Source: Acidobacteriaceae bacterium (GTDB lineage: Bacteria > Acidobacteriota > Terriglobia > Terriglobales > Acidobacteriaceae). From it: 64,000 nucleotides of DNA. The stretch is taken from positions 16,386 to 80,385 of the forward strand of contig JASHQH010000038.1 of NCBI GenBank assembly GCA_030037635.1. The letters are read 5' to 3'. A program made the translations under genes and the position numbers. Of the stretch, positions 1 through 64,000 are shown piece after piece; position 1 is the stretch's first letter; each line of letters opens with the position of its first letter. Under the pieces are notes generated by a model. The model did not search any database. It had not been told where the DNA came from and saw nothing but the letters and a program-made list of their open reading frames with translations.

Positions 1-573
1 ATAGCCGGCTGCGCACATGCTGTGCAGGTATGGACGGCGAACAACGGCGGCATGGTTACGGTGCCCGATTCCACCGTGGAGAGCTACTACGAGAAGTGGG
101 ACGGATACGATCCTGACGATCCAAGCACCGACGCGGGCGGCGCGGAACTGGACGTATTGAATGACTGGCGGAAGCAAGGCTTTGCGGGCAACGGGCTGGT
201 GGCCTTCGCCGATCCCAAGCCGGCCAATCTGACCGAGGTGCGGCAGTCGATCGCGCTCTTTGGCGGGGTGTACATTGGGCTCGCGCTGCCTCTCACAGCA
301 CAAACCCAGGATGTGTGGGATGTGGTTGCGGACGGCGGAGACAACGCCGCGCCGGGCAGCTGGGGCGGGCACTGCGTCTTCGTTCCGAAATACGATCAGA
401 ACGGATTCACGTGCATCACCTGGGGCCAGCTGAAAACCATGACCCTGGCCTTCTGGAATCAATACTGCGACGAGGCGCACGCGCTGCTGGCCATGGATTG
501 GCTCTCAGTGAAAGGCACTGCCAGCGGCTTTGACCAAGCGCAGTTGCAGGCGGACCTGCAAGCGATTGTTTAG
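1..573 (+). CDS. Hypothetical protein, 5'-truncated by window edge
   Basis: Frame is open from base 1 through a stop at 573; the GTG at 22 is only the first in-window start. Family not recognised. Confidence 0.6.
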   Translation: MAGCAHAVQVWTANNGGMVTVPDSTVESYYEKWDGYDPDDPSTDAGGAELDVLNDWRKQGFAGNGLVAFADPKPANLTEVRQSIALFGGVYIGLALPLTAQTQDVWDVVADGGDNAAPGSWGGHCVFVPKYDQNGFTCITWGQLKTMTLAFWNQYCDEAHALLAMDWLSVKGTASGFDQAQLQADLQAIV

Positions 574-590
574 GCCGGATTCACATGGTG

Positions 591-777
591 GTTTCCCACC
601 CTTCCGGCAAGGTGCGCCGGAAGGATGGGGCAACGAGCCTGGAAAACTCCCCTCAGGGGCTAAAGCCCCGTCACATTTTTGGGGGGCGGTGACGGCCGGG
701 CTGAAGCCGGGCCCTTTCAAGGCAGCGCTGACGGTTTCCCACCGTTCCGGCAAGGTGCGCCGGAAGGATGGGGCAAC
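591..777. repeat. REP-like hairpin cluster: two 44-bp direct repeats (591-634, 734-777) flanking two smaller GGGCTNAAGCCC hairpins
   Basis: gtttcccaccSttccggcaaggtgcgccggaaggatggggcaac occurs twice with one mismatch. Each copy is an imperfect palindrome (ccacccttccggc / gccggaaggatgg). aggggctaaagcccc and ccgggctgaagccggg lie between them. Confidence 0.85.
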
Positions 778-969
778 CTCCGATTGACCAGGTTGCTGTG
801 CGGTGCCCGATCATGCGGAGCTGCGTCAAACCAATGCAAGCCAATGGACATGTGCGGCACAAGGGTCCGCGGACAGGCCCTGACCTCCCCTCAGATGGTT
901 TAATACCAATGGGGGGAGCGCCGCTTGAGCGGTGGACTCTCGCACTCCCGTGGAGGAATCCCGATACCG

Positions 970-1791
970 ATGCGCTCTTTTCATCGCTTTGCTCTTTTGC
1001 TGGCGCTTGCTTTGCCGGCAATTCCCGGATTGGCCCAAAGTTCCAGCTCTTCATCCACACCCGCACAGGATTCATCGCAAACCTCCGCACCGGATGCATC
1101 GCAAACTCAGCCGTCGCAATCCAGCCAGGCGCAACAGTCGGCCACCCAGTTGCAGCAAGCTACCAGCGTGCAGGAGCGCATCCGCCAGCGCCGCGAGCAG
1201 CGCCGCACCACCGCTATCCACGATGCCTACGACCATCGCTGGGAAACCTACGCCGACATGGGGTACCTGCGCTTCGTGCCCGGCCCCCAGCAGCAACGAC
1301 TCACCTGGTACTCCTGGGAATCGGGGCTTACCCGCTTTTCCTCTGAGCGCCTGGGTTATACGCTCGACGCCCGCGGCTACTTTGGACACGCATATGTTGG
1401 CTTGAACACCCTCAGTCAGGGCTATTTCACCCGGCCTGAAATCAGCATGTACGACGTGCTCGCCGGGCCCATCTACCGCTTCTACGTGCAGCCGAAATAT
1501 GCCATCTCAGGGCGCGTGATGGCGGGTGGCGCCTACGGGAACTTTGAAGGCGACACCAACGGGCAGAAGAATCTGTGCTATTACCCATCGGGTTCAACCA
1601 CTGAAGTCTGCAGCCTCTATCCCGACGCCTTTACCTTTGGCGCCAGCGTGAGCGTCATTGGCGAATGGAATCTGACGCCCAGTGTCAGCTTCAAACTTGC
1701 GCCCGAGTATTTTTTCACCGGCTTTGGATCGACCACGCAGGCCAGCCGCGGCTTTACCGCCGGTGCAATCTATCGATTCGGCAAGCAGTAA
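970..1791 (+). CDS. Secreted/outer-membrane beta-barrel-like hypothetical protein
   Basis: ORF 925..1791; ATG at 970 gives signal peptide MRSFHRFALLLALALPAIPGLAQ, then a Ser/Gln-rich linker and barrel-like sequence ending in GAIYRFGKQ. Confidence 0.7.
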   Translation: MRSFHRFALLLALALPAIPGLAQSSSSSSTPAQDSSQTSAPDASQTQPSQSSQAQQSATQLQQATSVQERIRQRREQRRTTAIHDAYDHRWETYADMGYLRFVPGPQQQRLTWYSWESGLTRFSSERLGYTLDARGYFGHAYVGLNTLSQGYFTRPEISMYDVLAGPIYRFYVQPKYAISGRVMAGGAYGNFEGDTNGQKNLCYYPSGSTTEVCSLYPDAFTFGASVSVIGEWNLTPSVSFKLAPEYFFTGFGSTTQASRGFTAGAIYRFGKQ

Positions 1792-1838
1792 AAAGCAGGG
1801 AACAGGGAACAGAAAACAGGGACCGAGGGGACGAAGGA
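1792..1838 (+). repeat. Heptamer G-tract array at stop of 970..1791
   Basis: taa-aaagcagggaacagggaacagaaaacagggaccgaggggacgaagg. Confidence 0.85.
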
Positions 1839-2231
1839 GCCGTCAGCGAGCCGGTGAGGACTGGAGTCCGGCGGCGAGGGTGGGGCAGCCAGCATTCTTG
1901 CGGATGCGGAGATGGGAAAAGCAACTACAGATTCCTCGCTCCGCTTACCCCATGATTGTGACACGATCATGGGGCCCCAAGCTGCTCCGTTCGGAATGAC
2001 GGACGGGTTAGGACGGGCACCCCGATTCATGCGGTAGTTGGGCCTGGAGTTCGGAGGCGGGGGTAGTGTGGCCCCCACCCTAGCCGGAAAAACAAAGACC
2101 CGGCCAGGATGGGGCACCCCGCTAACTTGCCGATTCGCTGATTTGCTGACCCGCCGGCTTGCTCCCTCGCGCCCTGCCTTCTGTTCCCTGTTGCCTGTTC
2201 CCTGTTCCCGGCTTCTATAATTCTTCCCGCC

Positions 2232-3119
2232 ATGAAAACCACACTCTCTCGCCGCAACTTCATGCAATCGGGCGCGCTGGCAGCCGCGGGCGCAGCCTCC
2301 GCGTTCAGCGCCGCCACGCCGGCGTTGGCTGAAGCTATTCCCGCCTCGGGCAAGCCCTCGCCGATCAAGCTCGGCCTGGCCGGCTACACGTTTCGCAATT
2401 TCGCCCGCACGCAGATCATCAGCTTTATGAAGCAGCTGAAGGTTTACGACTTGAACTGCAAGGACGCCAAGGACCAGTTGCCCATGGACCCGGCCGACGA
2501 GGCGAAGGCGCTGGCCGACTATGCCGCCAACGGCATCAAGCTGCATGCCGTGGGAACGGTTTATTTTCCCAAGGACGAAGACGACGATATCCGCGCCAAG
2601 TTTGAGTACGCCAAGCGCGCCGGCGTCAACGTGATCGTGGCCGGCGATCCCGCGCCCGCCACGCTGCCGCGCATTGAAAAGTTTGTGCGCGAGTACGACA
2701 TTCGCCTCGCCATCCACAACCACGGTCCAGAGGACAAGATTTACCCCTCGCCCTTCGACGTGCTGAAAGTCGTCAAGGATATGGACCCGCGCATCGGCTG
2801 CTGCATCGACGTGGGCCACGCCGCCCGCGCCGGAACCAACCTGGTTGAGGCCATCCACGCCGCCGGCCCGCGCCTCTACGACATGCACGTGAAAGATCTC
2901 ACCAGCTTTGAGAGCAAAGAGAGCCAGGTGCCGGTGGGCGAGGGCATCCTGCCTTTCCGCGAGATGTTCGAGGCGCTGATCAAGATCAGGTACCAGGGCT
3001 TCGTCGACCTCGAATACGAGATTCACGCCGACGATCCCATGCCCGGCGTCATCGAGAGCTTCGCATTCATGCGCGGCGTGCTGGACGGGATGGGCTATCT
3101 GACCAAGACAGCGAGTTAG
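2232..3119 (+). CDS. Sugar phosphate isomerase/epimerase (AP endonuclease 2-like TIM barrel), Tat-type signal
   Basis: SRRNFMQSGALAAAGAASA Tat-like leader; HNHGPED, CIDVGHAARAGTN and YDMHVKD motifs typical of the family. Confidence 0.85.
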   Translation: MKTTLSRRNFMQSGALAAAGAASAFSAATPALAEAIPASGKPSPIKLGLAGYTFRNFARTQIISFMKQLKVYDLNCKDAKDQLPMDPADEAKALADYAANGIKLHAVGTVYFPKDEDDDIRAKFEYAKRAGVNVIVAGDPAPATLPRIEKFVREYDIRLAIHNHGPEDKIYPSPFDVLKVVKDMDPRIGCCIDVGHAARAGTNLVEAIHAAGPRLYDMHVKDLTSFESKESQVPVGEGILPFREMFEALIKIRYQGFVDLEYEIHADDPMPGVIESFAFMRGVLDGMGYLTKTAS

Positions 3120-3152
3120 CAAGTCAGCTTCCCCGGGAGGCTCAACACGAAT

Positions 3153-4238
3153 ATGAGAAACGGTTTCAGGCGAGGGATGAGGACTGTACACGTATTGGCG
3201 CTGGTTGCCGCAGCGTGCTGGTGCGCGACGGCCGGGCAAGCCGGAGTCCAGGCCCAAGACACTCACAGCATCGTGGGGTTTTCGCCGTTGCCCAGCTTGT
3301 CGGGCGCTACGGGGTGGATCAACTCCCCGCCGCTGACCGCGAAAGATCTGAAAGGCAAGGTGGTGTTGGTCGACTTCTGGACCTATTCGTGTATCAACTG
3401 CCTGCGCAGCCTGCCCTACATTGAGGCGTGGGCGGAAAAGTACAAAGACAGCGGGCTGGTGGTGATCGGCGTGCACACGCCGGAATTCGACTTCGAGAAA
3501 CAACTGCCGAACGTCGAGAGGGCCGTGAAAAAGTTCGGCGTTACCTTTCCGGTGGCGCTCGACAGCAACCAGGCCATCTGGAAGGCGTTTCAAAACGAGG
3601 TTTGGCCGGCAGATTATTTTATCGACGCCAAAGGCAAGGTGCAGTATGAGGCCTTCGGCGAGGGGGACTACGCGGAGTCGGAGCGCTGGATCGAGAAGCT
3701 GTTGAAAGAGGCGAAGGCAACGCAGATGCCGGGGACGGCCACGACCATTCGCGCACAGGGCATCGAGGCGCCTGCTGACATGAACGACGTGCGATCGCCT
3801 GAAACCTATATCGGCTACGCGCGAGCCGAGAATTTTGCATCGCGGCCCGGCATCAAGCCGGACCGGGAGACACTCTACACTGCACCGGCTCGCCCGAGGC
3901 TGAATGAGTGGGGACTGGGCGGCACCTGGGCCGATCACCGGCAGATTGCAGAGCTGAAATCAGCCGGCGGAGAAATCGTTTATCGTTTTCATGCCCGCGA
4001 CCTGCATCTTGTGCTGGGCCCGGCGGCCGATGGCAAGCCGATCCATTTCAAGGTGACCATTGACGGCCAGGCCCCCGGCGAAAATCATGGCGTGGACACG
4101 GACGCCGAAGGCAATGGCGTGGTGACCGACTATCGCCTGTATCAAATGGTCAGGCTGAAGGAACACGTCACTGACCACACCTTCGTTATCGAGTTTGAGG
4201 ATCCGGGAGTGCAGGCGTTCTCGTTCACTTTCGGATGA
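3153..4238 (+). CDS. Secreted thioredoxin-like (DipZ/TlpA-type) protein with C-terminal beta-sandwich domain
   Basis: Signal peptide; FWTYSCINCLRSLPYI redox motif, VVIGVHTPEFDFE, WPADYFIDAKG. Confidence 0.85.
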   Translation: MRNGFRRGMRTVHVLALVAAACWCATAGQAGVQAQDTHSIVGFSPLPSLSGATGWINSPPLTAKDLKGKVVLVDFWTYSCINCLRSLPYIEAWAEKYKDSGLVVIGVHTPEFDFEKQLPNVERAVKKFGVTFPVALDSNQAIWKAFQNEVWPADYFIDAKGKVQYEAFGEGDYAESERWIEKLLKEAKATQMPGTATTIRAQGIEAPADMNDVRSPETYIGYARAENFASRPGIKPDRETLYTAPARPRLNEWGLGGTWADHRQIAELKSAGGEIVYRFHARDLHLVLGPAADGKPIHFKVTIDGQAPGENHGVDTDAEGNGVVTDYRLYQMVRLKEHVTDHTFVIEFEDPGVQAFSFTFG

Positions 4239-4768
4239 GCGATCGCTTGGAAATTGGAAGCAGACGGATGGTAAGACGCGCATTCGATGAGATCGCCGCC
4301 GAGATCCGCCGTTTTGCAGAGACGGCCGAAGACCTGCTTTCGCTCGAGGAGTTCTGCGTCAGCAGGATTTCAGAACGGCTGGCCCATTACAACTGGGTGG
4401 GGTTTTACATGCTCGATCCAGCCGCACCTGAGGTACTCGTTCTGGGGCCGTTTCGCGGAACTCCCACGCAGCATGTGCGCATTCCGGTTGCGCAGGGAAT
4501 CTGCGGCGCCGCGGTAACCCAGGGCGCCACGGTGATTGTCGATGACGTCTCCGCCGATCCCAGATATCTTGCCTGCTCGCTGAAGACGAAATCTGAAATC
4601 GTGGTGCCTATTCGCGCCAATGGCAGAATTGTGGGAGAGATTGACATCGACAGCCACATGCGCAACGCATTTGGCGGAGAAGATCGGCGCTTTCTGGAGG
4701 AATGCGCGGCAGAGGTAGGGCGATTTTTCGCCAACCAGAAGGAATCTGCTCCAGGGCCATCGCGATGA
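4235..4768 (+). CDS. GAF-domain protein, probable free methionine-(R)-sulfoxide reductase (fRMsr)-like
   Basis: VRIPVAQGICGAAV...DPRYLACSLKTKSEIVVPI...GEIDIDS matches the fRMsr GAF signature. Overlaps the preceding stop by ATGA. Confidence 0.75.
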   Translation: MSDRLEIGSRRMVRRAFDEIAAEIRRFAETAEDLLSLEEFCVSRISERLAHYNWVGFYMLDPAAPEVLVLGPFRGTPTQHVRIPVAQGICGAAVTQGATVIVDDVSADPRYLACSLKTKSEIVVPIRANGRIVGEIDIDSHMRNAFGGEDRRFLEECAAEVGRFFANQKESAPGPSR

Positions 4769-4814
4769 GTGGCCGCTTTTCCGGCTGCGGCGGCGTTGAA
4801 AGGCGGCAAGAACC

Positions 4815-5192
4815 GTGGTTTGCGCTTCTAACCCGATAATGGCGAAGCGCACGCAGAGCTGGGTGAAAGTGAACGCGCAAGTGGATCGCGGCGTGGTGGC
4901 TCTGATCGAGGCTCTGAACGCGGTCCCGGGGTTGCGCACCATGGAAAGCTGCGAAACCGACGGAGATGAGGCGTGGGTGTGCTTCGATGCAGGCGCAGCG
5001 AGCTGGAACCAGTTGGGGGAGATTGTTTTTGGCTGGCTCGGCCCCAAGCTCATTGACGCCTTCGGCAACCAGGTGCACATTGAAATGAAATTGACCAATG
5101 GAATTGTGATTGCGGAGATGACCGTGCACAAGTCAGTGATTGCCGTGGTCAGCCGAGCCATCCGGCAGCTGGCTGCCAGCCGCAATGGTTGA
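4815..5192 (+). CDS. Conserved hypothetical protein, copy 1 of a local paralogous pair
   Basis: WVKVNAQVDRGVVALIEALNAVPGLRTMESCETDGDEAWVCFDAG; closely matches ORF 5838..6248. The ATG at 4839 (MAKRTQ) is an alternative start. Confidence 0.75.
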   Translation: MVCASNPIMAKRTQSWVKVNAQVDRGVVALIEALNAVPGLRTMESCETDGDEAWVCFDAGAASWNQLGEIVFGWLGPKLIDAFGNQVHIEMKLTNGIVIAEMTVHKSVIAVVSRAIRQLAASRNG

Positions 5193-5246
5193 TTCCGTCG
5201 CTTTCCCCTTCTTCGATTGCAGCTCCGCTCTCTGCGAGCCCGGCTT

Positions 5247-5633
5247 TCAAGCGCCGTTTTCCATCAATCTGGCTGCCATGTCGAGCAGTTCCGTAGGAGG
5301 AATGGGCTTGGCGAGCACTTGCAGCATCTGACCCTGTGCTTCAGCTTCTTTCACCAGATCGGCCGTGCTGGGCTGGCCGGAAAAAAGCAAGAGCCTGCAT
5401 CCGGGAAGATTGGCCTTCAGAACGCCGGCGAGGTCGATTCCATTCATCCCCGGCAAAATGATGTCAAGAATTGCCAGGTCGGGCTTCCATTGGGTGGTAA
5501 TTTCGATCGCCTCTTCGGCCGAATACGCAACCCGAGTCTCCCATCCCTGCGTCGTAAACAAAAGGGCCACCGTTTTCGAGACTTTTTCATCGTCGTCGAC
5601 GATGAGCACTCGATAGTGGGTAAGCGCGGGCAT
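5247..5633 (-). CDS. Single-domain response regulator (CheY-like receiver)
   Basis: HYRVLIVDDDEKVSKTVALLFTTQGWE...PDLAILDIILPGMNGIDL...LLFSGQ...VLAKPIPP. Confidence 0.9.
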   Translation of the reverse strand: MPALTHYRVLIVDDDEKVSKTVALLFTTQGWETRVAYSAEEAIEITTQWKPDLAILDIILPGMNGIDLAGVLKANLPGCRLLLFSGQPSTADLVKEAEAQGQMLQVLAKPIPPTELLDMAARLMENGA

Positions 5634-5837
5634 AGACCTACGCGGAATTCAAGGCGATGCAAAGTCATTTCAGTCTCAAGCATGCTTTCACGACCTGAGC
5701 AGAAGTCTTCAATGGGCATGAAGTGGTACGACCACCATCCAGATCCCTTTTGGGTTGTGATGCATCAACCTGAGCCTGGAGTTGTCGCCTGGCTGGGATT
5801 CGCGCCGCTTTGATGCCCGAGCTCGGACGAACAAAAT

Positions 5838-6248
5838 TTGCTGAACGCCATAGGGGCAGCGGCGAAGCAACTTTGTGCTTCTAACCCGATGATGACCGTG
5901 CATCGCCAAGCCTGGGTGAAAGTGAACGCACAAGTGGATCGCGGCGTGGTGCCTTTGATCGAAGCGCTGAATGCGATTCCCGAGTTGCGCACCCTGGAAA
6001 GCTGCGAAACCGATGGGGATGTGGCTTGGGTCTGCTTCGATGCGGGCACGCAGAACTGGCGCAAACTCGCAGAGATTGTCTTTGACTGGCTTGGCCCCAA
6101 GCTGATGGACGCTTTCGGGAACGCGGTTCATCTGGAAATGACCCTGGTGAATGGGATCGTCATGGCGGAAATGACGGTAAACAAGTCGGTCATGTCCGCA
6201 ATGAGTCAAGCCATCCGCAACCTGGCTTTGCATGCCAAGGCTGCGTGA
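5838..6248 (+). CDS. Conserved hypothetical protein, copy 2 of a local paralogous pair
   Basis: WVKVNAQVDRGVVPLIEALNAIPELRTLESCETDGDVAWVCFDAG; homologous over its full length to 4815..5192. ATG at 5889 (MMTVHRQ) is the equivalent start. Confidence 0.75.
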   Translation: MLNAIGAAAKQLCASNPMMTVHRQAWVKVNAQVDRGVVPLIEALNAIPELRTLESCETDGDVAWVCFDAGTQNWRKLAEIVFDWLGPKLMDAFGNAVHLEMTLVNGIVMAEMTVNKSVMSAMSQAIRNLALHAKAA

Positions 6249-6261
6249 GAAACTGAGCCAC

Positions 6262-6316
6262 CCTTCCCTTGTCCCCTGCTCTTCTGTTCCCCGTTGCCTG
6301 TTGCCTGTTCCCTGCT
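6262..6316 (-). repeat. Heptamer G-tract array at stop of fumarase
   Basis: Minus strand: TAA-AGCAGGGAACAGGCAACAGGCAACGGGGAACAGAAGAGCAGGGGACAAGGG. Confidence 0.85.
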
Positions 6317-7843
6317 TTACTGCAGTATCGGTATTCCGGCAATGCGCTGCTGCCACTCCGCCGGGCCGGTCTGGTGCACGCTGGTCCCATGGGCGTCGAC
6401 GGCCACGGTGACGGGCATGTCGCGGACCTCGAACTCGTAAATGCCCTCCATGCCCAGATCTTCGAAGGCCAGGCGGCGCGAGCCGCGAATGGCCTTGGAG
6501 ACCAGATAGGCCGCGCCACCGATGGCGATCAGATACACGGCCCCGAACTCGCGGATGGCCTCGATGGCCTCGGGTCCGCGCTCAGCCTTGCCGATCATAC
6601 CCAGCATCCCCGTCTCCTTGAGCATCTGCCGCACAAAGCCGTCCATGCGCGTGGCGGTGGTGGGTCCGGCCGGGCCAACGACTTCGTCGCGCACCGGATC
6701 GACGGGCCCCACGTAGTAGATGAAGCGGCCGCGGAAGTCCACGGGCAGCTTCTCGCCGCGCTTCAGCATCTCGCTCATGCGCTTATGCGCTGCGTCGCGG
6801 CCGGTGAGCAGCCTGCCGCTCAGCAGCAGCACTTCGCCCGGCTTCCAGGCGGCCGCTTCGGCGCGGGTCACCGTGTCAAGATTCACGCGCCGCGCTCCGC
6901 TGACGTCATAGGTTAGCTTGGGCCAATCTTCCAGCGAAGGCGGATCGAGAAACACCGGGCCGGAGCCATCGAGCACGATATGCGCGTGGCGGTCGGCGGC
7001 GCATTGGGGGATCAGGGCCACGGGCAGGTTGGCCGCGTGCGCCGGCGTGTCCAACACCTTCACATCGAGCACCGTGGTCAGCCCGCCCAAACCCTGCGCG
7101 CCGATGCCCAGCCGGTTCACCTTGTCGTAAATCTCTACGCGGAGTTTTTCCGCGGTGGTCTTGGGGCCGCGCGCGATCAGCTCCGGCATGTCGATGGGGT
7201 CCATCAACGACTGCTTGGCCAGCAGCATGGCCTTCTCCGCCGTGCCGCCGATGCCGATGCCGAGAATTCCCGGCGGACACCATCCCGCGCCCATCGTGGG
7301 CACCGTTTTGAGCACCCAATCGACGACCGAGTCCGATGGATTGAGCATGACGAACTTGCTCTTGGCCTCGGAGCCTCCGCCTTTGGCGGCGACCGTCACC
7401 TCGACGGTGTTGCCGCGCACCAGGTCAACGGTGACGCAGGCAGGCGTGTTGTCGCGCGTATTCCTGCGCGCGCCCGCGGGATCGGCCTGCAGCGAAGCGC
7501 GCAGCTTGTTGTCGGGATCGAGATAGGCGCGCCGCACGCCCTCGTCGACCATCTGCTGGAGGTCCATCGGCGCCTCGCCGGGTCCCGGCTCGAAGCGCAC
7601 GTCCATGCCCAGCTTGATGAAGGCGTTCACAATTCCCGTGTCCTGGCAGATGGGCCTGTGCCCTTCGGCGCACATGCGGCTGTTGATGAGAATCTGCGCC
7701 ATGGCGTCGCGCGCCGCAGGCGACTGCTCGCGCTCGTAGGCCCTGGCCAGCGAGGTGATGTAATCGACCGGATGGTAGTAACTGATGTATTGCAGCGCGC
7801 CCGCAACGCTGGCGATGAAATCTTCCTGCCGGATGATGGTCAT
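6317..7843 (-). CDS. Fumarate hydratase, class I
   Basis: HRPICQDTGIVNAFIKLGMDVRF, GGGSEAKSKFVMLNPSDSVVDWVLKTVPTMGAGWCPPGILGIGIGG, GPTTATRMD. Confidence 0.95.
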   Translation of the reverse strand: MTIIRQEDFIASVAGALQYISYYHPVDYITSLARAYEREQSPAARDAMAQILINSRMCAEGHRPICQDTGIVNAFIKLGMDVRFEPGPGEAPMDLQQMVDEGVRRAYLDPDNKLRASLQADPAGARRNTRDNTPACVTVDLVRGNTVEVTVAAKGGGSEAKSKFVMLNPSDSVVDWVLKTVPTMGAGWCPPGILGIGIGGTAEKAMLLAKQSLMDPIDMPELIARGPKTTAEKLRVEIYDKVNRLGIGAQGLGGLTTVLDVKVLDTPAHAANLPVALIPQCAADRHAHIVLDGSGPVFLDPPSLEDWPKLTYDVSGARRVNLDTVTRAEAAAWKPGEVLLLSGRLLTGRDAAHKRMSEMLKRGEKLPVDFRGRFIYYVGPVDPVRDEVVGPAGPTTATRMDGFVRQMLKETGMLGMIGKAERGPEAIEAIREFGAVYLIAIGGAAYLVSKAIRGSRRLAFEDLGMEGIYEFEVRDMPVTVAVDAHGTSVHQTGPAEWQQRIAGIPILQ

Positions 7844-8269
7844 GTCGTTACCCGCACTTTCTAGGCACTCTCTAGGGTATTCGATGGAGGAGGCGGTTCG
7901 AAAGCTGCGAGCGCATGGCGAACGCCCGCTGGACGGCTGAACACCGAGCCCATTCGAGGGTACAGAAAAATCCGGTGAGGCGGGCGGCGTTTACCGCAAG
8001 CCTCATCGGAAAGTGGAAGCTCCACCAAGGTGCCTGCAAGGAAAGCATGCGTGCGTCGTAGATCGCGGTTCGTGAGCCTCGAAAAGCAGACGAGTGCGGG
8101 GAGTGAAGAGGTGAGAGGACAACTCCGAGGCGCAGCGGTTGCCTTCGTTCAGTAGTTGTCTCCCAGTCCCTGGTTTCTCGATCCCTTGTTCCGCCGGCCC
8201 CTCGGTCTCTGTCTTTCTGTTCCCTGCTTTTTGCTCAACCTGCCGTGTTGCCGGCCTCAAGCGGCTGGC

Positions 8270-8860
8270 TCACGGCAAACCCGGGGTTGGTGCGCTTTGT
8301 TGAGCGCCCCGAAGGCCGCTGCTGCGCGATGCTCCTGCCGCAACGGCTTCGGCTTCGGGATACGGTAACTCCGATTTTTGCGAGAGCCGCTGGCGCAGGC
8401 TGCCGGCCAGATCGGCCACCACCCGCAGCCGGTCGGCCACCGGCGGCGGAACCCCGCCGCCGCTGAGCGCCAGTTGCGATTGCAGCAGCAGTCCGGCCAC
8501 CGTGGTCTTCAATTCGGTTTCAATGGCGGCCGCAGCCGCCCGGTGGGCCAGCATCTGCTCACGTTCGCGGCGATGCAGCGCGGCGCGAAGCTCGCGCACC
8601 AGGCGGGCCGCGCCGGAGACGGCGAAGTTGATTTGCAGGGGAATGGCCAGGCCGGCCTGCTCGCAGATTTTCTCGGCCGCCGCCGGGTCGCATTCAGCCA
8701 GAGACTCGTCGACCACCACGGCAAGATACTCGCATTTGCGCAGCGCGGCCAGCGCAGCCTTGCGGCCTTCGGCCACCTCCACGTCCATGCCCAGCTGGGC
8801 GCCCACCGACGCCGCACAATTGCGCGCGCCTTCAATACCGGTCACCATCAGGATGCTCAT
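8270..8860 (-). CDS. Hypothetical protein with degenerate receiver-like N-terminus and helical region
   Basis: MSILMVTGIEGARNCAASVGAQLGMDVEVAEGRKAALAALRKCEYLAVVVDESL resembles a REC fold. Lies downstream of the NtrC/HK pair on the same strand. Confidence 0.65.
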   Translation of the reverse strand: MSILMVTGIEGARNCAASVGAQLGMDVEVAEGRKAALAALRKCEYLAVVVDESLAECDPAAAEKICEQAGLAIPLQINFAVSGAARLVRELRAALHRREREQMLAHRAAAAAIETELKTTVAGLLLQSQLALSGGGVPPPVADRLRVVADLAGSLRQRLSQKSELPYPEAEAVAAGASRSSGLRGAQQSAPTPGLP

Positions 8861-8867
8861 GATCAGC

Positions 8868-8895
8868 TCCTAGCTTCCAGCTCCTAGCTGCCAGA
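8868..8895. repeat. Heptamer-phased low-complexity array (AGCTNNN)
   Basis: agctcct agcttcc agctcct agctgcc, period 7, in the intergenic region. Confidence 0.7.
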
Positions 8896-9059
8896 CTGCT
8901 AAGTTGCAGGTTGCAGTTCTCAGATATCAGGTTTTGAGGTTTCAGCTCTTGGCTGTTCGCTTTCAGCGCGCCGCTTCTCAGGCTGTCGAGGGTTGCCACG
9001 AGATACCGCAGCCGCAAGGGAGGCGCTAGAAGCTAACAGCCATGAGCTCGTAGCTGCTT

Positions 9060-10517
<1,458 letters not shown>

Positions 10518-10583
10518 TGTAGCCGCCTCACGCGTGTTGGAACATCGTTAAATTCGAGGGGGGTAGGTTTCAGGGCGCAGGGG

Positions 10584-11720
10584 TCAGTGGTCAGCTTCCC
10601 GCCGGGAACCGGTAGCCTGTATCTCGCAGCTCAATGGCCGCACAGCACTGCGCTGCCTTTTTCCCTTGTTCCCTGGTGCCCTGTTTTTCTGTTCCCGGTT
10701 GACTGCATCTCTCACCGGGACCTTGATTTCGAAGCATGCACCGCCGGCTTGGCGATTGCGCGCGGTGATGTGTCCGCCCGCGGCTTCGACGATGGAACGG
10801 GTGATGGCGAGCCCCAACCCGCGATGGAGGGAGGGCCAATGGCAGGTGCCCCGCTCCTCTTTGCCCCGGGTGGTGTAGCCGGAAGCGAAGACCGCCTGCA
10901 GCGCCTGGTTGGCGATTCCCGGCCCGTTGTCCTCGACCGTCAGCACGACGCACCCGGCAGAATCGCCCGGCACGGGCGGCTCGCTCAGAGTGATGTGAAT
11001 GCGCCCGCCTGCGGGCATGGCCTCGGCCGCGTTCTTCACCAGATTGACCAGCACGCGGGTCAGATCCTCGCCTGTGATGCGCACGGGCACAGCTCCGCCG
11101 CTGGTGTCCACGGTCAGCGCGATCGACGGGCCGGCGAGCGCGGAGAGCAGGTTGCGGTTGGCCAGCAGTTCCGCGGCCAGATTATCGACCGGAGTGGGGG
11201 GCAGCAGATCGAGTTGCCGGTGAAGCTGCTGGTCAAAACGCCGGCCGGAACGCGCGTCCGGTTGCCGCTGCGCCGATGCGTCCACCGGCCCGGTTCCGGC
11301 AGCAAAGGTCGCAGCCAAGGGGTCAATCAATCTGGCTTGCGTGCCGAGATTCGCATCGAGATTCGCATCAAGATTCGTGTCAAGATTCGGGTCGAGATTC
11401 GCATCAAGATTCGTGTCAAGATTCGTGTCAAGCGCCACCAGCTTTTCAACCAGGCGGCGGCTGGCGGCAGCCACAAGGCGCAGCTCGCTCCCATAATGGG
11501 CGTAGGGAGCCGCAAGCACGCCGGGCTCATCGAGCAAATCGCAGTAAAGCCCCAGTGCCGTGACCATGTTGCGTGCATCGTGGGCCACTGCGGAGAGGTT
11601 TTCTTCCGGGCTGCGCAAGGTGGCCAGCGTCTCTACCACTTTCTCTACCCGTGCGCGCTCCTCGCCCGCCTTCTTTCCCCGCTCCCGGTTCGGATGTGCC
11701 ACCTGTCCCAGCTGCTGCAT
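10584..11720 (-). CDS. Sensor histidine kinase (soluble, HDxRN-type) partner of the NtrC regulator
   Basis: AVAHDARNMVTALGLYCDLL, LVNLVKNAAEAMPAGG, VEDNGPGI, GLGLAITRSIVEAAGG. Immediately upstream of the NtrC gene. Confidence 0.9.
   Translation of the reverse strand: MQQLGQVAHPNRERGKKAGEERARVEKVVETLATLRSPEENLSAVAHDARNMVTALGLYCDLLDEPGVLAAPYAHYGSELRLVAAASRRLVEKLVALDTNLDTNLDANLDPNLDTNLDANLDANLGTQARLIDPLAATFAAGTGPVDASAQRQPDARSGRRFDQQLHRQLDLLPPTPVDNLAAELLANRNLLSALAGPSIALTVDTSGGAVPVRITGEDLTRVLVNLVKNAAEAMPAGGRIHITLSEPPVPGDSAGCVVLTVEDNGPGIANQALQAVFASGYTTRGKEERGTCHWPSLHRGLGLAITRSIVEAAGGHITARNRQAGGACFEIKVPVRDAVNREQKNRAPGNKGKRQRSAVRPLSCEIQATGSRREADH
11346..11429. repeat. In-frame 7 x 12-bp minisatellite within the histidine kinase CDS
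   Basis: gagattcgcatc x2, aagattcgtgtc, aagattcgggtc, gagattcgcatc, aagattcgtgtc x2; encodes (L-D-[TAP]-N)n on the minus strand. Confidence 0.97.
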
Positions 11721-12161
11721 GGCCGGATTCCTTTCCAGAGTCAGTTCTCAGTTCGCCGTGGTCAGCGATTCGCTGTGAGCGATTCGCGTTTGGCAGTTGA
11801 CTGCTGGCGGCTTTCTGTTCCCTGTTCCCTGTCCGCGGTGATCTGCCCCACTTCCCGTTTCTGTTTCCGGGGTGGTTGGTTGTCCTTTTTCTATACACGC
11901 CGCGTGCCAATGTTGAACGGAATGTCTAGGCTCTTGATAAGAGGAAGGATGATGATGCGCGCAGGGGTTTTCGCGGGCTGCATGGCGGCCCCGCGCGCTC
12001 CCATAATGGAACGGTGCGCGGTGCCGCTGGTTTTGAAATGGCGTTGATTCAATAAGCTAGGAGAATTTCCTGATGCGGCACGCGAAATCGCGGTTTTTCC
12101 CGAATTGGGTAGGAACCCGGCGCGCGGACACGGCGTGGGCGGGCTCCCTTAGAATCCCTTC

Positions 12162-12920
12162 ATGCATGCCAAACCAATTTCTCTTCGCCCCGGCGGCCGA
12201 ACAAGCGACCAGCTTCGTCCGCTGACTCTGACGCCCGGGTATGTGCAGACCGCCGAGGGCTCCGTCCTGGTCTCTTTGGGCAACACGCGCGTCCTGACCA
12301 ACGCCACCATTGAACAGGGTGTTCCCGGCTGGCTGCGCAATGCCGGCCGCGGCTGGGTTACCGCCGAATACGCCATGCTGCCCCGCTCCACGGTCACGCG
12401 CACTCCCCGCGAGAGCGAGCGCGGCAAGATCGGCGGCCGCACGCATGAGATCCAGAGACTGATCGGGCGGAGCCTGCGCTCGGTGGTAGACATGACCGCG
12501 CTCGGCGAACGCACCGTCATTCTGGACTGCGACGTGATTCAAGCGGACGGCGGCACGCGCACGGCGGCGATCACCGGCGCGGCGGTGGCCCTGGCTCTTG
12601 CCCTCGACGCCCTGGTGAAGGCGGGGACGCTGAAGGCATCGCCTCTCAAGCAGCTTGTGGCCGCCACCTCGGTGGGGATTGTGGACGGCACGGCGGTGCT
12701 CGATCTTTGCTACGAGGAGGACGCGCAGGCCGAGGTGGACATGAACGTGGTGATGACGGCCGAGGGAGGACTGGTGGAGACGCAGGCCACGGCGGAACGG
12801 GGAAGTTTTTCGCGGGCGCAGCTCAATGGGCTCATCGATCTGGCCGAAGGGGGGCTGAAGGAAATCTTTGCCGCGCAAAGAGCGGTGCTGGAAAAGCGGG
12901 AACAGAAAGACAGGGACTGA
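12162..12920 (+). CDS. rph: Ribonuclease PH
   Basis: [93 protein letters not shown]. Confidence 0.97.
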
Positions 12921-13016
12921 GGGACTATAAGGGACTGAGGGGCTGAGGGACTGAGGAAGTAAGGGAGCGAGGGTGCGAAAAAGACGGGGAGCGAGATCCC
13001 TGTTCCCCGCTTTTAC
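12893..13016. repeat. Convergent heptamer/octamer G-tract arrays between rph and the DinB gene
   Basis: gaaaagcgggaacagaaagacagggactgagggac...gggactgaggggctgagggactga (+); minus TAA-AAGCGGGGAACAGGGATC at the DinB stop. Confidence 0.85.
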
Positions 13017-13552
13017 CAAGCCCCCAACAAGCGCCGCAGCAGGACCAGCTCGCCCAGGTGATAGGCGTTGTGATCGGCCAGCAACAACGCTTCGCGCAGG
13101 ATGGTTTGTCCAGCGCCATGCGGGATGCGGGCGTAGAGATCAGTGGACCTGCCTGCGACCAGGCCACACATCGCCTTCAGGTCGCGGCGAAAGGCGCGCA
13201 CGCTCTTGTCCCAGGCCTCGGCGTCGGGCGGAGCCGCTGTCGTGGGCCAGTAGCCGCCCGGCCAGTCCGGGGATTGGTGTTTGGCGTCGCGCGAAAACTC
13301 CAGAATGTCCCACTGCGCAATGCGCATGTGCTCCAGCACCTCCCATGGCGAATGTTCGGCGCGCTGAGGGCGCTTGCCGCGCAGGGCAGGCGGCAGGTTC
13401 TTTATGGCCGTGTCGAAGTCCGCGTGGGCGTGGCCGCCAGTCAGCAATTCGAGAAGATGTTTGCGCAGTGCGGCGTCGTGGTTTGCGGCCGCTTTCCTTT
13501 TGGGCATGGAGCCGGCTTCTTTCGTTGGGATTATGGCTTGCTGCGTTGCCAC
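13013..13552 (-). CDS. DinB family protein
   Basis: PWEVLEHMRIAQWDILEFSRD...WDKSVRAFRRDLKAM...LREALLLADHNAYHLGELVLLRRLL. Confidence 0.85.
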   Translation of the reverse strand: MATQQAIIPTKEAGSMPKRKAAANHDAALRKHLLELLTGGHAHADFDTAIKNLPPALRGKRPQRAEHSPWEVLEHMRIAQWDILEFSRDAKHQSPDWPGGYWPTTAAPPDAEAWDKSVRAFRRDLKAMCGLVAGRSTDLYARIPHGAGQTILREALLLADHNAYHLGELVLLRRLLGAW

Positions 13553-13688
13553 AACACAGTCGATTCCGCGGCGCCAGCACGCGATGCAACAATTTTCTTG
13601 AGTCGCGCTTTTTCGCTCCCTCGCTCCCTCCGGGCCCCCGGGCGAGCGATTTGTGCTCGCTGGGGTGACTTGCTCCCTCGCTCCCTGC

Positions 13689-15185
13689 CTAGCGCAGCGC
13701 CGCGGCGAGCACCAGCGTCAAGGCCAGCCCGGAGATTGACAGCACTGTCTCCAGCACCGACCAGGTGGCGAGCGTGGTCTTGACGTCGATCTTGAACAGC
13801 GAGTTCACCAGCCAGAAGCCCGAATCGTTGACGTGCGAGAGCAGCAACGAGCCGGAACCGGTGGCCAGCACCAGCATCTCCGGCCGCACGCCCATGCCGG
13901 TGGAGATGGGAGCCAGAATGCTCGCGGCCACGGCCATGGCCACGGTGGCCGATCCCATGGAGACGCGCACCGCAGCCGCGAGCACCCATGCCAGCACGAG
14001 AGGCGGCAGGTGAGCGTTCATGGCCACAGTCACTGCCGCCTGAGCCGCGCCGGAAGCGCGCAGAACCCCGCTCAGCCCGCCAGCCGCAGCCAGGATCACG
14101 AGCGGCGAGGCAATGGGGCCGAAGGAGTCCACGGTCAGTCGCCTCAAACCACCGCGCGCGCGGTACGCGGGCTCCTGGACCTTGCTGCCCAAAGTGACCA
14201 GGGCCGCGAGTGCTCCGATCACCATGGCCACATCGGGCGAACCGGCCAGGTGAAACAACTGGTTGGGCAGGCTTCCGCGTGCGGTCATCGCATCGGCCCA
14301 GCCTCCGAGCAAAATCAGCGCCACCGGCAGCAGAATTGCCGCCACGGCGCGCAACGCGCCGGCGGGAGCAGGAAGCGCGCTTTTGCCGCCCATCGCTGGC
14401 GCCGATTCTCCGGCACCGGCGCCGGGCGATTCGTGCTGCGCAGCGATGGCAGGCACAGGAGCATCCCCGGAGTCCGGTCCCGGCGTGCGGCGCCGCTCCC
14501 AAAGACGGAGCAAGACGCGTTGCACGAGCGGTCCCGCCGGCACCGCAGCCAACGCGCCCACCACCAAGCCCCAGAGCAGCACGCGAGCCAGGTCGGCGTG
14601 GTACTCCGCCACTGCCAGCAGGGCGGCGGGATGAGGCGGAACCAAGCCATGCATCGCAGAGAGTCCCGCCAGAAGGGGCAAGCTCACCAGAATGGGTGGC
14701 CGGCCGCTGCGCCGCGCCGCATCGACGACAATCGGCATCAGCAGCACCAGGCCCACTTCGAAGAACACCGGAATGCCCACCAGAATGCCCAGGCAGAGCA
14801 GGGCCCAGGGCATGCCCGCGGTTCCACATCGCTCAACCAAAGCCTTGCCCAGGGCGGCAGCCCCTCCGGAGCTGGCCAGCAACTGGCCGAGAATCGCGCC
14901 CATGCCGAGGATGATGGCGATCCGTCCCATCATTTCGCCCACGCCGGCGGTAAAGGCCACCGGAACTCTGGCGAGAGGCAGCCCCGAGGCCACGCCCAAC
15001 GCCAAAGCCGCCACCGACAACCCGATGGCCGCGTGGATGCGCAGCCGTCCGACGAGGATCAGCAGCAGCGCCACCGTGCCGGCTATGCAGGCCAGCAGGT
15101 ATGCGTCATGGGCGGTCACGGGCGCGGGAGTCACGGGGGAGATTATAAAAGGCGGTCTTTCGCTATTGGCTTTCAGCTGTTCCAT
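13689..15185 (-). CDS. Gluconate:H+ symporter family (GntP) permease
   Basis: GIPVFFEVGLVLLMPI, MHGLVPPHPAAL, GSATVAMAVAASILAP, HVNDSGFWLVNSLFKIDVKTTLATWSVLETVLSI. Confidence 0.93.
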   Translation of the reverse strand: MEQLKANSERPPFIISPVTPAPVTAHDAYLLACIAGTVALLLILVGRLRIHAAIGLSVAALALGVASGLPLARVPVAFTAGVGEMMGRIAIILGMGAILGQLLASSGGAAALGKALVERCGTAGMPWALLCLGILVGIPVFFEVGLVLLMPIVVDAARRSGRPPILVSLPLLAGLSAMHGLVPPHPAALLAVAEYHADLARVLLWGLVVGALAAVPAGPLVQRVLLRLWERRRTPGPDSGDAPVPAIAAQHESPGAGAGESAPAMGGKSALPAPAGALRAVAAILLPVALILLGGWADAMTARGSLPNQLFHLAGSPDVAMVIGALAALVTLGSKVQEPAYRARGGLRRLTVDSFGPIASPLVILAAAGGLSGVLRASGAAQAAVTVAMNAHLPPLVLAWVLAAAVRVSMGSATVAMAVAASILAPISTGMGVRPEMLVLATGSGSLLLSHVNDSGFWLVNSLFKIDVKTTLATWSVLETVLSISGLALTLVLAAALR

Positions 15186-15426
15186 ACGTCCCGAATCTCC
15201 AAGAGCGGCTGTTATCCAGAGGAGGTCGCCCCTACGGGATCCTCAGCGAGCGATCCCAACTCGCTGGGGTGTCGCGGCGACCGACGAAGGATCTGCAGTT
15301 ATGAGACGGCGTTTCGACCTTTTCCCCGTGTGATGCGTCTAGCAAACAGGGCCGGCGCCCACGCGATATTCGGGTGCGCCATCCTGGCGATTCTGGAAAT
15401 CGCCGGAAGTCACGGAGCAAGACGGT

Positions 15427-16557
15427 ATGAGATCGAGGAGAACGGCGCGTGTGGTGTGGGCTATGGCGGCATGGCTGCTGGCCGCGCTGCCTTTGGTCCA
15501 TGCGCAAGCGACACATTATCTGGGAAGCATTACCGCCATCAACGGTGACACGCTGACCGTGAAGACCGACGCCGGCGACGTGCACCAGGTCCAGGTTCCC
15601 TCCACCGCTCAACTAAAGCGCATCGAGCCGGGACAAACCGATCTCAGCAAGGCCGAGCCGCTCGATTTTTCCAGCCTTGCCGTTGGCGACCGCGTACTGG
15701 TCAACCTCGATCCCAGCGCCACGGGCTCAGTGCCTCAGGCTCTGCGCGTCATCGCCATCAAAAAGGCTGACGTCACCAAGATGCAGCAGACGCAGACCGA
15801 GGAGTGGGCGCAGGGTGTCCATGGGCTGGTGAAAAGCGTGGATCCCGCGGCGGGCGCGATCGTGGTCAACCAGCGGGTGGGCCCGGTGACCAAAGCCGTC
15901 ACTGTCAATGTCACCAAGTCCACAATCCTGAAGCGTTATGCGCCCGGCTCGGTGAGCTTCGAAGAGGCGCAACCTGCGCCCATCGATGCCATCCATCCCG
16001 GAGATCAGTTGTCGGCGAAGGGCGTGAAGAATGCCGATGGGACGGTGATCGCGGCTGACGCTGTAATCTCCGGCAGCTTCCGCAGCGTTGCGGGAACGGT
16101 TCTTTCTACTGACACGGCTGCCTCGACAGTTACCGTAAAGGACCTGGCGACCAAGAAACCGGTCACCATTCACATCAGTACCGATGCGCAGTTGCGCCGG
16201 CTCGACGATACCGTTGCCACCCGGCTTGCCACGCTGCTCAAAGGCAGCCAGGGCGCAGGGGGCGCGGGCCGTCCGGCTTACAACCCGCAAGGCGGCGGGG
16301 GGGGGCAACATTCATTTGGCCAAGGGCGAGGCGGCGGTGGTGGCGATCTGGAATCCTTGCTTGACCGCGCGCCGACCATTCAGCTTGCCAGTTTGCAAAA
16401 AGGCGAAGCCGTAATGATCGTAGCCACGGAGGATGCATCGGGGGTGAATGCGGTCAAGTTGCTCGCCGGCGTCGAGCCGCTGCTTGAAGCACCTGAAGCG
16501 CAGGATCTTCTTGCCAGCTGGAGTTTGAATCAAAGCGCGCCTGAGGCGCCGCAGTAA
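15427..16557 (+). CDS. DUF5666-like secreted protein
   Basis: Signal peptide; repeated G-x-I/V-x-x-V-D-x-x-x-x-x-I/V-x-V beta modules typical of DUF5666-type proteins. Confidence 0.7.
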   Translation: MRSRRTARVVWAMAAWLLAALPLVHAQATHYLGSITAINGDTLTVKTDAGDVHQVQVPSTAQLKRIEPGQTDLSKAEPLDFSSLAVGDRVLVNLDPSATGSVPQALRVIAIKKADVTKMQQTQTEEWAQGVHGLVKSVDPAAGAIVVNQRVGPVTKAVTVNVTKSTILKRYAPGSVSFEEAQPAPIDAIHPGDQLSAKGVKNADGTVIAADAVISGSFRSVAGTVLSTDTAASTVTVKDLATKKPVTIHISTDAQLRRLDDTVATRLATLLKGSQGAGGAGRPAYNPQGGGGGQHSFGQGRGGGGGDLESLLDRAPTIQLASLQKGEAVMIVATEDASGVNAVKLLAGVEPLLEAPEAQDLLASWSLNQSAPEAPQ

Positions 16558-16750
16558 ACGGGTTTCTGATTTCTTACAAATAGAGCGAGTTTCTAGAAGG
16601 CTGGTCGTGCCATGGATGAGAGGCGGCAAGGTCTGAGTGTCCTTGTGTGCCGTCCCTCGCCGGCACGGAACCTATCCGTCGGATGGGTTTGCCGGTCATG
16701 CCCTTCCAGGGGCAGATTCTTGAAAAGCGCTCAAAAGAATCGGGGGAATT

Positions 16751-19700
16751 GTGTACGTAAAATCGCACTTTTTGACTGCCTTTTTTCTCGCTGCGGCGGC
16801 CTTGGCCGGCATGGTTGCGCAGGCACAAGCGGCGCCGGCCGCAAGTGCTCCTGCGGCGGCGCAGTCGAACGCAGCCGCTACCGGAGCGCTGCACGGCCAT
16901 ATCACTGATCCATCAGGGGCACTGATTCCCGGCGCACAGGTGACAGTCCTGACCGCGGCCGGCAAAAAAGTGGGCAGCGGCGCCGCCGACCCGGCGGGCG
17001 CCTATCAACTGCGCGGCCTGGCAGCGGGCAGCTACGTGATTCAGGCCAGCTTCCCCGGCTTCGCACCCTTTGTCTCTGCTCCCATTCCACTCACCACGGG
17101 GCAATCGAAGAGTATCGACATAAAAATGGCCATCGAGGCCGCCGATGTGGAGGTGGTGGTTACCGATGAAGGCGCGCCCACGGTAAGCACCGAAGCCGGC
17201 GCCAACGCCAGCGCCATCGTTCTCAAGGGCAGCGACCTTGACGCCTTGTCCGACGATCCCGACGAACTTTCAAACGAATTGACGGCGCTGGCCGGACCTT
17301 CGGCGGGTCCCAATGGCGGCCAGATCTACATTGACGGATTTACCGGCGGCCAACTGCCGCCCAAGTCGGCTATCCGCGAGATTCGCATCAACCAGAATCC
17401 GTTTTCGGCCGAGTACGACCGCCTCGGCTATGGCCGCATCGAAATCCTGACCAAGCCGGGCACCGATACGCTGCATGGGCGTTTCTTCGGCCAGGGCAAT
17501 GACAACGTCTTCAACACCGGCAACCCTTTCACCTCGGAGCTGCCTGATTACTACAGCTACCAGTACAACGCCACCGTCAGCGGCGCGCTTTCAAAGCACG
17601 CTTCCTATTTTTTCAGCGTCGAGCAGCGCAACAATCAGACCGACTCTGTGTACACCGTTCTCAACGGTCCGGTCTACAACTCGGCCACCAACACCTATTC
17701 CGCCAGTCCGACCTCCGTTGCCGGCAGTCTCTTCAGTCCGGGTACGCACATCAACGTCTCGCCGCGCATCGACCTGCAACTCGGCCAGAAGAACACGCTC
17801 ACCTTGCGCTACCAGTTCTTCCATAACAACGTAACCAATTCGCTGAGCGGCTCCACGTCGTTGCCTTCACTGGCCAGCAGCAGCCTCTCCGATGAGCACA
17901 CGGTCCAGATCAGCGATTCCCAGATCATCAACGATCATCTCGTCGACGAAACGCGCTTCGAATACCGGCGCGCACCCTCGACCAGCTCGCCGGCGAGCAC
18001 AGATCCCACCTTCGACGTCCCTGGCGTTTTTTCCGGCGGCGGCACCGGCAACCAGTTCTCAAACAGCCACCAGGATCACCTGGAGCTGCAAAACGTCTTC
18101 AATCTCACCAAGGGCAAACAGGCCGTCAAGTTCGGCACGTGGTTGCGCGACAACCGCGAAGCCATTACTACCGATGGAAACTTCAACGGCTCCTTCATTT
18201 TTCCTTCGATCACCGCCTTTATCGACACCTGGAACGGCCTAGTTGGAGGCGAGAATTTTGCTCAGATCGCCGCGGCTTGCCCTTCCACGCAAACCGGCGG
18301 CTGCCTGCCCACGAATCTGACCTACACCACGGGCAACGAAAAATTTGACGGCAACGTCTTCGATGGCGCTCTGTTTTTCCAGGACGACTGGAAGCTGAAC
18401 AAGAATCTCACGCTCTCCGGCGGTTTGCGCTGGGAATCGCAGAACCACACCGCGGATCACGACGACTGGGGTCCGCGCCTGGCATTCGCCTACGCTCTGG
18501 ATGGGCACAAGAAAGGCACCGTGGCAAAAACCGTGCTGCGCGGCGGCTTCGGTTTCTTCTATGACCGCTTCAGCATCGGCAGCCTGATGAACCTGGAGAT
18601 GTTTAACACCACTGCCAGGAGCCAGTCGCAGATCAGTATTGATAACCCCACCTGCGCTGCAGCTTCCAGCCTGAATGCCATCAACTTCTCCACTTGCGGC
18701 ACCGCGACGACCAATACTCCGCAAATCTATGCCATCAGCCCCAGCTATCGCGCGCCTTACGCCGAACAGCTCGGCACCAGCCTGGAGCGGCAGTTGACCA
18801 AGGTTTCAACGCTGACCTTCACCTATCTGCACTCGTTTGGGGTGCACCAACTGGTCACGCGCGATTCCAACGCCTACCTGCCGGGAACGTACGCGTACAA
18901 CGCGAATGGGACGATCACGACCAGTGCGCCGCGTCCCGACCCCAACCTGGGCATCGTCCAGCAGTATTTTCCTGAGGGGGTTTACAACCAGAACCAGGTG
19001 ATCGTGAATATCAATGCCCGCTTCTCACCCAACCTGGGCGTGCAGGGCTTTTACAACTGGACGGAGGGCAACTCCGACGGCGGAGGCGGATCGAACCCCA
19101 CCAATTCTTACGACCTGTGGCAGGATTACGGACGCGCTTTCTTCATCCATCCCCAGATGCTGTTCCTGATGGGGAACTACACAGGCCCCTGGGCCGTGAC
19201 CCTCAATCCTTTTCTCGTTTTCCAGGCGGGCAAGCCCTTCAACCTTAGCACCCCGTACGATCTGACCGGCGACGCCTTTTTCAACGACCGGCCGTCCTAC
19301 GCAAGCGCCCAGACCATGGCAAACGATCCGGCCGAGGTCTACCAGACTCCGTTTGGCTCGCTCGATGCGATTCCGCAGGCCGGCGAATCCATCGTCGCTC
19401 CGGACATCGGCAACAGCCCGTCCAGCCTCGCCCTCAATTTGCGGCTGAGCCGAAGCTGGGGGATCGGGCCCAAGGTGGAGTCTTCGTCGAACGGCCCGCA
19501 GGGTGGTCCGCCTCCCGGTGGTCCGCCTCCCGGCGGCGGAGGCGGCGGCGGTGGAAGAGGCGGAGGCTTTGGCCCCGGGGGCTTCGGCGGAGGGTTCGGC
19601 GGCCCAGGGGGCGGCGGACGCGGCGGCATGTCGAATACAGGCCGCAAATACTCGCTCACCTTCAGCGCGCAGGCCTTGAACCTCTTCAATGATGTCGACC

Positions 19701-19831
19701 TCGGGTCCCCCGTCGGCAACATCACGTCGAAGAGTTTCGACGAGTCCACCAGCCTCGCGGGCGGAATGTTCGCATCGCAGGGCAGCACCGCGGTACGCCG
19801 CATCTTCCTCACCACAGCGTTTACGTTTTAA
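16751..19831 (+). CDS. Oar-like TonB-dependent outer membrane receptor with carboxypeptidase-regulatory-like N-terminus
   Basis: GALHGHITDPSGALIPGAQVTVL, YIDGFTGGQLPPKSAIREIRINQNPFSAEYDRLGYGRIEILTKPG; GTG start; C-terminal aromatic FTF. Confidence 0.93.
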   Translation: MYVKSHFLTAFFLAAAALAGMVAQAQAAPAASAPAAAQSNAAATGALHGHITDPSGALIPGAQVTVLTAAGKKVGSGAADPAGAYQLRGLAAGSYVIQASFPGFAPFVSAPIPLTTGQSKSIDIKMAIEAADVEVVVTDEGAPTVSTEAGANASAIVLKGSDLDALSDDPDELSNELTALAGPSAGPNGGQIYIDGFTGGQLPPKSAIREIRINQNPFSAEYDRLGYGRIEILTKPGTDTLHGRFFGQGNDNVFNTGNPFTSELPDYYSYQYNATVSGALSKHASYFFSVEQRNNQTDSVYTVLNGPVYNSATNTYSASPTSVAGSLFSPGTHINVSPRIDLQLGQKNTLTLRYQFFHNNVTNSLSGSTSLPSLASSSLSDEHTVQISDSQIINDHLVDETRFEYRRAPSTSSPASTDPTFDVPGVFSGGGTGNQFSNSHQDHLELQNVFNLTKGKQAVKFGTWLRDNREAITTDGNFNGSFIFPSITAFIDTWNGLVGGENFAQIAAACPSTQTGGCLPTNLTYTTGNEKFDGNVFDGALFFQDDWKLNKNLTLSGGLRWESQNHTADHDDWGPRLAFAYALDGHKKGTVAKTVLRGGFGFFYDRFSIGSLMNLEMFNTTARSQSQISIDNPTCAAASSLNAINFSTCGTATTNTPQIYAISPSYRAPYAEQLGTSLERQLTKVSTLTFTYLHSFGVHQLVTRDSNAYLPGTYAYNANGTITTSAPRPDPNLGIVQQYFPEGVYNQNQVIVNINARFSPNLGVQGFYNWTEGNSDGGGGSNPTNSYDLWQDYGRAFFIHPQMLFLMGNYTGPWAVTLNPFLVFQAGKPFNLSTPYDLTGDAFFNDRPSYASAQTMANDPAEVYQTPFGSLDAIPQAGESIVAPDIGNSPSSLALNLRLSRSWGIGPKVESSSNGPQGGPPPGGPPPGGGGGGGGRGGGFGPGGFGGGFGGPGGGGRGGMSNTGRKYSLTFSAQALNLFNDVDLGSPVGNITSKSFDESTSLAGGMFASQGSTAVRRIFLTTAFTF

Positions 19832-19896
19832 AAGCAGGGATTAGGGAACAGGGATTAGAAGACAGGGATCAGAGTTTCTGTTCCCTGTTCCCTGTT
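19832..19896. repeat. Convergent pair of heptamer G-tract arrays between the TonB-receptor and glycosyltransferase genes
   Basis: aaagcagggattagggaacagggattagaagacagggatcag (+), then ctgttccctgttccctgtta (the - sense copy). Confidence 0.85.
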
Positions 19897-21010
19897 AGCC
19901 GTCGGCTGTTAGCTGCTTGTACAGCGTCTCCCATGCGTTTGCGGCGGCGTCAATGCTGAAAAGGCTCACGACGCGTTCGCGCGCGGCGCGCACCAACTGC
20001 GCGCGCACTTCTCCGCTTGGTTTCATTTCCGCCATCATCGCTCGGGCGAGCGCGCCAGGATTTTTGGGCGGGACAATCGTGCCCGTATCGCCCATGAGCT
20101 CACGCACACCGCCTACGCCGGTGGCGACGACCGGCTTTTCCATGGCCATCGCCTCGGCTACCGACTGGGGCATGCCTTCCCACGCCGAAGCCTGAACAAA
20201 ACCGTCGGCCGCGTCGAGCAGTGCGGGCAGATCGCGCCGCAGGCCCAGCCATCGCACCGTCTGGCCTGCGCCTGAATCCGCGCACAGCGCTTTGATCTCA
20301 GCGGCCTTAGCGCTGGCCGCCTCTCCCACGATCCATAGCCGCGCATTGTCTTGCTGGCGCCGCAACTGCGCAAAGGCATCGATGAGGTTGGGATAATCCT
20401 TTGCCACGGTGATGCGGCCCACGGCAAGCCAGATGAACTCCGCGCCGGGGTTGGTCGCGGTGCCCATTTCCGCACGCGTGCGGACGCGCCGCCGGGGGTC
20501 AGGAGCAAACGCAGACACATCGATTCCGATGGGAAAAACGCCGGATTTTTGCGCGCTGGCTGCTTTGAGCTCGACAAACCGCAGCCGGGCGGCCTCACTC
20601 ACGGCCACCGTGCGCTGGGCAAGCCGGTCGGTCAGCCGGTAAGCCAACATGCGCATCGAGCCGCCTTCGTTTACGTTGTGAATGTTCGAAATCACGGCTG
20701 GAATGGGAGCCAGCAAGGTGAGCCCGCGAGCAAAAATGTTGGCGTGGAAGCTGTGGCTGTGCACCACGTCGGGCCGGAACTGGCGCAAAAAGCCCCGGCC
20801 GCGCCACATTCCCGCCGCAGCGCTCGCCGTCGTCTTGCGCACATCCAGATGCACAACGGGAAGAACGGTCGGCCACTCCTCCTCGAGCCTTGCTTTGAGC
20901 GCCAGCACGGCTACGGTATGGCCGCGACCGGCCATGCGCTCCGACACAGCCAGCGCCAGCTTCTCCGCGCCACCCATGCCGAGCGAGGTGAGCACAGTTA
21001 CGATGCGCAT
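19895..21010 (-). CDS. Glycosyltransferase family 4
   Basis: TSLGMGGAEKLALAVSERMAGRGH, VVHSHSFHANIFARG, GRITVAKDYPNLIDAFAQL, SAWEGMPQSVAEAMAMEKPVVATGVGGVREL. Confidence 0.93.
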   Translation of the reverse strand: MRIVTVLTSLGMGGAEKLALAVSERMAGRGHTVAVLALKARLEEEWPTVLPVVHLDVRKTTASAAAGMWRGRGFLRQFRPDVVHSHSFHANIFARGLTLLAPIPAVISNIHNVNEGGSMRMLAYRLTDRLAQRTVAVSEAARLRFVELKAASAQKSGVFPIGIDVSAFAPDPRRRVRTRAEMGTATNPGAEFIWLAVGRITVAKDYPNLIDAFAQLRRQQDNARLWIVGEAASAKAAEIKALCADSGAGQTVRWLGLRRDLPALLDAADGFVQASAWEGMPQSVAEAMAMEKPVVATGVGGVRELMGDTGTIVPPKNPGALARAMMAEMKPSGEVRAQLVRAARERVVSLFSIDAAANAWETLYKQLTADG

Positions 21011-21248
21011 AGGGCCCGCTTATTGGTCAAGATTCAAGGCAACGATCATAGCGCAGCCTCGCAGCCTGGGTATGTGCGCTGGCGCAGGCAGGTCCCCCTC
21101 CCGCCCCCACAGTATTGATCGCGAATTTTCGAATGGAATCAGCGTTCGGAGGGGCAATTTACGGTAAGTTTTTTCATTTCAAAAGAATCCTTGTAAAAAA
21201 ACAAGCGAAGGGCTGTACAATCCCTCAAGGGTGTACCAAGGAGCCAGA

Positions 21249-21569
21249 ATGGCCGGTGATATGCAAATTACATGCAGCGACTGTGGGAAGGAATTTACCT
21301 TCAGCGCTGCCGATCAGGCGTTCTTCCAGGAACGCGGTTACTCGACCCCGAAGCGGTGCAAGCCTTGCCGCCAGGCAAAAAAAGCCGACCAGGGGGGATC
21401 CGGCTACCGTTCGGCCTCGTCCCAGGGAACTCCTGTGATTTGTTCTGGTTGCGGCCAGCCAACGACCGTTCCGTTCGAGCCTCGCGGCGATCGTCCCGTC
21501 TATTGCCGGGCCTGCTACACGGCCCGAAAAGGCGGTGGCGGCGGAGGCCGAGCAGCCGAGCGGGCTTAG
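21249..21569 (+). CDS. Small CxxC zinc-ribbon protein
   Basis: ITCSDCGKEFTFSAADQAFFQERGYSTPKRCKPCRQAKK...VICSGCGQPTTVPFEPRGDRPVYCRACY; ATG at 21249 preceded by aaggagcc. Confidence 0.85.
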   Translation: MAGDMQITCSDCGKEFTFSAADQAFFQERGYSTPKRCKPCRQAKKADQGGSGYRSASSQGTPVICSGCGQPTTVPFEPRGDRPVYCRACYTARKGGGGGGRAAERA

Positions 21570-21670
21570 CCCGGCTGGTCTCAATCGATCTTTTGTGCCA
21601 TGGAGCGGGAGAACCATGAATAACCCGCTTTGTGCGCGCCCGCTGCCCGGAAACCGGGAAGAGACATATC

Positions 21671-22042
21671 ATGCACATCCTGCTGTGGGTCCTGCAGATC
21701 CTCACTGCGTTGGTGTACGGGGCCTCTGGTGTCATGAAGACCTTTATGTTCGACAAGGTGAGCGGGCAGGTTCCGTCGTTTGGTGCGTTGCCACGGAAAG
21801 TCTGGATGGCCCTCGGCATCCTCGAACTGGTATGCACCGTCGGGCTCATCGCCCCCGCCACCTTCCGTTGGCATCCGCGGCTCACGGTGATGAGCGCTGC
21901 GGTCCTGGCGATCGAGAGCCTCGTGTTCGTCTGGGTACACGTCAGGTACCGCGAGATCACCTCAATCATCCTGAGCGGCGCGCTCGGTCTCCTCATGGCG
22001 TTTATCGCATACGGCAGGATGTTTCTAAAACCCATTCTCTGA
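21671..22042 (+). CDS. DoxX-like small membrane protein
   Basis: MHILLWVLQILTALVYGASGVMKTFMFDKVSGQVPSFGALPRKVWMALGILELVCTVGLIAPA. Confidence 0.8.
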   Translation: MHILLWVLQILTALVYGASGVMKTFMFDKVSGQVPSFGALPRKVWMALGILELVCTVGLIAPATFRWHPRLTVMSAAVLAIESLVFVWVHVRYREITSIILSGALGLLMAFIAYGRMFLKPIL

Positions 22043-22220
22043 ACGATGGCGCTCGCGTCGCGCAAGCCCTATGATGCGATGTTGGCATCTGATCGGGCCG
22101 GCGCATGAAATTCACGCGCCTGCGATCAATTTCACGATAGACAGGGGCGCTGGCGACCGAATACACTGACCGCACGGACCCTCCCAACCGACCGAGTCCA
22201 CAAGGAAATCTGTCACCGTC

Positions 22221-23354
22221 ATGCCCTCGCAACTTTCCTTCACGGGATTCGCCTGGAAGAATCTGTGGCGCCGGCGCTTAAGGACTCTGTTAACACTCGG
22301 CGGCATTACCATGGGGATCGGCGCTTTCGTGGCGCTGGTCGGATTCTCGCGCGCCTTCGAGACCGAATGGATGCGGCTGTATACCAGCGCCGGCACCGAC
22401 ATTGCCGTGGTCCAAACCAATTTCGTCAAAAGTGAGCTGGACCAATCGCTGGGCGCCAAAATCGCCGCTCTGCCCGACGTGGCCCGCTGCGTGCCGATGA
22501 TCTTCAACCTCATGGACCTCACCCCCGACGTCAACGCCATCGTCTACGGATGGCCTGCCGATTCGTACGAGCTCGATGCGCTCACCTTCGTATCCGGCGG
22601 CCGCTTTCACGATGGTCAACGGGAACTGATCCTCGGCCAATCGCTGGCCAACGACCTGAAAAAAATCCCCGGCGACACTCTTTCTCTTGAAGGCACTGAC
22701 TTCAAGATTGTGGGCGTCTATCACGGCGGCTCCGCATTAGTGGAAGGCGCGGTGATCATGCCGCTGGACCAGATGCAGATCATTTCCAGCATGCAAGGCA
22801 AGGTGACCGCGTTTCACGTCCGGCTTCGTCCCGTGCCGCCCGGAATTTCCTATGACGATTACGTGAAGCGTGCCGAGAGCGAAATCGAAGCGGCTGTTCC
22901 GCAGGTTCTTGCCGACCCTGCCGCCGATCGCGCCGCCAATAATGCAGTGGTCGAGCTGGCTCATTCCGTAGCCTGGGGCACGTCGTCCATCGCCCTGTTC
23001 ATTGGCATTCTGGGCATTGCCAACACCATGGCCATGTCGGTGTTCGAACGCACCCATGAGATTGGAATTCTGCGCGCGCTGGGATGGAAGAGCCAGCATG
23101 TGATCCTGCTGATTCTCACTGAGGCCACGGCCCTGGGTTTTTCCGGTGGACTGATCGGCATTGTGGTGGGATGGGGCGTTCTGCGCCTGCTGGCCGCTCT
23201 GCCGGAGACGGGGAACATTGTCTCGGCTTCGGTTTCGCCGCTGCACCTGGTGGAGTCGCTTTTGATCGCCGTAGCCTCGGGCCTGGCCGCCGGCGCTTAC
23301 CCGGCATGGCGCGGAGCCCGGCTCTCTCCCGTGGAGGCGCTTCGCTATGAGTAG
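22221..23354 (+). CDS. ABC transporter permease, MacB/FtsX type
   Basis: AWKNLWRRRLRTLLTLGGITMGIGAFVALVGFS...ERTHEIGILRALGWKSQHVILLILTEA...AYPAWRGARLSPVEALRYE. Confidence 0.93.
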   Translation: MPSQLSFTGFAWKNLWRRRLRTLLTLGGITMGIGAFVALVGFSRAFETEWMRLYTSAGTDIAVVQTNFVKSELDQSLGAKIAALPDVARCVPMIFNLMDLTPDVNAIVYGWPADSYELDALTFVSGGRFHDGQRELILGQSLANDLKKIPGDTLSLEGTDFKIVGVYHGGSALVEGAVIMPLDQMQIISSMQGKVTAFHVRLRPVPPGISYDDYVKRAESEIEAAVPQVLADPAADRAANNAVVELAHSVAWGTSSIALFIGILGIANTMAMSVFERTHEIGILRALGWKSQHVILLILTEATALGFSGGLIGIVVGWGVLRLLAALPETGNIVSASVSPLHLVESLLIAVASGLAAGAYPAWRGARLSPVEALRYE

Positions 23355-24012
23355 CCCGCTGCTTGAAGCGCAAGATCTCAAGAAGAGCTACGACGACGGC
23401 CGCGTCCAGGCTCTGCGCGGTGTCGACTTCCGCATCGAGGCGGGCGAATACGTAGCCATCAGCGGCCCCAGCGGCAGTGGCAAATCCACGCTGCTGCACA
23501 TGCTGGGCGGGCTCGATCTGCCTTCCAGCGGGCAGGTTCTTTTTCGCGGCGCTGCTCTCGGCAAGACGGTGAATTTGGATACCTATCGCTCGCTCCAGAT
23601 CGGCTTTATCTTCCAGGCTTTTCATCTGTTGCCGACGCTGTGCGCGCTCGAAAACGTGCAGGTGGCCATGCTGGCCAAACACGAGCGCAGCAACCACCGC
23701 GTGGAACGCGCCGCGGCCCTGCTTGAAGAAATGGGTCTTAGCAATCGCCTTCGCCATTACCCCAATGAACTATCGGCCGGCGAAAGGCAACGCGTGGCCA
23801 TCGCGCGAGCCCTCGCCAACAAGCCTGCAATTCTTCTTGCCGACGAACCGACCGGTAACCTTGATAGCGTAAATTCGGCGCACATCATGGAAATCCTTGA
23901 AGGCATCAGGGAGCAACGGGGCATGACGCTGATCGTGGTTACGCATGAGCAGGACATCGCTGCCAGCGCGCCCCGCCACATTCGCATTCGCGATGGAAGG
24001 ATTGAGGCGTGA
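23347..24012 (+). CDS. ABC transporter ATP-binding protein, LolD/MacB type
   Basis: GPSGSGKSTLLHMLGGLDLPSSGQV, LSAGERQRVAIARALANKPAILLADEPTGNLD. Confidence 0.96.
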   Translation: MSSPLLEAQDLKKSYDDGRVQALRGVDFRIEAGEYVAISGPSGSGKSTLLHMLGGLDLPSSGQVLFRGAALGKTVNLDTYRSLQIGFIFQAFHLLPTLCALENVQVAMLAKHERSNHRVERAAALLEEMGLSNRLRHYPNELSAGERQRVAIARALANKPAILLADEPTGNLDSVNSAHIMEILEGIREQRGMTLIVVTHEQDIAASAPRHIRIRDGRIEA

Positions 24013-24821
24013 GAACGCCGGGATCCCGACGAAGGGAGATCCGCTTCCTGGCGTGGACGGCGCGCTCTCTGTTCGCTGCCGCGCTGGTCTCCACCTTGTG
24101 CGCGCAATCGGCGGGAGCTCCCGACCTGCTGGCGACGGCCCGGAAACAGCTGCAAACGGCGGACTTCCGCGCTACGGGTCATCTGGTCGCAATCGACGCC
24201 TCGGGCGCGCGCATCAGCTTTCCTATTACCCTCAAGGTGCACTGGTTTCCCGGCGTCCTGCGCGTCCTGGTGGACCTGGGTCAACCACCCTCGGCTCAAC
24301 GCGAGATGCGCCAGCACATTTTGCTGGAGATGAGGCCCGGCGGCGAGAGCACAATCCATATTGCCAGTCCCGGCGAAAAAACTGCCCGCGTCCTGCCCTT
24401 CGATCAATGGAACTCCAATCCCCTGGGTCCGGGCTTTAACTACGAAGACTTTCTCGAGCAGCAGTATTTTTGGCCGGGACAATCTTCTGAAGGCAAGGCA
24501 AAGTTTGGCGCCCGCAACTGCGAAATCATCAAAAGCACCCCGGGCCCCGGCGACCGCACTCACTATGCCAGCGTGAAGACCTGGATCGATCCCAGCATCG
24601 ACTTCCCCGTGTACGCCGAGAAAGCCATGAGAGGAACCGGAGCGGTAAAGGAAGTGACCTATTACGGCGTGCGTCATGAGATGGGCCGGTGGGTGGCGCA
24701 CCAAGTTGAAGTGAAAATCCGCGGCGAGGCCGGTTCGACGCTGCTCATCTTCGACCGCGGCAGCGCCAAGGCCAACCTCGGCATGAGCGATTTCAGCCTG
24801 TCCCAGCTTACTCGCTTCTAG
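24009..24821 (+). CDS. Outer-membrane lipoprotein-sorting (LolA-like) protein
   Basis: Signal region; LEMRPGGESTIHIASPGE, FNYEDFLEQQYFWPGQ, ILIFDRGSAKANLGMSDF. Overlaps the ATPase gene by ATGA-type coupling. Confidence 0.75.
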   Translation: MRTPGSRRREIRFLAWTARSLFAAALVSTLCAQSAGAPDLLATARKQLQTADFRATGHLVAIDASGARISFPITLKVHWFPGVLRVLVDLGQPPSAQREMRQHILLEMRPGGESTIHIASPGEKTARVLPFDQWNSNPLGPGFNYEDFLEQQYFWPGQSSEGKAKFGARNCEIIKSTPGPGDRTHYASVKTWIDPSIDFPVYAEKAMRGTGAVKEVTYYGVRHEMGRWVAHQVEVKIRGEAGSTLLIFDRGSAKANLGMSDFSLSQLTRF

Positions 24822-24828
24822 GAGCAGC

Positions 24829-25848
24829 ATGTTCGCTCTCTGGTTCTTCTCGCCGGCCACAGCTCTTCTCTTGGCCGGAGTCCTGTATCAAATTCTGGGC
24901 AGCCGCCGCGACCGCCGTCTCTACACGGAGCTCGGCCGGTGGGTGACTGTGGACCGGGGATGCGACCTTTTTCTGTTCGAACTCGGTGCGGGAAGGCCCA
25001 CGGTGGTTTTTGAATCCGGAATCGGCGCTACCCACCTCAATTGGCGCTACGTTCAGGAGGCGATCGCGAAGTTCGCGGGCACCGTTTCTTACGATCGCAG
25101 CGGGCTGGGCTGGAGCAGCCGCTGCCGCAGCGCGCGAACACCGGCCAACATCGCCTGCGAGTTGCACCGGATGCTCGAAGGCGCCGCGATCAGGCCGCCC
25201 TTCGTCCTCGTCGGACACTCCTTTGGAGGCCAGGTGATGCGGCGCTATGCCCTGCTCTATCCCGAGGAGGTCGCGGGCGTCGTTCTCATCGATCCCATGC
25301 GTTGCGAGCAGTGGCCTCCGCTCAATCCCGCGGCGCAGTCACAGCTTGATTTGGGCAAGAGACTGATCCGCTACACCCAGCCCTTCATTTTCTGCGGGCT
25401 GGCGCGGCTTTTAGTCCGGCTCCTGTTCGACCGTCCCGGAAATCTGTCTGACCGGCTAGCTCGCGCCGTGGGTTCCAACCCGCGCCATGTACTCACCCGC
25501 GTCAAAGCGGAGGTACGCAAAATGCCGCGCGAAGTTTGGCCTGCTGTTGCGGCGCACTGGTCGCGCCCTTCTTTCTACTCGGGACTGCGCAGCCATTTCG
25601 ATGCGCTTCCGGATACGGTGACGGAGATGCACGCCGCCGATCCCATCCTAGACATTCCAGTTACCGTGCTCACTCCCGCCAGCTCCGCTCCCCTCACTGC
25701 TCATCAGCTCGATGGCATCGGCGATCATGTCGGCCAGGTGATTGCAACCAGGAGCTCTCACTGGATTCATCTCGATGAACCCGAGCTTGTGATCGAAGCC
25801 ATTCACACCATGGTCGCCGCAGCGGTCTCTGAGACTGTCGTGGGCTGA
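24829..25848 (+). CDS. Alpha/beta hydrolase
   Basis: VSYDRSGLGWSSRC, FVLVGHSFGGQVMRRYALLYPEEVAGVVLIDPM. Confidence 0.9.
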   Translation: MFALWFFSPATALLLAGVLYQILGSRRDRRLYTELGRWVTVDRGCDLFLFELGAGRPTVVFESGIGATHLNWRYVQEAIAKFAGTVSYDRSGLGWSSRCRSARTPANIACELHRMLEGAAIRPPFVLVGHSFGGQVMRRYALLYPEEVAGVVLIDPMRCEQWPPLNPAAQSQLDLGKRLIRYTQPFIFCGLARLLVRLLFDRPGNLSDRLARAVGSNPRHVLTRVKAEVRKMPREVWPAVAAHWSRPSFYSGLRSHFDALPDTVTEMHAADPILDIPVTVLTPASSAPLTAHQLDGIGDHVGQVIATRSSHWIHLDEPELVIEAIHTMVAAAVSETVVG

Positions 25849-25963
25849 AAGACAGGCCGGAGGATGGCGCAACCGCCGAACTTGGATGATTGCTTTCCCA
25901 GGTCTCAAAATCGAGACCTGGGGCGCCCTCTTTTCGAGGTGAGCTCTGTTCCCCTGTTCCCTG

Positions 25964-26003
25964 CCGGGGTCCCCAGCGGGCGATTTTTGCCTGCTGGGGT
26001 GGC
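25964..26003. repeat. Dispersed hairpin repeat (CCCCAGCGnGCGATTTnTGC(T/C)nGCTGGGGT)
   Basis: ccggggtccccagcgggcgatttttgcctgctggggtggc; related copies at 13631, 15237 and 52734. Confidence 0.75.
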
Positions 26004-26147
26004 CTGCTCCCTGTTTTACTCTCTGTTGCCTGTTGCCTGTTCCCTGCTTTTTTAAAGTGCGCTTCGTCACCGCGCCAGAGCAGAATTTCCCCGATTCTGT
26101 GGGAGATCTCCCATTGCCGGTTGACGAGGCAGAAAGCGAGGGCTGTT

Positions 26148-26561
26148 ATGGAGGTGAAAGTAACGCAGCTGGAGGGCGTCCGGTTTTCCATCCAGGCGCG
26201 TTCGCACACTGTCGACTGCGACCAGCCACAGGAAAACGGGGGCGCCGACACCGGCATGACTCCTCCCGAATTCCTGCTGGCTTCACTAGGCTCCTGCGCG
26301 GCTTATTATGCCGCGCAATATCTTAAGACCCGCAATCTGTCGCAGAGCGGAGTTCAAGTTACCGTTACTGCGGAAAAACTGCTCGAGCCCGCGCGGCTGG
26401 GCAACTTCCGGATTCAAGTCGTGAGCCCGGTGCCGCTGACCGACGAACAATACGCAGGCATGATGCGTTCGGTGCAGCATTGCCTGGTGCACAACACCCT
26501 AAAGTCGCCGCCGGAAATCAGGATCGAGCTGGCGTCGGCGATGACTGCCGTGCAGGGCTAA
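26148..26561 (+). CDS. OsmC/Ohr family protein
   Basis: MTPPEFLLASLGSCAAYYAAQYLKTR...HCLVHNTLKSPPEIRIEL; ATG at 26148. Confidence 0.88.
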   Translation: MEVKVTQLEGVRFSIQARSHTVDCDQPQENGGADTGMTPPEFLLASLGSCAAYYAAQYLKTRNLSQSGVQVTVTAEKLLEPARLGNFRIQVVSPVPLTDEQYAGMMRSVQHCLVHNTLKSPPEIRIELASAMTAVQG

Positions 26562-26568
26562 AGCTGCC

Positions 26569-26621
26569 CGTCTGCGCATAGGGTCGGACCCTGGTTCGCG
26601 ATGAGGAACGCTGCGCAGACG
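26569..26621. terminator. Inverted repeat downstream of the OsmC-like gene (terminator-like, no clear U-tract)
   Basis: cgtctgcgc ... gcgcagacg perfect 9-bp arms, 8 nt after the stop. Confidence 0.45.
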
Positions 26622-26727
26622 CGGCTTACGAATCGCCGGCATCGCCGTCCTAAAAAGAGTGCGCGCTAAACCACTGAGTCAGCCAATCAACGCAACTGCA
26701 GCCAGACGCACATGTTACACTTCAACT

Positions 26728-27096
26728 ATGTCAGGATGTATCGCGGCTCCCCTGCCCATTCATCGCTCAGCGATCGCCTTTCTGCTGTGCCTGCTGACAT
26801 TTCTGTTCGCTTTTGAAGCCAAGCTGGCCTGGTACAGCCCGGAGCGAGGTCTTTACGGCCAAGTCTCTACGACGAAGGCGTTCCCCGTAGATCAGCCAAC
26901 GCTAGTAGCTCACGGAGCGCCGGCGCCGGACCAGACCCATGCTCAGGCCTTCTTTGCGCCGGCAATTCTGATTGCGATTTGCATGATGACAGGCGATGCG
27001 TCGCCGAGCTGGCGCAACTTCACCGATCGTCCTTCCGTTTTTCTACCGTATTATCTCCTCCCCCCAATCGACATGCGTCCTCCTCCAGCGCGGTAG
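26728..27096 (+). CDS. Small membrane protein of unknown function upstream of the RND operon
   Basis: MSGCIAAPLPIHRSAIAFLLCLLTFLFAFEAKLAWYSP with a second hydrophobic segment FFAPAILIAICMM. Confidence 0.6.
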   Translation: MSGCIAAPLPIHRSAIAFLLCLLTFLFAFEAKLAWYSPERGLYGQVSTTKAFPVDQPTLVAHGAPAPDQTHAQAFFAPAILIAICMMTGDASPSWRNFTDRPSVFLPYYLLPPIDMRPPPAR

Positions 27097-27419
27097 TTCT
27101 GCTGAAGCCGGGACAAGGCTCACCGTCGAAACCAACCTGCAACAGATTCAGCTTCGCGGTGACGCCTTTTGTGCGTTATAACTCGCGATCTGCGCTGCAT
27201 ATGAAAGATGGGCGGGTCTACGTGGTTCGATAAATGCTCGCAGGCGCGCGGCGGAGCCTGCGTCGGCATGACGAGCGTCGATTGGAAGAGGGTGGGTTGG
27301 GCAAACTGGCCCTTGCTCTCACCGCATCTAACTCTACGCCTCTCTGGCTTCTTACTTCGGCTTGTCTTATGGGTGCTCAGATCGTCGCTTGAGTGATTTG
27401 AACCAGGAGCAAGGACTTT

Positions 27420-28700
27420 ATGCATAATTTGCCTTTTCATTTTGCCGCTGCATCAGCGGCTTTGTGCGCATGCCTGGGGGTGACCGCCTGCCGCTCCGCA
27501 AGCCCCAGGGCCAATGCCGCCACGGTGCCTTCGGCGCGTGTTGCGGTCGCGCAGCGCGGCGACATTGCCCATGTTCTTACGCTGGCCGGGCAGTTCCAGC
27601 CCTACCAGGTGGTCGACGTGCACCCCAAGGTAAGCGGCTACATGAAAAAAATCAATGTGGACATCGGCGACATTGTGCGCCAAGGCCAAACACTGGCGAT
27701 TCTTGAAGTGCCTGAGTTGAGTGCCCAGCTTCAGAGCACGGTCTTTCAACTCAAACAGAGCCAGGAAGAGATCACGCGCGCGCAGCACGAAGTGAAAAGC
27801 GCCGAAGCGCTGAACTACGCACTGCATGCCGAGTCGGAGCGCCTGCAGCAAGCGGCGGCCACGCGGCCCGGCCTGATCGCGCAGCAGGAACTGGATGACG
27901 CGCAGGCCAGGGACCTCAATTCACAAGCGCAGGTGGATGCCGCCAAAGCCACACTGGCCGCGGCGCAGCAGCACGCTGAAGCCGCGCGAGCCGATAGCCA
28001 GCGCGTGCAGGCGCTCGCGGACTACACCACTGTAACCGCTCCTATTGCCGGCGTCGTGATCTGGCGGTATGCCGACACCGGCGCTCTCATCCAGGGCGGC
28101 ACCAACTCCAACGATCAAGCCCTCCCTATCGTTCGTCTCTCGCAGAGCAGTTTGCTGCGGCTCCGCGTGCCCGTCCCCGAAGACGACGTCCAGTACGTTC
28201 ATGACGGCGACTCGCTCGAGGTACGCGTCGACGCTGTCAACCGCTCGTTCACGGGGAAAATCGTTCGCTTTACGCGCGATGTGAACTTTGAAACCCGCAC
28301 CATGGAAACCGAAGTCGACGTGGAGAACAAGGATCTCTCCATCACCCCCGGCATGTACGCCAACACGGCGCTGCAGCTCGGCCATGTCAACGGCGCCATC
28401 ACCATACCTGTCGAGGCGCTGGTGCTGAACGCACACAATCGGGAGACGGTCTATGCGCTCGACAGCAGCAATCGCATCAGCATTCGCAACGTGCAAGTCG
28501 GCCTGCAGGGCTCAAAGCTGGCTCAGGTCACCAGCGGTCTAAGTGCCGGCGACCGGGTGATCATCGGCGGCCAGGAGAAATATCAGGAGGGCGAGGAAGT
28601 GAACCCGCTGATCACGCCGGAGCCTGCGTCGGAAACGGTGCAGGAATCGGGCGGAATGATTGACATGAAGGCCCAGAAAGACGCAGGAGCGCCGGAATAA
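27420..28700 (+). CDS. RND efflux periplasmic adaptor (membrane fusion protein)
   Basis: Lipoprotein-type leader (VTACRS), VDVHPKVSGYMKKINVDIGDIVRQGQTLAILEVPEL, TVTAPIAGVVIWRYADTGALIQGG. Confidence 0.93.
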   Translation: MHNLPFHFAAASAALCACLGVTACRSASPRANAATVPSARVAVAQRGDIAHVLTLAGQFQPYQVVDVHPKVSGYMKKINVDIGDIVRQGQTLAILEVPELSAQLQSTVFQLKQSQEEITRAQHEVKSAEALNYALHAESERLQQAAATRPGLIAQQELDDAQARDLNSQAQVDAAKATLAAAQQHAEAARADSQRVQALADYTTVTAPIAGVVIWRYADTGALIQGGTNSNDQALPIVRLSQSSLLRLRVPVPEDDVQYVHDGDSLEVRVDAVNRSFTGKIVRFTRDVNFETRTMETEVDVENKDLSITPGMYANTALQLGHVNGAITIPVEALVLNAHNRETVYALDSSNRISIRNVQVGLQGSKLAQVTSGLSAGDRVIIGGQEKYQEGEEVNPLITPEPASETVQESGGMIDMKAQKDAGAPE

Positions 28701-31700
28701 TGCCCAAATTTGCTCTCAAATTCCCCTACTTCATCCTCATGCTGTGCCTGATGGTCGGCCTGGTAGGGGCGGTGAGCGTGGAGCGCATGCCCATCGACCT
28801 GTTTCCGTCGATCGATATGCCCGTCGTGGTGGTGGCCACGTTTTACAGCGGTATGCCGCCGCAACAGATCGAAGCCGACATCACCAACACCTTTGAGCGC
28901 TTCTTTACGCTGGCGGCCAACGTCGATCACAGCGAATCTCGCTCCCTGACCGGAGTCAGTCTCATCAAGATCTATTTCAAGCCCGGCACCGATCCCAATG
29001 CCGCGCTGAGCAACGTGGCCAATCTGGCCATGGCCGACCTGCGGCGCCTGCCCCCGGGCACGCTCCCTCCGGTAGTGCTGGGCATGGACGCTTCAACACA
29101 GCCCGTTTGCCTGATCACGCTCAAGGGCCAGGGCCTGAACGAAACCCAGCTCAAAGACTACGCGCAGTTTCAGGTGCGCAATCAAATCTCGAATGTGCAG
29201 GGAGCTTCGGTTCCGCAACCGTACGGAGGCACCTATCGGCAGATCCAGATCTACGTCGACCCGCTCAAGCTGGAGGCGCGCAACCTGAGCCTGAACGACG
29301 TGGTGAAGGCGGTGAACAGCTCCAACCTGATTCTTCCGGCGGGCGATGTGCGCATCGGCTCAAAAGACTACAACATTTACGCCAACAGCCAGTTTCCCGG
29401 CGCCAAGGCGATGAACGAGATGCCGCTGAAATCGGTGGGCAACGGCTCGGTTGTTGTCGCCGATGTGGGGCACGCTGAAGACTCGGGCGCGCTGCAGTAC
29501 AACATTGTGCGCATCGACGGGCAGCGGTCGGTTTACGTGCCCGTCTTCAAGCAGGGCGGCGGCTCAAATACCATCGCCATCGTGGATGGCATGAAAAACG
29601 CCATCAAGCACCTGGTGGATATTCCCGCCTCGCTGAAAACGGCCGTGGTCTTCGATCAATCGGTCTTCGTCAAGCTCGCCATCAAGAACCTCATCAAGGA
29701 AGCCAGTATCGGCCTCTTGCTCACCGGCGTCATGATCCTGATCTTTCTGGGCAGCCCGCGCGCCACTTTGGCTGTCATGCTTTCCATTCCGCTGTCGGCG
29801 CTGGTCTGCCTGCTCATTACGCGCGCCATGGGCGGCACCATCAACACCATGATCCTGGGAGGCCTGGCGCTGGCCTTTTCGCGCCTCATCGACGATTCCG
29901 TGGTGGTTCTCGAAAATATCTTCCGATTCATGGAGATGGGTAGTCCGCCGCACGAGGCCGCCGAGAAAGGCGGCATGGAAGTGTCGCTCGCCGTGCTGGC
30001 CGCCACGTCGACCACCTCCATCGTCTTCTTCCCCGTCACGTTTCTCTCCGGCATCAGCAAATACATCTTTACGCCGCTCGGCCTCGGCGTGGTGTTCTCC
30101 ATCTTCGCTTCCTACTTTTTCGCCATGACCGTGGTGCCGCTATTCTGCGCCCGGTTTGTGCGCCTTGATCCGCGTGGCGAGGCGCGCGAGGGAAACCCCG
30201 AAGCCGTCAAAGGGCACAAGGGGTCCAGTTTCCGGCGCTTCATCGCTGCTTTCAACGAGCGCTTCCACCAGTTCCTTGACGCTTATGAAAGGATTGCCCT
30301 GCGCGTGCTTCAGCGGCCGGCGCTGGCGGCCGGAACGATTCTCGGCGGCCTGGCCCTGATCTTTCTCGTCCTCTTTCCCTTCCTGGGCCGGGCCTATTTC
30401 CCGCGCACCGATCCCGGACAGTTCGTCATCAATGTGCGCATGCCCAGCGGCACACGCCTTGAAGTCAGCGATCAGTACATTGCCCGCGTTGAGAATGTCA
30501 TCCGCAACGTGGTCAAGCCCAGGGACCTGGGCATGATCGTCTCCAACATCGGCGTCTATCCCGATCTTTCGGCCATCTTCACCTCCAACGCGTCGATGGA
30601 TACGGCCTTCGTGCAGACCAGCCTCAACGAAGGGCACAGCGAAAGCAGTTATGAGTACATGCGCCGCGTGCAGGCCGAGCTTGCGCGCCAGATGCCGGAA
30701 TTGTCCACCTACTTCCAGGCCGGCGGCCTCGTTGACGGCGTCATCAATCAGGGTTTGCCTGCTCCCATCGATATCCAGATTGGATCGAACGATATGAACG
30801 GCGCCTTCGACCTGGCGCGAAGCCTGGCCGCGAAGATCCGCACCATGCCCAACGTCAGCAGCGTCTACATCCCGCAGGATCTCGACTATCCGGGTATCCA
30901 GCTCAATATCGATCGCGAAAAGGCCAGCCTCATCGGACTCACCGCGCAGGACGTGGTCGACAACGTCATCACCGCGATGACTTCAGACGGCATGATCGCA
31001 CCCAGTTACTGGATTGATCCGCAAAGCGGAAATAACTACATGGTTACGGTGCAATACGCCAATCGATGGCTCAATCACATGTCGCTTGAGGATTTCGAAA
31101 ACATTCCCCTGCGCGGCGTGCATCCTGCCGGATATAGCCCCGAAGAGGAGGGCCGCATGGCATCCGAGATGCCTGTGAATTTTCTGACCGGCGATCACAC
31201 CTCGGGTTATACGCCGCTCAGTTCGGTGGCCGACATTCAATTGATCAACACGCCGACCGAGGTGGATCACTATCAGATTCGCCGCGTCATCGATATTTAC
31301 GTCGCGACCAGAACAGAAGCCTTGCAGAGCGTAGGCGCGCGCATCAACAAACTGATCGGCCAAACCAGGACGGATCGCAACACCACCCTCTCCCTGCACG
31401 GCGCCGTCGTCAACATGAACCAGGCCTTCAGCGAGTTTGGGCTAGGGCTCGTCATCGCCGTGCTCATGGTCTACCTCATTCTCATGGCGCAGTTCCGCTC
31501 GTTCATCGATCCCTTCATCATTCTCATGGCCATTCCGCCGGGCCTGGTGGGCGTGGTCGTGATTCTGCTCTTCACCGGCGCCACGTTGAACATCATGTCG
31601 CTGATGGGAGTCATCATGATGACCGGCATTGTGGTCTCCAACAGCATTCTCATCGTGGAGTTCGCGGGCATCCTGCACAAACAGGGCCAGCCGCTTCTTG

Positions 31701-31957
31701 AGGCCGTGGTGCACGCCTGCAAGATTCGCCTGCGGCCCATCCTGATGACCTCGCTGGCTACGCTGCTGGGCATGATCCCCATGGCCATCGGCCTCGAGGC
31801 GGGCAGTGAGCAGTATGCTCCGCTGGCGCGCGCGGTTATCGGAGGCCTCGCCGCCTCTGTAGCGGTCACCATCTTTCTTGTTCCCGCCGTCTACCTGATC
31901 ATTCACGGCCGGCGCGAGGGAACTGCAACCGGCGCAGAAAGTGAACAACATGCCTAA
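28700..31957 (+). CDS. RND efflux transporter permease (AcrB/MexB superfamily)
   Basis: 12-TM RND layout; ERMPIDLFPSIDMPVVVV, GLALAFSRLIDDSVVVLENI, GVIMMTGIVVSNSILIVEF. Start overlaps the adaptor stop (TAATG). Confidence 0.96.
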   Translation: MPKFALKFPYFILMLCLMVGLVGAVSVERMPIDLFPSIDMPVVVVATFYSGMPPQQIEADITNTFERFFTLAANVDHSESRSLTGVSLIKIYFKPGTDPNAALSNVANLAMADLRRLPPGTLPPVVLGMDASTQPVCLITLKGQGLNETQLKDYAQFQVRNQISNVQGASVPQPYGGTYRQIQIYVDPLKLEARNLSLNDVVKAVNSSNLILPAGDVRIGSKDYNIYANSQFPGAKAMNEMPLKSVGNGSVVVADVGHAEDSGALQYNIVRIDGQRSVYVPVFKQGGGSNTIAIVDGMKNAIKHLVDIPASLKTAVVFDQSVFVKLAIKNLIKEASIGLLLTGVMILIFLGSPRATLAVMLSIPLSALVCLLITRAMGGTINTMILGGLALAFSRLIDDSVVVLENIFRFMEMGSPPHEAAEKGGMEVSLAVLAATSTTSIVFFPVTFLSGISKYIFTPLGLGVVFSIFASYFFAMTVVPLFCARFVRLDPRGEAREGNPEAVKGHKGSSFRRFIAAFNERFHQFLDAYERIALRVLQRPALAAGTILGGLALIFLVLFPFLGRAYFPRTDPGQFVINVRMPSGTRLEVSDQYIARVENVIRNVVKPRDLGMIVSNIGVYPDLSAIFTSNASMDTAFVQTSLNEGHSESSYEYMRRVQAELARQMPELSTYFQAGGLVDGVINQGLPAPIDIQIGSNDMNGAFDLARSLAAKIRTMPNVSSVYIPQDLDYPGIQLNIDREKASLIGLTAQDVVDNVITAMTSDGMIAPSYWIDPQSGNNYMVTVQYANRWLNHMSLEDFENIPLRGVHPAGYSPEEEGRMASEMPVNFLTGDHTSGYTPLSSVADIQLINTPTEVDHYQIRRVIDIYVATRTEALQSVGARINKLIGQTRTDRNTTLSLHGAVVNMNQAFSEFGLGLVIAVLMVYLILMAQFRSFIDPFIILMAIPPGLVGVVVILLFTGATLNIMSLMGVIMMTGIVVSNSILIVEFAGILHKQGQPLLEAVVHACKIRLRPILMTSLATLLGMIPMAIGLEAGSEQYAPLARAVIGGLAASVAVTIFLVPAVYLIIHGRREGTATGAESEQHA

Positions 31958-33395
31958 TCGGATCTCGTCGCGGACCTCAGCAGCCGCCTTCCTCTTCGCT
32001 TCGTGGTTTGCTTGCACAGGCATGGCCCGCGCGCAGAAAGACTTGCTCCCCGACGCGCCGGCCGCGCACTTAGCTGTCGAAATCGGGCAGAATACACCGC
32101 CGTCTGGGCCCCCAGCGACAAGCCAACCGGCCGCAGCACAGCCGCCAGGCAACGGCCAAAACGCCCTGCCCCCAGGACCCAGTCTTACCATTGAGCAGGC
32201 TGAACAGATAGCCATCAGGAACAACCCCAACATCAGCGTGGCGCGGCTCATCGCGCTGGCTGCCGGCCAGATCACGCGCGAAGCCCGTTCGGCTGAATTG
32301 CCCACCGCCGTGGGCGATCTGACCGCCGTCGACGCACATGCCAACAGCCGCATCACCGCCGGCGCATTGAGCAATCCTTCCATCTACAATCGCGCCGCGG
32401 GCGGCATGACCGTGAGCCAGCTGATTACCGACTTCGGCCGCACGCACAACCTGGTTCTCAGCGCACAATCCAACGCCAAGGCGCAACTCGAAAGCGAGCG
32501 CGCCACCGAACTCGACATCACTCTCGCTGTCGATCAGGCCTTCTACCAGGCGCTCACTGCGCAGGCGGTGCTCAAAGTGGCCCATCAGACCGTCGACCAG
32601 CGGCAGGCCACAGACGATCAAGTGGGTGCGCTCACCAAGTCAAAGATCCGTTCTGATCTCGACCTGAGTTTTGCCGACGTGCAGTTATCGCAGGCCAAGC
32701 TCCTGTTGCTGGATGCACAGAACAATGAAGAGAGTGCGTTGGCCGCGCTCAACAACGTCCTCGGTTCCGACCAGGACACCGCCTACCGGCTGGTCGATGA
32801 AACCGGAGGCAACGCTCCTCCCGCCCCTGACAACGCCGAAGCCCTGGTTCAGGCCGCCTTTGCCGCGCGCCCCGATCTGGCCGCCCTGAACGATCAATTC
32901 ATCGCCGCGCGCCAATTCAGCACCGCGCAGCGGGACCTGTGGATGCCTACGTTCTCGGCCCTTGGCGCCGTGGGCGGCACGCCCGTGCGCGCCGACCAGA
33001 TCGAATCGTCGTGGTACGGCACCGCGGGCGCAAATATCAGCATTCCCGTTTTCAATGGATTTCTCTATAGCGCGGAGGAAAAGGAAGCGAAACTGCGGGC
33101 GCAGGCCGCGCAGGAAAGCGTGCGCAACCTCCACGACACCATCGCGCGCGACGTGCGCACCGCGGTTCTGAATGCCCAGACCGCTTACCAGCGCATCACT
33201 GTGACCCAGCAACTGCTTGACCAGTCCAACGTCGCGCTCGATCTGGCCACCGCACGCTACAAATACGGCCTGAGCGGCATTGTGGATTTGACCCAGGCGC
33301 AGCTCAATCAGACGCAGGCCGAAATCGCCAACACTAATGCGCGCTATTCCTATCAGACCGCGCTGGCGGAGGTGCGGTATGAGATTGGGCAATAA
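31941..33395 (+). CDS. TolC-family outer membrane efflux protein
   Basis: LTIEQAEQIAIRNNPNISVARL, QLITDFGRTHNLVLSAQSNAKAQ, AVLNAQTAYQRITVTQQLLDQSNVALDLATARYKYGLSGIVDLTQAQLNQTQA. Confidence 0.93.
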   Translation: MNNMPNRISSRTSAAAFLFASWFACTGMARAQKDLLPDAPAAHLAVEIGQNTPPSGPPATSQPAAAQPPGNGQNALPPGPSLTIEQAEQIAIRNNPNISVARLIALAAGQITREARSAELPTAVGDLTAVDAHANSRITAGALSNPSIYNRAAGGMTVSQLITDFGRTHNLVLSAQSNAKAQLESERATELDITLAVDQAFYQALTAQAVLKVAHQTVDQRQATDDQVGALTKSKIRSDLDLSFADVQLSQAKLLLLDAQNNEESALAALNNVLGSDQDTAYRLVDETGGNAPPAPDNAEALVQAAFAARPDLAALNDQFIAARQFSTAQRDLWMPTFSALGAVGGTPVRADQIESSWYGTAGANISIPVFNGFLYSAEEKEAKLRAQAAQESVRNLHDTIARDVRTAVLNAQTAYQRITVTQQLLDQSNVALDLATARYKYGLSGIVDLTQAQLNQTQAEIANTNARYSYQTALAEVRYEIGQ

Positions 33396-33410
33396 AGCAG
33401 CGGCGAGGGA

Positions 33411-34052
33411 TCACCTGATCGTGACGGACTTCCCGCGCGAAAGCACTGCGGCCTTGCGCCGGTCCCTCGCGGCGTGGTCGATCTGCCGCCAGAAGCCCAC
33501 GAAATAGTCCACGGCCGAGATGGTTGAAACCAGCACCGTGAAGTAAATGGCGGCGACGGCGTACCAATACACCGGAACGGCCACCACGCCAAAGTGCCAC
33601 TCCTGCCAGCGGTGCGCCAGGATGGCTGACGTCACCGAAACGATTTGCACCACGGTCTTCAGCTTGCCCAGCTCACTGGCCGTGATGGTGAATCCCTCTG
33701 ACGACGCAATCGAGCGCAGCCCCGAAATCAGGAACTCGCGCCCGATGATCACCACGACAATCCACACCTTGACGACCTGCGGCTCGTAGGCCACCAGCGC
33801 GATGAACGCCGCTGCGACCATAATCTTGTCGGCCAGCGGATCCAGCAGCATGCCGATGGTGGTGATCTGGCCGTGCCGGCGGGCCAGATACCCGTCCAGC
33901 CCATCGGTGATCGACGCCAGAACGAACAGAACCGAGGCCAGAATCTCCTGCGCCCCGCCCGACCCCTGCCAGGGAAAATGAGGCGAGAGAATCCACAGGA
34001 ACACCGGGATCATGATGATCCGGGTCATCGTGATGGAGTTAGGAAGGTTCAT
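33411..34052 (-). CDS. pgsA: CDP-diacylglycerol--glycerol-3-phosphate 3-phosphatidyltransferase
   Basis: MNLPNSITMTRIIMIPVFL and the CDP-alcohol phosphatidyltransferase motif DGLDGYLARRHGQITTIGMLLDPLADKIM. ORF extends to 34082; start at 34052 preferred. Confidence 0.93.
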   Translation of the reverse strand: MNLPNSITMTRIIMIPVFLWILSPHFPWQGSGGAQEILASVLFVLASITDGLDGYLARRHGQITTIGMLLDPLADKIMVAAAFIALVAYEPQVVKVWIVVVIIGREFLISGLRSIASSEGFTITASELGKLKTVVQIVSVTSAILAHRWQEWHFGVVAVPVYWYAVAAIYFTVLVSTISAVDYFVGFWRQIDHAARDRRKAAVLSRGKSVTIR

Positions 34053-34127
34053 CCGCGTCCTGGTCTCTGGCGGTAACTCCATTATGGCACCGGATCGGGA
34101 TGGGCGTGTGAAACGTGACCGGAAGGC

Positions 34128-34655
34128 CTATTTCCGGGCGTGCGCCGTGGCCTGCGGATACAACGCGATCTGGAATTTCGCTTCATCGCTGTCGACCGGG
34201 GCCAGGCTGAAGTACTCGGCCGTCTTTTCCGCAAAAATGATCCTGGTGCGGAAGTAATAGATGTTGCCCGGTTCAACGGTCAGATGCGCCAGTTCCGCTT
34301 CAGACCCAACGAACGAAGACTGGATCACCGCGCAGAGATGGTGCTCGCCGGGGTCGACCGCGACCGCAAACCAGGAATCCCTCTTGTTGGCGCCCACCCA
34401 CGTTCCGTCGATTCCGATTTTCGTCGTCGGATATACGAGATTAGCCGCCTGGCCGGTGTCCTGGATGAAGTAGATCAGCGCCTTGCCGGGCTCAGGGTGA
34501 GCAACCGCGTGTTGCGAGTCGTCGAGCTTCACAGCCATGCTTACCCGCGTTTGGCCGCAGGCAGCGAGCGGGACAACGGGCAGGCGGGACGGGGTTTGGG
34601 CGAAGAGCGGCAAACAAAGGATCACGGAGGCAAAAAGTGCTCTGAGCGCTTTCAT
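34128..34655 (-). CDS. DUF2846-like secreted protein
   Basis: MKALRALFASVILCLPLFAQ signal; KALIYFIQDTG, KIGIDGTWVGANKRDSWFAVAVDPGEHHLCA, VEPGNIYYFRT. Confidence 0.75.
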   Translation of the reverse strand: MKALRALFASVILCLPLFAQTPSRLPVVPLAACGQTRVSMAVKLDDSQHAVAHPEPGKALIYFIQDTGQAANLVYPTTKIGIDGTWVGANKRDSWFAVAVDPGEHHLCAVIQSSFVGSEAELAHLTVEPGNIYYFRTRIIFAEKTAEYFSLAPVDSDEAKFQIALYPQATAHARK

Positions 34656-34714
34656 GGTCCTGATCCTATCAGGCCGGTTCCCGGCGACAGGGCGCCGCAA
34701 GGTCAGTAGATTAC

Positions 34715-35104
34715 TTACCAGATAACGGAGACCAAACGCGACTTTTTGATCAGCCTGTCGTGGGTAACAAGAGGAATTCCTTCCACTAGAGCGGTCGCCC
34801 CGATCAGTCTGTCCTGCGGGTCCTTTGGATAAGGATCGGGTAAGCTGACAGCCCGTGCTGCAATCTCCGGAGTAATGGGAAGCACCGTCATTTTGGAAGC
34901 GCACAGCCGGACGAAGGATTCCACACTGAGAGTGGTCTCCACCCGTCCCTTTTCCGCGAGCCATGCCAACTCCAAAAGGCTGATTCCCGCAATCGCGAGT
35001 TCGCCTTCACGGCGAGCAACGCGAATCGCTTCCTTCGCTCGTTTCGACAGTCTCTCCGGTTCAAAAGCCAGCCAGATGACGACATGCGTGTCGAGAAGGG
35101 TCAT
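34715..35104 (-). CDS. vapC: PIN-domain toxin, VapC family
   Basis: MTLLDTHVVIWLAFEPERLSKRAKEAI, SLLELAWLAEKGRV, LPDPYPKDPQDRLIGATALVEGIPLVTHDRLI. Confidence 0.92.
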   Translation of the reverse strand: MTLLDTHVVIWLAFEPERLSKRAKEAIRVARREGELAIAGISLLELAWLAEKGRVETTLSVESFVRLCASKMTVLPITPEIAARAVSLPDPYPKDPQDRLIGATALVEGIPLVTHDRLIKKSRLVSVIW

Positions 35105-35331
35105 TCAGGCAGATTCCAATCCGAGATGGGAATCGTCTTCTCGATGTCCCCCACAATTCGGCCTTTCCCCGCCAGGAACCCGAAGATTTCGTCTTCGTTT
35201 GACTCGGCCCGGATCACTTGAACAACCGGTTTCCCGTGCTTTGTGACCAGCACGGGCCGGCCGCTTTGAGCAACCCGGTCCATGACCGCAAGGCACTGAG
35301 CTTTAAATTGGGCGGCCGGGATTTTTTGCAT
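35101..35331 (-). CDS. Phd/YefM-type antitoxin
   Basis: MQKIPAAQFKAQCLAVMDRVAQSGRPVLVTKHGKPVVQVI; stop overlaps the toxin start by 4 nt. Confidence 0.92.
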   Translation of the reverse strand: MQKIPAAQFKAQCLAVMDRVAQSGRPVLVTKHGKPVVQVIRAESNEDEIFGFLAGKGRIVGDIEKTIPISDWNLPE

Positions 35332-35434
35332 AAGGCTCCTCCTTCCACCAATATGGTCATAATAATATGACCACTGCGGAATTGCAAATATTGGCCGCGG
35401 AACTTCAGAGCGCATGCAGAGCCTCAGTACGTGG

Positions 35435-36724
35435 CTACGCGTAGATGCCGCGCTGCTTGATGGTGAAGGCGACGCGATCGATGGCCAGCATGTAGGCCGC
35501 GATGCGGTTGTTCACGTCGTGAGCCTCGGCGTAGCGCACCACATCGTCAAAGCTGTCGCGCAGAATGCTTTCGAGCTGCTCGTTCACGACCGCCTCTTTC
35601 CAGAAATATCCCTGCCGGTCCTGCACCCACTCAAAGTAGCTGGCGGTCACGCCGCCGGCATTGGCCAGAATATCGGGCACAATGAAAATCTTCTTCTCGG
35701 CCAGGATCTCGTCGGCCACGGCGGTGGTGGGCCCATTGGCGCCCTCCACCACAATCCGAGCCTTGATCTTGTCGGCGTTGCGGCTGCTGATCACGTTCTC
35801 GGTCGCCGCCGGAATCAGAATCTCGCACTCGCTCACCAGCAGCTCCTCGCTGGGCATGGCCTCGGCGCTGCGGAATCCGAGAATGGTGTTGTTGCGGTAC
35901 TTGTATTCCAGCAGTTGATGGATGTCGATGCCCGCCGGGTTGTAGAGCCCGCCCTCCCGCTCGGCGATGCCGATGATCTTGTAGCCTGCGTCCTGCATCA
36001 GCCGCGCTGCGTTCGATCCCACGTTGCCGAACCCTTGAATGATCACCCGGCAGCCGTCAAGGGGAATGTTCAGATAGCGCAAGCTCTCGTCGCACACCAC
36101 CATCACGCCGCGCCCCGTGGCCTCAACCCGCCCGCGCGAACCGCCGATGTTCAGCGGTTTGCCCGTCACCACGCTGGTTACCGTCTGCCGCATGTGCATG
36201 GAGTAGGTATCCATAATCCACGCCATGGTCTGCTCGTTGGTGTTTACGTCGGGCGCGGGAACGTCCTTCTCCGGCCCAATGAACTCGATGATTTCCGACG
36301 TGTAGCGGCGGGTCAACCGCTCCAGCTCGCCGCGGCTCATGTTTTTGGGGTCGCAGATGATGCCTCCCTTGGCCCCGCCAAAGGGAATGTTTACCACCGC
36401 GCACTTCCACGTCATCCAGCTGGCCAGCGCGCGCACCTCGTCGAGGGTTACGTCGGGTGCATAGCGGATGCCGCCCTTGCACGGACCGCGGGCCATGGAG
36501 TGCTGCACGCGGAACCCCGTGAACATGTCGATCATCCCGTTGTCGAGCGTGACCGGAAAGTGCACGATCACCTCCCGCGACGGCGAGCGCAGCACCTTCC
36601 ACAAGCCCTCATCCAGATTCAGCTTGCGTGCGGCAAAATCGAAGCGCGCGCTCTGCGCCTCCCAGGGATTGATCTCCTGGTCCAGTGTCACGTTGGTTGT
36701 CCGAGTTGCCATGTTGCTCTCCAT
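35435..36724 (-). CDS. Glu/Leu/Phe/Val dehydrogenase (glutamate dehydrogenase)
   Basis: [85 protein letters not shown]. Confidence 0.96.
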
Positions 36725-37050
36725 CCTCCGCTACCGATCCCCATCGGCGAAAAGTCGCCGCACTTCAAAGATATAGACGCTGCGGCTTCCACCGGCGCCT
36801 TCGCCCGCCACTGCGCCTTGCAGCGTATCTCGCCGTAGGTCGTGGGGTGTGCGCCGAACCGCCCGTTGCCCCAAACCTCAGTGAGTCTAGGCTGGACAAC
36901 GGCCTGCGTCAAGCCCAGGAGGTGTTAGCAGGCCCCGGGGAATCATGGTCTCCACCCCTTCCCCACGCCCGAGCGCTCCCGTTCGATGAACCCTCCGCAT
37001 CGGCGAGGCGTCCGCTGGGGCCAGTGCGCACCAACAGTTACACTTAGGCT

Positions 37051-38592
37051 GTGATGGCCCCTTCCCGCTCAGCCCATCCCAGCCGCAAGGAATTCCTGGC
37101 CCTGGCCCGGACGCACACGCTGGTGCCCGTCTGCCGCACCCTGCTGGCCGACCTGGAAACGCCCGTTTCGGCCTTCCTGCGTGCGGCCTGGCCGGAACGC
37201 GAGTGCTTCCTGCTGGAATCGGTGGAGGGCGGCGAGCAGTTGGGCCGCTACACCTTCATTGGCCTCAACCCGTTCAAGCGCATCGTGGCGCACGGCCGCC
37301 AGATCGCTATCACCGAAGGCCGAAAAACCACCCACCTGGAAGGCGACATCTTCGCCATCCTGCGTGACGCGCTCGGCGGCCACAAGCCCGCGCGCCTGCC
37401 TGGGCTGCCGCCGTTTACCGCCGGCGCCGTAGGCTATTTTGCCTACGACGCCGTACGCCAGATCGAGCGCCTGCCCTCGCTGGCCAAGGATGAACTCGGC
37501 ATTCCCGACGCCTGCCTGCTTTTCTTCGACGAGGTGCTGGCCTTCGACCATGTGCGCAAGGAGATCTGGCTGGTGGTCACGGCCGACGTTTCGCGCGGCA
37601 AGCCTGGAGCAACCTACGATCGCGCCGTCAAGCGCCTCGACCGGCTCGAAAAGCGGCTCGCCGCTCCGCTGCCGGATTTGAATCGGCGCAAACCGCGACA
37701 CCTGGGCAAGCTGCGTGTGCATCACCGCGTCGCCAAAAAGGACTACGAGGCCGCGGTGGAACGTATCAAGGAATACATTCGCGCCGGCGATGCTTTTCAA
37801 GTGGTGATGTCGCAACGCTTCGACGTGGAGCCCGGCGTGGACGCGTTTCAGGTCTACCGCGCCCTGCGCACCGTCAATCCCAGCCCCTACATGTTCTTTC
37901 TGCGTTTCGATCCCGACGCGCCGCTGGGCGCAAGCGCACGCCTCTCGTCCAAAAGGCAGAAAAAAGTGGAGCTTTCAGGCTCGTCGCCCGAGCTGCTGGT
38001 GCGCGTGCACGAGGGAAAGGTCGAGTACCGGCCTATCGCCGGCACGCATCCGCGTGGGCAAAGCGAAGCCGAGGACCAGGCTCTGGCCGAAGAGATGATT
38101 CACGACGAAAAGGAGCGCGCCGAGCACGTCATGCTGGTCGACCTGGGCCGGAACGACGTAGGCCGCGTGAGCCGCTTCGGCAGCGTGAAGGTGGACAAGC
38201 TGATGTTCGTGGAGCGCTACTCACACGTGATGCACATCGTCAGCTCCATCGAAGGCCGGTTGCGCCCCGAACTCACTGCCGTTGACGCTCTGCGCGCCTG
38301 CTTCCCTGCCGGCACGCTTTCGGGCGCGCCCAAAGTGCGCGCCATGGAGATCATTGAGGAGCTCGAGCCCGCGCGGCGCGGCGCCTATGGCGGAACCGTC
38401 CTCTACGCCGACTTTTCGGGCAACCTCGACTCCTGCATCGCCATCCGTTCCATGCTGGCCATCGGCAGCAAAGGCTATTTGCAGGCCGGCGCCGGCATTG
38501 TGGCCGATTCCGTTCCCACGCGCGAGTACCAGGAGTCCATCAACAAGGCGCAGGCGGTGATTCGCGCCATTGAGCGCGCGCGGCAAATGTGA
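37051..38592 (+). CDS. trpE: Anthranilate synthase component I
   Basis: YIRAGDAFQVVMSQRFDVEP, IAGTHPRGQSEAEDQALAEEMIHDEKERAEHVMLVDLGRNDVGRV, FPAGTLSGAPKVRAMEIIEELEPARRGAYGG, QAGAGIVADSVPTREYQE. ORF start is GTG. Confidence 0.96.
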   Translation: MMAPSRSAHPSRKEFLALARTHTLVPVCRTLLADLETPVSAFLRAAWPERECFLLESVEGGEQLGRYTFIGLNPFKRIVAHGRQIAITEGRKTTHLEGDIFAILRDALGGHKPARLPGLPPFTAGAVGYFAYDAVRQIERLPSLAKDELGIPDACLLFFDEVLAFDHVRKEIWLVVTADVSRGKPGATYDRAVKRLDRLEKRLAAPLPDLNRRKPRHLGKLRVHHRVAKKDYEAAVERIKEYIRAGDAFQVVMSQRFDVEPGVDAFQVYRALRTVNPSPYMFFLRFDPDAPLGASARLSSKRQKKVELSGSSPELLVRVHEGKVEYRPIAGTHPRGQSEAEDQALAEEMIHDEKERAEHVMLVDLGRNDVGRVSRFGSVKVDKLMFVERYSHVMHIVSSIEGRLRPELTAVDALRACFPAGTLSGAPKVRAMEIIEELEPARRGAYGGTVLYADFSGNLDSCIAIRSMLAIGSKGYLQAGAGIVADSVPTREYQESINKAQAVIRAIERARQM

Positions 38593-38684
38593 CTAAGGCG
38601 GGGACCGAGGGACTAAGGGAAGTGAGACTGGAAACGCTGGGACCGGCGGAATAGGAAGTAGCTGTCTCACGGGGGAAGTACACG

Positions 38685-39491
38685 ATGGCGATGAATCGCG
38701 GAATCGTTTTCTCGCACGCGCCGCTTGTCGCAGTGCTGCTCGCAATGAGCGGATGTCGCAGCGCCACTTCGCCCTGGAACGGAATCTGGAAGCTGAACCC
38801 GGCTAAGACCCGGCTGCAGCACCCTTACTCCTTCACTATCACAGCCCAGTCTGATGGCGGAATCCGGCGGAAGGACGTTTTATACACTTTCGACTTTCGC
38901 TGCGATGGAAAGGACTACCCGGATACCGCCCGGGTCGATGTAACCGCGTCTTGCCTTCAGGCGAGCACGACCCAGTGGAGGTTCACCTATAAGGGGAAGG
39001 GCAAGACCAGCAGCGATTCCTCGTGGAACCTCTCGCCAGACGGTACGACCTTGACGATTCATGAGAATGTGATCCAGCGCGACGGATCAGCTCGCCCCTA
39101 TGGATCTGTTTATCATCGCACTGGCCAAGGAAAGGGCTTCTATGGCGAATGGCAGTTCGCCGACGAACCTAACCCTCCCACCAGAACACTCGGTCTGTGG
39201 TTAAGGGAAGATCAACTCCGCCTTGCCTACCTGGAAGCCGGTGAATATGTCGATGCGCCCCTCGACGGAGTTCCCACGCGGATGCACGCCCCTCCACAAG
39301 CTATCCAGGGAATCTGGATATCGATCAAACAAGATGGCCCGCGGCAAATGCGTATCGAAGAATCGATTGAGGGGCGGGTTACCGCTGACGGAACGTTGAA
39401 GCTCAGCGAGGATGGCCGCACCATTGTGCAGGAAACATGGGCGCCGGATAAACCAAACGAGATAAACACTCACGTCTACGAGAAGCAATAG
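38685..39491 (+). CDS. Putative lipoprotein of unknown function, located between trpE and a trpE 3'-end duplicate
   Basis: Lipobox-like LLAMSGC; SPWNGIWKLNPAKTRL. Confidence 0.7.
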   Translation: MAMNRGIVFSHAPLVAVLLAMSGCRSATSPWNGIWKLNPAKTRLQHPYSFTITAQSDGGIRRKDVLYTFDFRCDGKDYPDTARVDVTASCLQASTTQWRFTYKGKGKTSSDSSWNLSPDGTTLTIHENVIQRDGSARPYGSVYHRTGQGKGFYGEWQFADEPNPPTRTLGLWLREDQLRLAYLEAGEYVDAPLDGVPTRMHAPPQAIQGIWISIKQDGPRQMRIEESIEGRVTADGTLKLSEDGRTIVQETWAPDKPNEINTHVYEKQ

Positions 39492-39502
39492 ATCATACGC
39501 GG

Positions 39503-39575
39503 CGCGAGTACCAGGAGTCCATCAACAAAGGCGCAGGCCGTGATTCGCGCCATTGAGCGCGCACGGCAAATGTGA
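39503..39575 (+). pseudogene. trpE 3'-terminal fragment (duplicate of 38521-38592)
   Basis: cgcgagtaccaggagtccatcaacaaaggcgcaggccgtgattcgcgccattgagcgcgcacggcaaatgtga, versus the trpE end: two substitutions and one inserted base. Confidence 0.95.
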
Positions 39576-39677
39576 AAGACAGGGATTAGGGAACATTTAA
39601 GATCACGGCACTCCCACCTTCGAGGCACACTCCCAGGTTGCCGCCAGAAATAAGATGGATGCCAAGGGAAGACGCCC

Positions 39678-40247
39678 ATGGAGACCTTGGCAGGCCGTAT
39701 GAACTGGGAACGGACGAAGGACGGAGTGCGCATTGTCCTGCCCTTTCGCCTTTCCCTCGTTCATTACTCTCTCATGCTCTGGTCGCTCTATCTCCCGCTG
39801 ACTGCGTTCAACCTGCTTGACAACCCGCAATGCCCTGCACTGATCAGGGGTTCTCGGCTACTCTTGGGTCTTTCTGTTTGCGTGTTCCTCGGCACCTGGT
39901 TCTTGGCCCTCTATGTCCGCCGCGCCATTGAGATCACCCCTCACAATTTGCGCATCGCCGGATGGCTCCTCAGCAGGGTGCTCAAGGAGCAATCATTCGC
40001 CACCCAGCGCCTCTACGACCTCCGTATCAACCAAATGGTTTCCGAGCTGACCGGCAAGGATGTTCCCAACCGGAACACGGTTGAGATCAATCGGGGCGCC
40101 TCAGAGGTGACGCTGGCGCGCGGATTGACGGACGAAGAAGCCGACGCTTTGTGCACAAAGCTGATGGAAGTGTATCGGTTTCCTGCGGGTCTTGCTGAAA
40201 ATCCGGGAAACGGCGAGGGAGCTCGAGCAGCTTTCCAGCGAGGGTAG
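39678..40247 (+). CDS. Membrane-anchored PH-like hypothetical protein
   Basis: Two hydrophobic helices followed by LRIAGWLLSRVLKEQSFATQRLYDLRINQ...RGASEVTLARGLTDEEADAL, typical of bacterial PH-domain membrane proteins. Confidence 0.6.
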   Translation: METLAGRMNWERTKDGVRIVLPFRLSLVHYSLMLWSLYLPLTAFNLLDNPQCPALIRGSRLLLGLSVCVFLGTWFLALYVRRAIEITPHNLRIAGWLLSRVLKEQSFATQRLYDLRINQMVSELTGKDVPNRNTVEINRGASEVTLARGLTDEEADALCTKLMEVYRFPAGLAENPGNGEGARAAFQRG

Positions 40248-40341
40248 CTCGTGATCCAGAAAAAGACGGATTGCACAGCCCCATGCGCCAACCCCAGGCC
40301 GATCGGTAGCGCCAAACCGCTTTCCGGTTACCGAGCGCTCC

Positions 40342-40487
40342 GTTTTACCGCGTCCGGCAATGTCTCACGATGTCTTACAGCTTCGTCTTACGGCCCAATC
40401 CGGTGTCTTACAACGTCTTACCGCGCCTTACGCGGCGGTCTTACGCCGTCTTGCGCAGCGGTCTTGCCGCGTCTTACGCGGTCTGAC
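40342..40487. repeat. Decamer-phased GTCTTAC array
   Basis: About 13 units; starts at 40342, 40352, 40362, 40372, 40385, 40405, 40415, 40425, 40438, 40448, 40461, 40471, 40481 (spacings 10, 13 or 20). Confidence 0.85.
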
Positions 40488-40562
40488 ACCCTCCGCGCCC
40501 CTCTCTGTCACGGCGAGAAATCTTAGCTCCGTGCCTTCTACTCCTATTGGCTACCGGCTGCA

Positions 40563-40608
40563 CCCTGCCTTCTGTTCCCTGTTGCCTGTTCCCTGCTGCC
40601 TGCTTTTA
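40563..40608 (-). repeat. Heptamer G-tract array at stop of the FecR-like gene
   Basis: Minus strand: TAA-AAGCAGGCAGCAGGGAACAGGCAACAGGGAACAGAAGGCAGGG. Confidence 0.85.
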
Positions 40609-41757
40609 CTCCGCCCCGAAAACTTTGCCGAAGAAGCCGCCTATCCTCCTGAAGAATCCCTTCTTCTTTGGCTTGGAAGGCTTTGTTGCCGCAGGAGTTG
40701 CGCTCGCCGGCTGCGCAGGCGTGGCTGCGGCCGCACGAGAAGCAGCAGGCGCGGCTGGACCGGTCGCCGCGCCCGCTGCCGGAGCGCGCGGGACAGCCGT
40801 GGCAGCCGCCGCGTGCCCGGTTCCGCTATACGAAAGCGCGGCCATCGCGCCCGGCTGCGATGCCGGAGCCTTTGTCACCACAGGCGGGGCATTCGCCGGC
40901 GGCGTCAGTCCTTCGCTCTGCGCCAGCGGAAACGCGTTGGCTTCCATCTCGGGCGGCGGCGGGCATCCGCACGGCTCCTGCTCCCGTTCGTTTACCGTCG
41001 ACAGGCTGCCGTGCTCAAACATCACGCGCTGGCCCGCCTGCACCCGGTAAAGACCACCCTCGAACACGCTGCTCACCACCACGTAGGGTGAATCGTTTCC
41101 GGAATTGTCCACGCAGGTGTCTCCATTTTCCCCAAGCCGCACCCTCACATCGGCCGGGTTCGGCCCGCCGATCAGAATACGGAAGTAGGGCGTCAGCAGC
41201 GTGTCGGCGTTCTGCTCGCGCGCCTTACTGGCGGCAAAGCTCATCTCCACCGCGCCGTGATCGAGAGCAATCAGCAGCCCCGGCACCTCGCCCGCCTGAG
41301 CACTGGCGTCGGCCGCCAACTTCACGGTGCTCGAGGCGCAGACGCGCAGGGTGCCGCGGTAGGGCAGCGTGACCACCGCGGTTCGCGACCCTGCGGTGAT
41401 CGACCCGCTCGCCGTCACGAAGGCTCTTCCGTTCAATGCCTGGATGGGGCCGGTGACCGAGTAGGCCGCACCCGGAACGGATCTGTCGACGGAAACGATG
41501 GCCACAGGGGTCGCGTTCAATTCGGAAGCCCAACCCTCGTACTGGCTCGGCTGCGCGGCCGGAGCTGCGGGTGGCTGCGCTGGCGGGGCTGCGGGGGTTT
41601 GTGCCGGAGATGTTTGCGCTGGCGCGGAACCAGGCTTGGGCGTCTGTGGCGCCATTTGCGCCCAGCCCGGCGAAGCTGCCAACGCCGCCATGGCGACGAT
41701 CCCCGGCGTGGGCCAACCACATCCAATGTGCATCCCGGTCTTCAACGCAGACTGCAT
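40606..41757 (-). CDS. FecR-domain-like secreted protein
   Basis: VYSVTGPIQALNGRAFVTASGSITAGSRTAVVTLPYRGTLRVCASSTVKL; Ala/Pro-rich linkers; C-terminal KPKKKGFFRRIGGFFGKVFGAE. Confidence 0.7.
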   Translation of the reverse strand: MQSALKTGMHIGCGWPTPGIVAMAALAASPGWAQMAPQTPKPGSAPAQTSPAQTPAAPPAQPPAAPAAQPSQYEGWASELNATPVAIVSVDRSVPGAAYSVTGPIQALNGRAFVTASGSITAGSRTAVVTLPYRGTLRVCASSTVKLAADASAQAGEVPGLLIALDHGAVEMSFAASKAREQNADTLLTPYFRILIGGPNPADVRVRLGENGDTCVDNSGNDSPYVVVSSVFEGGLYRVQAGQRVMFEHGSLSTVNEREQEPCGCPPPPEMEANAFPLAQSEGLTPPANAPPVVTKAPASQPGAMAALSYSGTGHAAAATAVPRAPAAGAATGPAAPAASRAAAATPAQPASATPAATKPSKPKKKGFFRRIGGFFGKVFGAE

Positions 41758-41760
41758 TCG

Positions 41761-42339
<579 letters not shown>

Positions 42340-42513
42340 CCAAATCCCAGTGTAGCGCGGGCCAGCGGCCTGCTTCTCCCGCGCAGCCGGGAGAAAAGCG
42401 TCCCGGCAGGCAGACGGCTGCTTGGCGAGGATCAGAATCCTTGCTGTTTTCGACGTCAAAAAGTAAACTCCTCGTGAACTCATCGTTTTCGCAGTCCATC
42501 GAGGAGCGCCGCG

Positions 42514-42909
42514 ATGAAACAACGTCAGAGAGTCGCGCAACTGCTGGCCGGGTTGGGAGCGGCCGTCGCTCTGACCGGCGCCGTTCTTCACCTGGTGCTG
42601 GGGTATCCGCAGGTTGTGGCCGCTCTTGCCGCGTCGAATCTAGGCACCGAATTCAAAGACGCATTGCGAGCGGCCTTCCTCATGCTTGGGTTCACCTGGA
42701 TCGCCATGGCAATCGTCGTGCTGATTGCAGCGTTCACGGAAACAAAAATACGAAAGGCGACGGTGCTGTTCTGCGGATTTGCGCTGCTGGTGCAGATACC
42801 CAGCTGGGTTGGCCTGATGGGTTGGTTCATTGGCAATGAGATGTTCGTCGCTGCGGGAGCACTTATCGTATGCGGCGGACTGGTTTTTCCGCCGGCCTCG
42901 GCGCAATAG
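42514..42909 (+). CDS. Small multi-TM hypothetical membrane protein
   Basis: Four hydrophobic segments in 131 aa; clean start ATGAAACAACGTCAG. Confidence 0.65.
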
Positions 42910-42996
42910 CCGGCACGGCCCCATGGGATCGGCTTGCTGACTCGCTGACCTGCCAGCGCATCTTGCGTCCGCTCGCGCACATCTGCAACACTGGCC

Positions 42997-43290
42997 ATGG
43001 CCGAGGCGATGGTTCTCCACTTCCTCATTCAAGGGCGCGTGCAGGGGGTCGGCTTCCGCTGGTTTGTGCAGCGCGAGGCCAGCGAGTTGAACCTGCGCGG
43101 CTGGGTGCGCAACACCGAAGATGGCGACGTGGAAGTGGTAGCAGCGGGCGATTCAGAAGATCTCACCGATCTTCGCGCCAGCCTCAAGCGCGGGCCGCGC
43201 GGCGCCCGCGTGGATCACGTCGTCGAGCACCACCTCCAGGACAGCGAGGTGGAAGGCCTCACCTCGTTCCAGATCGACGGCGCCTGGTGA
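42997..43290 (+). CDS. acyP: Acylphosphatase
   Basis: FLIQGRVQGVGFRWFVQREASELNLRGWVRNTEDGDVEVVAAG. Confidence 0.96.
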   Translation: MAEAMVLHFLIQGRVQGVGFRWFVQREASELNLRGWVRNTEDGDVEVVAAGDSEDLTDLRASLKRGPRGARVDHVVEHHLQDSEVEGLTSFQIDGAW

Positions 43291-43477
43291 AAAAAGCAGG
43301 GGATCAGGGATTAGGGAACAGGGAATAGAAGACCATAAAAAGCCATAGACATTGAGAACCATACATAGGAAATGCCTTTGATCGTGCGCTTGCCTGCTGT
43401 TCCAGCTAGGGGCGCACGCCGACCTGCAGTCTTTTATGCCTTGTGTCGCCTGTTCCCTAATCCCTGCTCCCTGCTTT
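43291..43477. repeat. Convergent heptamer G-tract arrays bounding the acylphosphatase / Ig-like gene intergenic region
   Basis: +: TGA-AAAAAGCAGGGGATCAGGGATTAGGGAACAGGGAATAG. -: TAA-AAGCAGGGAGCAGGGATTAGGGAACAGG. Confidence 0.88.
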
Positions 43478-44646
43478 TACGGCACCTTGAATCCGCCGAT
43501 AAACCCCGCGCCGGGCTCCTGCTCTCCGCCGGAGGTGATTCCCGGTACCACCTGGAAGATGTCGCCGTTCGTCGGAAGAGTGCCGGACGAGCTGGCGCTG
43601 CCGCTCGCGCTGGTCGAAAACTGGCTGATCACATAGGTACCCGAGCTATCGATGTAGTAATTCTCGGATACGTTCGAATCCCAGATCGTGCCGGCTGAAG
43701 CGCCGTTCATGGCGAATTGCACCATGCCGTTGGAGAAGGTCACGCTGCCGCTCGTCAACGGATCCTGCGGCGTGACATTTGTATCCTGGCCTTCGTTCGT
43801 GGTGGTCAGGGGCAGCAGCACAGCCGAGTAGGTTTCCGTCGCAGCCGATTCAACGGTAAGCCAGGTGTTGTACCCGGTGGTGCTTCCTGTTGTCCGCAGC
43901 TCGAAATCTCCCGCCCAGTTGCCGCTCTGCGGGAACATGGCTGTAAGGCTTCCGCTTCCCGACGCGTTGGTTGCTAGCGTCCCAATGGTCATGCAAGCGA
44001 GTGGGCTTGCCGGGTAGAGCGCCGCGTCCCACGCAGGGCAGAAGGTTACCGCGAAGCTCGTGCTCGCCAACCCGCCTGTCAGCTGCACGGTTACGTTCCC
44101 GCTTGTATCCACCGTGACCTGTCCGTTCATCGCTAAAGTTTCAGGGTTAAACAGCTCAGATTGGTACTGAATGTTCGAGCTGGCGCCCGATGCCGCGGTC
44201 GTGAACGTGGATTTGAAAGCGCTCGCAAGCGCGGCTCCGCTTGAGCTGGTCACTCCCGAGACAACCACGGTGTAGGTGGTGCTTGCCGCCAGCGCGGCCG
44301 CCGGCGTAAACGTGGCCGTGTTGTTGCTCGAATCGTAGGTAACCGCTCCGGTGACGGCGCTGGCGCCCGTCAGCGTGATGTTGGTTGTGTTCACCGTCGA
44401 GGAGTCGGCCGCGCCCGAGAAAGTAATCGTGACGGTGGTGTTGGTGGCCACTCCGATCGCTCCCGATGCCGGCATCACCGACGCCACACTGAAGCTGCCG
44501 GCTGAAGCAGGACTGGGGCTCGAGGGACTGCTCGGCGACGTCGAAGACGTTTTGCTGCTTCCGCATCCGCTAAGTGCGATCAGGATGGTAACTAAAGAGG
44601 TAATGGCGAACAAAGGTAGAGATTTGGGCCCCGGGGTCTGCGTCAT
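43477..44646 (-). CDS. Secreted lipoprotein with bacterial Ig-like (Big_5) domain
   Basis: LIALSGCGSSKTSSTSPSSPSSPSPAS, VASVMPASGAIGVATNTTVTITFSGAADSSTVNTTNITLTGASAVTGAVTYDSSNNTATFTPAAALAASTTYTVVVSG. Confidence 0.85.
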   Translation of the reverse strand: MTQTPGPKSLPLFAITSLVTILIALSGCGSSKTSSTSPSSPSSPSPASAGSFSVASVMPASGAIGVATNTTVTITFSGAADSSTVNTTNITLTGASAVTGAVTYDSSNNTATFTPAAALAASTTYTVVVSGVTSSSGAALASAFKSTFTTAASGASSNIQYQSELFNPETLAMNGQVTVDTSGNVTVQLTGGLASTSFAVTFCPAWDAALYPASPLACMTIGTLATNASGSGSLTAMFPQSGNWAGDFELRTTGSTTGYNTWLTVESAATETYSAVLLPLTTTNEGQDTNVTPQDPLTSGSVTFSNGMVQFAMNGASAGTIWDSNVSENYYIDSSGTYVISQFSTSASGSASSSGTLPTNGDIFQVVPGITSGGEQEPGAGFIGGFKVP

Positions 44647-44846
44647 AAATATACCGCCTTATATATAGAGGCCTCTATGTACGAACCAGCGAATACGCAG
44701 GCCCCACAACCTCAGATGCCTGCCTCGATTTGTGGGATGTTTTCAGCACCCTTGCACGCATCGCGGGAGCCGCCAAAGTCCCGCCATCCCTTGCTGTAGA
44801 CTGGGAACAGGCCCGCGACAACCGATCGCCCGTTGAATATCGAGCT

Positions 44847-45395
44847 ATGCCCAGAGAAATAACGTCAGCCCGCATCGATGATCTGAAAAAACTTGTTCGT
44901 ACCGTACCCGATTTCCCCAAGCCCGGCATTCTTTTTTACGACATCACCACGCTTTTGAAAGACAAAACTGGCTTCGCCCAGCTGATCGATGCTTTGGCTG
45001 CCCATTACATCGAGCGCAAGATCGATCTTGTGCTGGGCATTGAGGCACGGGGGTTCATCTTCGGTCCGGCGCTGGCATACCGTCTCAACGCGGGTTTTGT
45101 TCCCGTGCGCAAGCCGCGCAAGCTTCCGGCCCCGGTAGCCCGCGTGACGTACGACCTCGAATACGGCTCCGACACGCTGGAAATTCACATGGACGCCATC
45201 GCGCCAGGCCAGAGCGTGGTGCTTTGCGACGATTTGCTGGCCACCGGCGGCACCATGGAGGCCACTGTTAAGCTGGTCAAACAATTGGGCGGCGTGATTG
45301 CCGGGCTCTGCTTTGCCGTTGAGCTCGACTTCCTCAAAGGCCGCGAGCGCTTCACTGAGTTCGACGTCTTCAGCCTCTTGCACTACGACGAATAG
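44847..45395 (+). CDS. apt: Adenine phosphoribosyltransferase
   Basis: [71 protein letters not shown]. Confidence 0.96.
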
Positions 45396-45502
45396 CGCCC
45401 CTTGCGTGATGTACCGCAAAGAGGGAACCACCCCGCCTCCGCGTGCTATTCTGCTCGGCGTCAGTTCCTCCCCCAAGAAATCTTCCCTGGAGGAAACAAT
45501 CC

Positions 45503-46345
45503 ATGAAAACTCGATCGTCAGTCAGTGTTGCTTTGTGTCTTTTCGTCGCAGGCGTCATCCTTTGCGTCGTACCCGCGATCGCGCAGCAGGAAGCGAACGC
45601 CGCTCACCAGCCTCCCAAGTACCTTATGCTGAGCACCGTTGCCGTTAAACCGGACTTGATGGGTTCCTATATTGACAACGAAAGCTCTCAGGTTCAGGCC
45701 ATGCGCAACTCCAACGCCCCTGGAAGCTACATCGGCATGATTGCCATCACTGGCGCCCCGCGCGCCCTCTATTTCTCCGGTTATGACTCTTTTGCCGAGA
45801 TGGAGAAGCGGCACCAGCAAACCATGGCAGAGGATCCCAAGCTGCGCGACACGCTTCGCCAAGCGGATAAGGATGAAGCGCCCATGCTCGGCGAGGCCCG
45901 GCGCAGCATTTACCACTACCGTGAGGACCTGAGCCTGAACGCCGGCGTCGACATTTCCCAGATGCGCTTCTTCGACATCATCCTGTTTCATGTGCGCCCC
46001 GGCCACGATCAGGATTGGGAGCACCTGGTGAGGCTGTACGTCAAAGCCTATTCGTCCATCCCCCACGCGCGCTGGGCCATGTGGGAAAAAATGTATGGCG
46101 AGGACAGCGACCGGACCTTCATCCTGGTGTCTCCCATGCAGGCGCTGGCAGAAGAAGACCAGGCGCAGCTCGATGGCGAGAACCTTCCCAAGACCGTTGG
46201 CCAGGATCAAATGGAAATGATGCATCAGTTGGGCAATGTGGCAATCGAATCGTCGGAATCGATGCTCTTTGCAGTCGTCCCTGAAATCAGCTACGCGCCG
46301 GACGCGTGGGTGAAAGCGTCGCCCGACTTCTGGGGCAAGAAATAG
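45503..46345 (+). CDS. Secreted hypothetical protein
   Basis: Signal peptide MKTRSSVSVALCLFVAGVILCVVPAIAQQ; no recognised domain. Confidence 0.7.
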   Translation: MKTRSSVSVALCLFVAGVILCVVPAIAQQEANAAHQPPKYLMLSTVAVKPDLMGSYIDNESSQVQAMRNSNAPGSYIGMIAITGAPRALYFSGYDSFAEMEKRHQQTMAEDPKLRDTLRQADKDEAPMLGEARRSIYHYREDLSLNAGVDISQMRFFDIILFHVRPGHDQDWEHLVRLYVKAYSSIPHARWAMWEKMYGEDSDRTFILVSPMQALAEEDQAQLDGENLPKTVGQDQMEMMHQLGNVAIESSESMLFAVVPEISYAPDAWVKASPDFWGKK

Positions 46346-46366
46346 CGGCCTTTCCGCGAAAATGCT

Positions 46367-46397
46367 CAAGGCCCATCCCGCACCGGAATGGGCCTTG
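46367..46397. terminator. Bidirectional terminator-like hairpin
   Basis: caaggcccat (46367-46376) / atgggccttg (46388-46397), perfect 10-bp stem between convergent genes. Confidence 0.6.
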
Positions 46398-46458
46398 GCT
46401 GCACCGCGCGTGATCACCGCGAACGGCGCTTGCTATGGTTGGGGCGCATCCTTGCCCA

Positions 46459-47223
46459 TCAAGGCGTCGCGTCTTCGGAGGCGTTTTGCCGTCCTTCGTC
46501 CCCGCGAGGCTCCTCCTGCATCATTTGCGTGTCGGCAAACCGGTAGCCCACGTAAACATCGGTCAGCAGATACCGGGGGTTCGACGGGTCGTCTTCGATC
46601 TTCTTGCGCAACTGGCGGACGAAGGTGCGCAGGTACTCCACTTCTTCTCGTGACTCGATGCCCCACACCGCGGTGAGCAGCTTGGCGTAGGTCACCACGC
46701 GGCCGGCGCGACTCATCAGGCAATACAGAATATCGAACTCCTTGCGAGTGAGGCGTATGTTCTGGCCGCGCTTGCTCAGGTGGCGCTTCAGCGGGTCCAT
46801 GTAGATTTCGCCGATCTCGATGGGAGCATCTTCATTGCGCAAAGGCGCGCGCACGCGCCGCACGGCCGAGCGAATCCGCGCCACCAGTTCGCGCATGCTG
46901 AAGGGTTTGGTCACATAGTCGTCCGCGCCCAGGTCGAGCGCTTCCACCTTGTCCTCTTCGTCGTCGCGCACCGTCAGCATCAAGACGGGAAGCCGCGGCG
47001 CGAAGGAGCGAATGCGGCGCAGTGTCTCAATTCCCCCGATGCCGGGCATATTGATGTCAAGCAGCACGGCGTCGTACTGCGCGGAGCGGAGCACTTGCAG
47101 CGCTTCCTCGCCCCGCGATGCTTCGGCCAGGTGAAATCCAAGCTCGGCCAGCGGCGGCCGCAACGCCCTGCGGATGGCCGGCTCGTCGTCAACCACAAGA
47201 ATGCGAATGGCTGTCTGCGTCAT
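46459..47223 (-). CDS. OmpR-family response regulator, KdpE-like
   Basis: IRILVVDDEPAIRRALRPPLAELG, LGADDYVTKPFSMRELVARIR, LTRKEFDILYCLMSRAGRVVTYAKLLTAVWG. Confidence 0.93.
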   Translation of the reverse strand: MTQTAIRILVVDDEPAIRRALRPPLAELGFHLAEASRGEEALQVLRSAQYDAVLLDINMPGIGGIETLRRIRSFAPRLPVLMLTVRDDEEDKVEALDLGADDYVTKPFSMRELVARIRSAVRRVRAPLRNEDAPIEIGEIYMDPLKRHLSKRGQNIRLTRKEFDILYCLMSRAGRVVTYAKLLTAVWGIESREEVEYLRTFVRQLRKKIEDDPSNPRYLLTDVYVGYRFADTQMMQEEPRGDEGRQNASEDATP

Positions 47224-47343
47224 CGGGAATCTCCTTCTTTCTTGCCCATCTCCCGCATCCGTGCCCCATCCATTCGCCCGCTCTTTGAGCGAATGGGTGA
47301 GGCAGCACGAGGCCCAAAGCTGCAAATTCAAGCGGCCAGAAAC

Positions 47344-48840
47344 CTAGCTCCTCTGCTTCTCCAGCGGTATGGCGGCAAAGAACGCGGTGCCCTCCTGCTC
47401 GTCGCTCGTCACCCAAACCGATCCGCCATGGATCTGCGCCGCCCGCTTGGCCACCGAGAGCCCGATGCCTGTTCCGCTGGCACGGCCGGAGTACGTCGAC
47501 GAGCGATAGTAGCGGTCGAAGATGCGCTCGCGGTCGGTTACCGGAATCACGGGCCCATGGCTGTGCACTGAGAAGATAGCCTCGGTTGCATCCACCTGCA
47601 CGCGGATGGTGATGGTCGACCCGAAATTCGAGTACTTGCACGCGTTGTCAATGTACTGGGTCAGCAGCATGCCCATCAGCTCCCGGTCGCAGCTCAGCAC
47701 CAGCTCTTCGTCGGCGATCTCCAGTGCGACCTTCATGCTGGCCAGCCGGTCCTTCAGGCCGGCCAACACCTCTTCAACCAGTATGCTCACGCCCACCGGG
47801 GCAACGTTGATGGCCACCTCGCCCTGGTCGAGGCGGGCAGTGGTCAGCAGCCGCGTGGTCAATTCACTCAGAACGCCGGTCTGCTCGTCGATCAGCGTCA
47901 CCAGGTCCGCCTGACCGGGCGAAAGATGGCCCATCTCGCCCAACCCTGTCGCCGCCGCACGGATCGCGGTGAGCGGCGTCTTGTATGCGTGGGCCAGGCT
48001 GTCGAGCACCGTGGCACGCAGCTGCTCCGTCCGCCGTTCCATCTCAATACGGCTCTCGTTGGCGAAGGCGCGGTAACGATCAAAGGTGATTCCGATCAGT
48101 GAAGCGATGGCGCTGTTGGTAAGCGGGCTGGTCTGCCCGCGCACCACCAGGCTGCCCACAGGAACCGATCCCAGCCGCACCACGCGGCGCCCGATTCCGG
48201 TTTCCGCATCGTCGTCTGAGGTCTCGAAGTAATAAACGTTTTGCGCCATCTCCTGAGGATCGGAGCTCCAGAAGCCCGCTTCGTACACTTCGTGCAGATC
48301 GGCGTCAAACACCGCCACCGATTCCAGTTGAAAGATGTCATGCACCAGTTCAGCCAATTGCGGGCCCGGTTCAGCGTGCAGATTCATCTGCAGGGTCCGC
48401 CGCGTGAATTCATACAAGTCCTCCATCTGTCCGCTGCGCGATTTGGATTCACTTGCATGTTCGATCATTCTTGCCGAAAGACGGCTCACGGTAAGCGCTA
48501 CCAGGACAAAGACGACTAAGGTGACCGAATTCGCAGGGTTGGCCGCCATCGCCAACTGCGCCTGCGCGGTGAACCAGGCCTGCGCCACTACCGCTGAGAG
48601 CGAGACCACCACCGCCTGCCAGAATCCGCACAAAAGCGCGGTGGGAACCACAATGAGCAGATAAAGCAGCGTGGCCACGGGAAGCAGCCATCGGAACCAA
48701 TGGGCGACGGCCGACACCAGAATGACCGCTGCCATGCCCAATGCGCACTCCAGCACGAAAAGAAGGAGCCGCGAGCCGGAGCCGCGCGACCAAGCGAAGC
48801 GGATGACCGGCCGCGCATAAACGCTCTGAGACACAGGCAC
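47344..48840 (-). CDS. Sensor histidine kinase, KdpD-like (DUF4118 TM region, no N-terminal KdpD sensor domain)
   Basis: DUF4118-like 4-TM N-terminus; SLAHAYKTPLTAIRAAATGLGEMG, NACKYSNFGSTITIRV, GTGIGLSVAKRAAQIHGG. Confidence 0.9.
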   Translation of the reverse strand: MPVSQSVYARPVIRFAWSRGSGSRLLLFVLECALGMAAVILVSAVAHWFRWLLPVATLLYLLIVVPTALLCGFWQAVVVSLSAVVAQAWFTAQAQLAMAANPANSVTLVVFVLVALTVSRLSARMIEHASESKSRSGQMEDLYEFTRRTLQMNLHAEPGPQLAELVHDIFQLESVAVFDADLHEVYEAGFWSSDPQEMAQNVYYFETSDDDAETGIGRRVVRLGSVPVGSLVVRGQTSPLTNSAIASLIGITFDRYRAFANESRIEMERRTEQLRATVLDSLAHAYKTPLTAIRAAATGLGEMGHLSPGQADLVTLIDEQTGVLSELTTRLLTTARLDQGEVAINVAPVGVSILVEEVLAGLKDRLASMKVALEIADEELVLSCDRELMGMLLTQYIDNACKYSNFGSTITIRVQVDATEAIFSVHSHGPVIPVTDRERIFDRYYRSSTYSGRASGTGIGLSVAKRAAQIHGGSVWVTSDEQEGTAFFAAIPLEKQRS

Positions 48841-49385
48841 CTACTCTCCATTTCGAGATAAAAGTGGACTCTCGATCGCGCAGCAAAAAGAAGGAATTCA
48901 AAAAAACCCAGGCTGCCGGGGCTGAAGCCCATCTGCTCGACCGGGTCTGCGCTCACTCCGGATTCAATTTGCCTGCTGGGTTCCAGTGTTTGAGCTGGGA
49001 AACCAAATTTTAACAGTTCCGGGGCTTCCCCATGCTTCATCGCCGTCCAGGGGCCTCGGACCGGTCACTGCGTTCTGACAAGTGCCTGAAAAATCAAATT
49101 CTTTATGGGTTCATCATGCGCGATGAAAAACCTTTTGTGTTTTTCATTTTGTCTTTATGCCTTGTTTGCATTACTACTGCTAGCTCGTTTCAGCCGGCAA
49201 CAACACCGGTCAACCCAGCAACCACGGTCGACCAAGCGCGATTGCCAGCGCGCCGCTGGGAGTCCTTGCGACACTGTGCTCTTAAACTCGTCCCACGGCG
49301 GCGCAGGCCGGAGAGTGTTCGAACGCTCCGTCCGGCTTGGTGTGCCTTGCCAACATACACAAAATTTTCTGGAGGTAATTTGCCG

Positions 49386-50630
49386 ATGCATTCACTTGCG
49401 AGGGTCACTCTTCAACCGATCGCCGTAGCCCTGGCCTCCATCGCCCTCACGGCCGGCGCGCAAACTCCCACGCCGGCGCCGACGCCGGATGCTTCAGCGT
49501 CTGCGGCCCCGGCAGCCACGCCGGCGGCGCAAACTCCGGCGGCGGCTGCGCCTGCTGCTCCCGCGGCCGCGCCCCTCAAGTTCCCGTGGAAAGTCGGCCC
49601 CATGGCCGTCACCGGCTTTGTCGACGGCTACTACAGCTACAACTACAACCAGCCCACCGAGTCGGCCAACGGCCAAATCAACGACCTGTACAACTTCAAC
49701 GACAAAACCGACACTGTTGATCTGAGCGCGGTCAAGCTCACGTTGAATCACGATCCGGCCCCGTTCGGCGCGCACTTTGACTTCTTTTACGGCCGCACCA
49801 ACGGGCTCGTCACCGCGGGACTGCAAGGCGATTACATTGAACAGGCGTATCTGAGCCTGAAGCCGCCCGCAGCCAAAGGGTTCGAAGCTGATTTTGGCCG
49901 ATTTGTCACGTCGGCCGGCGCCGAAGTGATTGAAGCCAAGGATAACTGGAACTACTCGCGCTCGCTGCTCTTTTCGTGGGCCATTCCCTACACGCACTTC
50001 GGCCTGCGCACTTCAATGCCCGTCTCGAAAACCGAAACCATCGGCGTGCAGGTGGTGAACGGCTGGAACGTGCTGACCAAAAATAACGGGTGGGCAACAG
50101 TCGGCCTCACCAGCGCGCTGGTAAAAACCAAGTACACCTGGGACCTGAATGTATACACCGGTCCCGAGAATGCTTTGCCCGGCCACGGCTATCGCAACCT
50201 GATTGATACCACGCTGCTGCTCACGCCCAACTCCAAGTTCAACGCCTACATCAACTACGACTGGGGCAGGAACCACGATGCGATCGTCGGCACCTATCCC
50301 TACCTGAGCGGCGATAACAACATCAACACCTGGCAGGGCATCGCCTTCGCCGCGCACCAGCAGATCAAGCCCTCCACCGCCATCGCCGGCCGGTATGAGT
50401 TCTTCAACGACCCCAACGGCTTTCAGACCGGCACTGCACAGCACCTGAACGAAGTCACCGGGACCTTCGAGTACAAGGTCCCCAAAATGCCGCAGGCCCT
50501 GGTGTCGCGCGCCGAATACCGCCATGACCAATCCGACGAGCCGTTTTTCCACAAGAACGCAACCGGGATGGTCGACGGGCAATCCACCGTGACGGTGGCG
50601 CTGATCTTGATCTTGCAGCCTCACCAATAG
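49386..50630 (+). CDS. Outer-membrane beta-barrel protein (porin-like)
   Basis: Signal plus Ala/Pro/Thr-rich spacer, FVDGYYSYNYNQP, VDLSAVKLTLNHDPAPFGAHFDFFYGRT, FGRFVTSAGAEVIEAKDNWNYSRSLLFSWAIPYTHFGLR. Confidence 0.85.
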   Translation: MHSLARVTLQPIAVALASIALTAGAQTPTPAPTPDASASAAPAATPAAQTPAAAAPAAPAAAPLKFPWKVGPMAVTGFVDGYYSYNYNQPTESANGQINDLYNFNDKTDTVDLSAVKLTLNHDPAPFGAHFDFFYGRTNGLVTAGLQGDYIEQAYLSLKPPAAKGFEADFGRFVTSAGAEVIEAKDNWNYSRSLLFSWAIPYTHFGLRTSMPVSKTETIGVQVVNGWNVLTKNNGWATVGLTSALVKTKYTWDLNVYTGPENALPGHGYRNLIDTTLLLTPNSKFNAYINYDWGRNHDAIVGTYPYLSGDNNINTWQGIAFAAHQQIKPSTAIAGRYEFFNDPNGFQTGTAQHLNEVTGTFEYKVPKMPQALVSRAEYRHDQSDEPFFHKNATGMVDGQSTVTVALILILQPHQ

Positions 50631-50799
50631 GGCTCTTGATTCTTTATTTCGCCTTCATGGGCTGACCGTTAACCTCACAACACCGGAATCCGGTTTGCGG
50701 TGAGCCCAAAGGGCGATGCGGTCGGAAAAACGCCCACAAACGGAATGCCCGGTCCGCCGGGAGAAGCCAAACGAAATTCAAATCTCAGGAGAATCTTTC

Positions 50800-52605
50800 A
50801 TGGCAGATCAGAAAGCACCTCAGATGCAGGCCACGCTCGGACTCACCGGGTTGACCAGCAACGCAATGGCGCTCATCGCTCCCGGCGCGTTCCTCTGGCT
50901 CACCTTCTATCTCCAGGCATCCACAGGCGTCGCCAACCAGCCTTCCACCGCTCCCGATATGTGGATCGGCATCTTCGCCGCTCTGCTGCTTTGCCTGGCA
51001 ACCGCGGTAGCCTACGCTGAGATCTCCAAGCTCTATCCCGGCACCGGCTCCAGCTACTACTACGCCGAGCAGGCAATGCTCTCCAAAGACAAGGCCTTCA
51101 AGTATGCCCGCATCGCCAAGTTCATCGTGGGCTGGGGTTCGCACCTCTACTACTGGGTGTATCCCGGCGTGATGGTCGCCGTCACCGGCATCTTTGTCGG
51201 ATACGTTGTCGGCTTCCTCTATCCCAGCTTCATCAACGGCTCCAACCCCGGGCCTGTCTTTACGAGCCTGGTCGCCATCGTCTTCTCGTTCTTCGTAGCC
51301 TGGATTGCCTCCAAGGGCGCCGGCGCTTCCACGGCGGTCAACCTGGCCATCAACATCGTGCAGATTTCGGCCTTGATCGTTTTCAGCGTTCTGGCGCTCG
51401 GCTATCGCTCCAGCCACCCCACCGGCGCACCCGCCTTTCAGTACGACGGCCAGACGCTGGCGACCTATACCTGCCAATTTGCCACGGCTAAAGACGGAAC
51501 CACCTCGCGCGACGCCAGCGGCAATCCAATTTGCGCGGTCGATAGCGCAGGCAAGCCCGTTCCCTACACCATCAGCTATCCCACCACCGACTCGAGCGGC
51601 AACTTCCTCACCCATCCCAACGCCGCCTCGGTTGTCAAAGTCCACAGGTTCAGCTGGATGTTCATCCAGGCCACGGTGGCCATTCTCATTCTGGTCGGTT
51701 TCGAATCGGTCACCTCGATGGGAGGCGAGGCCAAAAACCCCACCAAGCACATTCCCATCGCCGTCATTGCTTCGCTGCTGATTCAGGGGCTGTTCTGTTA
51801 CCTGTTTGAGTACTTCTGCGCCAATTACTTCCTCAACTCCGGCTACACCATGCAGAGCGCAGCCACTTCGGCTGCGCCCATCGGCGACATGATGATCATT
51901 GTCGGCGACGGCCTGCTTGGCCATGGCAATGGCAAGTACTTCATGCTGGTTGAAGCCTTCACCGTCTTCCTCGCGCTCATCGGAACCACGCTGAGCTGCA
52001 TGAATACCGGCGCCCGCGTCACCTACGCCATGGGCAAGGACGAAGAGGTTCCCGAGCACTTCGGCTTGTTGCACGCTGAGTCGCTCTCGCCACGGCGCGC
52101 CATCTGGACGCTTGCGGTCATCTCGGCCGTCATCGGCGTGGTGGCTCTTTCCATGGCTTTCGGCGACGCCAGCGCTCCCACCGACGCCTCCATCGCCGCG
52201 CTGCCCCACAACATCTTTTCCAGCTTCGGCTATTCCACGCACGACAAGATGGCGGGGCTACCCAACACCTTGCTCGCCATTACGCTCACCTCGAACTTCG
52301 GCACGTTCATCCTCTACGGGCTGAGTTGCCTGCTATGCATCATCGCCTACTCTGAGCGCCACGACAAACACCTGTTGAAGCATTACCTGATTCCCGGATT
52401 CGGCCTGCTTGCCAACCTGGTTTGTATGGCGTTTTATCTGGCCGGCCCGTTCTTCAACCTCGGCACCAAGATGGAGCCTTTGACCGCTTTAGGCATCTCA
52501 GGGGTATGGGGCCTCTACGGGGCTGTGTACTTCCTCCGCGCCTCCAAGGCCAAGGGCAAGGATGTTTTGCTTTCTGCCAAGCAGCACGTATCTTCATCGT
52601 CGTAA
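50800..52605 (+). CDS. APC-superfamily amino acid permease
   Basis: LGLTGLTSNAMALIAPGAFLWLTFYLQA, GSSYYYAEQAML, ILVGFESVTSMGGEAKNPTKHIPIAV, LSCMNTGARVTYAMGKDEEVPEHFG. Confidence 0.92.
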   Translation: MADQKAPQMQATLGLTGLTSNAMALIAPGAFLWLTFYLQASTGVANQPSTAPDMWIGIFAALLLCLATAVAYAEISKLYPGTGSSYYYAEQAMLSKDKAFKYARIAKFIVGWGSHLYYWVYPGVMVAVTGIFVGYVVGFLYPSFINGSNPGPVFTSLVAIVFSFFVAWIASKGAGASTAVNLAINIVQISALIVFSVLALGYRSSHPTGAPAFQYDGQTLATYTCQFATAKDGTTSRDASGNPICAVDSAGKPVPYTISYPTTDSSGNFLTHPNAASVVKVHRFSWMFIQATVAILILVGFESVTSMGGEAKNPTKHIPIAVIASLLIQGLFCYLFEYFCANYFLNSGYTMQSAATSAAPIGDMMIIVGDGLLGHGNGKYFMLVEAFTVFLALIGTTLSCMNTGARVTYAMGKDEEVPEHFGLLHAESLSPRRAIWTLAVISAVIGVVALSMAFGDASAPTDASIAALPHNIFSSFGYSTHDKMAGLPNTLLAITLTSNFGTFILYGLSCLLCIIAYSERHDKHLLKHYLIPGFGLLANLVCMAFYLAGPFFNLGTKMEPLTALGISGVWGLYGAVYFLRASKAKGKDVLLSAKQHVSSSS

Positions 52606-52625
52606 CCTGAATTAGGAAGCTTTTC

Positions 52626-52680
52626 CGGGTGGACCTTTTCTCCAGCCCTGCCATGAGAGGCTGGAGAGGGGGTCCACCCG
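52626..52680 (+). terminator. 22-bp strand-asymmetric RNA hairpin downstream of the APC permease
   Basis: cgggtggacc-tttt-ctccagcc / ggctggag-aggg-ggtccacccg. The central 4 bp pair only as G-U/A-U in + strand RNA. Confidence 0.75.
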
Positions 52681-52733
52681 ATCGCGGTTATACCTGATCG
52701 AACGGACCTCCTGAGCGGAGACGGCCGCAAAAG

Positions 52734-52800
52734 GGGCCCCCGGCGAGCGGTCTTTGCGCGCTGGGGTGTCGAGTCGAGCCAAGTCGAAGGATCTGCATTG
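52734..52800. repeat. Dispersed hairpin repeat copy with GTCGAAGGATCTGCA tail
   Basis: gggcccccggcgagcggtctttgcgcgctggggtgtcgagtcgagccaagtcgaaggatctgcattg, compare 15237-15300. Confidence 0.75.
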
Positions 52801-52880
52801 TGCCACCGCATCACCCAACGCACTTCGGACTCTTTACACAGCGCGCATTGAGCTAGCCACACCCCCATCCGGCGGAGCAC

Positions 52881-53684
52881 ATGTTAGACGTACAGTTCGG
52901 CGAGGCGAGCGACTTCGGCAAAGTCCGCACCAATAATGAAGACGCTGTGGGCTCTTTTGTCCCCGCCTCCCGCCAGCAGGCCCGCTCCCACGGTTTTCTT
53001 TTCGCCGTGGCCGACGGCGTGGGTGGTCTCGACCTGGGCGAAGTCGCATCGGCAACAGCCATCTCCGTGCTCACCGACGGATTCTCCAAGGCGCAACCCG
53101 GCGCCATGCTTATCGGCCTTTTGCCGCGCCTCATTCAGCAAGCCAATGCCGCGGTGCACGATTCCACGCTCGCCCCCGAGCACCAAGGGCGCAAAATGGC
53201 CACCACGCTCGTGGCCTGCGCCTTGCGCTATGACCAGGCCGTAATTTCGCACGTCGGCGATTCGCGCTGCTACCTGGTGCGCGAAGGGCAGGCCCGCCAA
53301 ATCACCCAGGACCACACCCTGGTCAACGAGCAGCGCAAACTGGGCCTCATCTCGGGCGGCCAGATCGCCGACTCCGATATGCGGCATGTGCTCATCCGCT
53401 CCCTGGGACCCGAGATGTTCGTTTCTCCCGATACGTCGGCCCTCACCATTCGCCCCGGCGACGTGCTCGTCCTGTCAACCGATGGCCTGCACGACGAGTT
53501 GAGTATGGCCGAGATCGCCGCCATTGCGTCGCAAAAGAAAGACGCAGCCCAAATTGCCCGTGAACTCGTGGCCCGCGCCGTGGAAATTGACGGCGCCGAC
53601 AACACCACCGCGCAGGTAATTCGCGTGCGCTCAGTGGAACAGGTAGGGATGTATCGCGGCCGCCCCTACCGCATGCCCGCGTAA
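52881..53684 (+). CDS. PP2C-family serine/threonine phosphatase
   Basis: GKVRTNNEDAVGSF, FAVADGVGGLDLGEVAS, VSHVGDSRCYLVREGQARQITQDHTLVNE, LVLSTDGLHDEL, DNTTAQVIRV. Confidence 0.95.
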   Translation: MLDVQFGEASDFGKVRTNNEDAVGSFVPASRQQARSHGFLFAVADGVGGLDLGEVASATAISVLTDGFSKAQPGAMLIGLLPRLIQQANAAVHDSTLAPEHQGRKMATTLVACALRYDQAVISHVGDSRCYLVREGQARQITQDHTLVNEQRKLGLISGGQIADSDMRHVLIRSLGPEMFVSPDTSALTIRPGDVLVLSTDGLHDELSMAEIAAIASQKKDAAQIARELVARAVEIDGADNTTAQVIRVRSVEQVGMYRGRPYRMPA

Positions 53685-53890
53685 ACACAGGGAGTAGCCA
53701 ATAGACAATGGGAAAGAGCGGCCATTCGTGGGCGCGATCCGTCTTCCCTGATTGTGCAATAATCGAAGTTTGTCCATGAGATTGTCCGCCAGCGGAGCGG
53801 AGACAAAGGTTTGTTTGCGCCTGTTCTGCTGCCCGTCCGCAAGCCGGAAGCGTGGCGCCGGCAGGCCCGGCGTGGCCAGCGAAGTTGAGC

Positions 53891-55141
53891 ATGTTATCGC
53901 CGCCCCAATCCGAGAAGGAAGCGAACGGGTCAAACCATGCCCCTCCGCCCTCTTCGGTCCGCGAGCAATTGAAGCGGCTGCTCGCACACCCCTTGTTCAC
54001 GCACAGCAAGCGCTACCCGGTACTGCTTGCCTACACGGTCGAGCAGACGCTGCTCGGCAATGCCAATGAATTGAAGGAACGCACCATTGGCATTGAGGCG
54101 TTTGGCCGCGAGCCCAGCTACGACGTAAACCTCGACCCCGTGGTGCGCACGACGGCCGCTGAAGTGCGCAAGCGGCTGATCCAGTACTACTACCGGCCCG
54201 AGCATGCTGGAGAACTGATCATTGAAATGCCGGTAGGCTCCTACGTGCCTGCGTTTCGCGAGCCGGCGGCCGGGACCAATCATGCAGGCGCAGGCGTTGC
54301 CGGGCCGGCGCCGGCGGCATTGCCCAATTCCTACATTGCGGGCGGCCAGCTCCCGTCTCTCGAAGAACCGGCTGCCGGAACGAATCTGCGCCGCTGGTTT
54401 TCCATTGCAGCCGCATTGGCGCTGGCGGTGCTGGCGGGGTTCGGCCTGGGACGGATCAAGGTTTCCAGCGAGCCGTCGAACCTTGAACGTTTTTGGGAGC
54501 CAATCACCTCTGCGTCCAGCAGGATCACATACTGCCTGGGCATGCCGGCAGACGCCACAGATCCGGCGCACCCCAATCTTTCGCAGGGCATGCCCGTCAA
54601 CGGTGGCTTGGATGTCTCGGATGTGATCACTCTTGCTAGGTCCATCGTTCCTCTGGCTGCGCGCCACGACGCATTTCGTGTCGTCTCCGCTTCCCAGACT
54701 CCTTTCGCCGAATTGCGTGAAAGCCCCATCGTGCTGATCGGTGCGTTCGACAACATCTGGACGATGCGCATCACTCAGGACCTGCCGTTCGGGTTCGAAA
54801 CCGACGGCGATATGCGCAAGCTGGTGGACCGCAAGAGCGCCCAGCCGCGATTCTGGACCCTCGAATGGCAGGTTCCGCATACCAAGCTGGCGAGGGACTA
54901 CGCCATCGTCGCCAGGATCCATGACAACGTGACGGGACAGCCGGTGATTATCGTTGCGGGAATCCTCGGCGAGGGGACCCAGGCGGCCAGCGAAGTGGTA
55001 TCGAACCCCGTTTATCTTGACGCCATGCTCGAAAAGGCGCCCAGGAATTGGGAGCAGCTCAATCTTGAAGCGGTGATCGAGACCAACGTCATCGACGGGA
55101 ACCCCGGACCTCCGAATATTCTTGCTGTCGAAACCTGGTAG
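53891..55141 (+). CDS. Membrane-anchored protein with winged-helix-like N-terminal domain (function unknown)
   Basis: TVEQTLLGNANELKERTIGIEAFGREPSYDVNLDPVVRTTAAEVRKRLIQYYYRPEHAGELIIEMPVGSYVPAFR, then one TM segment and a periplasmic domain. Confidence 0.75.
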   Translation: MLSPPQSEKEANGSNHAPPPSSVREQLKRLLAHPLFTHSKRYPVLLAYTVEQTLLGNANELKERTIGIEAFGREPSYDVNLDPVVRTTAAEVRKRLIQYYYRPEHAGELIIEMPVGSYVPAFREPAAGTNHAGAGVAGPAPAALPNSYIAGGQLPSLEEPAAGTNLRRWFSIAAALALAVLAGFGLGRIKVSSEPSNLERFWEPITSASSRITYCLGMPADATDPAHPNLSQGMPVNGGLDVSDVITLARSIVPLAARHDAFRVVSASQTPFAELRESPIVLIGAFDNIWTMRITQDLPFGFETDGDMRKLVDRKSAQPRFWTLEWQVPHTKLARDYAIVARIHDNVTGQPVIIVAGILGEGTQAASEVVSNPVYLDAMLEKAPRNWEQLNLEAVIETNVIDGNPGPPNILAVETW

Positions 55142-55358
55142 GCGCTCAGATCGGCAGGAAAAGACCGTATCATACATCCCTGCTCGAAGCCCGTTCGCAT
55201 GAGCTGATCTCTTTCATTGATCAGCCGTTATGTGATCCTGCCTCTGTTCGCTGCACGATGCAGCTTCCTGAGGAGCGACAAACCCGCCTATTCTCACTCC
55301 GGGCTGGAGTTTGAAGACGGGCCCGGCAGGGCTCGACACTCGGCCCAGGAGGAGATTC

Positions 55359-55715
55359 GTGAAACCCATTTGGGGAATTGCGCTTTTATCCTTGCTGATC
55401 GCAGGCTCACTTGCGCCGGCTGCGAGCAGGAATTCGCAGCGTTTTGTCCTTCCCAGCGAGGTTCGTGTCGGCAACCTTCAAATCGCCCAGGGGCAATACG
55501 AGGTCACCTGGACGGAGCCTTCGGGACCGCAAGTGCAGTTGACCCTCAAGGCCGACGGAAAACAGCCGATCACGATTCCTGCCCGTCTGATTGCAGAAAA
55601 ACACGCCGAATCCGGCGTTACCACTTTTAGCGAGAACGGGATCACCTATCTGCAGGACTTTCACACAACCAAGGAGACGTTCATTTTGCCGGGCACGCCC
55701 AGTGTTCCGAAATAG
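55359..55715 (+). CDS. Small secreted hypothetical protein
   Basis: GTG start with ggagga upstream; VKPIWGIALLSLLIAGSLAPAASRN signal peptide. Confidence 0.65.
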   Translation: MKPIWGIALLSLLIAGSLAPAASRNSQRFVLPSEVRVGNLQIAQGQYEVTWTEPSGPQVQLTLKADGKQPITIPARLIAEKHAESGVTTFSENGITYLQDFHTTKETFILPGTPSVPK

Positions 55716-55971
55716 GGGCGATTGCGGCGGCGCAGCTGCGCCGATCCAGAGTCGCGGATGGTGTGATTCATGCGCGTTTGCGCCCTTGGCTCATCGTCCG
55801 TCTCTCATTCCGCGGGGGCGACAGTTGCGATAATCGGTCTGTACATGTTGAAACTTCATCAAAAGTCGCCACTCGATCTTGCTGTCGCCGTTGCGCGCGG
55901 GGACCAGGCCGGCTGCGGTCCCGCCGAGTTGAAAAGCCGTGTTGGCCCACCGCACCGGCACCTGGAGACAT

Positions 55972-58188
55972 ATGCAAATGCGCACGCGTAATTCGCACCG
56001 TTTCCTTCCACTGATCGCCCTCACGGCGCTCCTTTCGGGAGCGTGCGCCCTCGTGGCGCAGGACACAGAGCGGCCCTGGATGAACCCCAAGCTCGCGCCG
56101 CAGGAACGGGCCGAGATGGTCCTCAAGCAACTGACGCTCGACGAGAAGCTGGCCCTGCTGCACGGAAACGGGATGGCACACGATTCGCATTGGAATATGC
56201 CTCTCACGCATCTTGCGAATGGAGGCGCCGGCTACGTCGAAGGCGTGGCGCGCCTCGGCATCCCGGGCCTCGTCATTTCCGATGCGGCTTACGGCGTGAG
56301 GGAAAGCGGAGTGAACGGGCGTTACTCGACCGCGATGCCCTCCAACCTGGGAGCGGCCTCGAGCTGGGATACGGACTCGGCCTGCGCCTTCGGCGCCGTA
56401 ATCGGCCAGGAGCTGAGGGCGCAGGGCTTCAATATGACGCTGGGCGGCGGAGTGGACCTGGTCCGCGAGCCCAGGAATGGGCGCACCTTCGAGTACACGG
56501 GCGAGGATCCGCTTCTGGCCGGCACCATGGACGGAAGCATGATGAAGTGCGAGCAGGCGCAACACGTGGTGGGCGACATTAAGCACTATGTGATGAACGA
56601 CCAGGAGACGGGACGCACATTTGTGAACGCCATCATCTCAAGAAAGGCCATGCAGGAGTCGGATCTGCTTGCCTTTCATATCGCCATCTCCCTCGCCAAT
56701 CCCGGCGCGGTCATGTGTTCCTATAACCGCGTCAACGGCGTTTACAGCTGCGAAAATCCATACACGCTGCACGATGTGCTGAAGACGGACTGGGGATTCA
56801 AGGGATTTGTGATCTCAGACTGGGGCGGGACGCATAGCACCGTCGCGGCATCTGCGGCCGGTCTCGATCAGGAACAGCCGGCAGACAGCTACTACGGCGC
56901 AAAGCTCAAAGAAGCCGTCGAGGCCGGGAAAGTTCCACTCGCCGAGATTGACGATCATGCCCGGCGCGTTCTCTATGCGGAGTTCGCGTCGGGAATCGTC
57001 GACGATCCGCCTCAAATGGACGTTGTGGATGTTCAGAAAGGCTTTGAAGTCGCCCAGCGTGTGGAGGAGGAGAGCATTGTTCTGCTGAAGAACGACCATG
57101 CCATCCTGCCCATCGATTCCTCAAAGGTTCACAGCATCGCGATCATCGGAGGGCATGCCGATGTGGGCATGATCTCCGGAGCAGGATCGGCGCAGGTCGA
57201 TCCGCCGGGCGGCAATGCCATCATGCCTCCGGGAAAGGGTGCGCCGCGTTGGGATGAACAGGCCTGGTTTCCGACCTCTCCGCTGAAGGCGTTGCGCGCA
57301 AAGCTGCCCAACACCAAGATCGAATTCGATCCGGGAACGGACCTGCAGTCGGCGGCCGCGCTGGCCAGAAATTCTGATCTTGCCATTGTCTTTGGGTACC
57401 AGTGGGAATCCGAGGGCATGGATCTGAAGAGCCTTTCACTCTCCGGTAATCAGAACGCTCTCATCGAGCAGGTGGCAGACGCCAATCCCGACACCATCGT
57501 CGTGCTCGAAAGCGGCTCGGCGGTGACGATGCCCTGGATCGATAAGGTCGCCGGCGTGGTTGAGGCGTGGTACGCGGGCAGTTCGGGACACAAGGCCTTG
57601 GCCGAGGTGCTCACTGGAGACGTGAATCCGTCGGGCAAACTCCCCATCACCTTCCCCAAAGACGAGAACGATCTGCCTCACGCGGCTATTCTGCCGGCGC
57701 CCACTCCAAGGCCGGAGCAGGCGATGAGGCATGCTCCTCCATCGAACTATGCCGTCAATTACAGCGAAGGCGCAGAGGTGGGCTACAAATGGTTTGAGGC
57801 CGAGCACAAGCAACCGCTGTTTCCGTTCGGCTTCGGGCTCTCCTACACCTCGTATGAGTATTCCGGCCTGAGCGTCGATTCCGCCGCGAAGACGGTGCGC
57901 TTCACGGTGAAAAATACGGGCGCGCGAGCGGGTGAAGAAATCGCGGAAGTCTACGCCCGGCTTCCGCAAGGCGCGGACGAGTCCTCGTATAAGCGGCTGG
58001 CCGGCTGGAAGCGGATTACGCTGGCGCCCGGCGAGACGCAGACCGTGACAGTGCCAATCGATTTGCGTGTTCTGCAGACGTTCGACGAAGCGCATAACAA
58101 CTGGAACCTGGCGCCTGGCAATTACCAGGTCTTCGTGGGAGGCTCATCGGATCAAACGCCCCTCACCGGGAGCCTTCAGATTCATTAA
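55972..58188 (+). CDS. Glycoside hydrolase family 3 beta-glucosidase
   Basis: MTLGGGVDLVREPRNGRTFEYTGEDPLLAG, KGFVISDWGGTHS, SIVLLKNDHAILPI, C-terminal fibronectin-III-like domain. Confidence 0.96.
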   Translation: MQMRTRNSHRFLPLIALTALLSGACALVAQDTERPWMNPKLAPQERAEMVLKQLTLDEKLALLHGNGMAHDSHWNMPLTHLANGGAGYVEGVARLGIPGLVISDAAYGVRESGVNGRYSTAMPSNLGAASSWDTDSACAFGAVIGQELRAQGFNMTLGGGVDLVREPRNGRTFEYTGEDPLLAGTMDGSMMKCEQAQHVVGDIKHYVMNDQETGRTFVNAIISRKAMQESDLLAFHIAISLANPGAVMCSYNRVNGVYSCENPYTLHDVLKTDWGFKGFVISDWGGTHSTVAASAAGLDQEQPADSYYGAKLKEAVEAGKVPLAEIDDHARRVLYAEFASGIVDDPPQMDVVDVQKGFEVAQRVEEESIVLLKNDHAILPIDSSKVHSIAIIGGHADVGMISGAGSAQVDPPGGNAIMPPGKGAPRWDEQAWFPTSPLKALRAKLPNTKIEFDPGTDLQSAAALARNSDLAIVFGYQWESEGMDLKSLSLSGNQNALIEQVADANPDTIVVLESGSAVTMPWIDKVAGVVEAWYAGSSGHKALAEVLTGDVNPSGKLPITFPKDENDLPHAAILPAPTPRPEQAMRHAPPSNYAVNYSEGAEVGYKWFEAEHKQPLFPFGFGLSYTSYEYSGLSVDSAAKTVRFTVKNTGARAGEEIAEVYARLPQGADESSYKRLAGWKRITLAPGETQTVTVPIDLRVLQTFDEAHNNWNLAPGNYQVFVGGSSDQTPLTGSLQIH

Positions 58189-61100
58189 ATGGGACATGAC
58201 GTGAGCAAGCCGCCGGAAGCAAGTGCACCGCATAGAGATTTGCAGTTCGAGAAGAGTTGGCCGGTCGCGACCATCCTCTTTCTGCTGGGACTCATGGTTG
58301 GGATTCCACTCGGTGCGCAGGTGACCCCCGCGCCTGCGGCGGCTTTGACGGGCATTGTTTACGCGGCTGGCAGCGCACCTGTCGCCGGCGCCCACGTGAC
58401 CATCGCCGGCGCAGGAACGCCCGGGGAACTGCACACCGCGATCACCGCAGCCGATGGGCATTTTACCCTCGCCGGCGTTCCGCCGGGACCCTACACGGCG
58501 ACAGTGCAACTGCCTGGCCGGGCGCCAACCTCCCCGTTCGCGATCAATGTCACAAATGCAATCTTGGTCTTAACCGTCTCCGATCAAAACACAGTCACGG
58601 TCACTCTCGAATCGCAGGGCGCCGCGCCCGTCGCCTCCAATGCGAATCCGGGCTCTGCCGCAAATGGCGCCGCGGCGACCGGCGGCGAGAAGCTGTCGAG
58701 CCAGGCCGTGAGCGAGCTGCCGCTCAACGGCCGCGACTTCAGCACGCTGTTGCTGCTGGCCGCGGGCACCATGACAGACATCAACGGCGCCACCAACTTC
58801 ACGCAGCAATTCGCCATCAACGGGCAGCGCGGCGTGGAGGCGGTTTTCGCCATGGATGGCGCCGACGTCAGCGATCCGGAGATGGGAGGCACCATCTTTA
58901 CCAACTTCAACGTCGACGCCATTCAGGAATTGCAGTCCAGTTCGGGCTGGATGCCAGCCGAGATCGGGCGCGGCGCGGCGGGATTCACGAACATCATCAC
59001 GCGGTCAGGCAAGAGCGGCTTCCATGGATCGTTCTTCGAGTTTCTGCGCAACTCGTCGCTCGACGCGCGCAATTACTTCGACCATCCATCGATCGCGGAT
59101 CCCGGCCGGATTCCGCCGTTCCGGAGGAACGAGTTCGGATTCACCAATGGCGGCCCCGTGGTGCTGCCGCATTGGTATGACGGGCGCGGCCGGACCTTTT
59201 ACTTCGGCGAGTATCAGGGCTTTCGGCAGGTGCTGGGGACGACGCAGGTGCTGGCCGTGCCCACGGTCGAGGAGCGCGCGGGTCAGGACACGGTGACCTA
59301 CCCCGGCGGAAGCACCGACACGCTTCAGGTGCCGGTCAATCCGCAGATCGCTGCGCTGCTCGCGCTCTATCCCAAGCCCAATGTTCCCACGGGCGCATAT
59401 GGACCGCGCACCTACGAAGCGCCTTCCAATGTAGACACTGACGCCGATCAGTTCTCGATCCGCATCGATCAGACGCTGGGCCACAAGGGGCAGTTTTTGG
59501 GCCGATTCACCTACGACAATCTGACCGGACCGACGACCAACCCCGACCAGACCCTGCTGGAACCGAGTTTTGGCATACAGTACGTCGACCGGCAGCGGAA
59601 TGTGGTGTTCACCTACACGCGCACGGTGTCGCCGCGGTATTTATGGTCGGCGTCGCTCAGCATCACTCGCTCCACTCCCTCTTTTCCCACACCCAACCAT
59701 ACCGACCCGGCTCTGAAGTTCATCGATGGTCTCTACGAGCCATACAACTCCGCAGCCGGATCGGTGATGTCGGCGTTCGGAAATCTGTTCCAGGGCCAGC
59801 TGAATTTCGCCTTTACCTCGGGACCGCACAACGTGAAGTGGGGCGTGGAGGCGCGGCTCAACCGCGACACGACCTACTTCGGAATCAGCCCCAACGGAGA
59901 ATACGATTTTGGCGGCGGCACCGTCTATTCGCCCGTCTTCATTCCTTCGGCGAGCGGCCAGCACAGCGTTGAGCCCGGTGATCCTCTGCCCGATACGCTC
60001 AGCAGCCTGCTGCTTGGGTATCCCTACGGCTATACCATCGCTGTCGCGCCGCCGTACTTCTCGAATGGAACTCACATCGGTCCGGCAGCCATCAACCGCA
60101 ACGATGTGAACGCCTACATCCAGGACACCTGGAAAATCAACAGCCGCGGGGCTCTCGACTACGGCCTTCGCTACGAGGTCTACACGCCCATCACGGAGCG
60201 CGCGCACCGCACCTCGAGTTTTCTCAACCCCTATCCGCCGGCGGGCGTGAACCAGGAGTATCTGATCAACCCGCAGCCGGGATACCGGAGCGGATGGAAT
60301 GGCTGGGGGCCGCGTCTTCAGATGGACTGGAACGCGCCAGGACAGGTGCGGGTGCACGCCGGCGGAGCCATCACCGTGATCCCGCCCAACATCTGGCAGG
60401 ACAATCTGCTGACCGGGTCAACGCCCTTTGCCGTTTACCCGCGCGTCAATGCCTCGCCAAGCGGAGAAATCGCCTACGGTTTCCAGATCACGCCCGACGA
60501 GCTTCCACTCACCTATTCGACGTCGGGGCAGAACGTGTTTGCGAGCGGCAATCCCAAGCAGGTGCCCGCCAACACGGTGATGGATGTGAATCTTTACCAG
60601 CAGGACCTGGCGGCATTGGCGCCGGGGCATCAGCTTTCGCTGCTCAACTTGAGCGCCATCGATCCCCGCTTCGGAGACGGGTTTCTTGAAACCTGGACGC
60701 TGGGACTGGAGCGTGCGTGGGGTGGGCTCACGGCCGATGCAGCCTATGTGGGCACTGAGGCGTTCCGGCTGCCGCAAATGTCGTATCCCAACGCTTACCC
60801 GGGAGCGGGGTCCGGCTTTGCGCCGTTCACCGACTTCGACAGCAGTGGCGCGGTAACGGGCGGCTTCGGATTCGAGTCCGTGGTCACCGACACTTCGCAC
60901 TCGTCCTACAACGCATTGCAGACTTCTCTGGCCGGGCAAGCCGGGCACGATGGCCCCGGATTGCAGGCGGGCTACACGTGGGGCAAATCGCTCGACAATG
61001 TGAGCGGCCTGCAGGGCGGCACCGGATCAGCGGGAGCCGTGGTTCTGTTCAGCCCGCAGAATCCATCCGACACGCACACCGAAAAAGGTCCATCGAACTT

Positions 61101-61707
61101 CGATGTGACGCACGCCTTCACGGTGAGCGCGGCCCAGGATTTGCACCTGCAGGCGCTTCGATTTCTGCCCTCCCGGGCCCAGCTGATGACCAGGGGCTGG
61201 GAGTTTCTGAGCATCTCGACCATCTCCAGCGGCTCGCCCTTCACCGTCTACTCAGGCCTGCAGCAAACCGGCTACGGCACCATCGGCGCCGACCGGCCCG
61301 ATCAGATCGGCACGCCCAACCTGTCCACCGCCCACAGCGCCACGCGGCCCAGGGAGGACTACTTCGGCCTCGGCGCCAACAACGCCAGCTTCTTTTCCAT
61401 CCCCATCGGCATTGCGGGAGGCACCGGACCCAACTCCGGACGCTACGGAACGCTGGGCCGCAACACCTTCCGCGGCCCGGCCTATTACGATTTCGATTAC
61501 GCCCTCATCAAGACCACGCCCATCGGACGCCGGCGCAGCGGCCTGGAGCGCGCCGACCTGCAGTTCCGCGGCGAGTTCTTCAACCTCTTCAACGTGGTCA
61601 ACATGGGACTGCCCGCGAACACCCTGCTGGGTTCAGGATTCGGCTTCATCAGCAAGACCGCCGGCACTTCGCGGCAAATTCAGTTTTCGCTCAAGCTGAT
61701 CTATTGA
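58189..61707 (+). CDS. Oar-like TonB-dependent receptor
   Basis: Carboxypeptidase-regulatory-like N-terminus ALTGIVYAAGSAPVAGAHVTIAGAGTPGE; ELPLNGRDFSTLLLLAAGT; ends RQIQFSLKLIY. Begins immediately after the GH3 stop. Confidence 0.94.
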   Translation: MGHDVSKPPEASAPHRDLQFEKSWPVATILFLLGLMVGIPLGAQVTPAPAAALTGIVYAAGSAPVAGAHVTIAGAGTPGELHTAITAADGHFTLAGVPPGPYTATVQLPGRAPTSPFAINVTNAILVLTVSDQNTVTVTLESQGAAPVASNANPGSAANGAAATGGEKLSSQAVSELPLNGRDFSTLLLLAAGTMTDINGATNFTQQFAINGQRGVEAVFAMDGADVSDPEMGGTIFTNFNVDAIQELQSSSGWMPAEIGRGAAGFTNIITRSGKSGFHGSFFEFLRNSSLDARNYFDHPSIADPGRIPPFRRNEFGFTNGGPVVLPHWYDGRGRTFYFGEYQGFRQVLGTTQVLAVPTVEERAGQDTVTYPGGSTDTLQVPVNPQIAALLALYPKPNVPTGAYGPRTYEAPSNVDTDADQFSIRIDQTLGHKGQFLGRFTYDNLTGPTTNPDQTLLEPSFGIQYVDRQRNVVFTYTRTVSPRYLWSASLSITRSTPSFPTPNHTDPALKFIDGLYEPYNSAAGSVMSAFGNLFQGQLNFAFTSGPHNVKWGVEARLNRDTTYFGISPNGEYDFGGGTVYSPVFIPSASGQHSVEPGDPLPDTLSSLLLGYPYGYTIAVAPPYFSNGTHIGPAAINRNDVNAYIQDTWKINSRGALDYGLRYEVYTPITERAHRTSSFLNPYPPAGVNQEYLINPQPGYRSGWNGWGPRLQMDWNAPGQVRVHAGGAITVIPPNIWQDNLLTGSTPFAVYPRVNASPSGEIAYGFQITPDELPLTYSTSGQNVFASGNPKQVPANTVMDVNLYQQDLAALAPGHQLSLLNLSAIDPRFGDGFLETWTLGLERAWGGLTADAAYVGTEAFRLPQMSYPNAYPGAGSGFAPFTDFDSSGAVTGGFGFESVVTDTSHSSYNALQTSLAGQAGHDGPGLQAGYTWGKSLDNVSGLQGGTGSAGAVVLFSPQNPSDTHTEKGPSNFDVTHAFTVSAAQDLHLQALRFLPSRAQLMTRGWEFLSISTISSGSPFTVYSGLQQTGYGTIGADRPDQIGTPNLSTAHSATRPREDYFGLGANNASFFSIPIGIAGGTGPNSGRYGTLGRNTFRGPAYYDFDYALIKTTPIGRRRSGLERADLQFRGEFFNLFNVVNMGLPANTLLGSGFGFISKTAGTSRQIQFSLKLIY

Positions 61708-61811
61708 GGGCGCTCCCTCGCTCCCTTGTTCCCGATCTCTCATTTACGAATTCCTTACTGTTTCCCGCCCAATTCCCGCTACAGTAGAACCAGCCCCTGC
61801 TGGCACGCCCG

Positions 61812-62786
<975 letters not shown>

Positions 62787-63051
62787 AAGCGGTTTTCCAC
62801 ACCCTCGGCCCCCAAATCTTCACGGATTCTTTATGCTTGAGGCACTAGGATTCCTGTGAATCCGAAGCGCCCCAAGTTGTGTGCCCGAAGTGTGCTCCGG
62901 TCATGGCTCCATTTGCATTCATTCTTCAGGGCCGAGCCTGCTGCGGCATTTCAGACCCGCCCATTCGTTTCTGAATTTTGCCGCCTTACCCGGCCTTGAC
63001 CACCCAACCCGCACCTGATTGAGACCCCAGCAAGTGAAAGGAGATCTAAGA

Positions 63052-64000
63052 ATGCCGAAGAATCCCGACGAGGTGAAAAAGCTAGCCAAGGACGCTGGAA
63101 TCAAAATTGTCGACCTCCGCTTTATCGACTTGCCCGGCATGTGGCAGCATTTTTCCATTCCCGTAGAAGATCTTGACGACGATTTATTCAGCGATGGCAT
63201 CGGCTTTGACGGATCCAGCATCCGCGGCTTCCAGCAGATCCACGAGAGCGACATGCTTCTCGTTGCCGACGCCGAATCGGCGCGGGTCGATCCGGTGCTT
63301 TCCGTTCCCACCATGGACATCATCTGCAACGTCATCGATCCCATCACCCGCAAGCCTTACAGCCGCGATCCCCGCTACGTGGCGCAAAAGGCAGAGGCCT
63401 ACCTGAAGAAGACCGGCATCGCCGACATCAGCTACTGGGGCCCTGAAGCCGAGTTCTATATCTTCGACAGCGTTCGCTACGACCAGAACGCCCAGAGCGG
63501 CTACTACTACGTCAACTCCCGCGAAGGCGTGTGGAACACGGGCACCGACGAGGGCCCGAACCTTGGCTACAAGATTCGCCACAAGGAAGGCTACTTCCCG
63601 GTTCCGCCGTCCGACCAGTTCCAGGACCTGCGCTCCGAGATTCTGCTGGCGCTCAAAGACGTGGGCATCAAGGTTGAGGTGCAGCACCACGAAGTGGGCA
63701 CCGCCGGCCAGGCCGAAATCGACATGCGCTTCGGCACCCTCACCAAGATGGCCGACAACCTGATCTGGTACAAGTACATCATCCGCATGATCTGCCGCAA
63801 GCACGGCTTGACGGCCACCTTCATGCCCAAGCCTCTCTTCGGCGACAACGGCTCAGGCATGCACGTGCACCAGAGCCTGTGGAAGGGCGACACCAACGTC
63901 TTCTACGACAAGAAGGGCTACTCGCTGCTGAGCCAGACCGCGAAGTACTACATCGGCGGCCTTCTCAAGCACGCGCCCGCTCTGCTGGCCATCGCCGCGC
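63052..64000 (+). CDS. glnA: Glutamine synthetase type I, 3'-truncated by window edge
   Basis: IVDLRFIDLPGMWQHFSIPV, GFDGSSIRGFQQIHESDMLL, YWGPEAEFYIFD, FMPKPLFGDNGSGMHVHQSLWK. Open at 64000. Confidence 0.97.
   Translation, partial: MPKNPDEVKKLAKDAGIKIVDLRFIDLPGMWQHFSIPVEDLDDDLFSDGIGFDGSSIRGFQQIHESDMLLVADAESARVDPVLSVPTMDIICNVIDPITRKPYSRDPRYVAQKAEAYLKKTGIADISYWGPEAEFYIFDSVRYDQNAQSGYYYVNSREGVWNTGTDEGPNLGYKIRHKEGYFPVPPSDQFQDLRSEILLALKDVGIKVEVQHHEVGTAGQAEIDMRFGTLTKMADNLIWYKYIIRMICRKHGLTATFMPKPLFGDNGSGMHVHQSLWKGDTNVFYDKKGYSLLSQTAKYYIGGLLKHAPALLAIAA

Follow-up and report, generated by a model that had tools for sequence, protein, structure and literature searches.

An in-frame 12-bp minisatellite in the hypervariable DHp-CA linker of an acidobacterial histidine kinase, probably the expansion of a passive tether

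The 64,000-nucleotide stretch of Acidobacteriaceae DNA analysed here (the window) encodes a histidine kinase whose gene contains an in-frame array of seven 12-bp units, with a decayed eighth, between the DHp region and the ATP-binding (CA) domain (Table 1). The array is probably a species-specific expansion in a fast-evolving disordered tether, which would act as a passive spacer, with gain or loss of units near-neutral. An earlier note on this DNA had recognised the array and its setting, which Tandem Repeats Finder (TRF) and domain searches bear out, and had read it as a rheostat-like device. Both a rheostat and a tight geometric role of the linker are disfavoured.

The host is a soil bacterium of a Terracidiphilus-like genus of the Acidobacteriaceae, and its kinase is 62% identical over the matched stretch to the nearest orthologue found in a search of the genus. 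HATPase_c (PF02518, E 9e-22, residues 218-337) is the sole domain match; no sensor domain was recognised, and DHp begins near residue 20-40. His47 of the HDARN motif and the ATP-site residues N226, N230, D264, G266, G268, G301, and G303 are invariant in 24 aligned orthologues, and the N- and G-boxes are present. The best fold matches of the kinase model are histidine kinases. The AlphaFold2 model contains helices at residues 42-63 and 71-108 and a confident CA fold, while pLDDT is mostly below 50 across residues 112-170. Save for its long linker and lack of a sensor domain, the kinase is an orthodox DHp-CA protein. The linker of 80 residues lies outside the short-linker range (about 8-13), compared with 13 in LvrB and 8-9 in family outgroups.

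Approximately 40 extra C-terminal residues of the kinase are read from intergenic-type sequence with CTGTTCC-type heptamer repeats; most orthologous frames end near residue 340. Across the window, CTGTTCCCTG is matched 35 times (1 mismatch allowed), where 3.7 matches would be expected; they lie on both strands, and many are apparently intergenic. Elsewhere, a stand-alone receiver protein (5247-5633, minus strand) is located between two similar frames (4815-5192 and 5838-6248, plus strand; 125 and 136 aa), which look like a duplicated small gene.

Table 1. Features of the kinase locus and associated repeats (positions in the window)
Feature	Position	Strand	Basis
Sensorless histidine kinase, 378 aa, HATPase_c	10584..11720	-	open frame, domain search, syntenic orthologues
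DHp region, residues 21-96, phospho-acceptor His47 in HDARN	11433..11660	-	alignment, AlphaFold2
Hypervariable DHp-CA linker, 80 residues, holds the array; predicted mostly disordered	11193..11432	-	alignment, AlphaFold2
Seven 12-bp units LDTN LDTN LDAN LDPN LDTN LDAN LDAN (read 11432 down to 11349)	11349..11432	-	TRF, codon shuffles
Degenerate eighth unit LGTQ	11337..11348	-	unit reading
CA (HATPase_c) domain, residues 177-337	10710..11192	-	domain search, alignment, fold comparison
Extra C-terminal tail of the kinase	10584..10709	-	orthologue frame comparison
NtrC-type sigma-54 activator, Asn74 replacing the receiver phosphoacceptor Asp	9060..10517	-	domain search, alignment
Asn74 codon (ADILLINLP), phosphoacceptor position	10296..10298	-	regulator alignment
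Conserved third gene: receiver-like domain lacking the acidic pair and His-less DHp-like helical hairpin	8270..8860	-	alignment, structure comparison
rph (RNase PH), divergently oriented neighbour at almost every orthologous locus	12162..12920	+	domain search, synteny
Heptamer repeat sites	1796, 2181, 6284-6314, 8217, 10666-10698, 11815-11831, 19842-19894, 25954-26046, 40572-40595, 43312-43473		

The first unit of the array follows immediately on the conserved DHp helix 2 (SRRLVEKLVALD), and HATPase_c lies beyond the array. TRF detects it at period 12 (7.2 copies, 86% match, 11347-11432, score 109) and at period 36 (2.5 copies, 90% match, 11340-11429, score 145). The seven units encode LDTN, LDAN, or LDPN, as the earlier note had it; its coordinates were 3 bases off, which is a choice of phase. 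On the coding strand, the order is CTTGACACGAAT twice, CTTGATGCGAAT, CTCGACCCGAAT, CTTGACACGAAT, CTTGATGCGAAT, and CTCGATGCGAAT, followed by the decayed CTCGGCACGCAA. All seven units keep L, D, and N, and only the T/A/P position varies; this invariance could mean selection on the motif, the changes being too few for a test. The two copies of a 36-bp duplication, units 2-4 and units 5-7, match perfectly over 34 bp (11392-11425 and 11356-11389); this duplication is the strongest slippage substrate in the array. In the 12-bp register, the array is imperfect and its longest perfect run is 17 bp. The LDxN array exceeds chance by far: the best TRF score in 2,000 codon shuffles of the window linker was 69, and none reached the observed value.

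A search of the whole genome found the 98-bp array once, and its origin as a dispersed element was rejected on this ground; moreover, a two-unit pattern (3 mismatches) gave scattered single matches in the genus, besides this array and that of orthologue L020. As the genome is metagenome-derived, in 352 contigs and about 91% complete, an assembly or binning artefact could be suspected. However, at 84 bp the array is short; it keeps the frame, is single-copy, and sits well within an 80-kb contig, at a locus whose synteny extends to relatives. An artefact is extremely improbable.

Kinase orthologues (E 1e-25 or better) are present in 67 of 80 genus genomes, and the linker was measured from SRRLVEKL to the start of the CA domain in 62 genus orthologues. 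Its length varies from 22 to 140 residues (median 44.5). The linkers are unalignable, while mean identity to the window kinase is 74% in DHp and 60% in CA. With such conserved flanks around a variable linker, the enzyme seems tolerant of very different tether lengths, and the natural range itself suggests tolerance of length change. The linker had been supposed to set the geometry of the kinase; as orthologues with conserved DHp and CA span 22-140 residues and outgroups only 8-9, its length is not tightly set.

The LDxN array is absent from all 62 orthologous linkers of the genus. Other linkers contain arrays of their own, with unrelated 12- to 24-bp units that differ in period and place: 15-bp DRLDR in L005, 12/24-bp EANL in L020, 12-bp DRSP in L009, and 12-bp RNLD together with 15-bp GAGSV in L035; in a linker of the sister genus (L226), PRLD is repeated three times. 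TRF arrays scoring at least 50 occur in 6 of 63 linkers (10.2 kb) versus 1 of 63 DHp+CA sets (44.7 kb), and codon-shuffled linkers yield a mean of 0.23 such arrays and never more than one. The carriers belong mostly to separate clades, the sisters L020 and L035 being the exception. Common ancestry of the window array with the similar EANL and RNLD arrays of these sisters was rejected: they lie in a different clade and at a different place in the linker, and therefore originated independently.

The linker also evolves faster than both DHp and CA. In six close orthologue pairs, dN/dS amounts to 0.01-0.18 for DHp, 0.13-0.48 for CA, and 0.21-1.2 for the linker, which has the highest value in every pair. 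Some constraint on the linker is apparent from its sequence: dN/dS is only 0.2-0.4 in three of the six pairs, and many orthologue linkers end in a semi-conserved RRWDLxPAxPIxNLA segment. Linker length changes over species divergence, differing by 2-17 residues in pairs 84-92% identical (by none in one 84% pair). Identical linker lengths are found in the two closest pairs, L040/L164 and L163/L166, whose DHp+CA sequences agree at 97-98% of positions; all four linkers are repeat-free and so provide no test of the window array. Judged on these array-free pairs, there is no sign of hypermutability.

These data bear on the proposal that the array is a contingency locus, in which frequent copy-number change tunes kinase output. 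It is correct that a change in copy number would alter linker length and keep the frame, and the 34-bp perfect direct repeat, 36 bp apart, speaks for this reading, for which tolA (PMC3477136) and type IC HsdS (PMC10030836) are precedents. However, the array occurs in no orthologue, its units are imperfect, the closest (repeat-free) pairs are equal in linker length, and length is free over the whole observed range; besides, the regulator lacks a phospho-Asp. The probability of a contingency locus is low.

Expansion of a passive tether in a soluble kinase is the preferred reading. Relatives have LDTN (L002) and LDAN (L008) at the same point, so the array was probably seeded by an LDTN/LDxN tetrapeptide located where DHp helix 2 ends. 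The 12-bp copies would have arisen by short slippage, a later 36-bp duplication would have copied three units, and point changes would then have diversified them; this order of growth is inferred from the unit sequences and their succession. The frame would be retained because only multiples of three survive in a gene still under selection, and minisatellites arising in the tether would be tolerated because they preserve it. If the tether is disordered in the cell, as predicted, CA may remain able to contact His47 at widely differing tether lengths, and gain or loss of units should therefore have little effect on kinase activity. For LvrB, a DHp-CA linker of 13 residues is described as allowing the CA domain, once freed, to explore a large space (PMC13269768).

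Alternatively, the LDxN repeats could be an adaptive structural element, which extends DHp helix 2 or provides a short binding motif for a partner (e.g., the product of the third gene). In the AlphaFold2 model, helix 2 extends as far as residue 108, within the first repeats, and might thus be made longer by the repeat; LDxN-like tetrapeptides are found in other linkers (RNLD, EANL, and PRLD). Yet pLDDT in this extension is low (about 54 falling to 45), most orthologues contain no such motif, and the recurring arrays occupy different places in the linker. An adaptive role of this kind is very improbable.

The order rph, kinase, NtrC-type regulator, and small REC-DHp-like protein, with rph divergent, is syntenic across Acidobacteriaceae. 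The downstream gene does encode a sigma-54 regulator, as the earlier note stated: it matches PF00158, PF25601, and PF02954, a GAFTGA loop is readable in its sequence, and the sigma-54 interaction and Fis-type HTH regions are present. Outgroup regulators have Asp (LLDLRLPG) where the window regulator has Asn74. Asparagine occupies this position in 68 of 79 rows of the genus alignment (some genomes have more than one row). Family-wide, the 119 deduplicated regulators comprise 48 with D, 65 with N, and 6 with another residue; H, S, G, or E also replace Asp in some regulators of the long-linker clade. The D-to-N shift maps near the base of the clade of Terracidiphilus and its sister genus, where a few species have D, H, or S. 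Aspartate-less receivers with Asn at this position are known, and deamidation may reverse the substitution (PMC4395418), so loss of phosphorylation of the regulator is likely but not proven.

The kinase is missing between rph and the regulator in 12 loci (L229, L230, L231, L233, L236, L239, L255, L256, L260, L265, L266, and L273), with a gap of 250-575 bp, which parsimony attributes to about seven losses. All 12 keep the regulator, with Glu at the phosphoacceptor in L230, and the third gene. The latter is present in 203 of 298 genomes searched of the order (58 of 70 genera). Its product has no Pfam match, weak top PDB matches (LvrB REC-DHp and GacS), and D (88 of 95) or E (7 of 95) at the Asp51 position. 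The kinase had been assumed to control the sigma-54 regulator; Asn74 and the repeated loss of the kinase in regulator-keeping lineages make this step doubtful.

The same observations would fit a decaying two-component system: once the regulator had lost its phospho-Asp, precise DHp-CA-regulator geometry would be unneeded, the linker would grow by relaxed constraint, and the array would mark drift. Almost every regulator of the long-linker clade has another residue in place of Asp, kinase losses recur on the tree, and the median linker is 19 residues with D regulators versus 49.5 with N regulators. The raw difference is strong (Mann-Whitney p about 1e-12), but both the D-to-N shift and the main lengthening map mostly to a single branch, and phylogenetic contrasts give p = 0.10. 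The correlation was therefore rejected as independent evidence and is reported as a coincidence mostly on one main branch, with no causal claim. Furthermore, some kinases paired with D regulators already have linkers of 31-51 residues, while the strong purifying selection on DHp, together with invariant His47 and ATP-site residues, indicates that the kinase is not a pseudogene. Decay is thus an unlikely, though credible, cause of the array.

On the scale of the family, it is possible, with considerable doubt, that a two-component system is giving up ordinary phosphorelay in favour of sigma-54 control independent of phosphorylation. Asp would have given way to Asn, the tether would have grown from 9 to up to 140 residues through repeated, independent minisatellite growth, and the kinase would have been dropped about seven times, with the receiver/His-less-DHp third protein kept. 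The array alone is ordinary, most likely plain spacer growth and not a tuning switch. The family, in turn, is a natural series, in which DHp and the ATPase domain are conserved, tethers measure between 8 and 140 residues, and the partner regulators in part lack the usual phosphorylation site. With this series, one can test directly how strongly a histidine kinase relies on its DHp-CA joint for function, and by what route the two members of a two-component pair separate during evolution. The lesson is that a linker should be compared across relatives before an in-frame minisatellite in a regulator gene is read as a tuning device.

A literature search with a limited range of terms found no in-frame repeats in histidine kinases; rocA of GAS was rejected as a precedent, its mononucleotide repeat truncating the protein. 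The mutL product and histidine kinases share the GHKL ATPase group. The repeat switch of Salmonella mutL (PMC2955026) is likewise an in-frame repeat, but its copy change turns a functional allele defective, whereas the kinase repeat sits outside the ATPase fold. RitR resembles the window regulator in having Asn, the second most frequent substitution in aspartate-less receivers, at the phosphoacceptor, and a DNA-binding output (PMC4395418); unlike RitR, the window regulator belongs to the NtrC-type sigma-54 activators, and the kinase still encoded next to it retains its His and ATP-site motifs.

Two defining features of contingency loci, a near-perfect tract and retention across relatives, are absent from the window array. 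In E. coli tolA, an in-frame coding repeat in a spacer also varies in length without change of frame; strains of this one species differ widely in repeat number, which tunes stress tolerance (PMC3477136), whereas the window array is known from one genome and is absent in other species. Type IC HsdS (EcoR124-type) shares the 12-bp, four-residue unit in a spacer between functional domains, with two or three TAEL-type repeats setting spacer length (PMC10030836). Those copy numbers correlate with DNA-recognition spacing, whereas the linker lengths of the orthologous kinases span more than 100 residues. The tandem repeats of Borg proteins are similar in being lineage-specific, in frame, and independent in origin and in creating disordered stretches (PMC9879509); they are pervasive and perfect, whereas the kinase array is isolated and imperfect.
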